Program-made: the position numbers and the translations under genes
Assembly: GCF_001905845.1 (NCBI RefSeq)
Contig: NZ_LIVZ01000001.1
Location: 434,001-498,000 of the forward strand
Direction of reading: 5' to 3'
Origin: Streptomyces sp. TSRI0107
GTDB taxonomy: Bacteria; Actinomycetota; Actinomycetes; Streptomycetales; Streptomycetaceae
DNA: 64,000 nt
Notes under the pieces: generated by a model
Database searches by the model: none
What the model was told of the DNA's origin: nothing
What the model saw: the letters and a program-made list of their open reading frames with translations, nothing else
Part shown: piece by piece, positions 1 through 64,000 of the stretch
Numbering within the stretch: position 1 is the stretch's first letter
Layout: every line of letters begins with the position of its first letter

Positions 1-307
1 ACGCCAGGTTCTCCGCGACCGTCAGCGGCGGGTACAGCGCGTAGTTCTCGAACGCGACGCCGATGTTGCGCCGCTGCGCGGGCCGGTCCACGACCGACGC
101 CCCGCCGACCAGGATGTCCCCGCCGGTCACCGCCTCCAGCCCGGCGATCATCCGCAGGGTGGTGGACTTGCCGCAGCCCGACGGGCCGAGCAGCCCCAGC
201 AGTTCGCCGGAGCGCAGCGCGAGGTCGAGACCGCGCACCGCGTCGACCGGGGGCCGCCCGCGCGGACGGTACGTCTTGCGCAGCTCACGTAGCTCCAGCT
301 CGGTCAT
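1..307 (-). CDS. ABC transporter ATP-binding protein (sugar import type), 3' end outside window
   Basis: Translation from an ATG at 307 reads MTELELRELRKTY, followed by a Walker A motif GPSGCGKST near residue 45 and the Q-loop-region sequence FENYALYPPLTVAENL near residue 95. This is typical of MsmK/UgpC-type ATPases that energise carbohydrate importers. The C-terminal part (signature, Walker B, TOBE domain) lies beyond position 1. The start overlaps the end of the DeoR regulator by 23 bp, so it belongs to the same minus-strand operon. It is the second ATPase of the locus, so either the transporter has a heteromeric ATPase pair or another transporter continues outside the window. Confidence 0.85.
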   Translation of the reverse strand, partial: MTELELRELRKTYRPRGRPPVDAVRGLDLALRSGELLGLLGPSGCGKSTTLRMIAGLEAVTGGDILVGGASVVDRPAQRRNIGVAFENYALYPPLTVAENLA

Positions 308-1130
308 CGGCGGCGTCCCCTTTTTCCCGGCTCGCTGGCGTCGCGCACACCTCGTGGCGGACCTTGTGCTCGTCCAGGTCGCGCAGCGCCTCGGCGGACG
401 CCCCGTCGTCGACCAGCAGCAGGTCGAAACGGGACAGCGGCACGACGCGGTGCAGGGCGACCCGGCCCAGCTTGGTGTGGTCGATCAGCAGGACGTTGCG
501 GGCGGCCGAGTCGAGCATCGCCCGCTTCACGGACACGATGTGCTGCTCCTGGTGGTAGGCGTGACCGGCGTGCACGGCCGACGTGGAGGCGAAGCAGACG
601 TCCACGCGCAGCTGCTGCACCGCCTCGACGCAGGACACGCCGAGGAAGGAGGCGTGCAGCGGGTCGTAGTCGCCGCCCAGCGCCATCAGGTGGATGCCGC
701 GCTGGTCGGCGAGGAGGTTGATGGCCGGCAGGAAGTTGGTGACGACGGTGAGCGGGGTGATCTCGCCCAGCCGCAGCCGGCGGGCTATCTCCAGAGTGGA
801 CGTGGAGTCGTCCAGCATGACCGCCATGCCGGGTTCGATCAGCCCTACGGCCCGGTCGGCGACGGCGGCCTTCTCGGCCCGCATCGTCTTCATCCGGTAC
901 TGCACGTTCGACTCGAACACCCCGGACGGCTGCGCGGTCACCCCGCCCCGGAACTTCCGTACGATGCCCTGCCGTTCCAGCTCGTCGAGGTCCCGGTGGA
1001 TCGTCATCAGACTCACCCCGAACCGCTCGGCCAGCTCGGCCGCCGTCGCCGACCCCTCCGCCAGCACCTGCTCGGCCATGGCGGCCTGCCGGGCCGCCGG
1101 TCCCTGAAACGCGTGGTTGCCGCTGCTCAT
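285..1130 (-). CDS. DeoR-family transcriptional regulator of the sugar operon
   Basis: 281 aa. The N-terminal winged helix-turn-helix (about residues 20-70) contains AELAERFGVSLMTIHRDLDEL, the DeoR recognition helix pattern, followed by the C-terminal sugar-phosphate sensor domain with a DDSTST segment near residue 106 (the usual effector-binding loop). Members normally repress sugar operons and release DNA on binding a phosphorylated sugar. Its ATG overlaps the TGA of the upstream ATPase by 4 bp (ATGA), so it is translated with the transporter, an arrangement that suggests autoregulation of the whole operon. The effector is unknown; a product of the divergent FGGY kinase is a reasonable guess. 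The last 23 bp overlap the next ATPase gene. Confidence 0.9.
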   Translation of the reverse strand: MSSGNHAFQGPAARQAAMAEQVLAEGSATAAELAERFGVSLMTIHRDLDELERQGIVRKFRGGVTAQPSGVFESNVQYRMKTMRAEKAAVADRAVGLIEPGMAVMLDDSTSTLEIARRLRLGEITPLTVVTNFLPAINLLADQRGIHLMALGGDYDPLHASFLGVSCVEAVQQLRVDVCFASTSAVHAGHAYHQEQHIVSVKRAMLDSAARNVLLIDHTKLGRVALHRVVPLSRFDLLLVDDGASAEALRDLDEHKVRHEVCATPASREKGDAADDRAGAT

Positions 1131-2206
1131 CGTGTCCCGATCCGTCGTCCTGGGCCCTCCGGCCCGTCGGCCTCGAACAGCAGCAGGCTCTCAGGCCGCA
1201 CCGACAGCCGTACCGGGTCGTCGGGACGCAATCCCGCGGCCTGCGCGCGGGAGGCGACCAGGGCGACCCGGTGGGCGCCCAGCCGCACGGTCACCTCCAC
1301 GGACCGGCCGAGGACCTCGGTGACGTAGACCGTGCCGTCCAGCGGGTGGCCCGGCCCGCCGAGCGTCAGATCGCGGGGGCGTACGCCGATCTGCGCCCCG
1401 CCGCGCGCGGAGACCGCCACGGGCAGGGCGACCGCCCCGTCCGGCGTCCGGAAGACACCGTCGTCGACGGCCCCCGGCAGCAGATTGATCCGCGGCCTGC
1501 CGAACGCCCGCGCCACCTCCGTGTCGTGGGGCCGGTGCCAGATCTCCTCCCGGGTCCCGGTCTGCACGATCCGCCCGTCCCGGATCACCCCGATCCGGTC
1601 GCCGAGCGCCAGCGCCTCCACCGCGTCATGGGTGACGTACAGCGTGGTCGTGCGCCGCACCGTGCCGATCGCCTTCAGCTCGGCCCGCATCTGCTGGCGC
1701 AGCTTGGCGTCCAGGTGGGAGAGGGGTTCGTCGAGCAGGAAGGCCCGGGCGGGGCGGACCAGGACCCGGCCGAGGGCGACCCGCTGCCGCTGCCCGTTGG
1801 ACAGCCGGCCCACCGGGCGGTCCAGCAGCCCCTCGATGCCGAGGAGTCCGGCCACCTCGTCGATCCGCCGGCGGGCCTCCGCCGCCGGGACGCGGTGGCG
1901 GGGGGAGCGCAGCGGGGAGGCCAGGTTGTCGTGGGCGGTGCGGTGCGGGTAGAGGGCGTAGCTCTCGAAACACATGGCCACGCCCCGGTCGTAGGGCTCG
2001 ACCCCGCTCATGTCCCGCCCGTCGATCGCGACGGTCCCGGCGTCCGGCCGCTCCAGCCCGGCGACCGTCTTCAGCGTGGTCGTCTTGCCCGCGCCGGACG
2101 GGCCGAGCAGGCAGAAGAACTCGCCCTCCGCCACGTCCAGGTCGAGCCCGTCGAGCGCGACCGTGCGGCCGTAGGCCTTCCGTATCCCCCGCAGCGACAC
2201 CGTCAC
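1127..2206 (-). CDS. ABC transporter ATP-binding protein, sugar importer
   Basis: 359 aa from a GTG at 2206 that overlaps the stop of the upstream permease (GTGA); the open frame extends much further upstream, but homology starts at TVSLRGIRKAYG. Walker A GPSGAGKTT near residue 40, a signature-like LSNGQRQRVALGR, Walker B AFLLDEPLSHLD and the switch His in YVTHD are all visible. The C-terminal TOBE/MalK regulatory region holds INLLPGAV and IGVRPRDL. It supplies ATP hydrolysis for the MalF/MalG-like permeases next to it. The signature has N in place of the usual G (LSNGQ), a common variant in this family. Confidence 0.92.
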   Translation of the reverse strand: MTVSLRGIRKAYGRTVALDGLDLDVAEGEFFCLLGPSGAGKTTTLKTVAGLERPDAGTVAIDGRDMSGVEPYDRGVAMCFESYALYPHRTAHDNLASPLRSPRHRVPAAEARRRIDEVAGLLGIEGLLDRPVGRLSNGQRQRVALGRVLVRPARAFLLDEPLSHLDAKLRQQMRAELKAIGTVRRTTTLYVTHDAVEALALGDRIGVIRDGRIVQTGTREEIWHRPHDTEVARAFGRPRINLLPGAVDDGVFRTPDGAVALPVAVSARGGAQIGVRPRDLTLGGPGHPLDGTVYVTEVLGRSVEVTVRLGAHRVALVASRAQAAGLRPDDPVRLSVRPESLLLFEADGPEGPGRRIGTR

Positions 2207-3027
2207 GACTTCACCGCCCCGAACGACAGCCCGCGCACCAGGTACCGCTGGATGAGCAGCGCCAGCAGCAGCGGCGGTACGACCGAGACCAGTGCGGCGG
2301 CCGCCGTGAGGTTGTACTTGGGCCGGTCGCCGCCGAGGAAGGACAGCGCGCCCACGGTGACGGTCTGCGCCTCGCTGGAGGTGAGGATCAGCGGGAAGAC
2401 GAAGTTGTTCCAGGCGAAGATGAACGCCAGCAGGGACACGGCCGCGATCCCCGGCTTGACCAGCGGGACCGCCACCTTGAAGAACGCCTGCTTGCGGGTG
2501 TAGCCGTCGAGCAGCGCCGCCTGTTCCAGCTCGGGTGTCAGATCGGCGAAGTAGGACCGCATGATCCACACGACCAGCGGCAGGGTGACGAGCTGGAGCA
2601 CCCACACCATGCCGACGTAGGTGTCGAACAGGCCCAGTTCCTGGTACAGCACGAACAGCGGGATGATCACGGTGAGTTCGGGCGCGAACCGGAACGACAG
2701 CAGGGTGAACATCAGGTTGTCGGAGCCCTTGAACCGCCAGCGCGCCGAGGCGTACGCCGCCGGCAGCCCGACCAGCAGGGACAGCGCCACCGCGCCCAGC
2801 GACACGACCAGGCTGTTCACGAAGAACCGGGTGAAGGGGATGCCCTCGCTGTCGCCGAGCACCGTCCGGTAGCCGTCGAGGGTGGGGGTGAAGGAGAAGT
2901 ACGTGCTGAACAGCTGGTCGGCGGGTTTCAGGGAGAGGATCACCATCCAGGCGATGGGGAACAGCGCGAAGACGAAGTAGAGGACGAGGGCGGCGTCCGC
3001 GAGCCACCCCAGCCACCGCTTTCTCAC
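2203..3027 (-). CDS. ABC sugar transporter permease, MalG type
   Basis: 274 aa from a GTG at 3027 overlapping the previous permease stop (GTGA). About six membrane helices, starting with LADAALVLYFVFALFPIAWMV. The EAA loop is seen as EQAALLDGYTRKQAFFKVAVPLVKPG around residues 180-205, the segment that contacts the ATPase. Length is normal for MalG/CarbB-like permeases. It pairs with the upstream MalF-like permease to form the translocation pore. A longer reading frame upstream only overlaps the other permease in another frame and was rejected. Confidence 0.9.
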   Translation of the reverse strand: MRKRWLGWLADAALVLYFVFALFPIAWMVILSLKPADQLFSTYFSFTPTLDGYRTVLGDSEGIPFTRFFVNSLVVSLGAVALSLLVGLPAAYASARWRFKGSDNLMFTLLSFRFAPELTVIIPLFVLYQELGLFDTYVGMVWVLQLVTLPLVVWIMRSYFADLTPELEQAALLDGYTRKQAFFKVAVPLVKPGIAAVSLLAFIFAWNNFVFPLILTSSEAQTVTVGALSFLGGDRPKYNLTAAAALVSVVPPLLLALLIQRYLVRGLSFGAVKS

Positions 3028-3950
3028 CCGGTCACCTCCGCGGCCCGGCGCTGGATCCGCCCCAGGTGCTTCACCAGCACCATCGCGGCGAGATAGACCA
3101 CGGCCCACAGCACGACCGTGTAGCTGATGCCGAACGAGTAGCGCTGGAAGCGGATCGCCTCCAGGTAGGCCCGGATCTGCAGGACCACCGTGGAGTCGCC
3201 GGGCCCGCCCTCGGTGAGGGCGTAGATGATGTCGAACACCTTCAGCGAGTCCATGAACCGGAAGATCAGCGCGACCAGCACGTACGGCCACAGCATGGGC
3301 AGCGTCAGCCGCCGGAACGTGTACCACCGGCCCGCCCCGTCCACCGCCGCCGCCTCGAACGGGGAGGCGGGCAGCGAGCGCAGCCCGGCGAGCGCCAGGA
3401 TCGCCACGAACGGCGTGTACACCCACACGTCCACGGCGATCGACGACAGCAGCGCCCCGGCCGGGGTGTCCGTCCACTGCACATCGCCCAGTCCGAACGG
3501 CTCCAGCAGATGGTTGACGACCCCCACCGACGGCTGGAGCATCAGCTTCCACATGATCGCGGCGATCACCGGGGCGATCATCAGCGGCAGGATCAGGATC
3601 TTCTCCAGCACCCGCCCGACCAGCGACGACCGGTTCAGCAGCAGCGCCACCGCGACCCCGAGCACGGTCTCGAACCCGGCCGCCCCGACCGCGTACAGCA
3701 CCGTCACCCACGCGGAGTTCCAGAAGGACTCCTCGGTGAAGACGGCCCGGTAGTTGTCGAGACCGACCATGTCCGGCTGCGGCTTGCTCGCCGCGAAGTC
3801 GAAGACCGTGTAGTACAGGCCGAGTCCGAACGGGTAGAGGATCCCGCAGGTCAGCAGTAGTGCGGGGACGATCAGGAGATACGGGCGCAGGGTGAGCCGG
3901 AGCTGCTTGGAGCGTCCCGGAGGCGAACCGGAGGACGCGGCCGGACGCAC
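3024..3950 (-). CDS. ABC sugar transporter permease, MalF type
   Basis: 308 aa from a GTG at 3950, which begins just upstream of (2 bp after, in transcript order) the stop codon of the lipoprotein gene. N-terminal hydrophobic helix YLLIVPALLLTCGILYPFG, several further helices, and the permease EAA loop FEAAAVDGAGRWYTFRRLTLP near residue 210. It forms the other half of the importer channel. The frame stays open upstream for about 490 codons, but that part is antiparallel shadow of the lipoprotein gene in another frame. Translation is coupled to both neighbours, so all components should be made in matched amounts. Confidence 0.9.
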   Translation of the reverse strand: MRPAASSGSPPGRSKQLRLTLRPYLLIVPALLLTCGILYPFGLGLYYTVFDFAASKPQPDMVGLDNYRAVFTEESFWNSAWVTVLYAVGAAGFETVLGVAVALLLNRSSLVGRVLEKILILPLMIAPVIAAIMWKLMLQPSVGVVNHLLEPFGLGDVQWTDTPAGALLSSIAVDVWVYTPFVAILALAGLRSLPASPFEAAAVDGAGRWYTFRRLTLPMLWPYVLVALIFRFMDSLKVFDIIYALTEGGPGDSTVVLQIRAYLEAIRFQRYSFGISYTVVLWAVVYLAAMVLVKHLGRIQRRAAEVTG

Positions 3951-3952
3951 GG

Positions 3953-5374
3953 TCAGCCGACCTTGCGGGCGAGGTCGGCCGCGAGCCCGTCGAGCACCGG
4001 CCGCGCGCCCTTCCCGCCGTAGATCTCCTGGAGCGCCGACGCCCAGCTGGTCGTCGCGTCGAAGAACTGCGCCTGCGGGGTGAACTGGATCTCCGTCTGC
4101 CCGGCGACCGTCTCGAAGGTCTCGATGAAGCCGGGGATGTCCTTCATCTTGTCCTTGTAGCCCGCGTCCTGGCTGACGGACCTGCGCACCGGGTCGATGT
4201 GGTTGTGGGTGACGGCGCCGCGCCGCAGATGCTCCTTGCCGGTCGCCCACTGCAGGAACAGCCAACCGGCGCTCTTGCGCTCGCTTCTGGCGTTCATGCC
4301 GAGCGACCAGATCCACATGTTGGTGGCGAGCGACCCGTCCGGTCCCTTCGGGCCCGGATGGAAGGCGATCTTCCCGGAGGCGGGACTGGCGCCCTTCACC
4401 GCCTGGAAGTAGGCCGCCGTGTCCGCGTCGAACAGCATCCCGGCCTTCTTCGCACCGAGGTCGCTGGAGCACTGGTACCAGGTGTACGACGTCCAGGACG
4501 GCGGCCCGCCCCGGCGGACCATGCCGGCCCAGTCCTCGGTGAACGCCACCGCCTCCGGGGAGTTCATCGCCGGGGTGAGCCGGTCGCCGGAGACGGTGAA
4601 GTCCTTCAGGCCGTGGCGGGCGTACATGGTCATGAAGCCGGGGTGGATGGTGGCCCAGCTGCGCGATCCGCGCACGGCGATGCCGTACATGCCGTCGAAG
4701 CCCGCGCCCGGCGCCTTCCGCTTGATCGTCTCGGCGAGTTCGCGCAGTTCGTCGAAGGACTCGGCGGGCTTGAGGCCCAGCTTGCGGAAGACGTCGGTGT
4801 TGTAGGCGACGACGTTGGTCTCCCAGCCCCACGGCAGCGCGTACTGCCCGCCCTGCCCGAGCGGCGCGCCTGCCTTCAGGTTCCACTGGTCGGCCTGGAG
4901 CAGGTTGGGGAAGAAGTCGTCCCGGTCCCACTCGTCGCCGGTCGCGGAGGAGTTGCGCATCCACGGCCCGAGGTCCTCCAGCCAGCCCGGCGGGCCGTAC
5001 TGCCAGACCATGTACGCGCCGAGCATGAAGACGTCGTAGGAGGCACGCCCGCTGGAGAGGTCGACGGTGAGCTTGTCGAAGTAGTTGTCCTCGGGGAAGA
5101 CGTCGTACTCGACCTCTATGCCGGTCTTCTCGGTGAAGGACTTCAGGTCGGCGAGGAGCGCGTCCGTGTACGGGTGCTTGTTCAGCAGCGCCTTGACCGT
5201 GGTGCCCTTCTCCCGCTTCCAGTCGAAGGCGCCGGTGATGTCGTCGGCGGCCGAGCCGTCGCTCTTGCCGTCGTTCCCGCCGAACCCGGCACCGCAGGCG
5301 CAGAGCAGGGGCGCCGCGGCCGCGGCGGCGGTGAGGGCGAGGAAGCGGCGGCGGTCGTGCACGGGCGTGTCCAT
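3953..5374 (-). CDS. Extracellular sugar-binding lipoprotein of the ABC importer
   Basis: 473 aa. The N-terminus has a twin-arginine-like RRRFLALT segment, a short Ala-rich hydrophobic stretch and a lipobox ending LCAC at about residues 24-27, so it is probably a lipoprotein anchored on the outer face of the membrane, possibly Tat-exported. The mature part has the family-1 extracellular solute-binding fold (ALPWGWETNVVAYNTDVFRKLG; AGMLFDADTAAYF). It captures the sugar for the two permeases downstream. First gene of the operon; the divergent spacer upstream carries the candidate operator at 5419-5445. The ligand cannot be read from the sequence. Confidence 0.9.
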   Translation of the reverse strand: MDTPVHDRRRFLALTAAAAAAPLLCACGAGFGGNDGKSDGSAADDITGAFDWKREKGTTVKALLNKHPYTDALLADLKSFTEKTGIEVEYDVFPEDNYFDKLTVDLSSGRASYDVFMLGAYMVWQYGPPGWLEDLGPWMRNSSATGDEWDRDDFFPNLLQADQWNLKAGAPLGQGGQYALPWGWETNVVAYNTDVFRKLGLKPAESFDELRELAETIKRKAPGAGFDGMYGIAVRGSRSWATIHPGFMTMYARHGLKDFTVSGDRLTPAMNSPEAVAFTEDWAGMVRRGGPPSWTSYTWYQCSSDLGAKKAGMLFDADTAAYFQAVKGASPASGKIAFHPGPKGPDGSLATNMWIWSLGMNARSERKSAGWLFLQWATGKEHLRRGAVTHNHIDPVRRSVSQDAGYKDKMKDIPGFIETFETVAGQTEIQFTPQAQFFDATTSWASALQEIYGGKGARPVLDGLAADLARKVG

Positions 5375-5418
5375 CCGTGACCTCCACGTGAGGGCGGGTC
5401 GGGTCCGGGGCGGGGCGC

Positions 5419-5445
5419 GTTAACACGTCGAGTCGATTCGCTAAC
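5419..5445. promoter_or_regulatory. Candidate operator: imperfect 27-bp inverted repeat in the divergent sugar promoter
   Basis: The spacer between the lipoprotein gene and the FGGY kinase holds an inverted repeat with the pattern GTTAnC-nnn-TCGA-G-TCGA-nnn-GnTAAC; 9 of 13 base pairs around the central G are complementary. It sits 45 bp upstream of the lipoprotein start and about 105 bp upstream of the kinase start, well placed to control both. The operon's own DeoR-family regulator is the obvious candidate binder, by inference only. Confidence 0.45.
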
Positions 5446-5550
5446 AGAGAGTGGAACGGCGGAAGTTGGGCGTCAATCCCTCGCGCACCCGAAAATCTCA
5501 GGGCAGAGTGAGAAGTTCACATCCCGGCACGCGAAGCGTGGGAGGACGCG

Positions 5551-7029
5551 ATGGCGGACGAGACTGCGGCCTGGCTGGGCGTCGACCTCGGCACACAGAG
5601 CGTCCGCGCCCTCCTCGTCACCGGGGACGGCGCGGTCCTCGGCTCCGGCGCGGTCCCGGTGCGCGGCCGGCGGGACGGCGAGCGGCACGAGCAGGACCCG
5701 GGGGAGTGGTGGACGGCGGTGTGCGCGGCCACCCGGGAGGCGCTGCGGGAGCGCCCCGGGACCCGGATCGGCGGACTCGCGGTGTGCGGCACGTCCGGGA
5801 CCGTGCTGCTCACCGACCACACGGGGCGCCCGCTGGGACCGGCGCTGATGTACGACGACGGACGGGCCGCGGCCGAGGCCGCCCGGCTGCGCGCGGCGGG
5901 CGTCACCGTCCAGGACACCTGGGCCCTGCCCAAGGCGCTCTGGCTCACCGCCGCCCACGGACCCGGCCGGATCACCCACCAGCCGGACGTGATCACGGCC
6001 CGGCTGGCCGGACACCCGGTGCCGGCCGATTCCAGCCACGCGCTGAAGACCGCGTACGACGTGGCGGCCGACGCCTGGCCCGGCCTGCCCGGCGTCCCCG
6101 AGGAGGCGCTGCCCGCCGTCGTCCGCCCCGGCACGGTCCTCGGCACGGTCTGCCCGGCCGCCGCCGAGGCCACCGCCGTCCCCGCCGGCACGCCGGTCGT
6201 CGCGGGGATGACCGACGGCTGCGCGGCCCAGATCGCCTCCGGCGCGCTGCGGGAGGGCGCCTGGAACTCGGTCCTCGGCACCACCCTCGTACTGAAGGGG
6301 GCGGCCCGCGAGCCGGTGCGGGACGGCACCGGCGTGGTCTACAACCACCGTGCCCCGGACGGGAGATGGCTGCCCGGCGGGGCGTCCAGCGTGGGCGCCG
6401 GGGTGCTCACCGCCCGCTTCCCCGACGCCGACCCCGCCGAGATGGACCGGCGGGCCGCGGCCCACGAACCCTCCGGCGCGGTGGCCTACCCCCTGGTGTC
6501 ACCGGGTGAACGCTTCCCGTTCCAGGCCCCCGAGGCCACCGCCCTGCTCCTGGGCGAACCGGCCTCCGACGCCGACCGGTGGGCGGCCCTCCTGCAGGGC
6601 GTCGGCCTCGCGGAACGCCTGTGCCTGGACTACCTGGACCACCTGGGCGCCCCGCTCGACGGCCCCCTCGCCTTCACCGGCGGCGCCACCCGCAGCCCCT
6701 ACTGGACCCAGCTGCGCACCGACATACTGGGCCGCCCGGCCCGCATCCCCGACCACCCCGAACCGGCCCTCGGCATGGCCGCGCTGGCCTGCCACGCCCT
6801 GACCCGCCCGACGGCCGCCCTCACCGACACGACCGACCGCATGGTCCGCGTCCGTACCACCGTCCACCCCCGCCCCGGTCACACCGACCGCTACACCGGC
6901 CCCTACCTCCGCCTCCTCGACGCCCTGGAGTCCCGCGGCTGGCTGCCGGCCCCGGTGGCGGCGCACGCGCGGCGGCGGGCCGGACAGGGCGCGGCGGCGG
7001 GCGGAGCGGGACTCGGAAAGGAAGACTGA
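5551..7029 (+). CDS. FGGY-family carbohydrate kinase (xylulokinase-like)
   Basis: 492 aa, ATG preceded by a strong GGGAGGA ribosome site at about 5540. The N-terminal ATPase motif LGVDLGTQSVRALL, the middle GMTDGCAAQIASGAL segment (catalytic Asp of the FGGY family) and the C-terminal FTGGATRSPYW adenine-binding motif are all present, and the length is normal. These enzymes phosphorylate pentuloses, polyols or related sugars after import. Being divergent from the ABC importer and followed by a phosphatase, it likely handles the imported substrate. The exact sugar (xylulose, ribulose, an alditol) cannot be told. Confidence 0.88.
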   Translation: MADETAAWLGVDLGTQSVRALLVTGDGAVLGSGAVPVRGRRDGERHEQDPGEWWTAVCAATREALRERPGTRIGGLAVCGTSGTVLLTDHTGRPLGPALMYDDGRAAAEAARLRAAGVTVQDTWALPKALWLTAAHGPGRITHQPDVITARLAGHPVPADSSHALKTAYDVAADAWPGLPGVPEEALPAVVRPGTVLGTVCPAAAEATAVPAGTPVVAGMTDGCAAQIASGALREGAWNSVLGTTLVLKGAAREPVRDGTGVVYNHRAPDGRWLPGGASSVGAGVLTARFPDADPAEMDRRAAAHEPSGAVAYPLVSPGERFPFQAPEATALLLGEPASDADRWAALLQGVGLAERLCLDYLDHLGAPLDGPLAFTGGATRSPYWTQLRTDILGRPARIPDHPEPALGMAALACHALTRPTAALTDTTDRMVRVRTTVHPRPGHTDRYTGPYLRLLDALESRGWLPAPVAAHARRRAGQGAAAGGAGLGKED

Positions 7030-7035
7030 CGGCTC

Positions 7036-7644
7036 ATGACCGCCACCCTTCTCCTCGCCCGGCACGGCCAGACCGTCTGGCACGCCGAGAACCGGTACGC
7101 CGGCGTCAGCGACATCGCGCTCACCGACACCGGCCGCGAGCAGGCGCGGGCCCTCGGGCGCTGGATCGGCGCGCACCCGGTCGACGCCGTCTGGACGTCG
7201 CCGCTGTCCCGGGCCGTGGCGACCGCCGAGCCCGCCTGCGCGGCGCTGGGGCTGATCCCGCACCGCGATCCCGACCTGCGCGAATGCGACTTCGGGGTGC
7301 TGGAGGGCCGGACGCTCGCGGAGTTCGCCGTCGAGGACCCGGCCCACGCGGACGCCTACCGGGCCGACCCGGTGGCCCATCCCTTCCCCGGCGCCGAGGA
7401 CCCGACGGCCGCCGCCGGACGGGGCACCGCCGCCCTGCGCCGCATCGCGGCGGCACACCCCGGCGAGCGGGTCCTGGTCGTCGCCCACAACACCCTGCTG
7501 CGGCTGGTGCTGTGCCGGCTGCTCGGCATTCCGCTGAGCGACTACCGCCGGGTCTTCCCCAGGCTGCGCAACGCCGCCGTCAGCGAACTCCGCCTGGACG
7601 CCGGGCAGGCCGCCCTGCTGTCCCTCAACCTGCCCAGCGGGTGA
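7036..7644 (+). CDS. Histidine phosphatase family protein (phosphoglycerate mutase-like)
   Basis: 202 aa. It opens with LLLARHGQTVWHAENRYAG, the RHG phosphohistidine motif, and has the second catalytic His in VLVVAHNTLLRLVL near residue 155; the acid residue in LRECDFGVLEG fits the family. Starts 6 bp after the kinase stop, so the two are one transcription unit. Cofactor-independent members of this superfamily dephosphorylate sugar phosphates or other small molecules, and a role in turning over the kinase product is an inference. It ends before a bidirectional hairpin terminator at 7767. Confidence 0.85.
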   Translation: MTATLLLARHGQTVWHAENRYAGVSDIALTDTGREQARALGRWIGAHPVDAVWTSPLSRAVATAEPACAALGLIPHRDPDLRECDFGVLEGRTLAEFAVEDPAHADAYRADPVAHPFPGAEDPTAAAGRGTAALRRIAAAHPGERVLVVAHNTLLRLVLCRLLGIPLSDYRRVFPRLRNAAVSELRLDAGQAALLSLNLPSG

Positions 7645-7727
7645 CAGCCCTGTGAGTCAGGTCCTCACAGGGCTGCCCCTTCACCGCGCCCGCCCGCGTG
7701 AAGGGTGAGAAGACGATCACGAGGCAG

Positions 7728-7757
7728 GCTTGTTGCAATCAACTTGCAATAACAAGC
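7728..7757. repeat. AT-rich palindrome with inner TTGCAAT direct repeat
   Basis: Between two convergent genes. Outer arms GCTTGTT and AACAAGC are perfect inverted repeats; inside, TTGCAAT occurs twice with an 11-bp period (7733 and 7744). The block is strikingly AT-rich for this genome and ends 10 bp before a strong hairpin. It might be an operator, a second hairpin, or part of a small RNA gene ending at the terminator; no function can be assigned. Confidence 0.4.
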
Positions 7758-7766
7758 TAACAGCAA

Positions 7767-7797
7767 AAAGCCCCCGTGTGGATCGCACGGGGGCTTT
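7767..7797. terminator. Bidirectional hairpin terminator between convergent genes
   Basis: Perfect 12-bp stem (AAAGCCCCCGTG / CACGGGGGCTTT) with a 7-nt loop, with A-rich sequence on one side and TTT on the other. It can serve the phosphatase gene on the plus strand and the amino-acid permease on the minus strand. Confidence 0.8.
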
Positions 7798-7814
7798 CGT
7801 GTCGTCGCGGCGGG

Positions 7815-9194
7815 TCAGTCCCGGGCGCGCGCCCGCTGCCAGGCGTAGCCGACGACCGCCAGGACCAGCGTCATCGCGCCCGTCGAGTACAGCTGCACCC
7901 GGGTGTCCGGCTCCCGTGCCATCAGCACGAAGATCGCCGCCATGCCGGCCAGCGCCACCCACGTCAGCACGGGGAACGCCCACATCCGCACGACCAGCTT
8001 CTCCGGCGCCTCACGCTCCACCCGGCGGCGCAGCCGCAGCTGGGAGACCGCGATGAAGATCCAGACGACCAGGATCACCGCGCCGATCATGTTCAGCAGC
8101 CAGGTGAAGACGTCGTCCGGCCGCCAGTAGCTGAGCAGGACGCACAGGAACCCGAACACGCTGGACGCCAGCACCGCGATCCGCGGCACCCCGCCCGACA
8201 CCCGGCCCAGCGCCTTCGGGCCCTGCCCGCGCTCCACCAGCGAGTAGGCGATGCGCGAGGCGCCGTAGATGTTGGCGTTCATCGCGGACAGCAGCGCGAC
8301 CAGCACGACCACGTTCATCAGCTGGCCCGCGCCGGGGATGCCGAGGTGGTCGAGGGTGGCGACGTACGGGCCCTTCTCGACGACCTCCTTCGAGTCCCAC
8401 GGCACCAGCGTCACCACGACCGCCATCGAGCCGACGTAGAACAGGGCGATACGCCACATCGCGGTGCGCACCGCGCTCGCCACACCCCGCACCGGGTCCT
8501 CGGACTCGGCCGCCGCGATGGTGACCGTCTCCAGGCCGCCGTACGCGAACACCGAGGCGAGCAGGCCGATGACCAGGCCCTCACCGCCGCCCGGCATGAA
8601 GTCGGAGAGGTTGCTGGTGCCCGGCGCGTCCGTGCCCGGCAGCACGCCCAGGATGGCGAGCACGCCCAGCACCAGGAACAGCGAGATCGCCAGCACCTTC
8701 AGCGCCGCGAACCAGAACTCGAACTCGCCGAAGTTCTTCACCGCCGCCAGGTTCGTCGCGCAGAAGACGACCATGAACAGCGCCACCCACGCCCACTCGG
8801 GCGTCCCCGGCAGCCAGCCGCTGACGATCTTCGCGGCGCCGATGCCCTCCAGGCCGACCGCCGTGCACAGCAGCACCCAGAACGCCCAGCCGGCGGTGAA
8901 GCCGGCCCACGGGCCGATCGCCCGCTCGGCGTGCGCGGAGAAGGATCCCGACGACGGGTACGCCGCCGACATCTCGCCCAGCATCCGCATCACCAGCATC
9001 ACCAGGAGGCCGGAGAGGACGTAGGCGATGATGATCGAGGGTCCCGCGGCGGCGATGCCCGCGCCGGAGCCGACGAACAGCCCCGCGCCGATCACGCCGC
9101 CGAGGGCGATCATCGAGAGGTGGCGCTGCTTCAGGCCGTGGGAGAGGGAGGCGTCCGCCTGCGGCGAAGTCTCCTGCGTGCTGGTGCTGGGCAT
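7815..9194 (-). CDS. Amino-acid permease (APC superfamily, AAT family)
   Basis: 459 aa from the ATG at 9194; a start 17 codons further upstream is possible but lies outside the conserved part. About twelve membrane helices. The first, with GGVIGAGLFVGSGAG, carries the GxG substrate-binding motif of APC transporters, and MRMLGEMSAAYPSSGSFS is the conserved consensus amphipathic region. It likely imports an amino acid (or gamma-aminobutyrate-type substrate) with protons. It is clearly paralogous to the permease at 13911-15383. It is a single-gene unit. Confidence 0.88.
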   Translation of the reverse strand: MPSTSTQETSPQADASLSHGLKQRHLSMIALGGVIGAGLFVGSGAGIAAAGPSIIIAYVLSGLLVMLVMRMLGEMSAAYPSSGSFSAHAERAIGPWAGFTAGWAFWVLLCTAVGLEGIGAAKIVSGWLPGTPEWAWVALFMVVFCATNLAAVKNFGEFEFWFAALKVLAISLFLVLGVLAILGVLPGTDAPGTSNLSDFMPGGGEGLVIGLLASVFAYGGLETVTIAAAESEDPVRGVASAVRTAMWRIALFYVGSMAVVVTLVPWDSKEVVEKGPYVATLDHLGIPGAGQLMNVVVLVALLSAMNANIYGASRIAYSLVERGQGPKALGRVSGGVPRIAVLASSVFGFLCVLLSYWRPDDVFTWLLNMIGAVILVVWIFIAVSQLRLRRRVEREAPEKLVVRMWAFPVLTWVALAGMAAIFVLMAREPDTRVQLYSTGAMTLVLAVVGYAWQRARARD

Positions 9195-9553
9195 GGGCGC
9201 GGCTCGTCCGTCCAGGGGTGCGGGGACAGGGTAAAAAACGCCCACAGTCTGGGCGGCGGTGCCGAACGAGGGATACCGCCGTTCACTATGCGGACGCGCG
9301 AACTACGGAGTGTACGGCCCCCGTCACATCGACGGGTTGGCGGAACCCTACAGCCGACCCTTCCCAGGCGCACGTGAGATATACGTCCTCACCTCAGTGA
9401 CGGGTATCACGCCAAGATAGGTGTCATCCGCACTCTTTGTGAGCATCCCACCACACTCGCGCTCCAGCCTTTGTCGAGCCGTAACGGTGATCCGCTCAGG
9501 TGCCCTGGGTTAGCGTCACCAGGTCCCGTACCGCCCTCATCCGCGGAGTCCCC
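9195..9553. other. Intergenic region between divergent permease and bioY genes
   Basis: About 360 bp with no convincing coding frame. It must hold the promoters for the minus-strand permease and for bioY. A TTAGCGT sequence at about 9509-9516 resembles a -10 element for bioY, but no good -35 is seen, and no recognisable biotin-regulator box or riboswitch fold was found. Confidence 0.4.
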
Positions 9554-10138
9554 ATGAGCACCGCCACCGCCACGTCCCCCGCCCGCCCGGGGCAGGTCCT
9601 CGCCGACCTCCTCCCGGCCTCCCGCGTCCGCGACATCGCCCTCGTGGCCGGCGGCGCCCTGCTCACCGGCCTCGCGGCCCAGATCTCCGTGCCCGTGCCC
9701 GGCTCCCCGGTGCCGGTGACCGGCCAGACCTTCGCCGCGCTGCTCGTCGGCACCGCCCTCGGCGCCGGCCGCGGCTTCCTCTCCCTCGCCCTGTACGCCC
9801 TGGCCGGGCTCGCCGGTGTGCCGTGGTTCGCCGGCGGCTCCTCCGGCGTCATGCCCTCCTTCGGCTACATCGTCGGCATGATGCTCGCCGCGCTCGCCGT
9901 CGGCGCCCTCGCCCGCCGCGGCGCCGACCGCTCCCCGTGGCGCACGGCCGGCGCGATGCTGCTCGGCGAGGCGATCATCTACGCGGTCGGCGTGCCCTAC
10001 CTGGCACTGGCGGCGGACATGTCCGCCTCCGCCGCGATCGCGGCCGGCCTCACCCCGTTCCTGATCGGCGACGCCCTGAAGGCGGCCCTGGCGATGGGCG
10101 TGCTGCCCACCGCCTGGAAGCTCGTCGACAAGCGCTGA
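9554..10138 (+). CDS. bioY: BioY biotin transporter substrate-binding subunit
   Basis: 194 aa from the ATG at 9554 (the frame is open 18 codons upstream). A hydrophobic protein with about six helices and the BioY signature around SVPVPGSPVPVTGQTFAALLVGTALGAGRG and YIVGMM. BioY is the S component of the ECF-type vitamin transporter that captures biotin in the membrane; it works alone weakly or with a shared EcfAT module. No bioM/bioN genes are adjacent here, as is common in actinobacteria. It is followed at once by a convergent oxidoreductase gene. Confidence 0.92.
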   Translation: MSTATATSPARPGQVLADLLPASRVRDIALVAGGALLTGLAAQISVPVPGSPVPVTGQTFAALLVGTALGAGRGFLSLALYALAGLAGVPWFAGGSSGVMPSFGYIVGMMLAALAVGALARRGADRSPWRTAGAMLLGEAIIYAVGVPYLALAADMSASAAIAAGLTPFLIGDALKAALAMGVLPTAWKLVDKR

Positions 10139-10151
10139 CCGCGAGGTTCTC

Positions 10152-11459
10152 TCAGGCGGTACGGAAGAGGTTCGCCGGGTCGTGAAGCGACTTCAGCCCG
10201 GCGAGCCTCTTCCGCGTCCCGGCGTCGTACAGCCCCTCGGTCCGGTCCCCGGCCCCGAAGGCGAAGTTGACGGCCCGTCCCAGGGTGTCCGGCGCGAGCA
10301 GCGCGAACGCCGGGTCCAGCAGCGCGCGGGCCCGCTCCCGGTCGCCCGTCGTCAGCAGCCGCACCAGGAACCGCCCCTCGCGGAACGGCACCGCGTTCGG
10401 CGCGCTGCGCGCCAGCGCCCCGCCCAGATGGTTGACCTGTACGACCACCATGGCCTCCGCGTCCGGCCCGGTGCTCCGCAGTACCCGGCCCGCCCGCGCC
10501 ACGTCCAGCGAGCCCAGCACCGCGCTGTCGCCGTAGTAGGCGTGCGGGAAGTCCGGGTCGCTGTGGATGGTGTGGCTCTCGGCGTACGGCATCTCCCGCA
10601 GCGAGTCGGCCAGTACCGGCCCGATCTCCCGCAGCGGCGCCACCAGCCGCTCCCCGTCCGCGCCGGTGTACGCGACCCGTACGGACACCACGTACCGGCC
10701 TCGCAGATGCGGCGGCAGCGCGGGGATGTCCGGATACGGCACGGCCGCGAAGGACGACGTCAGTTCGTCCGGCACGGTCCGCGTCCACGCCTCGTACGCC
10801 GCCAGCACGGCCGCCGGATCCACGCGCCGCCCGTCGAAGGCGAGCGAACCGCCGTACAGCCGGGCCACCGGGACCAGCCCGGTCTCAAGACCGGTGACGA
10901 CCCCGAGCCCGTGCCCGCCGCCCAGCAGCCCCCAGTACAGCTCCGAGTCCCGGGTCAGCCCGCGGTGCAGCCGCCCGTCGGCGGTGACGACGTCGAGGGA
11001 GCGGACGTGGTCGGCGGCGTAGCCGAACTCCCGGGCGAGGATGCCGAGTCCGCCGCCCAGGGTGTAGCCGACGGCCCCGACGGACGGCGCCGAGCCGTTC
11101 AGCGGCGCCAGCCCGTGGCGGGCGGCGGCCGCCACCACCTCGCCCCAGCGGACGCCCGCCTGCACGCGGGCCGTGCGGGCGACCGGGTCGACGGTGACGC
11201 GGTCCATGCGCCGCGTGGTGACGAGGACCCCGTCCTCGACGGTGCCGGGCACGCCGTGGCCGGTCGCCTGGACGGCGAGCGGCAGGTCCCGCTCGGCCGC
11301 GTACCGCACGGCGGCCGCCACGTCCCCGGCCGAGGAAGCGCCGACGACGACGGCGGGCCGCCGTACGAACCCGGTCTGGAAACCGGCGGTCTCCTCCGCG
11401 TAACCGGCGTCACCGGGGCGGAGGACGAGCAGATCTGCGGTGCTGTTCGGGAGGCTCAT
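10152..11459 (-). CDS. FAD-binding oxidoreductase, berberine-bridge/PCMH type
   Basis: 435 aa from the ATG at 11459; ten more codons are open upstream. The FAD-binding PCMH domain is seen in RRPAVVVGASSAGDVAAAVRYA, AVQATGHGVPG and VGYTLGGGLGILAREFGYAADHVRSLDVVTADG. The His in ATGHG matches the covalent FAD-linking histidine; the second linking Cys of bicovalent enzymes is not seen. The C-terminal DPANLFR motif is the usual BBE ending. No secretion signal. Substrate unknown. It converges on bioY with only 13 bp between the two stop codons. Confidence 0.85.
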   Translation of the reverse strand: MSLPNSTADLLVLRPGDAGYAEETAGFQTGFVRRPAVVVGASSAGDVAAAVRYAAERDLPLAVQATGHGVPGTVEDGVLVTTRRMDRVTVDPVARTARVQAGVRWGEVVAAAARHGLAPLNGSAPSVGAVGYTLGGGLGILAREFGYAADHVRSLDVVTADGRLHRGLTRDSELYWGLLGGGHGLGVVTGLETGLVPVARLYGGSLAFDGRRVDPAAVLAAYEAWTRTVPDELTSSFAAVPYPDIPALPPHLRGRYVVSVRVAYTGADGERLVAPLREIGPVLADSLREMPYAESHTIHSDPDFPHAYYGDSAVLGSLDVARAGRVLRSTGPDAEAMVVVQVNHLGGALARSAPNAVPFREGRFLVRLLTTGDRERARALLDPAFALLAPDTLGRAVNFAFGAGDRTEGLYDAGTRKRLAGLKSLHDPANLFRTA

Positions 11460-11521
11460 GGCGGCGAGGATGGCGCCATAACCTGACAAGCGCCGTCAGG
11501 TTTTCCCAGTCCGCTCCGGAA

Positions 11522-12241
11522 TCAACTCCCGGTCGGCCGCCGCCGGGTCCACCACACCCCGGCCGCGCCTGCCGCGACCAGCGCCGCCCCTGCCGCGCCC
11601 AGCGGTACCAGCGCCTCCCGTGCGACGCCGGTCCTCGGCAGTTCGTCGCCGCCCGGCGCCACCGGCTGGTTGTCGGTGCCGAGCAGCAGGGGAGTGGCCG
11701 GGGCGTCCGGCGACGGGTTCACCGTGCCGAAGGGCACCGGGCCCTGCTGCCAGAACGTGGTGCCCCCGTCGGCGGACTGCACCGGCAGGCAGATCTTCCC
11801 CTCCTTGCCGAGGTCGTAGGTGGCGTCGACGTCGTACGACCGTGACTTCCCGGCACCGAGTGCGCCGACGGCGCAGCTGTAACCGCTGTTCGAACCCTCC
11901 GGCAGATCCGTCTCCGGAATCTCCGTGCAGCCCTTCACTTCATTGATCCGAAGTCCGTCGAATCCGACGACCAAGAGCCGGATGTCGCCGCTTTCCTTGG
12001 TTCCTCCGTTCTTTACCGTCGCGGTGATCGCCGTCTTTTTCGAACTGTTGTCGACGGAGATCCGCTCGGGCAGCAGCGTCGTCAGTTCGACGCCCGCCGG
12101 AGCCTGTTCGACGGCCTTTCCCCCTTCGCTGCTGCCAGGTCCCTCGTCCTTCGCGCCGGCGGCGGTGGAAAGGATCACCACCGCCGAGAAAGATGCCGCG
12201 ACCAGCGATCCCGCGATGGCCGCCCTACGGCGAGAACTCAT
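11522..12241 (-). CDS. LPXTG-type cell-wall-anchored surface protein
   Basis: 239 aa from the ATG at 12241. Residues 1-30 are a signal peptide (MSSRRRAAIAG, hydrophobic core, cleavage near AGAKD). The body (about 40-195) has no family I recognise; its two Cys pairs (CTEIPETD, YSCAVG, ICLPVQ) hint at disulfides. The C-terminus is a full sorting signal: LPRTG at about residues 201-205, a roughly 20-residue hydrophobic helix and an RRR tail, so a sortase should link it to peptidoglycan. No sortase gene is visible in this window. It is divergent from a Ser/Thr kinase, which may share its promoter region. Its codon use and GC are slightly lower in the N-terminal half than in neighbours. Confidence 0.8.
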   Translation of the reverse strand: MSSRRRAAIAGSLVAASFSAVVILSTAAGAKDEGPGSSEGGKAVEQAPAGVELTTLLPERISVDNSSKKTAITATVKNGGTKESGDIRLLVVGFDGLRINEVKGCTEIPETDLPEGSNSGYSCAVGALGAGKSRSYDVDATYDLGKEGKICLPVQSADGGTTFWQQGPVPFGTVNPSPDAPATPLLLGTDNQPVAPGGDELPRTGVAREALVPLGAAGAALVAAGAAGVWWTRRRPTGS

Positions 12242-12362
12242 GTCCGTCCCCCTCGTCCCCCTTGGCTGCGCCTGAATTCGCAGCACTTGAAGAGGTACCA
12301 CAAGATTTCGCCCCACTATGCTGGTACGGCGCGAAGTGGGGCCATTATGGGGGTGCAGCGAA

Positions 12363-13847
12363 TTGCCGGGATCTTCGGGGCTGTTGGTGGCGGAGCGCTA
12401 TCGGCTGGTCGAAAGCATAGGCCAGGGAGGAATGGGGCGGGTGTGGCGAGCCGCCGACGAAATACTCGACCGGGAAGTCGCCGTCAAGGAGATGCGGATA
12501 GACGGTCTCGACGCGGAGGACGCCCGCACCCGCCGCGAACGCGTCCTGCGCGAGGCACGGGCCACCGCCCGCCTCGACCACCCCAACGTCGTACGCGTCT
12601 ACGACGTGGTCGACGAGGGCGAACGCCTGTGGATCGTCATGGAGTTGATCCCCGGCCGCTCCCTGGAGCAGATCATGACCGAGCAGGGCCCGCTCAGCCC
12701 GCGCGAGACCGCCCGCATCGGTCTCGGTCTGGTCGCCGCCCTGCGCGAGGTGCACGCCCGGGGCGTCCTGCACCGGGACATCAAACCGGGCAACGTGCTG
12801 GCCGGACCGGACGGCCGACGCGTCGTGCTCACCGACTTCGGCATCGCCGCCATCCAGGACGCCAAGGCGCTCACCATGGTCGGCATGCTGGTCGGCTCAC
12901 CCGACTACATGGCCCCCGAGCGGGTGTCGGGCCGCCCCCAGGGCCCGCCGTCCGACCTGTGGTCCCTCGGCGCCACCCTCTGCGCGGCCCTCGCCGGGCA
13001 CTCCCCGTTCTCCCGCGACACCACCCTCGCCACCCTGCACGCCGTCCTCTACGAGGAACCGCGGCTGCCGCACTCCGCGGGCCCGCTGTCCGACGTGCTG
13101 TCCGCCCTCCTCGCCAAGGACCCGGCGGCCCGCCCCGATCCGGCGGCCGTGGAGGCGGCCCTGCACCCCGTCGCCTTCCCCGCGCCGACGCCGACCCTCG
13201 AACCGACCCCGGTCCTCATCCGCCCCCCGGACCCGCGGCCCGCGACAGGCCGCCCCCGTCTCCAGGTGTTCCTGGCCGCGGCCGGCGTCCTCACCGCCGC
13301 CGCCCTGACCGCGATCGTCCTCACCGCCACCTCCGGCACCCCGGACCCCGGCGACGACCGGGCGGCCGGGTCGCCGGCCACCGGCGCGCACCCCACGGTC
13401 GAGGGAACCTCCCGGCCGCCGGGCCTCCCGCCGGGCGCCCGCAGGGAGGCGGGCGGATTCGCCTGGGCACCTCCGGAGGGCTGGCGCCGGGACGTGAAGA
13501 CGGCGGCCGAGATCCACTACACCTCTCCGGACGGCACCCAGGAACTCGTCGCCAAGTCCGCCCTGGCCCGCGGCGACCTGATGGAGACGTGGCGCACCTC
13601 CGAACAGAACGCCCACCAAGGGCGCGACTACCGCAAGATCCGGCTGGAGGAGACGGAGTTCCGCGGCCATCCGGCGGTGGTCTGGGAGTACGCCTTCACC
13701 CTCGGCGGCGTCGACTGGCACGCCCGGCTGCTCGGCTTCACCGCGAAGGGGAAGTCGTACCAGATCAACACCTGGTACCGGCCGCGCACGGAGGCGGCGG
13801 CGCTGCGGGTCTACGACGACGTGAAGCAGGGCTTCACGGTGCTGTGA
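12363..13847 (+). CDS. Membrane-anchored Ser/Thr protein kinase (Hanks type)
   Basis: 494 aa from a TTG at 12363 placed 9 bp after GGGGG; an in-frame ATG at 12318 would add 15 atypical residues, so the start is uncertain. Kinase domain: glycine loop IGQGGMGRVW, Lys in VAVKEM, catalytic VLHRDIKPGNVL, TDFGIA and DYMAPERV. A single membrane helix (QVFLAAAGVLTAAALTAIVL, around residue 300) is followed by an outside domain of about 160 residues with no PASTA repeats. The outside part (FAWAPPEGWRRD...FRGHPAVVWEYAF) resembles a small ligand-binding or lipoprotein-like fold. It probably senses an envelope signal; its substrates are unknown. Confidence 0.88.
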   Translation: MPGSSGLLVAERYRLVESIGQGGMGRVWRAADEILDREVAVKEMRIDGLDAEDARTRRERVLREARATARLDHPNVVRVYDVVDEGERLWIVMELIPGRSLEQIMTEQGPLSPRETARIGLGLVAALREVHARGVLHRDIKPGNVLAGPDGRRVVLTDFGIAAIQDAKALTMVGMLVGSPDYMAPERVSGRPQGPPSDLWSLGATLCAALAGHSPFSRDTTLATLHAVLYEEPRLPHSAGPLSDVLSALLAKDPAARPDPAAVEAALHPVAFPAPTPTLEPTPVLIRPPDPRPATGRPRLQVFLAAAGVLTAAALTAIVLTATSGTPDPGDDRAAGSPATGAHPTVEGTSRPPGLPPGARREAGGFAWAPPEGWRRDVKTAAEIHYTSPDGTQELVAKSALARGDLMETWRTSEQNAHQGRDYRKIRLEETEFRGHPAVVWEYAFTLGGVDWHARLLGFTAKGKSYQINTWYRPRTEAAALRVYDDVKQGFTVL

Positions 13848-13856
13848 GACACGCGA

Positions 13857-13888
13857 GGGGCCCCGCGGCCTTGCGGCCGCGGGGCCCC
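13857..13888. terminator. Hairpin terminator between convergent kinase and permease genes
   Basis: Perfect 14-bp inverted repeat (GGGGCCCCGCGGCC and its complement) around a TTGC loop, lying 10 bp after the kinase stop and 22 bp before the permease stop on the other strand. It has no T-tract, which is usual for Streptomyces terminators. Confidence 0.75.
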
Positions 13889-13910
13889 GGAAGTGTCGGG
13901 CGACCGGAGG

Positions 13911-15383
13911 TCAGTCGGCCGTGACCGCCTCCTGCTCCCGCCGCTCCTCGCCGGCGCCGAGCTTCTGCCGGACGAAGGCGATGGCCAGCACCACGGCCGC
14001 CACCAGCAGCGACAGCAGCACGGTCTTGCGTCCGTCGTGCTCGGTGTCGGTGAGCATGTAGCCGAGGACGAAGACGATCAGCGCGGCGGCCGCCCAGGTC
14101 AGGTACGGGTACAGCCACATCTTCACGACCAGCTTCTCCGGCGCCTCGGCCTGGATGATCTTCCGCATGCGCAGCTGCGAGAAGCAGATGACGAGCCAGA
14201 CGAACAGCGCGACCGCACCGCTGGAGTTGACCAGGAAGAGGAAGACGGAGTCCGGGAACTTGTAGTTGAAGAACACCGCCACGAACCCGAAGACGACGGA
14301 CACCAGGATCGCGGTCCGCGGCACACCGCGGCTCGTGGTCTTCGCGAACGCCTTCGGCGCGTCACCGCGCTGGCCGAGCGAGAAGGCCATCCGGGAGGCC
14401 GTGTACAGGCCCGAGTTGAGACAGGACAGCACCGAGGTCAGCACGATGAAGTTCATGATCTGACCGGCGTGCGCGATGCCGAGCGAGTCGAGGGCGGCCA
14501 CGTAGGAGCCCTTGTCCGCGATGGCCTTGGAGTCCCAGGGCAGCAGCGAGACGACGACGAGGATCGAGCCCAGGTAGAAGACGCCGATACGCCAGATGAT
14601 GCTGTTGGTGGACTTGGTGACGGCCCGCTGCGGGTCCTCGGACTCACCGGCCGCGAGGGTGGCGATCTCGCTGCCCATGAAGGAGAAGACGACCAGCAGG
14701 ACACCGGTCAGGATCGCTCCCGGCCCGTTGGGCAGGAAGCCGCCGTGCTCGGTGAGGTTGGACAGTCCGGCCTGCTCGCTGTCGACGCCGGGCAGCACCC
14801 CGAAGACGGCGAGACCGCCGACCACGATGAACGCGGCGATGGCGACGACCTTGATGCCGGCGAACCAGAACTCGAACTCGCCGTAGGAGCCGACGGAGAC
14901 CAGGTTGGTGCCGGTCAGCACCACCATCACGATGAGGGCCCAGGCCCACTGCGGTACGGAGGGGATCCAGCCCTCCAGGATCACGGCACCGGCGGTCGCC
15001 TCGACCGCGAGCACCACGACCCAGAAGAACCAGTAGAGCCAGCCGATGGAGAACCCGGCCCAGCGGCCGAGGGCGCGGTCGGCGTGCGCGGAGAACGAGC
15101 CGGAGGTCGGGTTGGCGGCCGACATCTCGCCGAGCATGCGCATCACCAGCACCACGAGCGTGCCGACGAGCGCGTACGACAGGAGGATGCCCGGACCGGC
15201 GGTGGCGATACCGGAGGAGGACCCCACGAAGAGTCCGGCGCCGATGACGCCGCCGATGGCGATCATGGACAGATGGCGGTTCTTGAGCCCTGCGTGAAGC
15301 CCGCCACCGGAACCGGGATCGCCGGGTCCTCCGGGGCCTTCGTGGCCGTTTTCGGCCTTCGTCAGGGTCGGCTGCGAAGTCAT
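13911..15383 (-). CDS. Amino-acid permease (APC superfamily), second paralogue
   Basis: 490 aa from the ATG at 15383, with an AAAGGAAT ribosome site just upstream. It has an extended Gly/Pro-rich cytoplasmic N-terminus (about 30 residues) before IAIGGVIGAGLFVGSSSG. The twelve-helix pattern and conserved stretch MRMLGEMSAANPTSGSFS match the permease at 7815-9194 closely, so they are paralogues with probably different substrates (GABA or basic/aromatic amino acids are typical). A much longer open frame upstream is a shadow across the neighbouring genes. The promoter spacer carries a direct repeat at 15419-15437. Confidence 0.88.
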   Translation of the reverse strand: MTSQPTLTKAENGHEGPGGPGDPGSGGGLHAGLKNRHLSMIAIGGVIGAGLFVGSSSGIATAGPGILLSYALVGTLVVLVMRMLGEMSAANPTSGSFSAHADRALGRWAGFSIGWLYWFFWVVVLAVEATAGAVILEGWIPSVPQWAWALIVMVVLTGTNLVSVGSYGEFEFWFAGIKVVAIAAFIVVGGLAVFGVLPGVDSEQAGLSNLTEHGGFLPNGPGAILTGVLLVVFSFMGSEIATLAAGESEDPQRAVTKSTNSIIWRIGVFYLGSILVVVSLLPWDSKAIADKGSYVAALDSLGIAHAGQIMNFIVLTSVLSCLNSGLYTASRMAFSLGQRGDAPKAFAKTTSRGVPRTAILVSVVFGFVAVFFNYKFPDSVFLFLVNSSGAVALFVWLVICFSQLRMRKIIQAEAPEKLVVKMWLYPYLTWAAAALIVFVLGYMLTDTEHDGRKTVLLSLLVAAVVLAIAFVRQKLGAGEERREQEAVTAD

Positions 15384-15418
15384 GGGACGGATTCCTTTGC
15401 GCCGGATGATCAGATTCC

Positions 15419-15437
15419 CGTACGAGCGGCGTACGAG
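15419..15437. promoter_or_regulatory. Direct repeat CGTACGAG in the permease promoter region
   Basis: CGTACGAG occurs at 15419 and 15430, an 11-bp period (one helical turn), in the leader region 36-54 bp upstream of the permease start. This spacing suggests a regulator binding one DNA face. No regulator is identified. Confidence 0.3.
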
Positions 15438-15587
15438 TCGGACCAGTGAATCCGAGGCGAAGGAATTCTTGAACCTTTGATTCCGGATCGTTACTTGAGG
15501 TTTTCCTGAGGTTTCGTGGCGGGGCTCACATTTCTCGGCGCCACACCCGGGCCTGCCGACCCGCAACACGCATGTCACACTCATCCC

Positions 15588-16076
15588 ATGCGCGTGTATC
15601 TCGGCTCGGACCATGCCGGCTTCGAACTCAAGAACCACCTCGTCGAATGGCTCAAGGCGGCGGGGCACGAGCCCGTCGACTGCGGCCCGCACATCTACGA
15701 CGCCCAGGACGACTACCCGCCCTTCTGCCTCCGCGCCGCCGAGCGCACCGCCGCCGACGCCGACGCCCTCGGCATCGTGATCGGCGGCTCCGGCAACGGC
15801 GAGCAGATCGCGGCCAACAAGGTCAAGGGCGTCCGGGCCGCGCTCGCCTGGAGCGAGGAGACCGCGGCGCTGGGCCGCCAGCACAACAACGCGAACGTGG
15901 TGGCCGTGGGCGCGCGCATGCACACCCAGGAGGAGGCGACCAAGTTCGTCGAGGTCTTCCTGGGCACCCCCTTCTCCGGTGACGAGCGTCACATCCGCCG
16001 TATCGACATGCTGGCGGATTACGAGACGACGGGCGACCTGCCGCCGATCCCGGCGCACCACCCGCAGCAGGACTGA
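15588..16076 (+). CDS. rpiB: Ribose-5-phosphate isomerase B
   Basis: 162 aa. It starts MRVYLGSDHAGFELKNHL, the RpiB/LacAB signature, and contains the active-site segment IVIGGSGNGEQIAANKVKGVRAAL and NANVVAVGARMH. It interconverts ribose-5-phosphate and ribulose-5-phosphate in the pentose-phosphate pathway. The ATG lies 6 bp after a CACACT sequence that could be a -10 element, so the mRNA may be leaderless; the frame is open upstream but the conserved N-terminus starts here. It is followed after 36 bp by the DNA glycosylase gene. Confidence 0.93.
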   Translation: MRVYLGSDHAGFELKNHLVEWLKAAGHEPVDCGPHIYDAQDDYPPFCLRAAERTAADADALGIVIGGSGNGEQIAANKVKGVRAALAWSEETAALGRQHNNANVVAVGARMHTQEEATKFVEVFLGTPFSGDERHIRRIDMLADYETTGDLPPIPAHHPQQD

Positions 16077-16112
16077 CGCTGCCCCCCGGGGGGCTGGAAG
16101 GAAACAGGCACC

Positions 16113-16922
16113 GTGCCAGAGGGGCACACGATTCACCGGCTGGCGTCCGACTACGCCGCCCGCTTCTCCGGCACGGCCCCCCGGGTGACCAGCCCCCAGG
16201 GCAAGTTCTCGGACGCCGCCGACCTCCTGGACAAGTCGGTCCTCACCGCCACCGAGGCCCACGGCAAACACCTGTTCCTGCGCTTCCGTGACACCGACTG
16301 GGTCCACATCCACCTGGGCCTGTTCGGCAAGGTCACCTTCGGCGACGCCCCCGCCCCGCCGCCCACCGACACCGTCCGCCTGCGCCTCGCCGACGACACC
16401 TCCTACGCCGACCTGCGCGGGCCGACCGCCTGCGCGCTCATCACCCCCGACGAGAAGCGGGCGATACACGACCGGCTGGGCCCCGACCCGCTCCGCGACG
16501 ACGCCGACCCGGACGCCGTGTACCGGCGGATCTCCCGCAGCCGCACGACGATCGCCGCCCTGCTGATGGACCAGAAGGTCATCGCCGGAGTCGGCAACGT
16601 CTACCGCGCCGAGGTGCTCTTCCGGCACGGCATCGACCCCTACCGGGCGGGCAAGGACGTCACACCCGCCGAGTGGCGGGCGATCTGGGCCGACCTCGTC
16701 GAGCTGATGCGCGAGGGCGTGCGCAACAACCGCATCGACACCGTCCGCCCCGAGCACATGCCGGAGGCCATGGGCCGCCCGCCGCGCGTCGACGACCACG
16801 GCGGCGAGGTCTACGTCTATCGCCGGGCGAACCTGCCCTGCCACATCTGTGGCGGCGAGATCCGCACCGCCGGTCTCGCCGCCCGCAACCTCTTCTGGTG
16901 CCCCGCCTGCCAGCGCGCCTGA
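16113..16922 (+). CDS. Formamidopyrimidine-DNA glycosylase / endonuclease VIII family protein
   Basis: 269 aa from a GTG with a GGAAGGAAA ribosome site. The N-terminus after Met is PEGHTIHR: the Pro-Glu pair is the catalytic centre of the Fpg/Nei family. The middle has the helix-two-turn-helix region LLMDQKVIAGVGNVYRAEVLF, and the C-terminus a zinc finger CHIC...CPAC (residues 245-266). These bifunctional glycosylase/AP lyases remove oxidised bases in base-excision repair. MPEGH (rather than MPELP) places it nearer to the Nei branch (Nei2-like in actinobacteria). Confidence 0.9.
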   Translation: MPEGHTIHRLASDYAARFSGTAPRVTSPQGKFSDAADLLDKSVLTATEAHGKHLFLRFRDTDWVHIHLGLFGKVTFGDAPAPPPTDTVRLRLADDTSYADLRGPTACALITPDEKRAIHDRLGPDPLRDDADPDAVYRRISRSRTTIAALLMDQKVIAGVGNVYRAEVLFRHGIDPYRAGKDVTPAEWRAIWADLVELMREGVRNNRIDTVRPEHMPEAMGRPPRVDDHGGEVYVYRRANLPCHICGGEIRTAGLAARNLFWCPACQRA

Positions 16923-16932
16923 CCCGGCCGGC

Positions 16933-18180
16933 TCAGAACCCGTGCGGCAGCCAGGGCGCCACCGCGGAACCGAACGCCACCGACGCCTCCGCCAGCGCCC
17001 CGGCCCGCAGCTCCCGCACCCGGCCGGCCGCGCCCAGCGCCGCCAGACCCACCCCGCCGAGATACGCCGACCCCAACTCCCGCACGGACAGCGCCAGGTC
17101 CGCCGCGTCCGTCGTACGCTCGCACGACGCGCCCTTGGCGTCACCGCTCAGCCGCCAGCGGCCCGTGTTCCACGGGCAGAAGTCGTCCGTCACGTCGAGC
17201 ACCACGTCCACCGGCGCCTGATACGTCCGCGCCTCCAGAGCGGCGCCCACCTCCACCGGCCGCAGATACAGCGAGTCCCGCCGCCGCGGCCGGCACCGCC
17301 GGATGTCCGACACCAGGTACTGCCAGGCGTCGTCGAGCGGCCGCCCCCGCACGACCAGCGTGGACGTCAGGTCGATCCCGAACAGGAACCGCCACAGCGC
17401 CGCGTCCGCCGCCGGATCCAGCGCCGCCGTGTCCTCCAGGACCACCGTGCCGTCGTGGCCGCTCTCGCCCCAGCCGATCCGCACCCGGTACCGCGCGTAC
17501 CCCACGGTCCGGCCGTCCCGCTCGGCGACCACGCACAGCAGCGGCGACGCCCCGTCCCGCTCGCTCTCCGGGTCCAGCAGGCCCACCCGCTCCCAGCCCG
17601 GCCGCCGCGCCAGCATGCCGGGCCGCCCGGGCACCAGCCCGGCGTAGACCGCCTCGCACGCGCCGAGCACCTCGCCGGGCGCCGCGAACCGCAGCCGTAC
17701 GTCATCGGTCCCGGCCGGCACCGACAACCGCACCCGGGCCGTGTCGATCTCCGCGCCGAGCGCGTACGTCGCCACGCCGTACCCGAACCGGCCGTAGATG
17801 GCCGGCTCGGAGGCGGTCAGCACCGCCAGCGGCTCACCCCAGGAGCGGACGTCGTCCAGCTGCCGGCGCATCATCGAGGTCAGCACCCCGCGCCGCCGGT
17901 GCGTGCCCGCCACACCGACCATGGTGACGCCCGCCGCGGGCACCGACGCCCCGCCGGGCACGGTCAGCCGGAACGTGAACGCCCCCGCGGTGCCCACACA
18001 CGCGTCGCCGTCCCAGACACCCAGGGAACGGTCGAACTCGGTGAGCGCACGCCACAGTTCCCGTTCCTCGGCCGCCTCCGGCACCCCGCCGAACGCGCGC
18101 AGCAGGGTGTCGTACCACACGTCCCAGTCGTCCGGCCGCAGGACGCGAGGCCCGCCCGAACCGTCACTCGCCATCGCCAT
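16933..18180 (-). CDS. GNAT acetyltransferase, Eis-like
   Basis: 415 aa, about the size of Eis (enhanced intracellular survival) proteins. An N-terminal GNAT domain carries the acetyl-CoA loop VAGTHRRRGVLTSMMRRQL near residue 95; a second degenerate GNAT domain and a C-terminal sterol-carrier-like domain follow (LALSVRELGSAYLGGVGLAALGAAGRV). Mycobacterial Eis acetylates aminoglycosides and protein lysines; the Streptomyces substrate cannot be inferred. Convergent with the DNA glycosylase gene 10 bp away, and divergent from the PP2C-type gene. Confidence 0.82.
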   Translation of the reverse strand: MAMASDGSGGPRVLRPDDWDVWYDTLLRAFGGVPEAAEERELWRALTEFDRSLGVWDGDACVGTAGAFTFRLTVPGGASVPAAGVTMVGVAGTHRRRGVLTSMMRRQLDDVRSWGEPLAVLTASEPAIYGRFGYGVATYALGAEIDTARVRLSVPAGTDDVRLRFAAPGEVLGACEAVYAGLVPGRPGMLARRPGWERVGLLDPESERDGASPLLCVVAERDGRTVGYARYRVRIGWGESGHDGTVVLEDTAALDPAADAALWRFLFGIDLTSTLVVRGRPLDDAWQYLVSDIRRCRPRRRDSLYLRPVEVGAALEARTYQAPVDVVLDVTDDFCPWNTGRWRLSGDAKGASCERTTDAADLALSVRELGSAYLGGVGLAALGAAGRVRELRAGALAEASVAFGSAVAPWLPHGF

Positions 18181-18342
18181 GGTCCATGCCTACCAGGGCA
18201 AGCAGGGGCGAGCCAGGGAATTTCCGGCAGGTGGCGGCACGGCGGCTTTCCGTGAAGTTCACTGTGAAGTCGAGCCTCGGACGGGGGACAAGTGGGACCT
18301 CCCGTGCCAAGCGACTGGTCCGATGGATAGGGTCCCGAACTG

Positions 18343-19554
18343 ATGGCAGCAGGACGAGAGCGGCGCGCGGCGGCCGAGACGTTCCCGGCCCGGTGGAAGA
18401 TGCAGTGGCACCGGGTCCGCGTCGGCCTGCGCAGAAGCGCCGTCGACTACTTCCGCGGCGACGGCTCCGACTGGGTCGCCCTCGCCGGACTGCTGCTCAC
18501 CGTTCCGCTGATCGCGGTCACCACACTGGCCAACCCGGTGTGGTGCTCCCCGGCCGCGCTGGTCCTGCCGATCGTCGCGGGCGGCCTGCTGCTGCGCCCG
18601 GCGAGCCTGCTCGGCCTGTACGCCGCCGCCGCGACCGCGCTGATCGTGGAGTCCATCCAGCTGGGCCCGTACACCGAGGGCCCCTCCCGGGTCACCCCGG
18701 GCGTGGTGCTGGTGGTCGCCGCCTGCGGGTTCTTCGGGCTGCTCATCGCCCAGTTCCGCAGCCGGGTCGGCGTGCCCTGGCGGCGCGGCGGGACCATGCT
18801 GTTCGACCTGCGCGAACGCATCCGCACCCAGAGCCGGCTGCCCAAGCTGCCGGCCGGCTGGCACCGCGAGATGGCGCTGCGCCCGGCCGGCGGCCAGTCC
18901 TTCTCCGGCGACTTCGTGGTCGCGGCCCGCACGGGCGGCGGCCGCACCCTGGAGGTCGTCCTCACCGACGTCTCCGGCAAGGGCATGGACGCGGCCTCCC
19001 GCGCCCTGCTCCTGGCCGGCGCCTTCAGCGGCCTGCTCGGCTCCCTGCCGCCGCACGCCTTCCTCCCGGCCGCCAACGGCTATCTGCTCCGGCAGGACTG
19101 GGACGAGGGCTTCGCGACCTCCATCCACCTCGTCCTGGACCTGGACTCGGGCGACTACGAGCTGTACTCCGCGGGCCATCCGCCGGGGCTCCAGCTGAGC
19201 GCGGGCAGCGGCCGCTGGGAGGAGAAGGCGGCCGAGGGCCCGCTCCTCGGTGTGTACGAGGGCGCCCAGTTCGACCCGGTGAAGGGCTCGCTGCGGCCCG
19301 GAGACGTGTTGATGCTGTTCACGGACGGACTCGTGGAGACCTCCGACCGCGACATCGTCGAGGGCATCGACCGCCTCACCGGCGAGGCCGACCGCTATGT
19401 CGCCGGCGGCTTCCAGGGCGCCGCCTGGCACCTCATCGAGGCCGTCGCCAAGGACGTCAACGACGACCGGGCCCTGCTGCTGATCTGCCGCGAGGGCCCC
19501 ACGGCCACGGCCCAGGCCCAGCTGCACGCGCAGGCGCGGGCGGCTGTCCGCTGA
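18343..19554 (+). CDS. Membrane PP2C/SpoIIE-family Ser/Thr phosphatase
   Basis: 403 aa. The N-terminal third has four to five hydrophobic helices (WVALAGLLLTVPLIAVTTL to VLVVAACGFFGLLIAQF); the catalytic SpoIIE domain starts around residue 175 with SFSGDFVV, LTDVSGKGMDAASRA, YSAGHPPGL and MLFTDGLVETSDRD, keeping the metal-binding Asp residues. These enzymes dephosphorylate anti-anti-sigma factors or related proteins. No partner switch genes are adjacent. A TAGGGT -10-like hexamer lies 9 bp before the ATG, so the leader is very short. Confidence 0.87.
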   Translation: MAAGRERRAAAETFPARWKMQWHRVRVGLRRSAVDYFRGDGSDWVALAGLLLTVPLIAVTTLANPVWCSPAALVLPIVAGGLLLRPASLLGLYAAAATALIVESIQLGPYTEGPSRVTPGVVLVVAACGFFGLLIAQFRSRVGVPWRRGGTMLFDLRERIRTQSRLPKLPAGWHREMALRPAGGQSFSGDFVVAARTGGGRTLEVVLTDVSGKGMDAASRALLLAGAFSGLLGSLPPHAFLPAANGYLLRQDWDEGFATSIHLVLDLDSGDYELYSAGHPPGLQLSAGSGRWEEKAAEGPLLGVYEGAQFDPVKGSLRPGDVLMLFTDGLVETSDRDIVEGIDRLTGEADRYVAGGFQGAAWHLIEAVAKDVNDDRALLLICREGPTATAQAQLHAQARAAVR

Positions 19555-19566
19555 GACACTGGCGGG

Positions 19567-20025
19567 GTGACCGAGACCCCGCGCACCATGCCCCTCGCCG
19601 AGGTGGAGGCCCTGGCCCGCGCCGCCCACGAGGGCCAGACCGACAAGGCCGGCCGCCCCTACGCCGAACACCTCCAGGCCGTCGCGGAGGGCGTCCGCGC
19701 CCGCGGCGGCGACGCCGAGCAGATCGCCGCCGCCTGGCTGCACGACGCCGTGGAGGACGACGCGCTGCCCGTACGGTGGCTGGACCAGGCCCCGCTGAGC
19801 CACCGCACGAAGGACATCGTGCGGGCGGTCACCAAGCGGCCGGGCGAGTCCCCGCAGGAGTACGCCGCCCGCATCCTCGCCACTCCCGGCGCACTGCTGG
19901 TGAAGGAGGCGGACCTGGCCCACAACGCGGACCCGGCCCGTCTCGCCGCCCTCGACGAACCGACCCGCACACGACTGACCGAGAAGTACGCGCGGATGCG
20001 CGGACTTCTCGGTCTCGAAGGGTGA
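19567..20025 (+). CDS. HD-domain protein (small RelA/SpoT hydrolase-like)
   Basis: 152 aa from a GTG, 12 bp after the phosphatase stop. It shows the HD metal site in order: H in AARAAHEGQTDKAGRPYAEH, HD in AAWLHDAVED, and D in LLVKEADLAHNAD. This is the pattern of stand-alone (p)ppGpp hydrolase-like HD proteins (Mesh1 type), although the family is broad and a different nucleotide may be the substrate. Probably cotranscribed with the SpoIIE-type phosphatase. Confidence 0.78.
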   Translation: MTETPRTMPLAEVEALARAAHEGQTDKAGRPYAEHLQAVAEGVRARGGDAEQIAAAWLHDAVEDDALPVRWLDQAPLSHRTKDIVRAVTKRPGESPQEYAARILATPGALLVKEADLAHNADPARLAALDEPTRTRLTEKYARMRGLLGLEG

Positions 20026-20042
20026 CGCCGGGCGAACCCGCC

Positions 20043-21239
20043 TCAGACGCGGGCGGTTTCGCGCCTGCTGTCGCTCTTGCCGCCGTTCGTCCCGTTACCG
20101 CCCGACTCGTTCTTCTGGCGGTCCCGGGCGAGTTGGGCGGCGTCCTGCTTGAACGCCCACTCCATCCTCGGCTCCATCGCGAACCGGAACACCCGCTGCA
20201 CCGGCTTGGTGCACAGCAGGGTCACGCCGATCGCGGCGAGCACGGACACGAAGATCTCACCGAGCGGCCGGTGCAGCCAGGCGTGGTCGAACCAGCCGCG
20301 GTACTCGCCGGCCTTCACCACGAAGCCGTGCAGCAGATAGCCGTACAGCGTGCCCGCGCCCAGTGCGGTGAACCACAGGTGGCGGCGCGGCACCCAGGCG
20401 AAGAAGCAGGCGGTCAGCACCAGCGAGCAGCCGAACATGGCCAGCACCATCACCGGCCCGACCCACCACGGCACGCCCAGCTCCTGCGCGGAGTCCCGGT
20501 GGTAGAACCAGGCGGTGTTCATCCGCGGCACGGCCCACCAGCCCACGGCCATCGCCACGGCGAAGACCGGCACCGACAGGATCCGCACCGAGCGGCGGCG
20601 CACCATCTGGAAGTGCTCGGGCTTCATGCACAGACCGAGCACGAAGTACGGCAGGAACTGCAGCACCCGCTGCAGGTCCAGGTCGTCACCGATCTCCGGG
20701 GCGACCGACGCGGCCATCGCGATGCCGAGCGCGATCGGCAGCGGCCAGCGGATCAGCTTCCAGATCGGGGTGGTGAGCCGCCACAGGAACAGCGCGCACA
20801 GGAACCAGGTGAGATACCAGGGATCGAGAAGGCTGATCTCCTGTCCCGGATCGTGGTCGATCACCCGCTTGAAGAGCGGATAAGCCGTCTCGAAGACGAT
20901 GTACGGCACGGCGACACCGGTGATCAGCCGCTTCAGCCGGCTGGGGCGCATGTCGAAACTGCGCGAGAAGAAGCCGGAGATGATGATGAACGCCGGCATG
21001 TGGAAGGTGTACACGACCGTGTACGCGCCCTCCAGGATGCGGCTGTCGTCCTTCAGCGGCTCCCAGGCGTGACCGATGGCCACCAGCACGATCGCCAGGT
21101 ATTTGGCGTTGTCGAAGAACGCGTCGCGCTGCTTGCCGGACTGCGGGCTCTGCGGTGAGCGCGGGCTCGGCACTCCCGAAGCCGGCGACTGTGCCGGTGG
21201 AAGCGGCGCCCTGCGGCGGGAGGAGGCGGCGTGGAACAT
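20043..21239 (-). CDS. Membrane acyltransferase (acyltransferase 3 family)
   Basis: 398 aa from the ATG at 21239. After a Pro/Ser-rich cytoplasmic tail comes RDAFFDNAKYLAIVLVAIGHAWEPL, which starts the ten-helix acyltransferase-3 fold with its conserved His, then FHMPAFIIISGFFSR. The C-terminal tail is charged and polar. Members O-acylate sugars, peptidoglycan or antibiotics at the membrane. The ATG was preferred over one 17 codons upstream because a clear promoter (21247-21276) ends 7 bp before it. It is a single-gene unit, convergent with the HD gene. Confidence 0.85.
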   Translation of the reverse strand: MFHAASSRRRAPLPPAQSPASGVPSPRSPQSPQSGKQRDAFFDNAKYLAIVLVAIGHAWEPLKDDSRILEGAYTVVYTFHMPAFIIISGFFSRSFDMRPSRLKRLITGVAVPYIVFETAYPLFKRVIDHDPGQEISLLDPWYLTWFLCALFLWRLTTPIWKLIRWPLPIALGIAMAASVAPEIGDDLDLQRVLQFLPYFVLGLCMKPEHFQMVRRRSVRILSVPVFAVAMAVGWWAVPRMNTAWFYHRDSAQELGVPWWVGPVMVLAMFGCSLVLTACFFAWVPRRHLWFTALGAGTLYGYLLHGFVVKAGEYRGWFDHAWLHRPLGEIFVSVLAAIGVTLLCTKPVQRVFRFAMEPRMEWAFKQDAAQLARDRQKNESGGNGTNGGKSDSRRETARV

Positions 21240-21246
21240 CTGAGGC

Positions 21247-21276
21247 ACCCTAGCGTCGTCTGCGGGGTCGCGTAAA
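21247..21276 (-). promoter_or_regulatory. Vegetative promoter for the acyltransferase, leaderless start
   Basis: On the minus strand TTTACG (-35) and TAGGGT (-10) are separated by 18 bp. The -10 ends 7 bp before the ATG at 21239, so transcription probably starts on or next to the start codon. Confidence 0.6.
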
Positions 21277-21615
21277 ACCCTCCACGTCATTCATGCTTCC
21301 GCACTCGGTTACCCCGGATTTACGCAGGCAAAATGTCCAGTTGGAGGCAATTCGATTTGTCTGTGCGCATGTTGTGTGGACATGGAAACCAACCTGTCGA
21401 ATTCCTGTCGCGAACATGCCGTCGAATTACTCTCTGGCGCGCTCCGGCACGGCTGTTGGGGACGGGATGCGGGTCCCCGCGCGGCACTGCCGTGACCGAC
21501 GTTGCGTCACGGGCCGCATAGGGCGGCCCGGTTGGTGGCACGATGGTTCTGGCGGGGGCGTGCGGGCTGGCATCCCCCGGCCGGTAGAGCGGACCGACCG
21601 AGGGTGTGATCTGTT
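21277..21615. other. AT-richer non-coding region before the small membrane protein
   Basis: About 340 bp without a credible gene; short frames lack codon bias. The stretch 21290-21430 is clearly poorer in GC than its surroundings. GTCGAATT occurs at 21396 and 21421, with a related GTCG between. It may contain regulatory sites for the small gene downstream. Confidence 0.35.
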
Positions 21616-21810
21616 GTGGCCATTTCACTGTCAGTGGTGCTCCTGTTGGCGATCATCCTGGTGGTGATGATGCGCGGAGGCTCGATCAAGGCCGGGCCCG
21701 CGATCGTGGCGATCCTCTTCGGCTTCTTCCTCGCCTCGACCGGCATGGCCCCGTCCATCCAGCGTTTCCTCGACTCGATAGCGGAAATGATCAACTCAAT
21801 CAGCTTCTGA
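21616..21810 (+). CDS. Small membrane protein, unknown function
   Basis: 64 aa from a GTG. Two hydrophobic segments: LSVVLLLAIILVVMM near the N-terminus and KAGPAIVAILFGFFLASTGMA in the middle, then a short amphipathic end. The composition and codon bias are those of a real gene, and I recall similar short proteins in other streptomycetes, but no function is known. It lies just upstream of a hairpin terminator and the tRNA-Gly on the opposite strand. Confidence 0.7.
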   Translation: MAISLSVVLLLAIILVVMMRGGSIKAGPAIVAILFGFFLASTGMAPSIQRFLDSIAEMINSISF

Positions 21811-21830
21811 TCACCGGGTCCGCAAACGCG

Positions 21831-21869
21831 TCAGGGCCGGCCGGAGAAATGATCTCCGGCCGGCCCTGA
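21831..21869. terminator. Bidirectional hairpin terminator
   Basis: Perfect 17-bp stem (TCAGGGCCGGCCGGAGA and its complement) with a 5-nt AATGA loop, located between the small membrane protein and the 3' end of tRNA-Gly on the other strand. Confidence 0.8.
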
Positions 21870-21878
21870 GCCGTAGAG

Positions 21879-21949
21879 AGCGGGCGACGGGAATCGAACC
21901 CGCGTAGCCAGTTTGGAAGACTGGGGCTCTACCATTGAGCTACGCCCGC
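21879..21949 (-). tRNA. tRNA-Gly (anticodon TCC)
   Basis: 71 nt on the minus strand: acceptor stem GCGGGCG/CGCCCGC, D arm GCTC-AATGGTA-GAGC, anticodon loop CTTCCAA giving TCC, T arm GCGGG-TTCGATT-CCCGT, discriminator T as expected for glycine. No CCA is encoded. Reads GGA codons. Confidence 0.95.
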
Positions 21950-22103
21950 ACACAGGCGCCGCCGGTCGGGCGACCGCGGCACGACAGGCATCGTAGCGGG
22001 TCGGCCCCCCTCGCCGCACACTCCTTCCCGTCCCGCCCTTCGCGTCCCGCGCAATGCGGCGGACGGGCTGTCCGCGGGCATGTACCCTACGTGTCGCACC
22101 AGA

Positions 22104-22180
22104 CGGGGTGTGGCGCAGCTTGGTAGCGCGTCCGCTTTGGGAGCGGAAGGCCGTGGGTTCAAATCCCGCCACCCCGACCA
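22104..22180 (+). tRNA. tRNA-Pro (anticodon TGG)
   Basis: 77 nt including an encoded CCA: acceptor CGGGGTG/CACCCCG, anticodon stem TCCGC/GCGGA flanking a TTTGGGA loop giving TGG, T loop TTCAAAT, discriminator A. Lies divergently from the tRNA-Gly gene, upstream of tig. Confidence 0.95.
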
Positions 22181-22257
22181 GCCACCCGATCGCCGTGTGC
22201 GACGCGCCGCCGGTGATCGTGTCGAGTGATCCTTCCCGCCACCACGCGTGATCGCCT

Positions 22258-22287
22258 TTTGGGCCGTGTAGCCGCTGCCGTTACTAT
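22258..22287 (+). promoter_or_regulatory. Candidate tig promoter
   Basis: TTTGGG (-35) and TACTAT (-10) with an 18-bp spacer. The predicted start near 22294 gives a leader of about 110 nt before tig; the leader contains short hairpins (for example GGCC-TTAC-GGCC near 22312) with no recognised riboswitch. Confidence 0.5.
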
Positions 22288-22406
22288 GCAAGCTGCACGC
22301 CCGTGTGTCCGGCCTTACGGCCTATGAACTCCTCCGGGCGGCGAAATCCGCCGGACCAGTCTGGCTCCGGCAGAACCCGAGAAGTCAGCCACAAGGAGAC
22401 CGAACC

Positions 22407-23801
22407 GTGAAGAGCGCCGTGGAGAACCTGAACCCGACCCGGGTTCGGCTCACTGTCGAGGTGCCCTTCGAGGAGCTCAAGGACAGCCTCGACGCGGCGT
22501 ACAAGAAGATCAACCAGCAGGTCACGGTGAAGGGCTTCCGCAAGGGCAAGATCCCCGCCCGGGTCATCGACCAGCGGTTCGGCCGTGGCGCCGTGCTGGA
22601 GGAGGCCGTCAACGACGCGCTTCCGAAGTTCTACACGGAGGCGGTCAACGAGGCCGAGCTCAACGTCCTCGGCCAGCCCGAGGTCGACATCACGGAGCTG
22701 AAGGACGGCGAGACGCTGAACTTCACCGCCGAGGTCGACGTCCGCCCGGCCATCGAGATCCCGGACTACTCCGGCATCGAGGTCGAGGTCGACGCCGTCG
22801 AGGTCACCGACGAGGACATCGAGAAGTCGGTCGAGCAGCTGCGTGAGCGCTTCGCCTCCACCAGCCCGGTCGAGCGCGCCGCCGAGGACGGCGACGTGGT
22901 CACCGTCGACCTGGAGGCCAAGGTCGAGGGCAAGGTCCTCGAGGACGGCGTCGCCAACGGCGTCTCCTACACCATCGGCTCCGGCGAGCTGCTCGACGGC
23001 ATCGACGACGCCGTGAAGGGCCTGGAGGCCGGTGGCGAGGCCACCTTCACCTCCGAGCTCAAGGGCGGCTCCGCGGCCGGCAAGGAGGCCGAGGTCACCG
23101 TCAAGGTCACCCAGGTCGCCAAGCGCGAACTGCCCGAGCTGGACGACGAGTTCGCGCAGCTCGCCTCCGAGTTCGACACGCTGGACGAGCTCAAGGCCGA
23201 CAGCCGCAAGCGCCTCGAGAACATGAAGCAGTTCGACCAGGCCACCCAGGCGCAGGAGCGCGTCCTGGAGAAGCTGCTGGAGCTGGTCGAGGTCCCGGTC
23301 CCCGAGAAGCTGCTCGAGGACGAGATCAACACCCGCAAGCACAACCTCGAGCACCACCAGCTCGGCCAGATGGGCCTCACCCTCGACAAGTACCTGGAGC
23401 TCCAGGGCAAGACCGCCGAGGAGTTCGAGACCGAGACCCGCGAGGCCGCGGTCAAGGGCATCAAGACCCAGTTCGTCCTCGACGAGCTGGTCAAGCAGGA
23501 GAAGCTCAACGTCAACCAGGAGGAGCTCACCGAGCACCTCATGCGGCGCGCCGCCTCCTCCGGCATGTCCCCCGACCAGTTCGCCCAGGCCGTCGTCGAG
23601 CAGGGCCAGGTCCCGCTGCTCGTCGGCGAGGTCGCCCGCGGCAAGGCCCTGGCCGTCGTGGTCGAGGCCGCCACGGTGAAGGACACCAACGGCGAGATCG
23701 TCGACCTGTCGGACGAGGACGAGGACGAGACCGAGGCCGAGGCCGGCACCGAGTCCGCCGAGACCACCGAGGCCGCCGCCGAGGAGAAGTCCGAGGGCTG
23801 A
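22407..23801 (+). CDS. tig: Trigger factor, ribosome-associated chaperone
   Basis: 464 aa from a GTG with an AAGGAG ribosome site at 22393; the frame is open upstream but the conserved start is [24 protein letters not shown]. The ribosome-binding domain contains [19 protein letters not shown], the TF signature; the peptidyl-prolyl isomerase domain follows (about 155-240), then the helical C-terminal arms, ending in an acidic Glu/Thr/Ala-rich tail. It binds nascent chains at the exit tunnel. As in many bacteria it lies upstream of the clp genes but is separated from them by a strong terminator. Confidence 0.96.
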
Positions 23802-23831
23802 GCCGTACGGCACCTCTGATCCTCTGATCAC

Positions 23832-23875
23832 GCAGGACGGGCCCCGGGCGCGCACGCGCCCGGGGCCCGTCCTGC
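23832..23875. terminator. Hairpin terminator after tig
   Basis: Perfect 21-bp inverted repeat (GCAGGACGGGCCCCGGGCGCG and its complement, loop CA), 31 bp after the tig stop. It separates tig from the clpP1 promoter. Confidence 0.8.
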
Positions 23876-23931
23876 GTCTCCGGGGGCGCCGGACCGGGCG
23901 TCGCGCGGCTCCGGAGACCCATATGGCGCTA

Positions 23932-23989
23932 CGCCCCCGGCGAACACCCCCGTTACCGGGATTCCCCGGAAGGGGCACGGCGTTAGGGT
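23932..23989 (+). promoter_or_regulatory. clpP1 promoter region with candidate ClgR site
   Basis: CGC-CCCCG-GCGAAC at 23932-23945 fits the general ClgR operator pattern (CGC, five bases, GCG followed by AAC), as known for actinobacterial clp promoters. TTCCCC at 23962 and TAGGGT at 23984 could be -35 and -10 with a 16-bp spacer, placing the operator just upstream, where an activator would bind. Assignment rests on motif resemblance only. Confidence 0.45.
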
Positions 23990-24050
23990 CCATGAATACG
24001 TAGTACACGTGAGACGGCCCGGCGCCGTCGTAAGACGAGCAGGTGGATAC

Positions 24051-24674
24051 GTGACGAATCTGATGCCCTCCGCCGCCGGCGAGCCTTCCATCGGTGGTGG
24101 CCTCGGCGACCAGGTCTACAACCGGCTGCTCGGCGAGCGGATCATCTTCCTCGGCCAGCCGGTGGACGACGACATCGCCAACAAGATCACCGCGCAGCTG
24201 TTGCTCCTTGCCGCCGACCCGGACAAGGACATCTTCCTGTACATCAACAGCCCCGGCGGCTCGATCACGGCCGGCATGGCGATCTACGACACCATGCAGT
24301 ACATCAAGAACGACGTGGTGACGATCGCCATGGGCCTCGCGGCCTCCATGGGCCAGTTCCTGCTCAGCGCGGGCACCCCCGGCAAGCGCTTCGCCCTGCC
24401 GAACGCCGAGATCCTGATCCACCAGCCCTCCGCCGGCCTGGCCGGCTCGGCCTCGGACATCAAGATCCACGCCGAGCGGCTGCTGCACACCAAGAAGCGC
24501 ATGGCCGAGCTCACCTCGCAGCACACCGGCCAGTCGGTCGAGCAGATCACCCGGGACTCGGACCGCGACCGCTGGTTCGACGCCTACGAGGCCAAGGAGT
24601 ACGGCCTCATCGACGACGTCATCGCCACGGCCGCCGGCATGCCGGGCGGCGGCGGCACCGGGGCGGGCTCCTGA
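24051..24674 (+). CDS. clpP1: ATP-dependent Clp protease proteolytic subunit 1
   Basis: 207 aa from a GTG with AGGTGG upstream. Catalytic Ser in [11 protein letters not shown], His in ILIHQPSAG, Asp in [11 protein letters not shown]; the glycine-rich [12 protein letters not shown] oxyanion region is intact. ClpP1 assembles with ClpP2 into the barrel fed by ClpX or ClpC. The C-terminus is Gly-rich. It is followed by clpP2 after 97 bp, probably one operon. Confidence 0.96.
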
Positions 24675-24771
24675 GGGCCCTGGCGGCCCTCAGACGGCCC
24701 CGACGGCCCCAGAGGCCCGACGAGCCCCCGACACACCCCAGCCACCGCCCCAGCCCCTTTCAGGAGACACC

Positions 24772-25452
24772 GTGAACGACTTCCCCGGCAGCGGCCTCTA
24801 CGACCGTGTGCGCGCCGAGTACACCGGCCCGGCGGCCGAGTCCCGCTACGTCATCCCGCGCTTCGTCGAGCGCACCTCCCAGGGCATCCGGGAGTACGAC
24901 CCGTACGCGAAGCTCTTCGAGGAGCGCGTGATCTTCCTCGGCGTCCAGATCGACGACGCCTCCGCCAACGACGTCATGGCGCAGCTGCTGTGCCTGGAGT
25001 CGATGGACCCCGACCGGGACATCTCGGTCTACATCAACAGCCCCGGCGGGTCCTTCACCGCGCTGACGGCGATCTACGACACGATGCAGTTCGTCAAGCC
25101 CGACATCCAGACGGTCTGCATGGGCCAGGCGGCCTCCGCCGCGGCCGTGCTGCTGGCCGCCGGCACGCCGGGCAAGCGCATGGCGCTGCCGAACGCGCGC
25201 GTCCTGATCCACCAGCCGTACAGCGAGACCGGCCGCGGCCAGGTCTCCGACCTGGAGATCGCCGCCAACGAGATCCTGCGGATGCGCTCGCAGCTGGAGG
25301 AGATGCTGGCCAAGCACTCCACCCGGCCGATCGAGAAGATCCGCGAGGACATCGAGCGCGACAAGATCCTCACGGCCGAGGACGCGCTGGAGTACGGCCT
25401 GATCGACCAGATCATCTCGACCCGCAAGATGAACAACGCCGCAGTCCGCTGA
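24772..25452 (+). CDS. clpP2: ATP-dependent Clp protease proteolytic subunit 2
   Basis: 226 aa from a GTG with a CAGGAGA ribosome site. Ser in [13 protein letters not shown], His in [11 protein letters not shown], Asp in [10 protein letters not shown]. It has the longer N-terminus ([15 protein letters not shown]) typical of ClpP2. Works with ClpP1 in a mixed tetradecamer. Downstream, clpX follows in the same direction. Confidence 0.96.
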
Positions 25453-25622
25453 CCCGGACACCGTAGGATGTGCCGCCCCTTGGCACAGTGCACGTCAAAG
25501 TGAACCGCGCCAAGGGGGGCCCGAACGGGGGGCTCGGCAAGGTACCGTCGGACATAAGGCAGCACCAGGAGCCGCTGGACTCATCGCGTCCAGGCGTCTC
25601 CCAGGCGAAGGGGAAGCACACC

Positions 25623-26909
25623 GTGGCACGCATCGGTGACGGCGGCGATCTGCTCAAGTGCTCGTTCTGCGGCAAGAGCCAGAAGCAGGTCAAGAAGCTC
25701 ATCGCAGGCCCCGGTGTGTACATCTGCGACGAGTGCATCGATCTCTGCAACGAGATCATCGAGGAAGAACTCGCGGAGACCAGCGAGGTCCGCTGGGAGG
25801 AACTCCCCAAGCCGCGCGAGATCTACGAGTTCCTGGAGGGCTACGTCGTCGGCCAGGAGGCCGCGAAGAAGGCCCTCTCCGTCGCGGTGTACAACCACTA
25901 CAAGCGCGTCCAGGCCGGCGAGAACGGCGGCGGCAACGGCCGTGACGACGCGATCGAGTTGGCGAAGTCCAACATCCTCCTGCTCGGGCCCACCGGCTCC
26001 GGCAAGACCCTGCTCGCCCAGACCCTCGCCCGCATGCTGAACGTCCCGTTCGCGATCGCGGACGCGACGGCGCTGACCGAGGCGGGCTACGTCGGCGAGG
26101 ACGTCGAGAACATCCTGCTGAAGCTGATCCAGGCGGCGGACTACGACGTCAAGAAGGCCGAGACCGGGATCATCTACATCGACGAGATCGACAAGGTAGC
26201 CCGTAAGAGCGAAAACCCGTCGATCACGCGCGATGTCTCCGGCGAGGGCGTCCAGCAGGCCCTGCTGAAGATCCTCGAGGGCACCACGGCCTCGGTCCCG
26301 CCGCAGGGCGGCCGCAAGCACCCGCACCAGGAGTTCATCCAGATCGACACGACGAACGTGCTGTTCATCGTGGGCGGTGCCTTCGCGGGCCTGGAGAAGA
26401 TCATCGAGTCGCGGGCCGGCGCGAAGGGCATCGGCTTCGGCGCGACGATCCGCTCCAAGCGGGAGCTGGAGGCCAAGGACCAGTTCGAGGACGTCATGCC
26501 GGAGGATCTGGTCAAGTTCGGCATGATCCCCGAGTTCATCGGCCGTCTGCCGGTGATCACGAGCGTGCACAACCTGGACCGCGAGGCGCTGCTCAAGATC
26601 CTCGTCGAGCCGCGCAACGCCCTCGTGAAGCAGTACCAGCGCCTCTTCGAACTCGACGGCGTGGAACTCGACTTCGAACGCGAGGCCCTGGAGGCCATCG
26701 CCGACCAGGCCATCCTCCGCCAGACCGGCGCCCGCGGCCTGCGCGCCATCATGGAGGAAGTCCTGATGTCGGTGATGTACGAGGTGCCTTCACGGAAGGA
26801 CGTGGCGCGGGTGGTCATCACCGCCGACGTCGTCCGCTCCAACGTCAACCCGACACTGATCCCGCGGGACGCGCGGGGAAGGGGTTCGGGGGAGCAGAAG
26901 ACGGCGTGA
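25623..26909 (+). CDS. clpX: ClpX unfoldase, ATP-binding subunit of the Clp protease
   Basis: 428 aa from a GTG at 25623; a longer open frame upstream lacks conservation. N-terminal zinc-binding domain CSFC...CDEC (residues 14-40), Walker A GPTGSGKT near residue 122, Walker [10 protein letters not shown], pore loop GRKHPHQE, the IGFGATI loop that docks on ClpP, and a C-terminal small domain with [10 protein letters not shown]. It unfolds tagged substrates and feeds them to ClpP1P2. A terminator follows 22 bp after the stop. Confidence 0.97.
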
Positions 26910-26931
26910 CGCTCCGCTCCTGAGCACACGG

Positions 26932-26965
26932 GAAGGGGCCCCGGTCAACCGACCGGGGCCCCTTC
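26932..26965. terminator. Hairpin terminator between clpX and the convergent gene
   Basis: Perfect 15-bp inverted repeat (GAAGGGGCCCCGGTC and its complement) with an AACC loop, between convergent stop codons at 26909 and 26990. Confidence 0.8.
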
Positions 26966-26989
26966 GCCGTTGCTGCCGCCCGGGCGGCG

Positions 26990-27934
26990 TCAGGCCTTGA
27001 CGCGGACTTCCTTGCGGAACTTGGCCGTGAGTGCGGCCGCCTCCGTCGGGTCGGTCTCCTTGCCGGCCGCGATGTCGGCGAACTCCATGGGCAGCACGAA
27101 GCCGACCGTGCTGTAGTCGCCCCAGATGCAGTACGTCATGTTCATCTCGGTCGGCTCGCCCGAACCCGCCGTGGCGTCGGTGTTCTTCATCGTGGCCTGC
27201 TGGCACTTCAGGACGGCGCCGTCGAATCCCTCGGGGGTGTACGGCTTCGGGTCCTCCTTGAAGGTGACGTCTTCCTCCGCGGCGTCCTTCTTCATGGCGG
27301 CGAAGAGCCCGTCGACCGCCTTCTCGGGGTCCTCGATCTCGCCGTATACGCCGCCGAACGACAGCAGCTTGCCCGCCAGCGGGTTGCTCTCGTCCCCTGC
27401 CTCATACGACGCGTTGACGTCCTTGGGATTCTTCACGCCCCACTTCTCGGCGTCCTTCAGATCCTCGTCCGTCATCGCGCCGTCCGAGTCGGCGCCCTCG
27501 CTCTTCTTGTACTCACCGAGCACAGTCGCCGGAGTGGTCAGCTTGTGCGGCCCGTCGTCCGCGACGTCAGCGTTACCGCCCCCACCCCCACCGATCACGA
27601 AGTACGCACCCACCGCGATCGCCGCGACCACCGCCACCGCGCCGATGATGAGGCCCGTCTTCTTCTTGCCGCCGGCCGGGGCCGGAGGCTGGGGCGCGCC
27701 GTAGGGGGCCTGGCCGTAGGGGGGCTGCTGGCCGTACGGGGGCTGCTGCGGCGGGACGCCCTGGGGGGCCTGCTGCGGGTAGCCGTAGGCGGGCTGCGGC
27801 TGGCCGGGCTGCTGCTGGGGGTAGCCGTAGCCGGGCTGGGGTGCCTGCGGCTGCTGGCCGTAGGGGCCCGGCTGACCGTACGGTCCGGGCTGCTGGGGCT
27901 GCCCGCCGTACGGGCCCGGCTGGTTGTAGCTCAT
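26990..27934 (-). CDS. Membrane-anchored protein with Pro/Gln/Tyr/Gly-rich N-terminus
   Basis: 314 aa with a GGAGGG ribosome site. The first 90 residues are repeats of the PYGQ/QPGPYG/YGYPQQ type, low complexity and cytoplasmic by topology. A single helix (KKKTGLIIGAVAVVAAIAVGAYFVI, about 91-115) is followed by a Gly stretch and an outside domain of about 190 residues with two Cys (KCQQATMKN, YCIWGDY) that may form a disulfide. Such proteins are common in Streptomyces and of unknown function. Divergent from the TnpB gene. Confidence 0.75.
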   Translation of the reverse strand: MSYNQPGPYGGQPQQPGPYGQPGPYGQQPQAPQPGYGYPQQQPGQPQPAYGYPQQAPQGVPPQQPPYGQQPPYGQAPYGAPQPPAPAGGKKKTGLIIGAVAVVAAIAVGAYFVIGGGGGGNADVADDGPHKLTTPATVLGEYKKSEGADSDGAMTDEDLKDAEKWGVKNPKDVNASYEAGDESNPLAGKLLSFGGVYGEIEDPEKAVDGLFAAMKKDAAEEDVTFKEDPKPYTPEGFDGAVLKCQQATMKNTDATAGSGEPTEMNMTYCIWGDYSTVGFVLPMEFADIAAGKETDPTEAAALTAKFRKEVRVKA

Positions 27935-28111
27935 AGAAGTTCCTGATCCCTCCGTTGTTTATGCGCTCCGAACATCCTGACGGACCGAGCTCCGACATGG
28001 GCGGGCGGGGGTGCATCGTTACGAACCTGCCCGCTTTCCGTACGTGCCTGTGACAGGTGCACCTCTGACCCGTGACCAGATGGCTGTGCGGGTCGTTAGA
28101 GGAGTCGTCGC

Positions 28112-29800
28112 ATGTACGTATCAACACCGTTCTGGTGTACGGAGGTGGGGCGCGTGGGGCATCGTGCCGTCGGGGGCACTCGGACGCGGGTCCTCACCGC
28201 CGTCGTGTCCGTGTGGCTGGGCCGGGCGGATCACGCGCGAGCGCACGCGGCGTGTCATGCTTCCGCACTGTTGTGGAACCGGACCGTCGCCTGGGTCCGA
28301 GGTGAGTGGCGTGCGGGCAGATCGCCAGGACGGGAGGACATTCGCCGGTTCGTCACTTCGCTCCCGGCCGATGTCCGTCCGGTGCACGCGCACACGGCGC
28401 AGGCTGTCGCCTACGACCTGGCCGATGCCATCGACCTGGCACGGGCCAACAAGGCTCAAGGGATCAAGGGTGTGCGCTTCCCTTGGCGGGAAAAGCGCTA
28501 CCGTCCTCTTGTCTTTACCTCTCGCTTCGGCTGGAAGGTGAAAGACTCCGAACGCCTGGTCCTCTCGCTGGGCCGTTCCAGAGAACGACTCGTGCTGCCA
28601 ACACCGCAATTCACCGACAGGCAGGGTCGGCTGGTCACTCCAGACCACTGGGGGGAGATGAAACTCTGCTGGGACGTCGCAGCGCGCTGCTGGGCGCTGC
28701 ACATCTCCTATCGCTCGACCGACGACAGTCTCCCGGATGCTTCGGCCAACCGCAGCGAAGGCGGATACTCCCTGTCGGAGGCGCGCCTGGTGACGATCGC
28801 AGTCGACGAGGGCATCATCAATCCGATGACGCTGGCCACTGTCGCTCCCGACGGCGGCTACGAGGTGCTTGTCATCAACGGGCGACGCGGCAGAGCAGCC
28901 AAGCAGGCGCGTAACAAGGCCGTGGCTCAACTGCAGGCAAAAATGTCCCGTTGTCGACCCGGCTCGCGCCGACATCGTCGGCTGGGCGAGGCGAATCGAA
29001 AGGTCAGGGCGCGGGCCAAGCGGCGACTGCGCGACTTCAACCATCAGGTCACGGCGAAGGCCAACAGGTTCGTCCGCGAGCAGCTGGCGGCACACGAGGA
29101 CACGGTCTCGGGCGGTGAGCGCGTGGTGGTGCGAATGGTGGCAGGTGATGTCCGTGGCATCGAGAAGAACACGGAGAAGCGGCGCCGCGCATCGCGATCA
29201 ACCCGACAACAGCTCTCACAATGGGAGCGCGGAGTCCAGGAACGGCAACTCGCCTACAAGACTGGAGTGCCGGTTGAGCACATCAGCGAGGCGAACTCGT
29301 CACAGACGTGTCCGTTCTGCCTGGGCCGCCGCAAGGTTCGGGGACGTGCGTACGTCTGTGTGAACAAGGACTGTGCCCGGGTGCTGCACCGGGACGCGGT
29401 GGGCGGGGTGAACATCCACACCCTTGCCGTCAACGACGGGGCCTTTGCCTCGGTGGCACCCGACACTGACGTGCGGGTGAAGTATCTACGGGCCCAACCT
29501 GGCTGGTCGCCTGGCCAGCGGGAACGCCATGGTTTCCATCAGCGTGTGCGCGCATGCGCGGGTGAGGGACGAAGGCGCGAAGCACGTAGTAGTGCCCGGA
29601 ACCGGGCCGCCCGTAGCGATGACACCTCCGCTACGGGTGTTGCTGCCGCTCCTGCGAGGAGCAGAGTGATCGTCGACAGTGGTACCGCTGCCCCATCTGG
29701 CACCGGCAGGGCTTCCGCCCGCGCCTCTGGGAAGGTCGTAGAAGGCAGAAACCCCGAATTTTTCGCCGGGGAGGTTCACACCCCTAAACTGAGCCCGTGA
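28112..29800 (+). CDS. tnpB: TnpB-type protein of the IS200/IS605 (IS1341) group, RNA-guided nuclease family
   Basis: 562 aa; the ATG follows GAGGAG by 7 bp. RuvC-like core: first Asp in VTIAVDEG (about residue 232), second acidic position in AGDVRGI (about 346; most relatives have Glu in this region), a zinc ribbon CPFC...CVNKDC (from about 400) and the last Asp in [10 protein letters not shown] (about 428). TnpB proteins use an RNA from the transposon's right end to cut DNA. No TnpA partner is present, so movement would need help in trans. A basic low-complexity tail of about 120 residues follows the zinc ribbon and probably overlaps the guide-RNA scaffold. The TGA overlaps the valS GTG. 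GC content and codon bias are lower than in neighbours, supporting acquisition. Confidence 0.87.
29741..29779 (+). mobile_element. Probable right end of the IS200/IS605-type element
   Basis: AGAAACCCCG, a T-rich loop, CGGGG, then AGGTTCAC: the imperfect hairpin followed by GGGGAGG-TTCAC is the form I recall for right ends of IS605/IS1341 elements. It lies inside the last codons of tnpB. The exact cleavage point (near 29779) is inferred. The left end has not been located with confidence; a TTAC at 28019-28022 and a small hairpin near 28045 are candidates. Confidence 0.5.
29761..29790 (+). promoter_or_regulatory. Candidate valS promoter spanning the transposon end
   Basis: TTTCGC at 29761 and TAAACT at 29785 are separated by 18 bp; TAAACT ends 6 bp before the valS GTG, giving a leaderless start. 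If the element ends near 29779, the -35 is transposon DNA and the -10 is host DNA. Confidence 0.4.
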
Positions 29801-32421
29801 CCGAGAACACTCAGCAGCAGCCGCCAGCGACCACCACCGAACTGCCGACCCAGTACACGCCGGCCGAGGTAGAGGGGAAGCTGTACGAGCGCTGGGTAGA
29901 GCGGGGTTACTTCGAGGCGGACGCGAAGAGCGACAAGCCGCCGTTCACCGTCGTCATCCCGCCCCCGAACGTCACCGGCAGCCTGCACCTCGGGCACGCG
30001 TTCGAGCACACGCTCATCGACGCGCTGACCCGCCGCAAGCGGATGCAGGGCTACGAGACGCTGTGGCAGCCCGGCATGGACCACGCCGGTATCGCCACGC
30101 AGAACGTCGTCGAGCGGGAGCTGGCCAAGGAGGGCAAGTCCCGGCACGACCTCGGCCGCGAGGCCTTCGTCGAGCGGGTCTGGCAGTGGAAGGCCGAGTC
30201 CGGCGGGCAGATCTCCGGGCAGATGCGCCGCCTCGGTGACGGCGTGGCCTGGTCGCGTGAGCGCTTCACCATGGACGAGGGCCTGTCCCAGGCCGTCCAG
30301 ACCATCTTCAAGCGGCTCTACGACGACGAGCTGATCTACCGCGCCGAGCGCATCATCAACTGGTGCCCCCGCTGTCTCACCGCGATCTCCGACATCGAGG
30401 TCGAGTACCAGGACGACGACGGCGAGCTCGTCTCGATGAAGTACGGCGACGGTGACGAGACCATCGTCGTCGCCACCACCCGTGCCGAGACCATGCTCGG
30501 TGACACGGCCGTCGCCGTTCACCCCGACGACGAGCGGTACAAGCACCTCGTCGGCAAGCTCATCAAGCTGCCGCTGACCGACCGCTCCATCCCGGTCGTC
30601 GCCGACACGCACGTCGACCCGGAGTTCGGCACCGGCGCGGTCAAGGTGACCCCGGCCCACGACCCGAACGACTTCGAGATCGGCCAGCGCCACGACCTGC
30701 CGTCCATCACCGTCATGGACGAGCACGCCGTGATCACCGCGCACGGCCCCTTCCAGGGCCTGGACCGCCTGGAGGCCCGCTCCGCCATCGTCGCCGCGCT
30801 GCGCGCCGAGGGCCGGATCGTCGCCGAGAAGCGGCCGTACGTCCACTCCGTGGGCCACTGCTCGCGCTGCAAGACGACGATCGAGCCGCGCCTGTCCATG
30901 CAGTGGTGGGTCAAGGTCGGCCCGCTGGCCAAGGCCGCCGGCGACGCCGTCCGCGACGGCAAGGTCAAGATCCACCCGCAGGAGATGGAGAAGCGGTACT
31001 TCGACTGGGTGGACAACCTGCACGACTGGTGCATCTCGCGCCAGCTGTGGTGGGGCCACCGCATCCCGGTCTGGTACGGCCCGGACGGCGAGGTCGTCTG
31101 CGTCGGTCCCGACGAGGAGCCGCCGAGCGGCGAGGGCTGGCACCAGGACTCCGACGTCCTCGACACCTGGTTCTCCTCCGGCCTGTGGCCGTTCTCCACG
31201 CTCGGCTGGCCCGAGCGGACCGAGAGCCTCGCGAAGTTCTACCCGAACTCCGTCCTGGTCACCGGCTACGACATCCTCTTCTTCTGGGTCGCCCGGATGA
31301 TGATGTTCGGTCTCTACGCGATGGACGGCACCCCGCCGTTCCACACCATCGCGCTGCACGGCATGGTCCGTGACCAGAACGGCAAGAAGATGTCGAAGTC
31401 CTTCGGGAACGTCGTCAACCCGCTGGACTGGATGGACAAGTACGGCTCCGACGCGCTCCGCTTCACCCTCGCGCGCGGCGCCAACCCGGGTGTCGACGTC
31501 CCGATCGGCGAGGACTGGGTCCAGGGCTCCCGCAACTTCGCCAACAAGATCTGGAACGCCACCCGCTTCGCGCTGATGAACGGCGCGACGGTTCAGGGCC
31601 CGCTGCCGGACGCGTCGAAGATGTCGTCCACCGACCGCTGGATCCTGTCGCGGCTCAACTCGGTCGTGGCCGAGGTCGACGCGTACTACGAGGACTACCA
31701 GTTCGCGAAGCTGTCCGACGCGCTGTTCCACTTCGCCTGGGACGAGGTCTTCGACTGGTACGTCGAGCTGTCCAAGACCACCTTCCAGGCGGGCGGCGAG
31801 GCGGCCGAGGTCAGCAAGCGCGTCCTGGGCGAGGTCCTGGACGTCACCCTGCGGCTGCTCCACCCGGTGGTCCCCTTCGTCACGGAGACGCTGTGGACCA
31901 CGCTCACCGGTGGTGAGTCGGTCGTGATCGCCGAGTGGCCGGTGGACAGCGGCTTCCGCGACGCGGACGCCGAGCGGGAGATCGAGACGCTGCAGTCCGT
32001 CATCACCGAGGTCCGCCGCTTCCGCGCCGACCAGGGCCTCCAGCCCGGCCAGCGGGTCCCGGCCCGCCTCGCCCTCGACGGCACCGCGCTCGCCCGGCAC
32101 GAGGCCGCCATCCGCCAGCTGCTGCGTCTCCAGCCGGAGGGCGACGGCTTCTCGGCGACGGCGACCCTGCCGGTGGCGGGCGTCGAGGTCGCGCTGGACC
32201 TGTCCGGTGTGATCGACGTGGCCGCCGAGCGCAAGCGGCTCGCCAAGGACCTCGCCGCCGCCGAGAAGGAGAAGGCGCAGGCCACCGGCAAGCTCGGCAA
32301 CGAGGCGTTCCTGTCCAAGGCGCCGGACCACGTCGTGGAGAAGATCCGCACCCGCCTGGCCAAGGCGGAGGAGGACATCGCGCGGATCGCCGCGCAGCTG
32401 GAGAAGCTGCCGCCGGCGTAA
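29797..32421 (+). CDS. valS: Valyl-tRNA synthetase
   Basis: 874 aa from a GTG. Class I motifs HLGHA (about residue 64, HIGH-type) and KKMSKSFGN (about 530) are present; the CP1 editing domain contains [20 protein letters not shown]; the C-terminal coiled-coil arm runs from [20 protein letters not shown] to the end. It charges tRNA-Val. Normally an essential gene. Its start codon overlaps the tnpB stop, and only about 17 bp separate it from the likely transposon end, so its original promoter is partly displaced. Confidence 0.96.
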
Positions 32422-32441
32422 GCGTCCGTACGCGGGTGAAG

Positions 32442-32470
32442 ACCCCCGGTGCCGTCTCGGTGCCGGGGGT
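32442..32470. terminator. Hairpin after valS
   Basis: ACCCCCGG...CCGGGGGT inverted repeat with a 13-nt inner region that can partly pair, 21 bp after the valS stop; likely terminator. Confidence 0.6.
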
Positions 32471-32530
32471 TCTCGCTTTCCGAGGGGCGTTGCGCGGCTC
32501 GGCGCGACGAGGCGCCGCCGCGCCCACCCT

Positions 32531-32563
32531 CCCCCGAGCTCTCGACTTCGCTCGAGCAGGGGG
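32531..32563. repeat. Streptomyces intergenic palindromic repeat
   Basis: CCCCCGAGCTC...CTCGAGCAGGGGG hairpin around an ACTTCG loop, between valS and folC. I recall very similar elements (the GCTTCGCTCGAGC core with flanking C5/G5) as highly repeated intergenic sequences in Streptomyces genomes. Function unknown. Confidence 0.55.
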
Positions 32564-32633
32564 CACCCCCACCGCCCCGGCGGCACGACTGCCCGCAGCC
32601 ACGCAAGCTGTCGCCGCTCCGTAGACTGGCCCC

Positions 32634-34157
32634 GTGAGCGACATCCCCGGCACCCCCGACCAGCCCGACCCCCACGATCCCCTCGACTCCTTCGACGAGA
32701 TCATCGAGGCGGAGACGACCCGCGACCCCGACCTCGCGGTGATCGAGGCCGGCAGCCGCACCCTGCGTACCCAGGGCGGACAGCCGCAGGCCGAGGTGCC
32801 CGCGCGGCCGGAGGACCCGGAGGTCGACAAGGCGCTGCGCGAGGTCGAGGCGGAGCTGGCGACCCGCTGGGGCGAGACCAAGCTGGAGCCGTCCGTCAGC
32901 CGGATCGCCGCGCTGATGGACGTGCTGGGCGAGCCGCAGCGGTCGTACCCCTCGATCCACATCACGGGGACGAACGGCAAGACGTCCACCGCCCGCATGA
33001 TCGAGGCCCTGCTCGGCGCCTTCGAGCTGCGCACCGGCCGGTACACCTCGCCGCACGTGCAGTCGATCACCGAGCGGATCAGCCTGGACGGCGCGCCGAT
33101 CTCGGCGGAGCGGTTCATCGAGACGTACCAGGACGTCAAGCCGTACGTCGAGATGGTCGACGGCTCGCAGGAGTACCGGCTGTCCTTCTTCGAGGTGCTG
33201 ACCGGCATGGCGTACGCCGCGTTCGCGGACGCGCCCGTCGACGTGGCCGTCGTCGAGGTCGGGATGGGCGGCTCCTGGGACGCCACCAACGTGATCGACG
33301 GGGATGTCGCCGTGGTCACGCCGATCGACCTGGACCACACCGACCGGCTCGGTGAGACGCACGCGGAGATCGCCGGCGAGAAGGCCGGGATCGTGAAGCA
33401 GGACGCCACCGTGATCATGGCGCAGCAGCCGGTGGACGCCGCGCAGGTGCTGCTGAAGAAGGCCGTCGAGGTGAACGCCACGGTGGCCCGCGAGGGCCTG
33501 GAGTTCGGTGTGGTGGCCCGGCAGGTGGCCGTCGGCGGGCAGCTGGTGACGCTGCGCGGCCTGGGCGGCGAGTACCCCGAGGTGTATCTGCCGCTGCACG
33601 GCGCGCACCAGGCGCACAACGCGGCCGTGGCGCTCGCCGCGGTGGAGGCGTTCTTCGGGGTCGGCTCGCAGCGCCCCGAGCCGCTGGACGTCGACACGGT
33701 CCGCAAGGCGTTCGCGGCGGTCTCGTCGCCTGGACGGCTGGAGGTCGTCCGGCGGTCGCCGACCGTGGTGCTGGACGCCGCGCACAACCCGGCCGGGGCG
33801 CGGGTGACGGCCGAGGCCGTCGGGGAGGCGTTCCAGTTCAGCCGGCTGATCGGCGTGGTCGGCGCGAGCGGGGACAAGAACGTGCGGGGGCTGCTGGAGG
33901 CCTTCGAGCCGGTGTTCGCGGAGATCGTCGTCACCCAGAACTCCAGCCATCGCGCGATGGACGCCGACGAGCTGGCCGCGATCGCGGTCGAGGTGTTCGG
34001 CGAGGAGCGGGTGCAGGTGGAACCGCGGCTGCCGGACGCGCTGGAGGCGGCGATCACGCTGGCCGAGGAGGAGGGCGAGTTCGCGGGCGGTGGCGTGCTG
34101 GTCACCGGTTCCGTGATCACCGTCGGCGAGGCCCGGCTGCTGCTGGGGAAGGGCTGA
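32634..34157 (+). CDS. folC: Bifunctional folylpolyglutamate synthase / dihydrofolate synthase
   Basis: 507 aa from a GTG. An acidic N-terminal extension of about 75 residues precedes the Mur-ligase-like core. ATP loop ITGTNGKTSTARM near residue 112, TSPHVQSITERI, the Mg-binding VVEVGMGGSWDATN, and the C-terminal domain with LDAAHNPAGA. It adds glutamate to folates. A TAGACT sequence ends 6 bp upstream, consistent with a leaderless transcript. The DUF4233 gene follows 6 bp after the stop. Confidence 0.94.
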   Translation: MSDIPGTPDQPDPHDPLDSFDEIIEAETTRDPDLAVIEAGSRTLRTQGGQPQAEVPARPEDPEVDKALREVEAELATRWGETKLEPSVSRIAALMDVLGEPQRSYPSIHITGTNGKTSTARMIEALLGAFELRTGRYTSPHVQSITERISLDGAPISAERFIETYQDVKPYVEMVDGSQEYRLSFFEVLTGMAYAAFADAPVDVAVVEVGMGGSWDATNVIDGDVAVVTPIDLDHTDRLGETHAEIAGEKAGIVKQDATVIMAQQPVDAAQVLLKKAVEVNATVAREGLEFGVVARQVAVGGQLVTLRGLGGEYPEVYLPLHGAHQAHNAAVALAAVEAFFGVGSQRPEPLDVDTVRKAFAAVSSPGRLEVVRRSPTVVLDAAHNPAGARVTAEAVGEAFQFSRLIGVVGASGDKNVRGLLEAFEPVFAEIVVTQNSSHRAMDADELAAIAVEVFGEERVQVEPRLPDALEAAITLAEEEGEFAGGGVLVTGSVITVGEARLLLGKG

Positions 34158-34163
34158 TTTTCC

Positions 34164-34520
34164 GTGCGTACGCTGTGTGCTTCGACGCTGATCGGCGAGT
34201 TCTTCGTCATCGGCTTCGCCGGGCTGGTGGCGATGAAGGACCCCGACCTGTCGATGTCGGCGGTGTGGACGGTCAGCGGGATCGCGATGTTCCTGTGCCT
34301 GGTGCTGTGCGGGATGGTCACCCGGCCCGGCGGGGTCGCTCTCGGGTGGGCGCTTCAGCTCGCGCTGATCGCGTCCGGCTTCGTGGTGCCGACGATGTTC
34401 TTCATGGGCGTGCTGTTCGCGGCGCTGTGGTGGGCGTCGGTGCATTACGGGAGAAAGGTGGACGAGGCGAAGGCCCGATTTGCAGCGCAGGCGGATTCTT
34501 CTCAAGCTGACGCTGCGTAA
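34164..34520 (+). CDS. DUF4233 membrane protein
   Basis: 118 aa from a GTG, 6 bp after folC. Four hydrophobic segments (IGEFFVIGFAGLVAM; VSGIAMFLCLVLCGMV; LGWALQLALIASGFVVPTMFFMGVLFAALWW). DUF4233 genes usually follow folC in actinobacteria; function unknown, with a role near folate or membrane metabolism only guessed from location. The C-terminus is charged. Confidence 0.85.
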   Translation: MRTLCASTLIGEFFVIGFAGLVAMKDPDLSMSAVWTVSGIAMFLCLVLCGMVTRPGGVALGWALQLALIASGFVVPTMFFMGVLFAALWWASVHYGRKVDEAKARFAAQADSSQADAA

Positions 34521-34584
34521 CAGCGCCTCGGGGTCGCCCTGTAGCCTCGACCCACCCCGCACAACTTGATTCAAAGGAGTCGTC

Positions 34585-34998
34585 GTGACCCAGCGCACCC
34601 TCGTCCTCCTCAAGCCCGACGCCGTCCGTCGTGGCCTGACCGGCGAGATCATCAGCCGTATCGAGCGGAAGGCCGGCTGGCAGATCACCGCGCTGGAACT
34701 GCGTACGCTCGACCAGGAGACCCTGGAGCAGCACTACGGCGAGCACAAGGGCAAGCCGTTCTACGAGCCGCTGGTCGAGTTCATGTCCTCCGGTCCGGTC
34801 GTGGCGCTGATCGTCGAGGGTGAGCGGGTCATCGAGGGTCTGCGTCAGCTCGCCGGCCCGACCGACCCGATCGCCGCCGCGCCGGGCTCCATCCGCGGTG
34901 ACTACGGTGTCATCGTCCGCGAGAACCTGATCCACGCCTCCGACTCCGAGGAGTCCGCCGAGCGCGAGGTCAAGATCTTCTTCCCGGGTCGCGCCTGA
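34585..34998 (+). CDS. ndk: Nucleoside diphosphate kinase
   Basis: 137 aa from a GTG with AAAGGAG upstream. [13 protein letters not shown] at the start, and the phosphorylated His in ENLIHASDS (about residue 117). It equalises nucleoside triphosphate pools. A clear hairpin lies 31 bp after the stop. Confidence 0.96.
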
Positions 34999-35029
34999 GG
35001 ATACGTCAGCTCGACGGTCTCCGCCGGAC

Positions 35030-35059
35030 AGCCACGGCCGTACGTTTTCGGCCGTGGCT
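35030..35059. terminator. Hairpin terminator after ndk
   Basis: AGCCACGGCCG and its complement flank TACGTTTT; it separates ndk from the mreB promoter region. The 200 bp after it hold the mreB promoter(s), including a TACGAT -10-like hexamer at 35181. Confidence 0.65.
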
Positions 35060-35267
35060 TGGCATATGCCGTGGCGATCGGGGGAACGAGTGCCCCCGAT
35101 GGACCGTCTCCACAAGCGAGGCTGTGCGCCATCTGCTGACAATGGCGGAGACCCTCGCGCAGTGTCCGGGAAGGCGCGTCTACGATGGAAGCCTTCACGT
35201 CACAGCACCCACCAACGCCGACCTGACAAGCCCTCAAAAGCTCCGTGGGAAGGCCAGACGAATCCTG

Positions 35268-36299
35268 ATGGGGAACTCAATGTCGTTCATCGGCCGTGAC
35301 ATGGCTGTCGACCTCGGGACCGCCAACACGCTGGTGTACGTCAGGGGTCGAGGGATCGTACTCAACGAGCCGTCCGTCGTCGCGATCAACACCAACACCG
35401 GTGGCATCCTCGCGGTCGGTGCCGAAGCGAAGAAGATGATCGGGCGGACGCCGGGCAACATCGTCGCCGTGCGCCCGCTGAAGGACGGCGTGATCGCCGA
35501 CTTCGAGATCACCGAGCGCATGCTCCGCTACTTCATCCTGAAGATCCACAAGCGGCGGTATCTGGCTCGGCCGCGCGTCGTCGTCTGCGTGCCCTCCGGG
35601 ATCACCGGCGTCGAGCGCCGCGCCGTCATCGAGGCGTCGTCCCAGGCCGGCGCCCGCCAGGTGCACATCATCGAGGAGCCCATGGCCGCCGCCATCGGCT
35701 CCGGCCTGCCGGTCCACGAGGCCACGGGCAACATGGTGGTGGACATCGGCGGCGGCACGACGGAGGTCGCGGTCATCTCCCTCGGCGGCATCGTCACCGC
35801 CCAGTCCATCCGCGTCGCGGGCGACGAGCTGGACAACGCGATCATCCAGCACATCAAGAAGGAGTACTCGCTCCTGCTGGGTGAGCGCACGGCCGAACAG
35901 ATCAAGATCACGATCGGCTCCGCGTACGACCTGGACACCGACGAGCACACCGAGATCCGCGGCCGGGACCTCGTCTCCGGGCTGCCCAAGACCGTCGTCA
36001 TCTCCGCCGCCGAGGTGCGCAAGGCGATCGAGGAGCCCGTCAACGCGATCGTCGACGCCGTGAAGACCACGCTCGACAAATGCCCGCCGGAGCTGTCGGG
36101 CGACATCATGGACCGCGGAATCGTTCTGACCGGCGGCGGCGCGCTGCTGCGCGGTCTGGACGAGCGGCTGCGGCGCGAGACGGGCATGCCGATCCACATC
36201 GCCGAGGACCCGCTGGACAGCGTGGCGCTCGGCTCCGGCAAGTGCGTCGAGGAGTTCGAGGCGCTGCAGCAGGTGCTGGACGCCCAGCCGCGCCGATGA
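35268..36299 (+). CDS. mreB: Rod-shape-determining protein MreB
   Basis: 343 aa. Start at MGNSMSFIG (ATG 35268); an ATG 12 bp later is possible and upstream codons are not conserved. Actin-fold motifs: [14 protein letters not shown] (phosphate 1), [14 protein letters not shown] (phosphate 2) and [13 protein letters not shown] (adenosine). In Streptomyces MreB acts mainly in spore-wall assembly with the mre/PBP2/SEDS products downstream. First gene of the cluster; 128 bp to mreC. Confidence 0.97.
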
Positions 36300-36427
36300 C
36301 CCGCCGTGACGATTCCGCCGTGCGAGGCGATCTCCTCTCGCGCGGCGGATCGTTGGCATAGAAACACAAGCTCACACCCCAGTTCCTGTTCACACGGTTC
36401 CTATGAGGAAGGGCACGGCCGCCGCAC

Positions 36428-37378
36428 GTGAGGGACACACGAGAGAGCCGGCTGCTCCTGGTGCTGCTGGTCGCCATCGCGTTCGCGCTGATCACGGTGG
36501 ACATCCGCGGCGGGGAGGACTCACCGGTCGACGGTGCGCGGCGCGCCGCGGCCACGGTCTTCGGCCCGATCGAGAACGGGGTGGCGTCCGCGGTCGACCC
36601 GGTCGGCAACGCCATCGCCGCCGTCCGCGACTCCGGTGACCGGCACGACCGGATCGCCGAGCTGGAGCGGCAGAACGCCGCCCTGAAGGCCAAGCTCGGC
36701 AGCGACGACCGCAACCGCAGCCGGCTCCAGCAGCTCGACAAGATGCTGAAGGTCGCCGGCGAGGGCCAGTACGGCATCAAGGGCGCCCAGGTCATCGCCA
36801 TCGGCGCGGCACAGGGCTTCTCCTGGACCATCACCATCGACGTCGGCGCCGACGACGGAATCAAACGCGACATGACCGTCCTCAACGGCGACGGGCTCGT
36901 CGGCCGCGTCACCACCGTCGGCCCGAACTCCGCCACCGTGCTGCTCGCCAGCGACCCCGACTTCACCGTCGGCACGCGCATAGAGGGCAACGACGAGCTG
37001 GGCTTCGCCTCCGGCCAGGGCGACCGGCCGCTGCGCGTCGAACTCCTCAACGGCAAGGCGCAGGTCAAGAAGGGCGACCGCCTGGTCACCTTCGGCTCGC
37101 AGGCCGACAAGCCGTTCGTGCCCGGCGTGCCCGTCGGCGTGGTCTCCCGCGTCGACCCCTCCGGCGGCGGCCTGACCCGCACCCTGTACGTCACGCCGTT
37201 CGTCAGCTTCACCAAGCTCGACGTCGTCGGCGTAGTCGTCCAGGCGCCCGAGAAGGACCCGCGCGACACGGTCCTGCCCGACAAGCCCGAGCCGACCCCG
37301 ACGCCCCCCGTGACGGTGACGGTCACGCCGTCGGCGCAGGCGCCGGGCGACGGCGAGTTCCAGCAGCAAGACCAGTAG
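36428..37378 (+). CDS. mreC: Rod-shape-determining protein MreC
   Basis: 316 aa from a GTG. One N-terminal helix (RLLLVLLVAIAFALITV), a coiled coil (HDRIAELERQNAALKAKLG), then the beta-barrel extracytoplasmic domain (GFSWTITIDVGADDGI...GLVGRV). A Pro/Thr-rich tail ends the protein. It scaffolds wall-synthesis enzymes outside the membrane. mreD follows after 15 bp. Confidence 0.95.
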   Translation: MRDTRESRLLLVLLVAIAFALITVDIRGGEDSPVDGARRAAATVFGPIENGVASAVDPVGNAIAAVRDSGDRHDRIAELERQNAALKAKLGSDDRNRSRLQQLDKMLKVAGEGQYGIKGAQVIAIGAAQGFSWTITIDVGADDGIKRDMTVLNGDGLVGRVTTVGPNSATVLLASDPDFTVGTRIEGNDELGFASGQGDRPLRVELLNGKAQVKKGDRLVTFGSQADKPFVPGVPVGVVSRVDPSGGGLTRTLYVTPFVSFTKLDVVGVVVQAPEKDPRDTVLPDKPEPTPTPPVTVTVTPSAQAPGDGEFQQQDQ

Positions 37379-37393
37379 GGGGAGCTGACCTTC

Positions 37394-38062
37394 ATGCGCT
37401 TCAACCGGATCCTGCTCTCCGTCACACTCGTCGTCGTCGCCCTGGTCCTCCAGGTCAGCGTCCTCGCCCGGCTGCACCTGCCGGGCGCCGTCCCCGACCT
37501 GGTGCTGCTCACCGTCCTCGGCCTCGCCCTGGTCTACGGCCACGTCGGCGGCGCCCTCATCGGCTTCGGCGCGGGCCTGCTCGCCGACCTCGCCCCGCCC
37601 GCCGACCACGCCGCCGGCCGCTACGCGCTGGTGCTGTGCGTCGTCGGCTACCTCGCCGGTCTGGTCAAGCCGGAGAACGGCCGGCTGAAGTCGGCCACCG
37701 GCACGATGGCCGTGGTCGGCGCCGCCGCGATCGGCACGACCCTGCTGTACGCCGGGGTCGGCGCCCTCGTCGGCGACACCGCCGCCCGCCATGTCGGCCT
37801 CGGCGGGCTGCTGTTCACCGCCACCGTCTACGACCTGCTGCTCGCGCCGTTCGTGGTGCCCGGCATCATGGCGCTCGCCCGGCGCGCCGACAACGACCCG
37901 CTCGCCGAGACCAACTCCGCCGCCCAGGGCACCGACATCTCCGCCGGCTGGCTCTCCGGGACCGGGCTGCGGATCGGGGGCCAGCGCAACGGCCTCAAGG
38001 TGAAGGCCGCCCGGGCCCGCACCGCGCGCGCCGGCCGCATCAAGGGGGTCAAGCGGCTGTGA
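37394..38062 (+). CDS. mreD: Rod-shape-determining protein MreD
   Basis: 222 aa with about five hydrophobic helices (VTLVVVALVLQVSVLARLHL; VPDLVLLTVLGLALVYG; ATVYDLLLAPFVVPGIMALA). It joins MreC in the membrane part of the elongation complex. The C-terminal 50 residues are basic and cytoplasmic, longer than in rods such as E. coli. Confidence 0.93.
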   Translation: MRFNRILLSVTLVVVALVLQVSVLARLHLPGAVPDLVLLTVLGLALVYGHVGGALIGFGAGLLADLAPPADHAAGRYALVLCVVGYLAGLVKPENGRLKSATGTMAVVGAAAIGTTLLYAGVGALVGDTAARHVGLGGLLFTATVYDLLLAPFVVPGIMALARRADNDPLAETNSAAQGTDISAGWLSGTGLRIGGQRNGLKVKAARARTARAGRIKGVKRL

Positions 38063-38066
38063 AAAC

Positions 38067-38100
38067 CCTCGAGTTCACCAGAACGGGTGAATTTGCGAGG
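38067..38100 (+). other. Stem-loop between mreD and the PBP2 gene
   Basis: CCTCG-AG-TTCACC...GGTGAA-TTTG-CGAGG: an imperfect two-part stem in the 121-bp gap, with no T-tract. It could be an attenuator or a processing site inside the operon; no other element is recognised in this gap apart from the GAGGGGGAG ribosome site. Confidence 0.4.
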
Positions 38101-38183
38101 AACCGCAGCTCAAGGGCCCTTCGTTCCTCACTCGTACCCGCCAGCACCCAGCCGCCCACGCACTGAGAGGGGGAGCAGCCGCA

Positions 38184-40448
38184 GTGACCAACATCCCCGA
38201 GACCGGACGCACACCACGCGTCCAGATCCGGCTCATCGTCATCCAGGTCCTCGTCCTCTCCCTCCTCGGCACCCTCGGCGGCCGCCTGTGGTACCTGCAG
38301 ATCCGCGAGGGCGAGGAGTACGCCAAGGAGGCCTCCGGCAACCACGTCCAGCAGGTCGTCCAGCCCGCCGTCCGCGGCTCGATCCTGGACGCCCGCGGCG
38401 TGCCCCTCGCCGACAACGAGACCCGGCTGGTGGTCTCCGCCTCCCGCACCGAGCTGCTGAAGATGAAGGACGACGGCGACGCCGTCCTCACCAAGCTCGC
38501 CGGCGTGCTCGGGATGACGCCCAAGGAGGTCAAGGAGAAGGTCCGGCTGTGCGACGCCGAGACCCCCCAGCCCTGCTGGAACGGCTCGCCGTACCAGCCG
38601 ATCCCCATCACCGACGAGGCGACCCCCCGCCAGGCGCTGCAGATCCGCGAGCGCGCCGAGGACTTCCCCGGCATCACCGCCGAGCCGCAGGCCGTGCGCC
38701 GCTACCCGAGCCCCGGCAAGGCCAACACCGCCCAGGTGCTGGGCTACCTCTCCCCGGTCACCGACGAGGAGATCCAGCAGGCCCAGGACACCGACTCGCC
38801 CTTCCTGCGCTCCGACCAGGTCGGCCGCTCCGGCATCGAGCGGCAGTACGACAAGCAGCTGCGCGGCAAGGCGGGCGTCACCCGCTACGAGGTGGACAAC
38901 CTCGGCCGGGTCATCGGCCAGGCCGAGTCCGACGCCGCCGAGCCCGGCTCCAACCTCGTCACCAGCATCGACGCCCGCGTCCAGCGCGTCGCGGAGTACG
39001 AGCTGAACGAGGCGATGAAGACCGCCCGCAAGGAGTGGGACCGCAACACCCAGCAGCGCTACAAGGCCGACGCCGGCGCCGTCGTCGTGATGGAGGCCAA
39101 GACCGGCCGGATCGTCGCCATGGCCTCCAACCCGACGTACGACCCCAACGCCTGGGTCGGCGGCATCTCCGCCAAGGACTACAAGAAGCTCACCGGGAAG
39201 TCCTCCAACTACCCGCTGCTCAACCGGGCCATACAGGGTCAGGCGGCGCCCGGCTCCATCTTCAAGGTGGTCTCCACGGCCGCCGCGGTCCAGGCGGGCT
39301 ACGACTTCGACGGCCGCTACGAGTGCTCCAGCGCGTACTCGGTCGGCGGCCAGGTCTTCAAGAACTTCGAGTCGCAGAACCACGGCGCGATCAGCCTCGG
39401 CCGCGCCCTGGAGGTCTCCTGCGACACCGTCTACTACCGGCTCGCGCACAGCGAGTGGAAGAAGGACGGCGGCATCAACCCCAAGGGCAAGCCCAAGGAC
39501 TGGTTCTACAAGGCCGCCCACCAGTTCGGCCTCGGCGAGGAGACCGGCATCGACCTGCCCAACGAGGTCACCGGCCGCGTCCCCGACCGCGAGTGGAAGC
39601 AGCGGTACTGGGAGGCCAACAAGGACGCCTGGTGCAAGACCGGCAAGAAGGACGGCGACTACGTCGAGCGGATCTCCTACGAGAACTGCCTCGAAGGCAA
39701 CAAGATGCGCGCCGGTGACGAGATCAACTACTCCATCGGCCAGGGCGACACCCTGGTGACCCCCATCCAGATGGCCACCATCTACGCGGCCATCTCCAAC
39801 GGCGGCACGCTCTACACCCCGACCGTCGGCAAGGCCGTCGTCAGCGCCGACGGCAAGGAGGTCACGGAGATCGAGCCGAAGTCGCACGGCAAGCTGCCGG
39901 TGAGCCGGCAGACCCTCGCCCAGATGGACGAGGCCCTGGCCGGCGTCGCCACCCGCGGTACGGCGGCCTGGCGGTTCGGCGGCTGGCCGCAGGACGAGAT
40001 CGCCATGCACGCCAAGACCGGCACCGCCGAGGTCTACGGCAAGCAGACCACCTCCTGGTTCGCCACCTACACCGACGACTACGCGATCGTGATGACGATC
40101 TCCCAGGGCGGTACGGGCTCCGGCGCCTCCGGCCCCGCCGTCCGCAACATCTACGACGCGCTGTACGGCGTCTCCGACGACGGCACCATCAACAAGAAGA
40201 ACGCCCTGCTGCCCAGCCCGCAGAAGGACCTGCCGAAGATCCAGACGGACGGTTCCATCACCGCGCCCAAGCTCCCCAAGGACGTGGCGAAGGAGCAGCA
40301 GGACAGCCAGAAGGCCCCCGAGGACACGGCGGAGCAGCAGCAGGCCGCGGCGACCGTGCCCTCACCGGAGGCGGGCAACCGTGAGACGCGCCGACGCGGC
40401 CGCGGGCCTGGCCGCCGTCGCCGGGGAAGCCGGAGGACCCAGCGATGA
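38184..40448 (+). CDS. mrdA: Penicillin-binding protein 2 (class B transpeptidase)
   Basis: 754 aa from a GTG. N-terminal helix (IRLIVIQVLVLSLLGTLGG), dimerisation domain, then transpeptidase motifs: SxxK as APGSIFKV (about residue 357), SCDT (about 411), KTG as HAKTGTAE (about 610). It crosslinks peptidoglycan with the SEDS glycosyltransferase just downstream. The C-terminal 80 residues are Gln/Ala/Lys/Arg-rich, an extension beyond the catalytic domain. Its TGA overlaps the next ATG by 4 bp. Confidence 0.95.
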   Translation: MTNIPETGRTPRVQIRLIVIQVLVLSLLGTLGGRLWYLQIREGEEYAKEASGNHVQQVVQPAVRGSILDARGVPLADNETRLVVSASRTELLKMKDDGDAVLTKLAGVLGMTPKEVKEKVRLCDAETPQPCWNGSPYQPIPITDEATPRQALQIRERAEDFPGITAEPQAVRRYPSPGKANTAQVLGYLSPVTDEEIQQAQDTDSPFLRSDQVGRSGIERQYDKQLRGKAGVTRYEVDNLGRVIGQAESDAAEPGSNLVTSIDARVQRVAEYELNEAMKTARKEWDRNTQQRYKADAGAVVVMEAKTGRIVAMASNPTYDPNAWVGGISAKDYKKLTGKSSNYPLLNRAIQGQAAPGSIFKVVSTAAAVQAGYDFDGRYECSSAYSVGGQVFKNFESQNHGAISLGRALEVSCDTVYYRLAHSEWKKDGGINPKGKPKDWFYKAAHQFGLGEETGIDLPNEVTGRVPDREWKQRYWEANKDAWCKTGKKDGDYVERISYENCLEGNKMRAGDEINYSIGQGDTLVTPIQMATIYAAISNGGTLYTPTVGKAVVSADGKEVTEIEPKSHGKLPVSRQTLAQMDEALAGVATRGTAAWRFGGWPQDEIAMHAKTGTAEVYGKQTTSWFATYTDDYAIVMTISQGGTGSGASGPAVRNIYDALYGVSDDGTINKKNALLPSPQKDLPKIQTDGSITAPKLPKDVAKEQQDSQKAPEDTAEQQQAAATVPSPEAGNRETRRRGRGPGRRRRGSRRTQR

Positions 40449-41644
40449 CCGGCGTCAACAGCTTCCAGGTCTCCGGGTACGGCCCCGAGCGCGCCGGCTG
40501 GACGCGGCTGTTCGCCCGCGACTCGATGGCCCGCCGCCTCGACTGGCCGATACTGCTGGCAGCCCTCGCGCTGTCGCTGATCGGCTCGGTCCTGGTGTTC
40601 TCCGCGACCCGCAACCGCACCGAGATCAACCAGGGCGACCCGTACTACTTCCTCCTGCGGCATCTGCTGAACACCGGCATCGGGCTCGCCCTGATGGTCG
40701 GCACCGTCTGGCTCGGCCACCGCACCCTGCGCACCGCCGTGCCGATCCTCTACGGCGCCTCGGTGTTCCTGATCCTGATGGTGCTCACCCCGCTGGGCTC
40801 CACCGTCAACGGCGCCCACTCCTGGATCGTGATCGGCGGCGGCTTCTCGCTCCAGCCCTCGGAGTTCGTGAAGGTCACCATCATCCTGGGCATGGCGATG
40901 CTGCTGGCGGCCCGGGTGGACGCGGGCGACAAGCAGCACCCGGACCACCGCACGGTCCTGCAGGCGCTGGGCCTGGCCGCCGTGCCGATGCTGATCGTGC
41001 TGCTCATGCCCGACCTCGGCTCGGTCATGGTGATGGTGGTGATCGTGCTGGGCGTCCTGCTCGCCTCCGGCGCCTCCAACCGCTGGATCTTCGGGCTGAT
41101 CGGCGCGGGCACGGCCGGCGCGCTCGCGGTGTGGCAGCTGGGCGTCCTGGACGAGTACCAGATCAACCGCTTCGCCGCGTTCGCCAACCCCGAACTGGAC
41201 CCGGCCGGCGTCGGCTACAACACCAACCAGGCCCGCATCGCCATCGGCTCCGGCGGGCTCACCGGCTCCGGACTGTTCCAGGGCTCGCAGACCACCGGCC
41301 AGTTCGTGCCGGAACAGCAGACCGACTTCGTGTTCACCGTGGCGGGCGAGGAACTCGGCTTCGTCGGCGGCGGGCTCATCATCGTGCTGCTCGGCGTGGT
41401 GCTGTGGCGGGCCTGCCGCATCGCCCGCGAGACCACCGACCTGTACGGCACCATCGTGGCCGCCGGGATCGTGGCCTGGTTCGCCTTCCAGGCCTTCGAG
41501 AACATCGGGATGACGCTCGGCATCATGCCGGTCACCGGTCTGCCGCTGCCGTTCGTGTCGTACGGCGGTTCGTCGATGTTCGCGGTGTGGGTGGCGGTCG
41601 GGCTGCTGCAGTCGATCCGGGTGCAACGACCGCTGTCCGCGTGA
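40445..41644 (+). CDS. sfr: SEDS-family peptidoglycan polymerase (RodA/FtsW-like, Sfr)
   Basis: 399 aa, ten hydrophobic helices. SEDS signature regions are visible: LQPSEFVKVTIILGMAMLL, a periplasmic loop with ARIAIGSGGLTGSG, and the C-terminal PLPFVSYGGSSMFAVWVAVGLL. It polymerises lipid II in a pair with the PBP2 upstream (ATGA overlap). In S. coelicolor the corresponding gene at the end of mreBCD-pbp2 is called sfr. Confidence 0.93.
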   Translation: MTGVNSFQVSGYGPERAGWTRLFARDSMARRLDWPILLAALALSLIGSVLVFSATRNRTEINQGDPYYFLLRHLLNTGIGLALMVGTVWLGHRTLRTAVPILYGASVFLILMVLTPLGSTVNGAHSWIVIGGGFSLQPSEFVKVTIILGMAMLLAARVDAGDKQHPDHRTVLQALGLAAVPMLIVLLMPDLGSVMVMVVIVLGVLLASGASNRWIFGLIGAGTAGALAVWQLGVLDEYQINRFAAFANPELDPAGVGYNTNQARIAIGSGGLTGSGLFQGSQTTGQFVPEQQTDFVFTVAGEELGFVGGGLIIVLLGVVLWRACRIARETTDLYGTIVAAGIVAWFAFQAFENIGMTLGIMPVTGLPLPFVSYGGSSMFAVWVAVGLLQSIRVQRPLSA

Positions 41645-41763
41645 ACCGGGCGAGGGCCGGGGACGAGGGCCGGGGGTGCCCGGTGATCATCCGCGGCCCC
41701 CGCCCCGCCTCTCGCCCGCCGCGTGCTCTGCCGCCGCCGCGTGACTGGCACTAGATTCGGTTC

Positions 41764-43272
41764 ATGGCGGACACGAAGCGTGAGATCGAGCGCAAGTACG
41801 CATCCGACGACAGTGGCCTGCCCGACCTGACCGGTGTCGCCGGAGTGGCGGCCGTCCTCGACAAGGGCGTCGCCGAACTCGACGCCGTCTACTACGACAC
41901 CGCCGACCAGCGCCTCGCCGCGGCCTCCATCACCCTGCGCCGCCGCACCGGCGGGGCCGACGCCGGCTGGCATCTGAAGTTCCCCGTCGCCCCCGGAGTG
42001 CGCGACGAGATCCGGGCGCCGCTCTCCGACAGCGTGCCGCGCACCCTCGCCGGACTCGTCCGCTCCAGGGTGCGGGACGCCGAGCTGCTGCCCGTGGTGC
42101 GGCTGCGCTCCGCAAGGGACGTCCAGGACCTCGTCGACGCCGACGGACGGCTGCTCGCCGAGGTCAGCGTGGACGCCGTACGCGCCGACCGGCTCACCGA
42201 CGGCGGCGGCCGCGCCCAGTGGACCGAGATCGAGGTGGAGCTGGCCGACGGACGGGACCCGGCCTTCCTCGACCAGGTCGAGAAGCGGCTGCGCAAGGCG
42301 GGGGTACGGCCGTCGGGCTCCGCGTCCAAGCTGGCGCGGGCACTGGCGGAGACCGAGCCGAAGAAGAAGCGACGCGGCAAACGCCGGACGGCCGCCGCAC
42401 CCGTGACCGCCGGCGACCACCTCCTCGCCTATCTGCGCGAACAGCGGGACGCGATCGTCTCCCTCGACCCCGCCGTGCGCCGGGACCTGCCGGACTCGGT
42501 GCACGCGCTGCGCGTCGCCACCCGACGGCTGCGCAGCGCCTTCCGCTCCTACCGCCGCCTCCTCGACCCGGCCGTCACCGGGCCGGTCGGCGAGGAGCTG
42601 AGATGGCTCGCCGCCGAGCTGGGCGTCGACCGCGACCAGGAGGTGCTCACCGAGCGCATCACCGCCGCCCTCGCCGACCTGCCGCGCACCCTGGTCACCG
42701 GCCCCGTCCGCACCCGGCTGCGCACCTGGTCGCACGCCCGCGGCGGAGGCTCGCGCCGTCGGCTGATCGCCGTACTGGACAGCACCCGCTATCTGCACCT
42801 GCTGCAAGCGCTCGACGCCCTCGTCGCCGACCCGCCGCTGCTGCGGGCGGCCGCCGGGAAACCGGAGAAGGCGCTGGCCAAAGCGGTACGCAAGGACTTC
42901 GGCAGGCTGACCGAGCAGGTCGAGCGGGCCCTCGCCCTGCCGCCCGGGCACGACCGCGACCTGGCCCTGCACGAGGCCCGCAAGGCCGCCAAGCGCACCC
43001 GCTACGCGGCGGAGGCCGCGAGCCCCGCGCTCGGCGAGAACGCGGTCGGCGTGGTGCGCTCCACGAGGTCCCTCCAGGGCCTGCTCGGCGACCACCAGGA
43101 CAGCGTGATGGCCCGCGAGGCACTGCGGGAGATCGCCGCCCAGGCGCACGCGGCGGGGGAGAGCGCGTTCACCTACGGGCTGCTGTACGGCAGGGAGGAA
43201 CGGCGGGCGGAACTGGCGGAGGCGGCGCTTCCGCAGGCGTGGTCGGTGATGGTGCGGGAGACGGCCGTCTGA
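41764..43272 (+). CDS. CYTH-CHAD domain protein
   Basis: 502 aa. An N-terminal CYTH domain (about 1-205) begins with a typical EIERKYA metal/phosphate motif; the C-terminal CHAD domain (about 220-500) has the conserved His-rich helices (VHALRVATRRLRSAFRSYRR; LHEARKAAKRTRYAAEAA). CYTH enzymes act on triphosphates and CHAD domains bind polyphosphate, so a role in polyphosphate metabolism is likely. A TAGATT sequence ends 6 bp before the ATG, suggesting a leaderless mRNA. Confidence 0.9.
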   Translation: MADTKREIERKYASDDSGLPDLTGVAGVAAVLDKGVAELDAVYYDTADQRLAAASITLRRRTGGADAGWHLKFPVAPGVRDEIRAPLSDSVPRTLAGLVRSRVRDAELLPVVRLRSARDVQDLVDADGRLLAEVSVDAVRADRLTDGGGRAQWTEIEVELADGRDPAFLDQVEKRLRKAGVRPSGSASKLARALAETEPKKKRRGKRRTAAAPVTAGDHLLAYLREQRDAIVSLDPAVRRDLPDSVHALRVATRRLRSAFRSYRRLLDPAVTGPVGEELRWLAAELGVDRDQEVLTERITAALADLPRTLVTGPVRTRLRTWSHARGGGSRRRLIAVLDSTRYLHLLQALDALVADPPLLRAAAGKPEKALAKAVRKDFGRLTEQVERALALPPGHDRDLALHEARKAAKRTRYAAEAASPALGENAVGVVRSTRSLQGLLGDHQDSVMAREALREIAAQAHAAGESAFTYGLLYGREERRAELAEAALPQAWSVMVRETAV

Positions 43273-43345
43273 GCGTGCCGGGCAGCTCCCGGGCCGCGTT
43301 ACGCTTGATGGTCACCCCTGTCAGCTGACGAAGGTAATTCCCGCG

Positions 43346-45288
<1,943 letters not shown>

Positions 45289-45301
<13 letters not shown>

Positions 45302-45341
45302 GGTCCGCACGCGCACTGAGGTCCGCACGCGCACCGAGGCC
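45289..45341. repeat. Short tandem repeat, 18-bp unit, across the radical SAM stop codon
   Basis: GCACGCGCACTGAGGTCC occurs twice in full and once with two substitutions. The first unit includes the last codons and TGA of the radical SAM gene, so the repeat probably arose by slippage. Confidence 0.7.
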
Positions 45342-45345
45342 GTAG

Positions 45346-45391
45346 CCGTGAGCCCCCTGTTCCCGCCCTTGGCGGGGGAGGGGGCTCACGG
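45346..45391. terminator. Nested hairpin terminator after the radical SAM gene
   Basis: Outer stem CCGTGAGCCCCCT/AGGGGGCTCACGG with an inner CCCGCC/GGCGGG hairpin; it isolates the radical SAM gene from the accessory genes downstream. Confidence 0.75.
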
Positions 45392-45494
45392 CGTCGCGGG
45401 CCGCCGAACCGCCCAGGCGGAGGGACAGCGGGCGACTTAGTCTGGTCCGAGGGGCGTCATCCGAGTGACGACCGATCCCGGAAGGGGCGTCCTC

Positions 45495-47330
45495 ATGGAT
45501 CAGTACCCGCTGATCGAGAACCACGGTCTGATCGGTGATCTCCAGACCGCGGCACTCGTCACCACCGACGGGACGGTCGACTGGTTCTGCTACCCGCGCT
45601 TCGACTCGCCCAGCGTATTCGGCGCCCTCCTGGACAAGGACAAAGGAGGGCACTGCACGGTCCGGCCGGCTCATACGACGTACGCGACCAAGCAGCTGTA
45701 CCTCCCCGACACGGCGATCCTGGTGACCCGCTTCATGACCGAGGCGGGCGCGGGCGAGGTCGTCGACTTCATGCCGGTGACCGGCACGACGGCCACCGCT
45801 CGCCACCGGCTGGTCCGTATGGTCCGCTGCGTGCGCGGCAGCATGACCTTCGAGGTCGACATCGCGCCCCGGTTCGACTACGGACGCAAGCCCCACGAGC
45901 TGAGCGTCACCGAGCGGGGAGCGGTGTTCGTCTCGGAGGGAACGACCCTGACGGTGCACTCGATCCGTGAGCCGGACGACGAGCGGTTGCTCGGCTTCGA
46001 CACCAGAGGCGACGACCTGCACCTCTCGCTGAGCCTGCGGGCCGGCCGGCAGTGTGGACTGGTCATGGAGTCCGCCGCCGACGGGCCGCCCCGGGAGATC
46101 CCGCTCGCCGAGTACCAGCAGGTCTTCGACGACACCGTCCGGCACTGGCGGTCCTGGCTGGGCAAGTCCCAGTACACGGGGCGCTGGCGCGAGGCCGTGG
46201 AACGCTCCGCGGTGACCCTGAAACTCATGACCTACGCCCCCAGCGGAGCCCTGGTGGCCGCCCCCACGACCGGGCTGCCCGAACAACTGGGCGGCGAACG
46301 CAACTGGGACTACCGGTTCACCTGGATCAGGGACGCCTCCTTCTCCGTGTACGCCCTGCTCGGCATGGGGTTCACCGAGGAGGCGAAGGCGTTCGTGATG
46401 TGGCTCTCCGAACGGGTCAAGGAGCGGGCGGGCAGCGACGGCGACGCCGGACCGCTGAACATCATGTACGCGGTCGACGGCTCCTCCGATCTGACGGAGG
46501 AGACCCTGGAGCACTGGGAGGGCTACGAGCGGTCGGCCCCCGTACGCATCGGAAACGGCGCGGCGACACAGCTGCAGCTCGACATCTACGGCGAGGCGCT
46601 GGACAGCATCTTCTTCGCGCACGAGCGCGGGATGCACCTGGGACACCGGGGGTGGACCGGGCTGATCACCGTCCTCGACTGGCTGGCGGACCACTGGGAC
46701 CAGGCCGGTGAAGGCCTCTGGGAGACCCGCGGAGGCCGTCAGAACTTCACCTACGGCCGCGTGATGTCCTGGGTCGCGTTCGACCGCGCGCTGCGCCTGG
46801 CGGAAGGCACCGGCCGCCCGGGTCCGATACCACGCTGGAGGAGCACACGGGACGCCGTCTACGAGCAGGTCATGGCCAAGGGCTGGAGCGACGAGCGCGG
46901 GGCCTTCGTCCAGCACTACGGCAGCGACGTGCTCGACTCCTCGCTGCTGCGCATGCCGACGGTCGGCTTCATCACCCCGGAGGACCAGATGTGGACCTCC
47001 ACCCTGGACGCGATGGAGCAGGAGCTGGTCACCGACAGCCTGGTCTACCGGTACGACCCCGAGGCCTCGCCCGACGGGCTGCGCGGCTCCGAGGGCACCT
47101 TCTCGCTGTGCACCTTCATGTACGTGGACGCGCTGGCCCGCGCCGGGCGGATCGACCAGGCCAGGCTGGTGCTGGAGAAGATGCTCGGCTACGCCAACCA
47201 CCTCGGCCTGTACTCCGAGGAGATCGCCCTGACGGGCAGGCAGCTGGGGAACTTCCCGCAGGCCTTCACCCACCTGGCCCTCATCGACGCGGCCATCACC
47301 CTGGACGCGGCTCTGAACCGGCGCCGGTAG
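45495..47330 (+). CDS. Glycoside hydrolase family 15 protein (glucoamylase/trehalase-like)
   Basis: 611 aa from the ATG at 45495 with GAAGGGG 8 bp upstream; an in-frame GTG ten codons earlier was not preferred. The N-terminal GH15 domain motif YPLIENHGLIGDLQTAALV and DWFCYPRFDSPSVFGALLD, the WDYRFTWIRDASFSVYALL segment of the (alpha/alpha)6 barrel, GNGAATQLQLDIYGE and the probable catalytic Glu in GLWETRGG are present. No secretion signal, so it acts in the cytoplasm, on trehalose or a short alpha-glucan. A TAGTCT -10-like hexamer sits at 45438. One of three accessory genes splitting the radical SAM/DUF2344 pair. Confidence 0.88.
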   Translation: MDQYPLIENHGLIGDLQTAALVTTDGTVDWFCYPRFDSPSVFGALLDKDKGGHCTVRPAHTTYATKQLYLPDTAILVTRFMTEAGAGEVVDFMPVTGTTATARHRLVRMVRCVRGSMTFEVDIAPRFDYGRKPHELSVTERGAVFVSEGTTLTVHSIREPDDERLLGFDTRGDDLHLSLSLRAGRQCGLVMESAADGPPREIPLAEYQQVFDDTVRHWRSWLGKSQYTGRWREAVERSAVTLKLMTYAPSGALVAAPTTGLPEQLGGERNWDYRFTWIRDASFSVYALLGMGFTEEAKAFVMWLSERVKERAGSDGDAGPLNIMYAVDGSSDLTEETLEHWEGYERSAPVRIGNGAATQLQLDIYGEALDSIFFAHERGMHLGHRGWTGLITVLDWLADHWDQAGEGLWETRGGRQNFTYGRVMSWVAFDRALRLAEGTGRPGPIPRWRSTRDAVYEQVMAKGWSDERGAFVQHYGSDVLDSSLLRMPTVGFITPEDQMWTSTLDAMEQELVTDSLVYRYDPEASPDGLRGSEGTFSLCTFMYVDALARAGRIDQARLVLEKMLGYANHLGLYSEEIALTGRQLGNFPQAFTHLALIDAAITLDAALNRRR

Positions 47331-47472
47331 TCGTTCGCGAGCCACACAAGCACCTCAAGCGGATGTCCGGGACGGTGCGAGCTGACTAGAGTCGTCTCGT
47401 CACAGCCGGTTGTGGGGGCAGCCGGAGTCTGGTCGGCGGTGCCGACGTCCTTGGGGAGGGGACCCGCAGCGC

Positions 47473-49527
47473 ATGAGTCGTCGCTCTGGTGGCCTGGTGG
47501 GAGTCTGGGCCGAAGCGCAGCGTCAGCAGCAGCGCCGGATGGAAGCGGACGCCAGAAGGCGCAGGGAACAGGAACGGCAGGAACGGGCCCGTCAACGCCG
47601 TGCCGCGCAGGACTACCGGGACTACCGGCAGGCGGAGGCACGGCGGCGCACGGACGAACTGGAGGCCCGGGTCGCGGTCCTCCAGGGGCTGCTCGCCGCC
47701 GGATGCCGGGCACCGGCCTTCCGGGCGGCCTCCCTGCTGCGTACCGAGGAGGTGCAGCCTTTCTCGCCGGGCCCCCTGGCCCAGCCCGTACCCATGCCGG
47801 ATCCGGCGCACTACCAGGCGCAGGGCGGATGGACGGCGAGCCGGCGAGCGCAGGCCGAGGCCGAGGCGCGGGCGCGGTTCGAGCGGGACTGGCACGCGGC
47901 GCAGGCCGCCGAAGCCCAGCGACTCCGGCAGCTGGCGGCCTTCCAGCGGGAGTACGAGCAGTGGGTCCGGAACCACGTGACGGAGGTGCGCGGGCACAAC
48001 GCGGGCGTCGCCGAGGTGATCGCCGGGGTCCGCCGAGGGGAGCCCGACGCGGTCGTCGAGTACTTCTCCGCCGCCCTCTACTCCTCCACGGCGTGGCCCG
48101 GGGAATTCCCCCGGGCCCTCACCGCCGCCTACGACCCCGCCGGACGGCAACTGGTCCTCGACTGGGAGCTGCCCTCGTACGACGTCGTCCCGGAGGCCAA
48201 GGCGGTGCGGTACGTGCCTTCCCAGGACCAGGACAAGGAGACCGCCCGCCCCGCGACCCAGCGCCGCGCCCTGTACCGCGAGGTACTCGCCCAGTGCGTG
48301 CTGCTCGCCCTGCACGAGCTGTTCGCCGCGGACGAGTACGGCGCGCTGGAGTCGGTGACGCTGAACGGCTTCGTCGACGACCACGATCCGGCGACCGGGC
48401 GGCAGACGCACATCGTCCTCGCGACCGTCATGGCGCCGAGACCGCGCTTCACCGGCCTGCACCTTGAGCAGGTCGACCCGATCAGCTGCCTGGTCGAGGG
48501 GCTGCGGGGACAACTGACGTCCCGGCCCGACCAACTCGCCGCCGTACGCCCGAGCAGGCGACCCGAGGACGTCGGGAACCGCGTGGTCACCCACGGCGGT
48601 GACGAGGAACCCGACCTGTACACGATGGACCCGATCGCGTTCGAGGAGCTGGTCGCCGACCTCTTCCGGGCCATGGGCATGCAGGCGGTCACGACCCAGC
48701 GCTCCAACGACGGCGGCGTGGACGTCGACGCCCTGGATCCGGCCCCGATCCGCGGCGGCAAGATCGTCGTACAGGTGAAGCGCTACCGGAACACCGTCCC
48801 GCCCACCGCGGTACGCGACCTGTACGGAACCGTCCAGGACGCCGGGGCCAACAAGGGCGTCCTCGTGACCACCTCGGGTTTCGGGCCGGGCTCGCACGCC
48901 TTCGCCGACGGTAAACCGCTGGAGCTCGTGTCGGGCGGTGAACTCGTCGACCTGCTCCACCGGCACGGGCTGCGCGGCCGCCTCGGCGACGGCCGCCCGG
49001 CCCCCGCGCAGCCGGCCGCCGTCCCCCCGGCGGCACCGTCCGCCGACCACAGCCTGCTGGGCATGTCCTGGTCCGGCGGCGTCGCGCTGGACGTGTGCGC
49101 ACTGGTCTGCCGCGGAAACCGGGTCCTCGGCGAGGACCACTTCGTCTTCTTCAACAACAGCCGCACCCCCGACGGTTCCGTGCAGGCCGTCTCCGCGGCA
49201 CCGCCGGACAAGGCGGCCATCCGGGTCGCGTTCGACGCGCTGCCCGAGGCCGCCGACCGCCTCGTCCTGGTCGCCGCCGTGGACCCGGAGGTCAACCCGG
49301 ACGCCGACCTCTCGGGATTCACGGACGCCCGCATCCGGTTGCTCGACTCCGGGACGAGCGAGCTGGGGCGACTGGAGGTCTCCGACGGCCGTCGCGGCGA
49401 GACCGCCCTGGTGCTGGGGTCCTTCCGGCGCCGGCCGAACGGCGACTGGGATTTCGTGGTCGGCGGCAAGGGCTACCCCGGCGGCCTGGAACAGCTCGTA
49501 CAGGAGTACGGCATCGAGGTCGAATAG
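47473..49527 (+). CDS. Mrr-type restriction endonuclease fused to a TerD-like domain
   Basis: 684 aa. Residues 10-70 form a charged coiled coil (EADARRRREQERQERARQRR); about 110-370 is a conserved but unnamed middle domain; about 385-500 is an Mrr-cat nuclease (FEELVADLF, Asp in NDGGVDVDA, QVK in IVVQVKRY); about 525-684 is TerD-like (GMSWSGGVALDVCALV, FVFFNN, ETALVLGSF, WDFVVGG). Mrr domains cut modified DNA; TerD domains bind Ca2+ and act in stress and phage-related systems. The Ca-binding Asp pattern is only partly kept. The start is uncertain (GGAGGGG lies about 12 bp upstream). It could be a membrane-less defence or damage-response nuclease. Confidence 0.82.
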   Translation: MSRRSGGLVGVWAEAQRQQQRRMEADARRRREQERQERARQRRAAQDYRDYRQAEARRRTDELEARVAVLQGLLAAGCRAPAFRAASLLRTEEVQPFSPGPLAQPVPMPDPAHYQAQGGWTASRRAQAEAEARARFERDWHAAQAAEAQRLRQLAAFQREYEQWVRNHVTEVRGHNAGVAEVIAGVRRGEPDAVVEYFSAALYSSTAWPGEFPRALTAAYDPAGRQLVLDWELPSYDVVPEAKAVRYVPSQDQDKETARPATQRRALYREVLAQCVLLALHELFAADEYGALESVTLNGFVDDHDPATGRQTHIVLATVMAPRPRFTGLHLEQVDPISCLVEGLRGQLTSRPDQLAAVRPSRRPEDVGNRVVTHGGDEEPDLYTMDPIAFEELVADLFRAMGMQAVTTQRSNDGGVDVDALDPAPIRGGKIVVQVKRYRNTVPPTAVRDLYGTVQDAGANKGVLVTTSGFGPGSHAFADGKPLELVSGGELVDLLHRHGLRGRLGDGRPAPAQPAAVPPAAPSADHSLLGMSWSGGVALDVCALVCRGNRVLGEDHFVFFNNSRTPDGSVQAVSAAPPDKAAIRVAFDALPEAADRLVLVAAVDPEVNPDADLSGFTDARIRLLDSGTSELGRLEVSDGRRGETALVLGSFRRRPNGDWDFVVGGKGYPGGLEQLVQEYGIEVE

Positions 49528-49600
49528 CGGCCGCGTAACACCTTGGTGACGCGAGGGCCCCCACCGCAACGGAGTGAGCCCTCGCCGTGTCCTCAACGGT

Positions 49601-50602
49601 ATGGAACTGGAAAAGCCGCAGGCGGGCGAGGTCGAGGAGCGACGGCCCGAGGGGTGCCTCACCGTCGCCGTCCGGCTGCCCGTGCGGATCGTCGCGCTGG
49701 TCGTCGTCCTGCCCGTGCGGATGGTGTGGGACGCGCTGGTCGTCGCCGGGCGGTTCCTGAGGGACACCGTGCTGCGGCCGCTCGGGCGGGCGTTGGGATG
49801 GCTGGCGAAGGCGCTGTTCGTCTGGCCGTTCGTGGCGCTGTGGCGGTGGGTGCTGGTGCCGCTGGGACGGGCGCTCGGCTGGCTGGGGAAGTGGCTGGTC
49901 GTGGTGCCGGCGGTGTGGCTGTACCGGCATGTGCTGACCCCGATCGGGCACGGCGTCGCCTGGGTGGCGCGCGGCGTCCGGGCCGGCCTGACCTGGGTGT
50001 ACGTGCGTCTGCTGACCCCGGTCGGACACGGGGTCCTATGGCTCGTGCGGTATCTGTTCGTCGTCCCCGCGGTGTGGCTCTACCAGTGGGTGCTCGCGCC
50101 GGTCGGGCGGGCCGTCGCCTGGACCGTGTACTGGACCTTCCGGGTGCTCTTCGTGCTCCCGGCGCTCGCGGTGTGGCGGTGGGTGCTGGTGCCCGTCGGG
50201 CGGGTGCTCGCGGTCGTCGGGCGCGAGGTCTGGGCCGCGCTGGGACACGCCTGGCGGATCGCCGGGCACATCTCGCGCGCCGTGGGGCGCTTTCTCGGGA
50301 CCCTCTTCCGGTGGATCTTCGTGGAGCCGGTGCGCTGGGTGTACCGCGCTGTGCTGACACCGATCGGACACGCGGTCCGCGACACCGTGCTGCGGCCCGC
50401 CGCCGAGGCCGCCCGCGCCGTGGGACGGGCCACCCGGCGGGCACTGACGTCCGTCCGGGAGAGCGTGCGGCAGGCCCGGTACGACGTCCGCAGGATGCTG
50501 TTCGGTGAGCCTCGCGAGCGGGTGGCGGTGGCCCGGCGGGAACCTGAGGGCGGTGAGACACGTACTCTTGGTAGGAGTACGACCGCTCTCACGAAGGACT
50601 GA
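49601..50602 (+). CDS. Repeat-containing membrane-associated protein, unknown function
   Basis: 333 aa from the ATG at 49601; an upstream GTG at 49574 is an alternative. The core consists of about seven repeats of roughly 30-40 residues, each with a short VL-x-P-(L/V/I)-G-(R/H) turn (LRPLGRAL, LVPLGRAL, LTPIGHGV, LTPVGHGV, LAPVGRAV, LVPVGRVL, LTPIGHAV) followed by hydrophobic, Trp-rich stretches. It looks like a chain of amphipathic or membrane-lying helices rather than ordinary transmembrane spans. The C-terminal 70 residues are basic. It follows the Mrr-TerD gene by 73 bp and may be in the same unit. No family recognised. Confidence 0.7.
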   Translation: MELEKPQAGEVEERRPEGCLTVAVRLPVRIVALVVVLPVRMVWDALVVAGRFLRDTVLRPLGRALGWLAKALFVWPFVALWRWVLVPLGRALGWLGKWLVVVPAVWLYRHVLTPIGHGVAWVARGVRAGLTWVYVRLLTPVGHGVLWLVRYLFVVPAVWLYQWVLAPVGRAVAWTVYWTFRVLFVLPALAVWRWVLVPVGRVLAVVGREVWAALGHAWRIAGHISRAVGRFLGTLFRWIFVEPVRWVYRAVLTPIGHAVRDTVLRPAAEAARAVGRATRRALTSVRESVRQARYDVRRMLFGEPRERVAVARREPEGGETRTLGRSTTALTKD

Positions 50603-50649
50603 AGACACTGGGCAAGCGACAGCCCGAAGGCCCGCCGCCCGCACCCGCG

Positions 50650-51447
50650 GTGCAGCGCATCCGACTGCGCTACACCAAGCGCGGCCGCCTGAGGTTCACC
50701 AGCCACCGCGACTTCCAGCGCGCTTTCGAGCGTGCGCTGCGCCGCGCCGAAGTACCCATGGCGTACTCGGCGGGGTTCACCCCGCACCCGAAGGTGTCGT
50801 ACGCCAATGCCGCACCCACCGGCACGGGCAGTGAGGCGGAGTACCTGGAGATCGCGCTCACCGAGCCGCGTGACCCCCAGCGGCTGCGGGAGCTGCTCGA
50901 CGAGTCGCTGCCGACCGGCCTCGACATCGTCGACGCGGTCGAGGCCCGCACCTCCGGCCTCGCCGACCGGCTGACGGCCTCCGTGTGGGAGCTGCGGCTG
51001 GACGGGGTGGAGCCGGCCGACGCGGCCCGCGCGGTGGCGGCGTTCAACGCGGCCGGGACGGTCGAGGTGCAGCGCCTCACCAAGAACGGGATGCGCACGT
51101 TCGACGCCCGCCCGGCCGTCGCGAGCCTGCGGAGCCTCGACAGCGCGGAAACCCACAGTTCGCCTGCCGATAGGCCGACCGACCAGCCCTGTGCGATACT
51201 GCGGCTGGTTGTTCGGCACGTGACGCCTGCCGTACGACCCGACGACGTCCTGTCCGGTCTCCGCGCCGTGGCCGACCTGGCGCCGCCGGTCCCCGCAGCG
51301 GTGACCAGGCTGGCGCAGGGGCTGTTCGATGAAGAGACCGGCACGGTGACCGACCCGCTCGCGCCCGACCGCGAGGCAGCGGCGGCCCTCTCGACGGCCG
51401 CTCCGGCTGCCGCCGCGACGGCGCCGACGCCGGAAGGTCCCGCGTAG
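50650..51447 (+). CDS. DUF2344 protein (TIGR03936 type), partner of the radical SAM protein
   Basis: 265 aa from a GTG. Starts QRIRLRYTKRGRLRFTSHRDFQRAFERALRRA, and contains YSAGFTPHPKVSYANAAPTG, both typical of the family that is encoded beside or fused to TIGR03960 radical SAM proteins. A CTG at 50608, 9 bp after AAGGA, would give the GKRQPEGPPPAPA N-terminus seen, as I recall, in other streptomycetes, so the real start may be that rare codon. The C-terminal 60 residues are Ala/Pro-rich. Confidence 0.85.
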   Translation: MQRIRLRYTKRGRLRFTSHRDFQRAFERALRRAEVPMAYSAGFTPHPKVSYANAAPTGTGSEAEYLEIALTEPRDPQRLRELLDESLPTGLDIVDAVEARTSGLADRLTASVWELRLDGVEPADAARAVAAFNAAGTVEVQRLTKNGMRTFDARPAVASLRSLDSAETHSSPADRPTDQPCAILRLVVRHVTPAVRPDDVLSGLRAVADLAPPVPAAVTRLAQGLFDEETGTVTDPLAPDREAAAALSTAAPAAAATAPTPEGPA

Positions 51448-51693
51448 GGACGGACGTCGTAGCGCCGCCCTCGTACTCGGGAGCCACCTGGGTCGGGCAG
51501 CGCACCGACCAGAAGACTTTCGCCAGGCCGTGCGCATGAGGCGTACGGAACCGGCGAGACAGGACACAGAGAGCTCCCGTGCGGCGCCCGCGCCCCGGAC
51601 GGCGGCAGTCGCGCACCGCGCGAGCCGCGGACGTCACCGGCATACCGCCGGACCAGGCGCGGCGCCCGGGAGCCTGACGGGAGAAACGCCCGC
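51448..51693 (+). other. Leader region of the RNase E/G gene
   Basis: About 245 bp without a convincing gene. No terminator follows the DUF2344 stop, so read-through is possible. RNase E genes elsewhere autoregulate through long leaders; no specific fold was identified here. Confidence 0.3.
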
Positions 51694-54600
51694 ATGCTCG
51701 AGCCGACCGAACCCATCGAGGGTTCCGAAGAGAACAACACTCCCAGCGACACCCTGCCGCCGCGTCGTCGGCGCCGTGCCGCGTCCCGCCCGGCGGGTCC
51801 GCCCGCCGCGGCCTCCGACACCCCGGCGGAGACCGTCGCGCCGGCCATACCGGCCGCCGATTCCGCCGATCTCGCGGCCACCGAGGCCGAGAGCGCGGAG
51901 GAAACCGAGGAGACGGCCGCGGAGACCGCCGAGGTGCCCGCCGCTGCCGAGGAGGCACCCGCTCCCGCCGCCCGTCCGCGGCGCCGTGCGACGCGCCGCG
52001 CGTCGTCCCCGGCCGGCGCTCCGGCGTCCGCCGAGGCCGCCGAGACCGTGGTGCCAGTGGCCGCCCCCGAGGCCGGGACCGAGGCGCCTGCCGCGGAGGA
52101 GCCCGCCGCCGTGGCGGAGGAGCCCGCGCCGCGGCGTACCCGCCGCCGGGCCACGCGCCGCGTGGCGTCCCCGGCCGGCGCCCCGGCGTCCGCCGAGCCC
52201 GCCGAGACCGTGGTGACGCCCGTCGCCGCCGGTACGCCGGAGACGGCGGAGGCCGCAGAGCCCGCCGAGCCCGCCGCGGTTTCCGAGGCTCCGGTCGCAG
52301 AGGAGGCAGCGCCCGCGCCCCGTACGCGTCGCCGTGCCACGCGTCGTGCGTCCGCGCCCGCCGGTTCCCCGGCGCCCATGGAGGCCGCCGAGGCTGTCGC
52401 CCCGGCCGTCCCGCAGGCGAGCGCCGAGCCGGAGCCCGCCGTGGAGACCCCCGCCGTTGAGGCTCCCGCCGTCGAGGAGGCCGCGCCGCGTCGTACGCGT
52501 CGTCGTGCCACGCGTCAGGCGGCCGCGCCTGCCGCGCCCGCCGAGGCCGCCGTCACCGAGGCGCCCGCTGTCGAGGAGACGGCGGCGCCCGAGGCCGAGG
52601 CCCCCGCCGCCGAGGCTCCCGCCGTCGAGGAGGCCGCGCCGCGGCGTACGCGTCGTCGTGCCACGCGTCAGGCGGCCGCGCCCGCCGAGGCCGCCGTCAC
52701 CGAGGCGCCCGCCGCCGAGCCCGCCCCGGCCGCCGAGCCGCAGGCCGAGGCCCCCGCCGCCGAGCAGCCCGAGGAGGGTGCCGCGCCGCGTCGCCGTCGC
52801 CGGGTCGTGCGCAAGGCCGCCACCGGGTTCTCCGAGCCCGCGCGTCCCGCCGCCGCCGACGCCCCGCAGCGTCCGGCGCGTCCCGCCGTGGCCGTGTTCC
52901 AGCCGCCGGTGTTCACCGAACCGAGGTTCCAGACGCCGGAGCGGGCCGCCGCCGAGGCCGCCGCCGAAGCCGCGGAGGAGACCGAGAGCACCCAGGCCGC
53001 CGAGCCCGTCGAGCCCGTCGAGGCCGCCGGGACCGAGGAGCTCGCCGCCGAGCAGACCGGCTCGCGGCGCCGCCGTCGCCGCCGGGGTGCCGCCGAGGAG
53101 GCGGAGCCCGCGCAGGCGGTCGAGGAGCCCGTGGAGGAGGAGGCCGAGGAGGCCGCCGAGGAGTCCGTCGAGGGCGAGGAGGCCGAGGAGACCGGCTCCC
53201 GTCGCCGTCGCCGCCGTGGTGGCCGTCGCCGCCGCCGGGGCGAGTCCGCCGAGGGCGAGGGCGGTGAGTACGGCGAGGAGACCGAGGAGGTCGCCGCCGA
53301 GCAGGCCGCGCAGGACGCCGAGGACACCGCCGAGCAGGTCGAGGAAGACGTCGAGGAGGCTGCGGAGGCGGAGGCCGAGGACCGCGACGAGGCCGGCGGT
53401 TCGACCGCGGGCAGCCGCCGCCGCCGTCGCCGCCGCCGTCGCGCCGGGGACACCGCCGTGGACACCGAGCCCGGCGAGGGCGACCCCGAGCGCACGGTCG
53501 TCAAGGTCCGCGAGCCCCGCAAGGCCGCCGAGCGCGAGCCGTCCGACGAGGTGCAGTCCATCAAGGGCTCGACCCGTCTGGAGGCGAAGAAGCAGCGCCG
53601 CCGTGAGGGCCGCGAGCAGGGCCGCCGCCGCGTCCCGATCATCACCGAGGCCGAGTTCCTTGCCCGCCGCGAGGCCGTCGAGCGCGTGATGGTGGTCCGC
53701 CAGCACGGCGACCGCACGCAGATCGGCGTCCTCGAGGACAACGTGCTCGTCGAGCACTACGTCAACAAGGAGCAGTCGACCTCGTACGTCGGCAACGTCT
53801 ACCTCGGCAAGGTGCAGAACGTGCTGCCGTCGATGGAGGCCGCCTTCATCGACATCGGCAAGGGCCGCAACGCCGTGCTCTACGCCGGCGAGGTCAACTT
53901 CGAGGCGCTGGGCATGGCCAACGGCCCGCGCCGCATCGAGTCCGCGCTGAAGTCGGGCCAGTCGGTCCTGGTGCAGGTCACCAAGGACCCGATCGGCCAC
54001 AAGGGCGCCCGTCTGACCAGCCAGGTCTCCCTGCCGGGCCGCTACCTCGTGTACGTGCCCGAGGGCTCCATGACCGGCATCAGCCGCAAGCTGCCCGACA
54101 CCGAGCGGGCCCGGCTGAAGACCATCCTCAAGAAGATCGTCCCCGAGGACGCGGGCGTCATCGTGCGCACCGCCGCCGAGGGCGCGAGCGAGGAGGAGCT
54201 GCGCCGGGACGTCGAGCGGCTGCAGGCGCAGTGGGAGGACATCCAGAAGAAGGCGAAGAGCGGCAACGCCCCGACGCTGCTCTACGGCGAGCCGGACATG
54301 ACCGTCCGGGTCGTGCGCGACATCTTCAACGAGGACTTCTCCAAGGTCATCGTCAGCGGTGACGACGCCTGGCAGACCATCCACGGGTACGTCTCGCACG
54401 TCGCCCCGGACCTGGCCGGCCGGCTGTCGAAGTGGACGTCCGAGGTCGACGTCTTCGCCACCTACCGGATCGACGAGCAGCTCGCCAAGGCGCTGGACCG
54501 CAAGGTCTGGCTGCCCAGCGGCGGTTCGCTGGTGATCGACCGGACCGAGGCGATGGTCGTCATCGACGTCAACACCGGCAAGTTCACCGGCCAGGGCGGC

Positions 54601-56073
54601 AACCTGGAGGAGACGGTCACCAGGAACAACCTGGAGGCGGCCGAGGAGATCGTGCGCCAGCTGCGGCTGCGCGACCTCGGCGGCATCATCGTGATCGACT
54701 TCATCGACATGGTGCTTGAGTCCAACCGGGACCTGGTGCTGCGCCGCCTGCTGGAGTGCCTGGGCCGGGACCGTACGAAGCACCAGGTCGCCGAGGTGAC
54801 CTCGCTGGGCCTCGTGCAGATGACCCGCAAGCGGGTCGGCCAGGGCCTGCTGGAGTCGTTCTCCGAGACCTGCGTCCACTGCAACGGCCGCGGTGTCATC
54901 GTCCACCTGGACCACGCGGCGGCCGCCGCCGGCGGCGGCAAGCGCAAGAAGCGCGCCCGTGCCGGTGCCGCCGAGCAGCCGCACGAGGGCGAGGCCGTGG
55001 CCGTCGTCGAGCCCGTCGAGACGGCGGAGCAGGAGGCGGAGTCCGAGTCCGAGGTCGCGGCGGAGGTCGCCGAGCCGGTCGCGCTGCCCGCCCCGCCCGT
55101 GGCGGAGCCGCTGATGAGCGCTATCGCCCCGGACGAGGAGCTGTACAGCAGCGTCGCCGAGGCCGAGGCCGCCGTGTCGCGCGGTCGGGGCAGGCGCCGG
55201 GCGAGCCGCCGGGTGTCCGCTCCGGCGGGCGCGCCGAAGGCGGAGGCCGTGGTGCCCACCGCTCAGTCGGTGACCGCCGAGGAGGAGTCCGCGCGTCCGG
55301 TGCGGCCGGAGCCGGCCGCCGTGGCGCACGCCGAGCCGGTGGCCGCCGAGGACCCGGTCGTCGAGGCGCCCGTCGCCGAAGCGTCCGCCGAGGCGCCGGC
55401 CCCCGTCGAGGAGGCCGCGCCGAAGGGCCGTACGCGCCGTCGGGCCACCCGCAAGGTGTCCGCGCCGGCCGGTTCGCCCGCGGCGGCGGAGGCGGCCGTG
55501 GTGACCGTCGCCGAGCCTGCCCCGGAGGCCGTCGAGGCCGTGGAGGCTGCGCCGGCCGCCGAGCCCGCTCAGGCGCCCGCCGAGAGCGCGGCGCCGGCCC
55601 GTCCGCGCCGCCGCGCGGTGCGCAAGGCCACCGCGCCGACCGCGCCGGAGGAGGCGGCCGTCGTGGTCGTCCCGTCGGCGGCGGAGAGCGCGGAGGCCGC
55701 GGAGGCCACGGAGGCCGCCGAGGCGCCCGTCTCGGTCGCGGAGCAGGCCGCCGAGGAGGCCGAGCAGGCTCTGGTGGAGGCCAGGGAGGCCGCCGTCGAG
55801 ACCGTGGGCGCCGAGGCGCCCGAGGGCGAGGCGGAGGCCGCTCCGGCCAAGAAGACGGCCCGTAAGGCGGCGAAGAAGGCGACGGCGAAGAAGGCCGCCA
55901 CCAAGAAGACCGCGGCCAAGAAGACGACAGCGGCCAAGAAGACCGCCGCGAAGAAGACGACGGCCAAGAAGGCGGCGACGAAGACCGCCGCCAAGAAGGC
56001 CGTGTCGAAGAAGACGGCGGCGGCCGAGCAGCAGGCGGTTCCGTCCGTCTCGGCCTCCACCGACGAGGGCTGA
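51694..56073 (+). CDS. rne: Ribonuclease E/G with long repeat-bearing arms
   Basis: 1459 aa, large even for the Streptomyces RNase ES type. Residues 1-640: Ala/Glu/Pro-rich with repeated Arg boxes (RTRRRATR plus PAG). The catalytic core runs about 665-1080: S1-like domain (STSYVGNVYLGKVQNVLP), catalytic Asp pair in VVIDVNTG (about 957) and VIDFIDM (about 1001), and zinc-link CVHCNGRG (about 1060). After the core come another Glu/Val-rich region with three more Arg boxes and a histone-H1-like Lys/Ala/Thr tail (from about 1388). It starts decay of mRNA and matures rRNA; the arms probably bind RNA and PNPase, the latter known for the S. coelicolor protein. Confidence 0.93.
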   Translation: MLEPTEPIEGSEENNTPSDTLPPRRRRRAASRPAGPPAAASDTPAETVAPAIPAADSADLAATEAESAEETEETAAETAEVPAAAEEAPAPAARPRRRATRRASSPAGAPASAEAAETVVPVAAPEAGTEAPAAEEPAAVAEEPAPRRTRRRATRRVASPAGAPASAEPAETVVTPVAAGTPETAEAAEPAEPAAVSEAPVAEEAAPAPRTRRRATRRASAPAGSPAPMEAAEAVAPAVPQASAEPEPAVETPAVEAPAVEEAAPRRTRRRATRQAAAPAAPAEAAVTEAPAVEETAAPEAEAPAAEAPAVEEAAPRRTRRRATRQAAAPAEAAVTEAPAAEPAPAAEPQAEAPAAEQPEEGAAPRRRRRVVRKAATGFSEPARPAAADAPQRPARPAVAVFQPPVFTEPRFQTPERAAAEAAAEAAEETESTQAAEPVEPVEAAGTEELAAEQTGSRRRRRRRGAAEEAEPAQAVEEPVEEEAEEAAEESVEGEEAEETGSRRRRRRGGRRRRRGESAEGEGGEYGEETEEVAAEQAAQDAEDTAEQVEEDVEEAAEAEAEDRDEAGGSTAGSRRRRRRRRRAGDTAVDTEPGEGDPERTVVKVREPRKAAEREPSDEVQSIKGSTRLEAKKQRRREGREQGRRRVPIITEAEFLARREAVERVMVVRQHGDRTQIGVLEDNVLVEHYVNKEQSTSYVGNVYLGKVQNVLPSMEAAFIDIGKGRNAVLYAGEVNFEALGMANGPRRIESALKSGQSVLVQVTKDPIGHKGARLTSQVSLPGRYLVYVPEGSMTGISRKLPDTERARLKTILKKIVPEDAGVIVRTAAEGASEEELRRDVERLQAQWEDIQKKAKSGNAPTLLYGEPDMTVRVVRDIFNEDFSKVIVSGDDAWQTIHGYVSHVAPDLAGRLSKWTSEVDVFATYRIDEQLAKALDRKVWLPSGGSLVIDRTEAMVVIDVNTGKFTGQGGNLEETVTRNNLEAAEEIVRQLRLRDLGGIIVIDFIDMVLESNRDLVLRRLLECLGRDRTKHQVAEVTSLGLVQMTRKRVGQGLLESFSETCVHCNGRGVIVHLDHAAAAAGGGKRKKRARAGAAEQPHEGEAVAVVEPVETAEQEAESESEVAAEVAEPVALPAPPVAEPLMSAIAPDEELYSSVAEAEAAVSRGRGRRRASRRVSAPAGAPKAEAVVPTAQSVTAEEESARPVRPEPAAVAHAEPVAAEDPVVEAPVAEASAEAPAPVEEAAPKGRTRRRATRKVSAPAGSPAAAEAAVVTVAEPAPEAVEAVEAAPAAEPAQAPAESAAPARPRRRAVRKATAPTAPEEAAVVVVPSAAESAEAAEATEAAEAPVSVAEQAAEEAEQALVEAREAAVETVGAEAPEGEAEAAPAKKTARKAAKKATAKKAATKKTAAKKTTAAKKTAAKKTTAKKAATKTAAKKAVSKKTAAAEQQAVPSVSASTDEG
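52459..52714 (+). repeat. In-frame tandem duplication inside rne, 153-bp period
   Basis: The segment starting GAGGCTCCCGCCGTCGAGGAGG occurs at 52459 and again at 52612, the copies matching almost exactly over about 110 bp apart from a 9-bp indel. It lengthens the N-terminal arm by 51 codons and carries one more Arg box. Confidence 0.7.
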
Positions 56074-56081
56074 CGCCCGCG

Positions 56082-56124
56082 GGGTGTGCCGCCGGTCGCG
56101 TGGGACGTGACCGGCGGCACACCC
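56082..56124. terminator. Hairpin terminator after rne
   Basis: Perfect 16-bp stem (GGGTGTGCCGCCGGTC and its complement) with an 11-nt loop, 8 bp after the rne stop. It separates rne from the rplU leader (56125-56316), in which no known ribosomal-protein leader fold was recognised. Confidence 0.75.
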
Positions 56125-56316
56125 CCGGGGCCCGGTTTGACCCCTTCGGCCGCGGCCCCGTAACCTTGACCGTCGGCGTGTCCACTGCACATGCCACATC
56201 CCCGTAAACCTCTTCCTTCCGGGCACGGGCTGTGACCGGGAGAGGCCGTCCGCGCGCCGGTGCGCCGGTTGGCTGGCCTGCGGGGGTGCCGTTCTCCGAG
56301 CGAAAGAGAGATCCGC

Positions 56317-56637
56317 GTGTACGCCATCGTGCGCAGCGGTGGTCGCCAGCACAAGGTTGCTGTCGGCGACATCGTTGAGGTTGACAAGATTTCCACCGCC
56401 AAGGTTGGCGACACGGTCGAGCTCTCGACCCTGCTCGTTGTCGACGGCGACGCTGTGACCAGCGACCCGTGGGTGCTGGCCGGCATCAAGGTCCAGGCCG
56501 AGGTCGTGGACCACCACAAGGGCCAGAAGATCGACATTCTGCGCTACAAGAACAAGACCGGCTACCGCCGTCGTCAGGGCCACCGCCAGCAGTACACGGC
56601 GATCAAGGTCACTGAGATCCCCACGGCTGCGAAGTAA
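56317..56637 (+). CDS. rplU: 50S ribosomal protein L21
   Basis: 106 aa from a GTG with AAAGAGAG upstream; begins [21 protein letters not shown], and contains [26 protein letters not shown], the rRNA-binding part. Codon use is highly biased, as expected of a ribosomal gene. rpmA follows 14 bp later. Confidence 0.97.
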
Positions 56638-56651
56638 GGGACTGAGGAGAG

Positions 56652-56906
56652 ATGGCACACAAGAAGGGCGCATCGTCCACTCGGAACGGTCGCGACTCGA
56701 ATGCCCAGCGGCTCGGCGTGAAGCGCTTCGGCGGTCAGGTCGTCAACGCGGGTGAGATCCTGGTTCGCCAGCGCGGCACCCACTTCCACCCGGGCGCCGG
56801 TGTCGGCCGTGGCGGCGACGACACGCTGTTCGCGCTGCAGGCCGGTGCGGTGCAGTTCGGCACCAGCCGTGGCCGCAAGGTCGTGAACATCGTTCCGGTC
56901 GCCTGA
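56652..56906 (+). CDS. rpmA: 50S ribosomal protein L27
   Basis: 84 aa. Starts [28 protein letters not shown] without the cleavable N-terminal extension seen in Firmicutes. Its N-terminus reaches the peptidyl-transferase centre. Translated with rplU; a terminator-like hairpin lies 30 bp after the stop, before obg. Confidence 0.97.
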
Positions 56907-56936
56907 ATCGCCTGATTCAGCGCCGAACGCTTCGCG

Positions 56937-56979
56937 AGGCGGACCTCACTTCCCGGGCGGGAAGGCGGGTCCGCCTTTC
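56937..56979. terminator. Hairpin terminator or attenuator between rpmA and obg
   Basis: AGGCGGACC and GGTCCGCCT form the outer stem; TTCCCG/CGGGAA forms an inner stem; TTT follows. It would at least reduce read-through from the ribosomal genes into obg. Confidence 0.65.
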
Positions 56980-56981
56980 GC

Positions 56982-57009
56982 GTGTTACACGAAGGCATAC
57001 GTGTGACAC
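56982..57009. promoter_or_regulatory. Paired GTGTKACAC sites upstream of obg
   Basis: GTGTTACAC at 56982 and GTGTGACAC at 57001, each a 9-bp palindrome around a central base, 19 bp apart start to start, 37 bp before obg. They look like a pair of operator sites; the binding protein is unknown. Confidence 0.35.
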
Positions 57010-57045
57010 AGAGACACAACCGCACTTTTCTGGAGGCACTGAACC

Positions 57046-58482
57046 ATGACCACCTTCGTGGACCGCGTCGAGCTGCATGTCGCCGCGGGTAACGGAGGCC
57101 ACGGCTGTGCCTCCGTCCACCGTGAGAAGTTCAAGCCGCTCGGCGGCCCGGACGGCGGCAACGGCGGGCGGGGCGGCGACGTCATCCTGACCGTCGACCA
57201 GTCCGTGACCACGCTGCTGGACTACCACCACTCCCCGCACCGCAAGGCCACCAACGGCAAGCCGGGCGAGGGCGGCAACCGCTCCGGCAAGGACGGCCAG
57301 GACCTGGTCCTGCCGGTGCCGGACGGCACGGTCGTCCTGGACAAGGCGGGCAACGTCCTCGCCGACCTGGTCGGCCACGGCACCTCGTACGTCGCCGCCC
57401 AGGGCGGCCGCGGCGGCCTCGGCAACGCGGCGCTGGCCTCCGCCCGCCGCAAGGCGCCCGGGTTCGCGCTGCTGGGCGAGCCGGGGGACCTGCACGACAT
57501 CGTGCTGGAGCTGAAGACCGTCGCCGACGTGGCGCTGGTCGGCTACCCGAGCGCGGGCAAGTCCTCGCTGATCTCGGTGCTCTCCGCCGCCAAGCCGAAG
57601 ATCGCGGACTACCCGTTCACCACGCTCGTCCCGAACCTCGGTGTCGTCACCGCCGGCTCGACCGTCTACACCATCGCCGACGTGCCGGGTCTCATCCCGG
57701 GCGCCAGCCAGGGCCGCGGTCTGGGCCTGGAGTTCCTGCGGCACGTGGAGCGGTGCAGCGTGCTGGTGCACGTGCTGGACACGGCGACCCTGGAGTCCGA
57801 CCGCGACCCGGTCTCCGACCTCGACATCATCGAGGAGGAGCTGCGGCAGTACGGCGGCCTGGACAACCGGCCGCGGATCGTCGTGCTGAACAAGATCGAC
57901 GTGCCGGACGGCAAGGACCTCGCCGAGATGGTGCGGCCGGACCTGGAGGCGCGCGGCTACCGCGTGTTCGAGGTGTCGGCGGTGGCGCACATCGGGCTGA
58001 AGGAGCTGTCGTTCGCCCTCGCCGACCTGGTCGGACGGGCGCGTGCCGCCAAGCCGAAGGAGGAGGCGACGCGGATCGTCATCCGGCCCCAGGCCGTGGA
58101 CGACGCGGGCTTCACCGTCGTACGCGAGGACGAGGGGCTGTTCCGGGTGCGCGGCGAGAAGCCGGAGCGCTGGGTGCGGCAGACCGACTTCAACAACGAC
58201 GAGGCCGTCGGCTATCTCGCCGACCGGCTGAACCGCCTCGGTGTCGAGGAGCAGCTGATGAAGGCGGGCGCCCGCGCGGGCGACGGCGTGGCCATCGGCC
58301 CCGAGGAGAACGCGGTCGTCTTCGACTGGGAGCCGTCCGTCATGGCGGGCGCCGAGATGCTGGGCCGGCGCGGTGAGGACCACCGTCTGGAGGAGCAGCG
58401 TCCGGCTGCGCAGCGGCGCCGGGACCGGCAGGCCGAACGGGACGACGCGCAGCGGGAGTTCGACGACTTCGAGCCGTTCTAG
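57046..58482 (+). CDS. obg: GTPase Obg (CgtA)
   Basis: 478 aa with TGGAGG upstream. Gly-rich Obg fold ([19 protein letters not shown]), G domain with [10 protein letters not shown] (P loop), DVPGL and LNKIDV, and a C-terminal OCT domain ([19 protein letters not shown]...VFDWEP). Obg senses GTP levels, acts in 50S maturation and is known in Streptomyces to affect sporulation. The usual downstream proB is not present in this window; FG-GAP genes follow instead. Confidence 0.96.
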
Positions 58483-58535
58483 GCGCACGCTCGCCCTCAG
58501 GTGAACTCCGGGGAAATTCACGGCGCACTCAGGGG

Positions 58536-58630
58536 CAACCAACCTGACGGTCCGTGAGTCGAACAGGGCGTGCGGATGAGGATCTTGGTCCTCTCCGCGG
58601 TAAACCGCCCGTTCGATCCCCGGAGTCGAC
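58536..58630 (+). promoter_or_regulatory. Promoter/leader of the first FG-GAP gene, possible ECF-sigma type
   Basis: GGCAACC at 58533-58539 and GTC at 58557 are spaced as in ECF-sigma promoters (AACC with 17 bp before GTC). The leader then carries a hairpin GAGGA-TCTTGG-TCCTC. No sequence-specific sigma factor can be named. Confidence 0.3.
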
Positions 58631-60070
58631 GTGTCCCATCCCGCAGCGCTCCGTCTCAGGCGCACCACCGTAGTGGCGCTCGCCCTGCTCACCGCCGGTA
58701 CGACCGTCGGACTGTCGCCGGCCCGAGCCGCTGACACGGTGGCCGTGCGGCAGCACCGCGCCGCCGTCGACTTCAACGGAGACGGATACGAGGACGTGGC
58801 CGTCGGCGCGCCGAGCGCCACGGTGAGCGACCGCGCGAAGGCCGGGTACGTGGCCGTGCTGTACGGGGCGCCGGAAGGGCTGGGCGCGGGCAAGAAGGTG
58901 TTCCACCAGGCCTCCCCGGGCGTGCCCGGCACCCCCGAGACGGACGACGGCTTCGGTGAGTCCCTGACCGCCGACGACCTCGACGGGGACGGGTACACGG
59001 ACCTCGTGGTCGAGTCCCGGCGCGAGACCTGGGGGGCCGACGGCATCGTCCGCACCGGTAGCAACACCGTGCTGTGGGGCGGCCCGAACGGGTTCGCCTC
59101 GGGCACGGTGCTGCGACTCCTCGGGACGTCCGCGTACCAGGGCGGCCGGACGGTCTCCGGCGACTTCGACGGGGACGGGCACCGCGACCTCCTCCAGCAG
59201 GATCGTGTCGCCTACGGCCCGTTCGGCCGGGACGGCGTCCCGGCCCGCACCGCCCGTACCGCTCTGGTCGAGGGCGACATGAACCTCGACGACGTGGTGG
59301 CCGGTGACACCGACGGCGACGGCATCACCGACCTGGTCACCCTCGCCCGGTCCTTCGACTGGGACGACGACCACAACTACGGCTACCAGCTGAACCATCT
59401 GCGCGGCAGCCGAGCGGGCCTGGCGGAGCCGCGGATCCTGCGCGACGCCCAGGGCCGCCCGGTCCCCGTCGGGGACGTCTCGCTGGCGGTCGGCGATGTC
59501 ACCGGCGACGGCCGCGCGGACATCGTCACAGGCGGGGACACGCTGGGCGTCCTGCCCGGCACCGCCGACGGACCCGCGGTCGCCGTCCCGCGCGTCATCA
59601 GCCAGGACAGCCCCGGCGTGCCGGGCGTCCAGGAGGCCGGTGACGGCTTCGGCCGCAGTCTCGCCATCGGTGACGTCGACGGTGACGGCTACGGGGACGT
59701 GCTGGCGGGGATCCCGTTCGAGGACTTCGCCGGGCTGGAGAACGCGGGCACCTTCGCCGTCGTACCGGGCGGGCCGCAGGGGCCGACCGGCGCCGGCACG
59801 GTGGTCCTCAGCCAGCACACCACCCAAGTGCCCGGCACCGCCGAGTCGGCCGACATGTTCGCGGAGAACGCCGCGCTCGTCGACAGCGACGCCGACGGCC
59901 GGGCCGAGCCGGTCGTGGCGGCCGTCGGCGAGGACCAGCGGGCCGGGGCGGTCTGGGTGTTCCGGACCTCCTCCGCCGGCGTCCAGACCGGCGGCTCGTT
60001 CTCCTTCGGCGCCCGCACGCTCGGCCAGGTCAAGACCGGTGGCTGGCTGGGCCGTTCCCTCTCGTCCTGA
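58631..60070 (+). CDS. Secreted FG-GAP repeat protein 1 (integrin-alpha-like beta-propeller)
   Basis: 479 aa from a GTG. Signal peptide of about 35 residues (LRRTTVVALALLTAGTTVGLSPARA), then about seven FG-GAP blades, each with a DxDxDGxxD calcium loop (DFNGDGYED, DLDGDGYTD, DFDGDGHRD, DTDGDGITD, DVTGDGRAD, DVDGDGYGD, DSDADGRAE). This is a seven-bladed propeller without an added catalytic or anchoring domain. First of three tandem paralogues; function unknown, perhaps adhesion or ligand binding outside the cell. Confidence 0.88.
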   Translation: MSHPAALRLRRTTVVALALLTAGTTVGLSPARAADTVAVRQHRAAVDFNGDGYEDVAVGAPSATVSDRAKAGYVAVLYGAPEGLGAGKKVFHQASPGVPGTPETDDGFGESLTADDLDGDGYTDLVVESRRETWGADGIVRTGSNTVLWGGPNGFASGTVLRLLGTSAYQGGRTVSGDFDGDGHRDLLQQDRVAYGPFGRDGVPARTARTALVEGDMNLDDVVAGDTDGDGITDLVTLARSFDWDDDHNYGYQLNHLRGSRAGLAEPRILRDAQGRPVPVGDVSLAVGDVTGDGRADIVTGGDTLGVLPGTADGPAVAVPRVISQDSPGVPGVQEAGDGFGRSLAIGDVDGDGYGDVLAGIPFEDFAGLENAGTFAVVPGGPQGPTGAGTVVLSQHTTQVPGTAESADMFAENAALVDSDADGRAEPVVAAVGEDQRAGAVWVFRTSSAGVQTGGSFSFGARTLGQVKTGGWLGRSLSS

Positions 60071-60123
60071 CCTCCGGCCTCCCCCTTGCTCCTCCGATCC
60101 GCACACGCAGCGACAGGATTCCC

Positions 60124-61614
60124 ATGGCTCTCCACTTCCACCGCCGCGGCCGGCTGGCCCTCGCGATCGGTGTCGCGCTCCTCGCGGGCGCGCTGACGGT
60201 CCCGGCGGCCGGCGCCGCCACCCCGGCGGCCACCACCACCCCGAGCCCCAAGCGGCTGCACGACGACTTCAACGGCGACGGCTACCCGGACCTCGCGATC
60301 GGTGCCCCGGAGACCAGGGACGCCGCGAACGCCAAGGCGGGCGCGATCAGCGTGGTGTACGGCACGTCGACCGGCCTGTCCACGGCCCGCAAGCAGGTGC
60401 TGACCTGGCCGGACCGGCCGACGTCACCGGCCCTGCTCTGGTACGGCACCAACGTCCGGAGCGGCGACCTCGACCGGGACGGCTACGCCGATCTGCTGTC
60501 CGTCGTGATGACGTCGAGCAACGGCGGCTTCGACGACCGCTTCCTGGCCGTCAACTGGGGCGGTCCCCAGGGCCTGTCCACCACGCCGACCCTGCTGAAG
60601 GACGTGCCGGAGCACGCCAACGGCTCCTACGCCGTCGCCGACGTCGACGGGGACGGGAACCTGGACGTGGTGGCCAACGGGGAGCTGTACGGCGAGGACT
60701 GGACGCCCCTGGGCGACGGTTCGGTGCTGCACGGTCCGTTCGGGCGGGACGGCGGCAGCGCGCGGACCAGCTCGTTCACACTCGACGCGGACCACGGGAT
60801 GTACTTCGGCACCACGCTCGCCGCCGGTGACGTCACCGGTGACGGCTACGCCGACCTGGCCGTCGGCGGCCAGTTCGTGGACGGCGACAGCGGCTCCGGC
60901 GATGTCTTCCTGCTGGCGGGCGGCCCCTCCGGCTTCACGTTCAAGGGCGTTCTCAAGGACGCTCAGGGCCGTACCTTCGAGAGCGATGACATCGAGATCG
61001 GCGACCTGAACAAGGACGGTTACGCCGACATCGCCGTCGGCCACTCGACCGACGGCACCGACTACGACGTCGAGCTGCCCGTCAAGGGCGGCGCCATCGC
61101 CGTCGTCTACGGCGGTCCGAACGGCGTGTCCACCACCCGCAAGCCGGTCTGGATCAACCAGGAGACCGCGGGCGTGCCGGGCGTGGGGGAGTGGCGCGAC
61201 GGCATGGGCACGGGCCTGTCGATCGCCGACACCGACGGCGACGGCTACCAGGACCTGGTCACCGGCCTGCCCGGCGAGGACTTCGACGGGCTCACCGACG
61301 CGGGCACCGTCCTGGTGCTGCGTGGCGGCGCCGGCGGTGTCACCGGCACCGGCGCCAAGTCGTTCAGCCAGAACACCGCCGGGGTACCCGGCGCCGCAGA
61401 GAAGGGCGACCGCTTCGGGGCGGAGACCGCACTCGTCACGGGCAAGCGGCAGCTGGTCGTCGGAGACCCCGCGGAGAACGCGAACAACGGCTCCGTCTGG
61501 GTCTTCCCCACCAACGCCACCGGCGTCACGGCGAGCGGTTCGTTCACGTTCGGCGCGACCACCATGGGCGCGCCGGTGACCGGTTCCCGGTTCGGGGCCT
61601 CGCTGGGCGACTGA
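60124..61614 (+). CDS. Secreted FG-GAP repeat protein 2
   Basis: 496 aa. Signal peptide ends about residue 36 (ALTVPAAGAATPAA), then a Thr/Pro spacer and six to seven FG-GAP blades (DFNGDGYPD, DLDRDGYAD, DVDGDGNLD, DVTGDGYAD, DLNKDGYAD, DTDGDGYQD). Same length and order as its neighbours; the final blade GVTASGSFTFGATTMG is shared with the others, so the C-terminus is the most conserved part. Starts 53 bp after gene 1; likely transcribed with it. Confidence 0.88.
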   Translation: MALHFHRRGRLALAIGVALLAGALTVPAAGAATPAATTTPSPKRLHDDFNGDGYPDLAIGAPETRDAANAKAGAISVVYGTSTGLSTARKQVLTWPDRPTSPALLWYGTNVRSGDLDRDGYADLLSVVMTSSNGGFDDRFLAVNWGGPQGLSTTPTLLKDVPEHANGSYAVADVDGDGNLDVVANGELYGEDWTPLGDGSVLHGPFGRDGGSARTSSFTLDADHGMYFGTTLAAGDVTGDGYADLAVGGQFVDGDSGSGDVFLLAGGPSGFTFKGVLKDAQGRTFESDDIEIGDLNKDGYADIAVGHSTDGTDYDVELPVKGGAIAVVYGGPNGVSTTRKPVWINQETAGVPGVGEWRDGMGTGLSIADTDGDGYQDLVTGLPGEDFDGLTDAGTVLVLRGGAGGVTGTGAKSFSQNTAGVPGAAEKGDRFGAETALVTGKRQLVVGDPAENANNGSVWVFPTNATGVTASGSFTFGATTMGAPVTGSRFGASLGD

Positions 61615-61651
61615 CGGTCCGACGACCACGTACGCAACGAAGGGACATCAC

Positions 61652-63136
61652 ATGAACCAGCGCAGGGCGGCCCTCCGGCGCACCGGACTGGCCGTCGTCC
61701 TGGCCGTGACCGGTGCCATCGCCCTCTCGGCCGCGCAGGCCACGGCGGTGGCGAAGTCGCCCACCGCGCAGCCGGAGGACGACTTCAACGGCGACGGCTA
61801 CGCCGACCTCGCGGTCGCGGCGCCGGAGGCGACCGTCGACGGCAAGGTGAAGGCCGGGTACGTGGCCGTGCTGTACGGCACCGCGAGCGGGCTGAGCACG
61901 ACGAACAAGGCGGTGTTCACGCAGAACACCGCGGGCGTACCGGACACCGCCGAGGGCGGCGACACCTTCGGCAGCGCGATGACCACGGCCGACCTCGACC
62001 GGGACGGATACACCGATCTGGTCGTCGGCGTGGCCGGCGAGGACAACCCCGCCGGCGCCGACTCCGGGATGGTGCAGGTCCTGTGGGGCGGCGCCCGGGG
62101 GCTGGCGGGCGGCGCCACGCTCGCGACCGGCGACGAGATGTACGAAGCGGTGGGCATGCGGGGCAACCTGGCCGCCGGGGACTTCGACGGCGACGGGGCG
62201 CCCGAGCTGGTGACCGTGGACGGCTTCTGGAAGATGGTGCTGACCGAGGGCCCCTTCGGCCGCGACGGCGCGGCGAGCGGCGGGACCCGTGCGATCACCG
62301 ACGACTCCGACCCCCGCTTCATGGACATGGACACCGGTGACGTGAACGGTGACGGTCTCCTCGACCTGGTCGCCACCGCCCACCAGGGCGACGAGTACGA
62401 CGCCCGCTACATCAAGGTCTGGAAGGGCACGCCCGACGGTCTCGCGGTCCCCGAGGAGGTGCTCGGCGGCAACGGCTACGCCCTGGAGGGCGGCGAGTCC
62501 CTGGCCCTCGGCGACTTCGACCGCGACGGCATCGACGACGTCGTGGTCGGCCGTCCCGTCGACGGCTACGACAGCGACCTGGACGAGCCGATGGTCAGGG
62601 GCGGCCGGATCGCCTATGTGCCGGGCACCTCCGACGGGCCGGACGGCACGAAGGTGCGGTACCTGTACCAGGACAGCGCCGGCGTGCCGGGTGCCGCCGA
62701 GCGCGGGGACGGCTTCGGCACCGACGTCTCGGTCGCCGACGTCGACGGGGACGGCTACGCGGACGTCTCGGCGGGCGTGCCGGGCGAGGACTACGACGGC
62801 CTCGAGGACGCCGGTTCCGTGGTCGTGCTGCGGGGCGGCGAGAACGGTCCGACCGGCACCGGCGCCGTGTCGTACGGCCAGGACACGGCAGGGGTGCCGG
62901 GCGTCGCCGAGAGCGACGACCGGTTCGGCCGGGCCACCCGTCTGCTCGACGCCGACGGCGACGGCCGTTCCGAACTGGCCGTGGGCGCGCCGGGCGAGAA
63001 CACGGACGCCGGGTCGGTGTGGGTGTTCCGGTCCACGTCCGCCGGGGTCACCGCGACCGGTGCGATCACCTTCGGTCACGGCACCCTCGGCACGGTGGCC
63101 ACGGGAGCCAGGCTGGGGTCCGGTTTCACCTACTGA
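61652..63136 (+). CDS. Secreted FG-GAP repeat protein 3
   Basis: 494 aa, with a GAAGGGA ribosome site. Signal peptide (RRTGLAVVLAVTGAIALSAAQATAVA), then seven blades (DFNGDGYAD, DLDRDGYTD, DFDGDGAPE, DVNGDGLLD, DFDRDGIDD, DVDGDGYAD, DADGDGRSE). Two calcium loops end in Glu in place of Asp. Third of the tandem set, 37 bp after gene 2, and ends before a good terminator. Confidence 0.88.
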   Translation: MNQRRAALRRTGLAVVLAVTGAIALSAAQATAVAKSPTAQPEDDFNGDGYADLAVAAPEATVDGKVKAGYVAVLYGTASGLSTTNKAVFTQNTAGVPDTAEGGDTFGSAMTTADLDRDGYTDLVVGVAGEDNPAGADSGMVQVLWGGARGLAGGATLATGDEMYEAVGMRGNLAAGDFDGDGAPELVTVDGFWKMVLTEGPFGRDGAASGGTRAITDDSDPRFMDMDTGDVNGDGLLDLVATAHQGDEYDARYIKVWKGTPDGLAVPEEVLGGNGYALEGGESLALGDFDRDGIDDVVVGRPVDGYDSDLDEPMVRGGRIAYVPGTSDGPDGTKVRYLYQDSAGVPGAAERGDGFGTDVSVADVDGDGYADVSAGVPGEDYDGLEDAGSVVVLRGGENGPTGTGAVSYGQDTAGVPGVAESDDRFGRATRLLDADGDGRSELAVGAPGENTDAGSVWVFRSTSAGVTATGAITFGHGTLGTVATGARLGSGFTY

Positions 63137-63145
63137 TCCTCTGTC

Positions 63146-63195
63146 AGACCCGCTGCGGCAAGAACGTCTTCCCTTGCCGTGGCGGGTCTTCTTTT
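63146..63195 (+). terminator. Rho-independent terminator after the FG-GAP genes
   Basis: Outer stem GACCCGC/GCGGGTC, inner stem CGGCAAG/CTTGCCG, followed by TTCTTTT. It is the most classical terminator in the window. Confidence 0.85.
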
Positions 63196-63302
63196 GTCTC
63201 CCCATTTGTCATGCACGCGCATTCTCGCGTTCAGCCGTCGGACCGACCGGACAGAGAGCTTCCGGAGTGTCCAAGAGGCTGCTGTGGCAAGGGAGTTCCC
63301 GC

Positions 63303-64000
63303 GATGACCGGAGTGACCGCACCCGAACCCGGACATGTATCGCCCGACCGACGCCGCTTTCTGACCGCGGGAGCCGCCGTGCTCGGCGCCGCGGCCTCCG
63401 CCCAGCTGTGGCTGCCCGCCGCCGCCCGGGCCGCCGAGACCCCGCTGCCCGACGGGGTGTTCAGCCTCGGCGTCGCCTCCGGTGACCCGCTGCCCGACGG
63501 CGTGGTGCTGTGGACCCGGCTCGCCCCGGACCCCCTGAACGGCGGCGGCATGCCCGACCGGGCGGTGGCCGTGGAGTGGGAGATCGCCGAGGACGAGCGT
63601 TTCGGACGGCGGGTGCGCCGGGGCGTCGCCCAGGCCCGCCCCGAGTTCGGGCACAGCGTGCACGTCGACGTCCGGGGCCTGCGTCCCGGCCGCTCCTACT
63701 GGTACCGCTTCCGGGCGGGCGGTCAGCTGTCCCCGGCCGGCCGCACCCGCACCGCCCCGCACCGCGGCAGCTCCGGCGGCAGCGTGCGGCTCGCCCTCGC
63801 GTCCTGCCAGAACTGGCAGCACGGCTGGTTCACCCCGTACGCCGACATGCTGGCCCAGGACCCCGACGTGGTCCTCTTCGTCGGCGACTACATCTACGAG
63901 TCCGTACCGTCGGCGACGGCCCCGCGCCGCCACGAGGGCACCGGCGAGCCGTACAGCCTCACCCAGTACCGCAACCGGTACGCCCAGTACCGCACCGACC
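63303..64000 (+). CDS. phoD: PhoD-type alkaline phosphatase, Tat-exported (3' end outside window)
   Basis: At least 232 residues. Twin-arginine signal DRRRFLTAG with a hydrophobic Ala-rich core ending near ARAAE, the N-terminal Fn3-like domain of PhoD enzymes (FSLGVASGDPLPDGVVLWTRLAP), then the metal-binding start LASCQNW and the VVLFVGDYIYES segment (Asp in GDYIYE binds Ca/Fe). It releases phosphate from phosphate esters in the wall or medium. No clear repeated PHO box was found upstream; GTTCAGC at about 63229 is a weak half-site only. The ATG has AAGGGAG upstream. Confidence 0.9.

Follow-up and report, generated by a model that had tools for sequence, protein, structure and literature searches.

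A stand-alone Streptomyces gene joining an Mrr nuclease domain with an intact active site to a TerD domain without its calcium loop

The gene described here lies in a stretch of 64,000 nucleotides of the Streptomyces sp. TSRI0107 genome (hereafter the window), begins at an ATG that follows GGGGAGGGG, and encodes a nuclease–TerD fusion protein with an intact active site (Table 1). A first-pass annotation of this DNA had named a coiled coil, an unnamed domain, an Mrr catalytic domain and a C-terminal TerD domain as the parts of this one protein, and Pfam, an AlphaFold2 model and structure matches agree in finding them there. In the Pfam search both the Mrr_cat profile (110.3 bits against a cut-off of 21) and the TerD profile (84.8 bits against a cut-off of 25.3) scored far above their cut-offs; the TerD match covers profile positions 24–187, about the first 23 positions being absent. 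A second profile, NA-iREase1 (PF22722, ‘inactive restriction endonuclease’), matched residues 390–493 with 41.1 bits against a cut-off of 27; this match overlaps the Mrr_cat stretch and scores more weakly than it, and the active-site residues are retained there.

Table 1. Features of the fusion gene and its product (positions are those of the window; residues are those of the protein)
Feature	Position	Strand	Size or basis
Mrr–TerD fusion gene	47473..49527	+	684 aa
First long helix, coiled-coil-like, residues 8–71	47494..47685	+	AlphaFold2 secondary structure
Second long helix, coiled-coil-like, residues 122–188	47836..48036	+	AlphaFold2 secondary structure
Unnamed alpha/beta domain, residues 189–345, order bbbb-a-bb	48037..48507	+	Model; no Pfam family
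Mrr_cat nuclease domain, residues 383–495	48619..48957	+	Pfam PF04471, E=7.3e-32
Active site E391, D413-G-G-x-D417, Q434-x-K436	48643..48780	+	Invariant in 81/81
Variable linker, residues 501–525	48973..49047	+	Mean pairwise identity 0.48; pLDDT <50 at 506–524
TerD domain without Ca2+ loop, residues 528–679	49054..49509	+	Pfam PF02342, E=6.7e-24; ligand map

The AlphaFold2 model of the whole protein (mean pLDDT 83.6, pTM 0.53) contains the two long helices, the alpha/beta domain at approximately residues 190–345, an Mrr fold and a TerD sandwich, with low confidence in the linker and modest confidence in parts of Mrr; because of the pTM of 0.53, the arrangement of the domains relative to one another is unreliable. 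TerD structures align on about residues 520–684 with VIA-align Z scores of 14.1–19.4, and the solved TerD proteins 2kxt (E=2.5e-17) and 3ibz (E=3.1e-16) are matched by the fusion protein in phmmer. For the Mrr part, the nearest folds by VIA-align (Foldseek was also run) are AF1548 (Z 13.3), AspBHI (11.6), EndoMS (11.0) and MspJI (10.9); AspBHI and MspJI are modification-dependent enzymes, and AF1548, which scores higher than either, is of unknown function. The unnamed N-terminal domain, modelled separately as residues 186–372 (mean pLDDT 91.8), found nothing in the PDB at Z of 8 or above, the best VIA-align match having Z 7.2 (104 residues, rmsd 3.6) and the best Foldseek match an E value of 8.7e-3, under the level counted as convincing, and we do not claim a new fold.

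Several known enzymes offer points of comparison. EcoKMrr and ScoA3Mrr (Sco4213) are described as type IV Mrr enzymes, and have in common with the fusion an Mrr_cat domain with the pattern (D/E)..(D/E/Q)xK, but EcoKMrr carries an N-terminal Mrr_N domain where the fusion has helices and a different N-domain, with TerD in addition (PMC3874153). With Mrr_N absent from the Pfam matches at E<=1 and the order bbbb-a-bb predicted for the N-domain, an EcoKMrr architecture was dropped. Enzymes of the MspJI type are described as having an SRA-like domain (PMC12707154), whereas no SRA domain or other known modified-base reader was among the Pfam matches of the fusion at the same level.

The aspartate and QxK residues that the first-pass annotation had pointed to in the Mrr domain correspond to D417 and Q434-x-K436, and these, with E391, are the same in every one of the 81 aligned homologues; loss of the active site in most homologues, which that annotation had named as evidence against its reading, is thus not what the family displays. 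Mean pairwise identity, taken over 600 sampled pairs, is 0.87 in Mrr, 0.76 in TerD, 0.73 in the N-domain and 0.48 in the linker, so that both the Mrr and the TerD domains are under constraint.

The TerD domain is therefore conserved, but not in its calcium ligands. Canonical TerD binds Ca2+, and the ligands of the Klebsiella pneumoniae protein (KP-TerD) are given as positions 40, 41, 42, 78, 79 and 89 for Ca1 and 29, 82, 84 and 88 for Ca2 (PMC8779313, which cites Pan et al. 2011). We mapped these positions onto 81 family members by a MAFFT alignment alone, in which the loop region is short. Position 40 is alanine in 74 members and acidic in none, D78 and N79 are deleted in 80, position 89 (glutamate in KP-TerD) is alanine in 80, and position 88 (aspartate in KP-TerD) is lysine in 55 and arginine in the remaining 26, and no acidic residue stands at 40, 88 or 89 in any of the 81. 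Among the six KP-TerD side-chain ligands so described, D42 is the sole survivor, with aspartate in 80 members; W29 and L41 are also retained. The fusion domain thus has the sandwich, W29, L41 and D42 in common with the TerD proteins of K. pneumoniae (2kxt) and S. coelicolor (3ibz), but differs from them in its shortened Ca2+ loop, the loss of the other ligands and the missing start of the profile. Ligand loss is not confined to the fusion: of ten TerD proteins tested from the 16 matches in the same genome, five keep all six of these side-chain ligands and five have lost several. Because these ligands are lost while identity in the domain is still 0.76, the fusion TerD presumably does something other than bind Ca2+ in the known mode.

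Without TerD, the protein is of a known kind. Residues 16–499 match the PADLOC model mREase_IV (PDLC03663; E=2.3e-60, over model positions 34–527 of 544), and the base protein belongs, by sequence, to a candidate type IV restriction family to which TerD is a lineage-specific addition. TerD-less relatives were found, among the matches listed, in five of 101 genomes of the genus (G021, G054, G076, G084 and G082) and, in other genera, in 12 genomes of the 148 sampled from the class; further partial matches lie on plasmids of Methylobacterium, Xanthomonas, Agrobacterium and others and span the N-domain and Mrr only (about query residues 161–492). In 19 of 20 relatives chosen for closer reading the frame stops shortly past Mrr with no TerD after it; the twentieth (L180) has an apparent frameshift inside Mrr, and its sequence beyond that point was left unjudged. 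All 20 keep the catalytic E, D and K, and 17 keep Q, serine replacing Q434 in the other three (L161, L168 and L169), which have the Mrr part alone in common with the fusion. The mREase_IV model and the TerD-less relatives annotated ‘restriction endonuclease’ have an Mrr domain with the same residues as the fusion, and those actinomycete relatives for which the complete protein was examined share its helical start and N-domain as well; they differ in that no TerD was seen in them, and identity to the fusion is about 31–42%. The N-terminal half has also been found, among the matches listed in the class sample, without Mrr (G352, G366, G332 and G236). For this reason the N-domain is not tied to the nuclease, and it seems to occur with other C-terminal parts.

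A scan of the genome collection returned 182 relatives, of which the best 80, near full length, were kept, and because of this choice the set leans to close relatives; 79 are from Streptomyces and one is from Streptacidiphilus, a member of the Streptomycetaceae. For one of these loci (L039) no same-frame alignment was obtained over the first 63 residues. Within 101 genomes of the genus, a set that overlaps with the 80 loci, the fusion is present in at least 34, as a single match in 32 and as two pieces in G024 and G038, both of which read as one gene in the genomic DNA; one carrier (G072) has an in-frame TAG. A whole fusion was not found, among the matches listed, in the other 67, of which G013 has the TerD part only, in an open frame, and G040 fragments only. 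At least four of 148 genomes in the class sample and at least three of 198 in the phylum sample have the fusion, all of them, among the matches listed, from the genus of the window. TerD addition was seen only in Streptomycetaceae. Three plasmids carry the fusion, two of these copies being annotated ‘restriction endonuclease’, and the most distant copy seen is on a Kitasatospora plasmid, with 46% identity over 92% of the query. A phage origin was considered and dropped: among 50,697 phage records there was no near-complete copy, the five that matched covering at most 23% of the query each, and no relative was found in viral contigs with the patterns used.

The position of the gene varies as well. 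When loci with flanking DNA in common are placed together, the 80 sort into 14 groups at a threshold of 800 nt, 16 at 1500 nt and 23 at 3000 nt; with flanks limited to 4.5 kb per side the groups number 34 upstream and 31 downstream. A gene tree, built quickly and without bootstraps or label shuffling, requires at least 34 flank changes on the upstream side and 31 on the downstream side, roughly one for each group, which indicates that copies in the same place were mostly inherited together and that lineages differ in place. A same-strand gap of less than 50 nt was found downstream in six of 75 cases and upstream in one of 77, so the gene is rarely operon-like, and no constant partner gene was seen among the fusion loci, whose neighbours vary. 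For the neighbour scan each flank group was represented by one locus, with at most two ORFs of at least 80 aa taken from either side; L015 and L057 were left out. Against PADLOC at E 1e-10, these 119 proteins included one helicase-like protein matched by 19 models, three matches to mad3 and single matches to subtilase, IetS and C3a194, the others being mostly ordinary, and no defence island was seen among them; as the scan covered fusion neighbours alone, an enrichment figure would have no baseline. Downstream of one copy (L053:6955-8913) is a helicase-like protein, which we take to be RecQ-like, matching the DpdF, PsyrT and BrxH models, and one plasmid copy (L152, NZ_CP109170.1) has AIPR and PIN genes and two transposases nearby.

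In the window, the fusion and a GH15 gene lie between the radical-SAM gene TIGR03960 and a repeat-protein gene adjoining a second radical-SAM gene, TIGR03936. In five genomes without the fusion at this place the distance from TIGR03960 to the repeat protein is 0.8–4.9 kb, and more in others, so the junction (45301–50650) takes up different genes in different relatives. The repeat protein (49574–50602) has 342 aa with imperfect W/L/V-rich repeats in ‘VLTPxGHxVxW’-like units and no Pfam or NCBIfam match. It starts 46 nt (from a second start, 73 nt) downstream of the fusion, but 42 of the 61 genomes searched from the genus have a match to it, including some in which no fusion was found among the matches listed (for example G007, G009, G016, G020, G026 and G049), and it adjoins TIGR03936 in 13 of 13 DNA stretches examined, even where the fusion is elsewhere (G024); we rejected it as a partner. 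No other TerD match lies in the window; another TerD protein lies about 70 kb upstream, outside the window, and the same contig carries a ter locus at a distance of about 300 kb. The description of the fusion as a lone gene among unrelated genes, without ter genes, therefore holds.

Four things can be read from the sequences directly: how the protein is built, that its active site is intact, that the calcium ligands are lost, and that the gene occurs alone and patchily. Our current working hypothesis, to which we give about an even chance, is that the fusion restricts foreign or modified DNA as a nuclease encoded by a single gene, with TerD acting as a calcium-independent regulator. Restriction is suggested by the intact Mrr site, by the match to mREase_IV and by the accessory pattern; a patchy, lone and moving occurrence is that of accessory restriction genes, and the fusion has the look of a stand-alone restriction gene gained and lost among related strains. 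We counted against this reading the lack of a known modified-base reader among the Pfam matches, the NA-iREase1 match above cut-off, the occurrence of the N-terminal half without Mrr, the mostly ordinary neighbours, the lack of a near-complete copy among the phage records and the low pTM of the model. In such an enzyme the long helices would set the oligomeric state, the helical and N-domain half may recognize incoming or modified DNA, either by some feature of the DNA or by a bound protein, and Mrr_cat would cut the DNA through its PD-QxK site. The C-terminal TerD, as a calcium-independent module binding a ligand or a protein, might restrain or position the enzyme. A role as a stand-alone defence protein is plausible. 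We found no Mrr–TerD fusion in the literature searched, but Anantharaman et al. (2012) may include it, and we do not claim a first report.

The same long helices would also suit a nuclease of the host's own response to DNA damage or stress, working by an oligomeric switch such as that of E. coli Mrr under pressure shock, with TerD as the link to stress proteins. E. coli Mrr is described in a review as switching between tetramer and dimer and as inducing the SOS response (PMC12707154), and the predicted helices could oligomerize; by analogy, they might fit a switch of this kind. We nevertheless consider a stress nuclease unlikely, since 67 of the 101 genomes of the genus are without a whole copy among the matches listed, and the many locations and the fragments are unlike a housekeeping stress gene.

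Another possibility is that TerD gates the nuclease by receiving a nucleoside-like compound that the ter locus is predicted to make, whereupon Mrr would be freed to cut phage or host DNA. Two comparative-genomics papers place TerD among the possible sensors of nucleotide-like signals (PMC7159879, PMC7824862), and the predicted synthesis genes, for a PRTase_2-TRSP-StiP-PELOTA protein, a C-C_Bond_Lyase and a TerC/DUF475 protein, are encoded in this genome beside TerDs. Their locus (L226; G000:C1:777500-794500) has three TerDs, two of which keep all six of the KP-TerD side-chain ligands, whereas the third is without them. Of the 101 genomes of the genus, 99 have a strong match to the lyase family and one (G073) a weak match, 100 in all. 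Because the marker is so nearly universal, its co-occurrence cannot separate carriers of the fusion from non-carriers. The TerD-less relatives manage without such a receptor. We regard gating of this kind as quite unlikely.

A further point in favour of this proposal is a second TerD protein in the same genome (L132:393-2468, minus strand; G000:C2:75395-77467), with an N-terminal TerD at residues 17–190 followed by about 490 residues that have no Pfam, PADLOC or PDB sequence match. These contain an RPD motif with ExK 17 residues past the D, the D and the E-x-K being invariant in 25 of 25 homologous loci, and by this motif alone the protein is a possible PD-(D/E)xK nuclease candidate. Its homologues are patchy too: at least 33 of the 101 genomes have one, 23 as a single match and ten in two pieces. 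TerD may thus have become fused to predicted nucleases on at least two occasions, with the two parts in reversed order. Other TerD fusions in this genome are a TerD-AIM24 protein (L134:2192-3970, plus strand) and a TerD-CAP protein (L137:1136-2449, minus strand). CARF domains gate the Card1 and Can2 nucleases, in which a sensor is joined to a PD-(D/E)xK nuclease; these are a possible analogy only, the fusion having no Pfam CARF match. It would be a long shot that TerD is the receptor of a Ter metabolite and that Streptomyces made a nuclease switch from it at least twice, as the Mrr–TerD protein (TerD C-terminal) and the PD-(D/E)xK-like protein (TerD N-terminal), but if so, the result would be a CARF-like system of metabolite-gated effectors in which signal synthesis at the ter locus is core and the effectors roam as single genes. 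Calcium control, proposed in the first-pass annotation as a nuclease under a Ca2+-binding sensor, is disfavoured and highly improbable, for although canonical TerD binds Ca2+ and Asp-42, W29 and L41 remain, D40, D78, N79, E89 and D88 of the described ligands (PMC8779313) are gone across the family, the last replaced by a positive charge in every member.

The fusion illustrates that the presence of a TerD domain is not in itself evidence of calcium control. It also ties TerD, the ligand of which is unsettled, to a predicted DNA-cutting enzyme in one polypeptide, perhaps with a second such protein in the same genome, and a nuclease readout could make the question of the TerD ligand directly testable.
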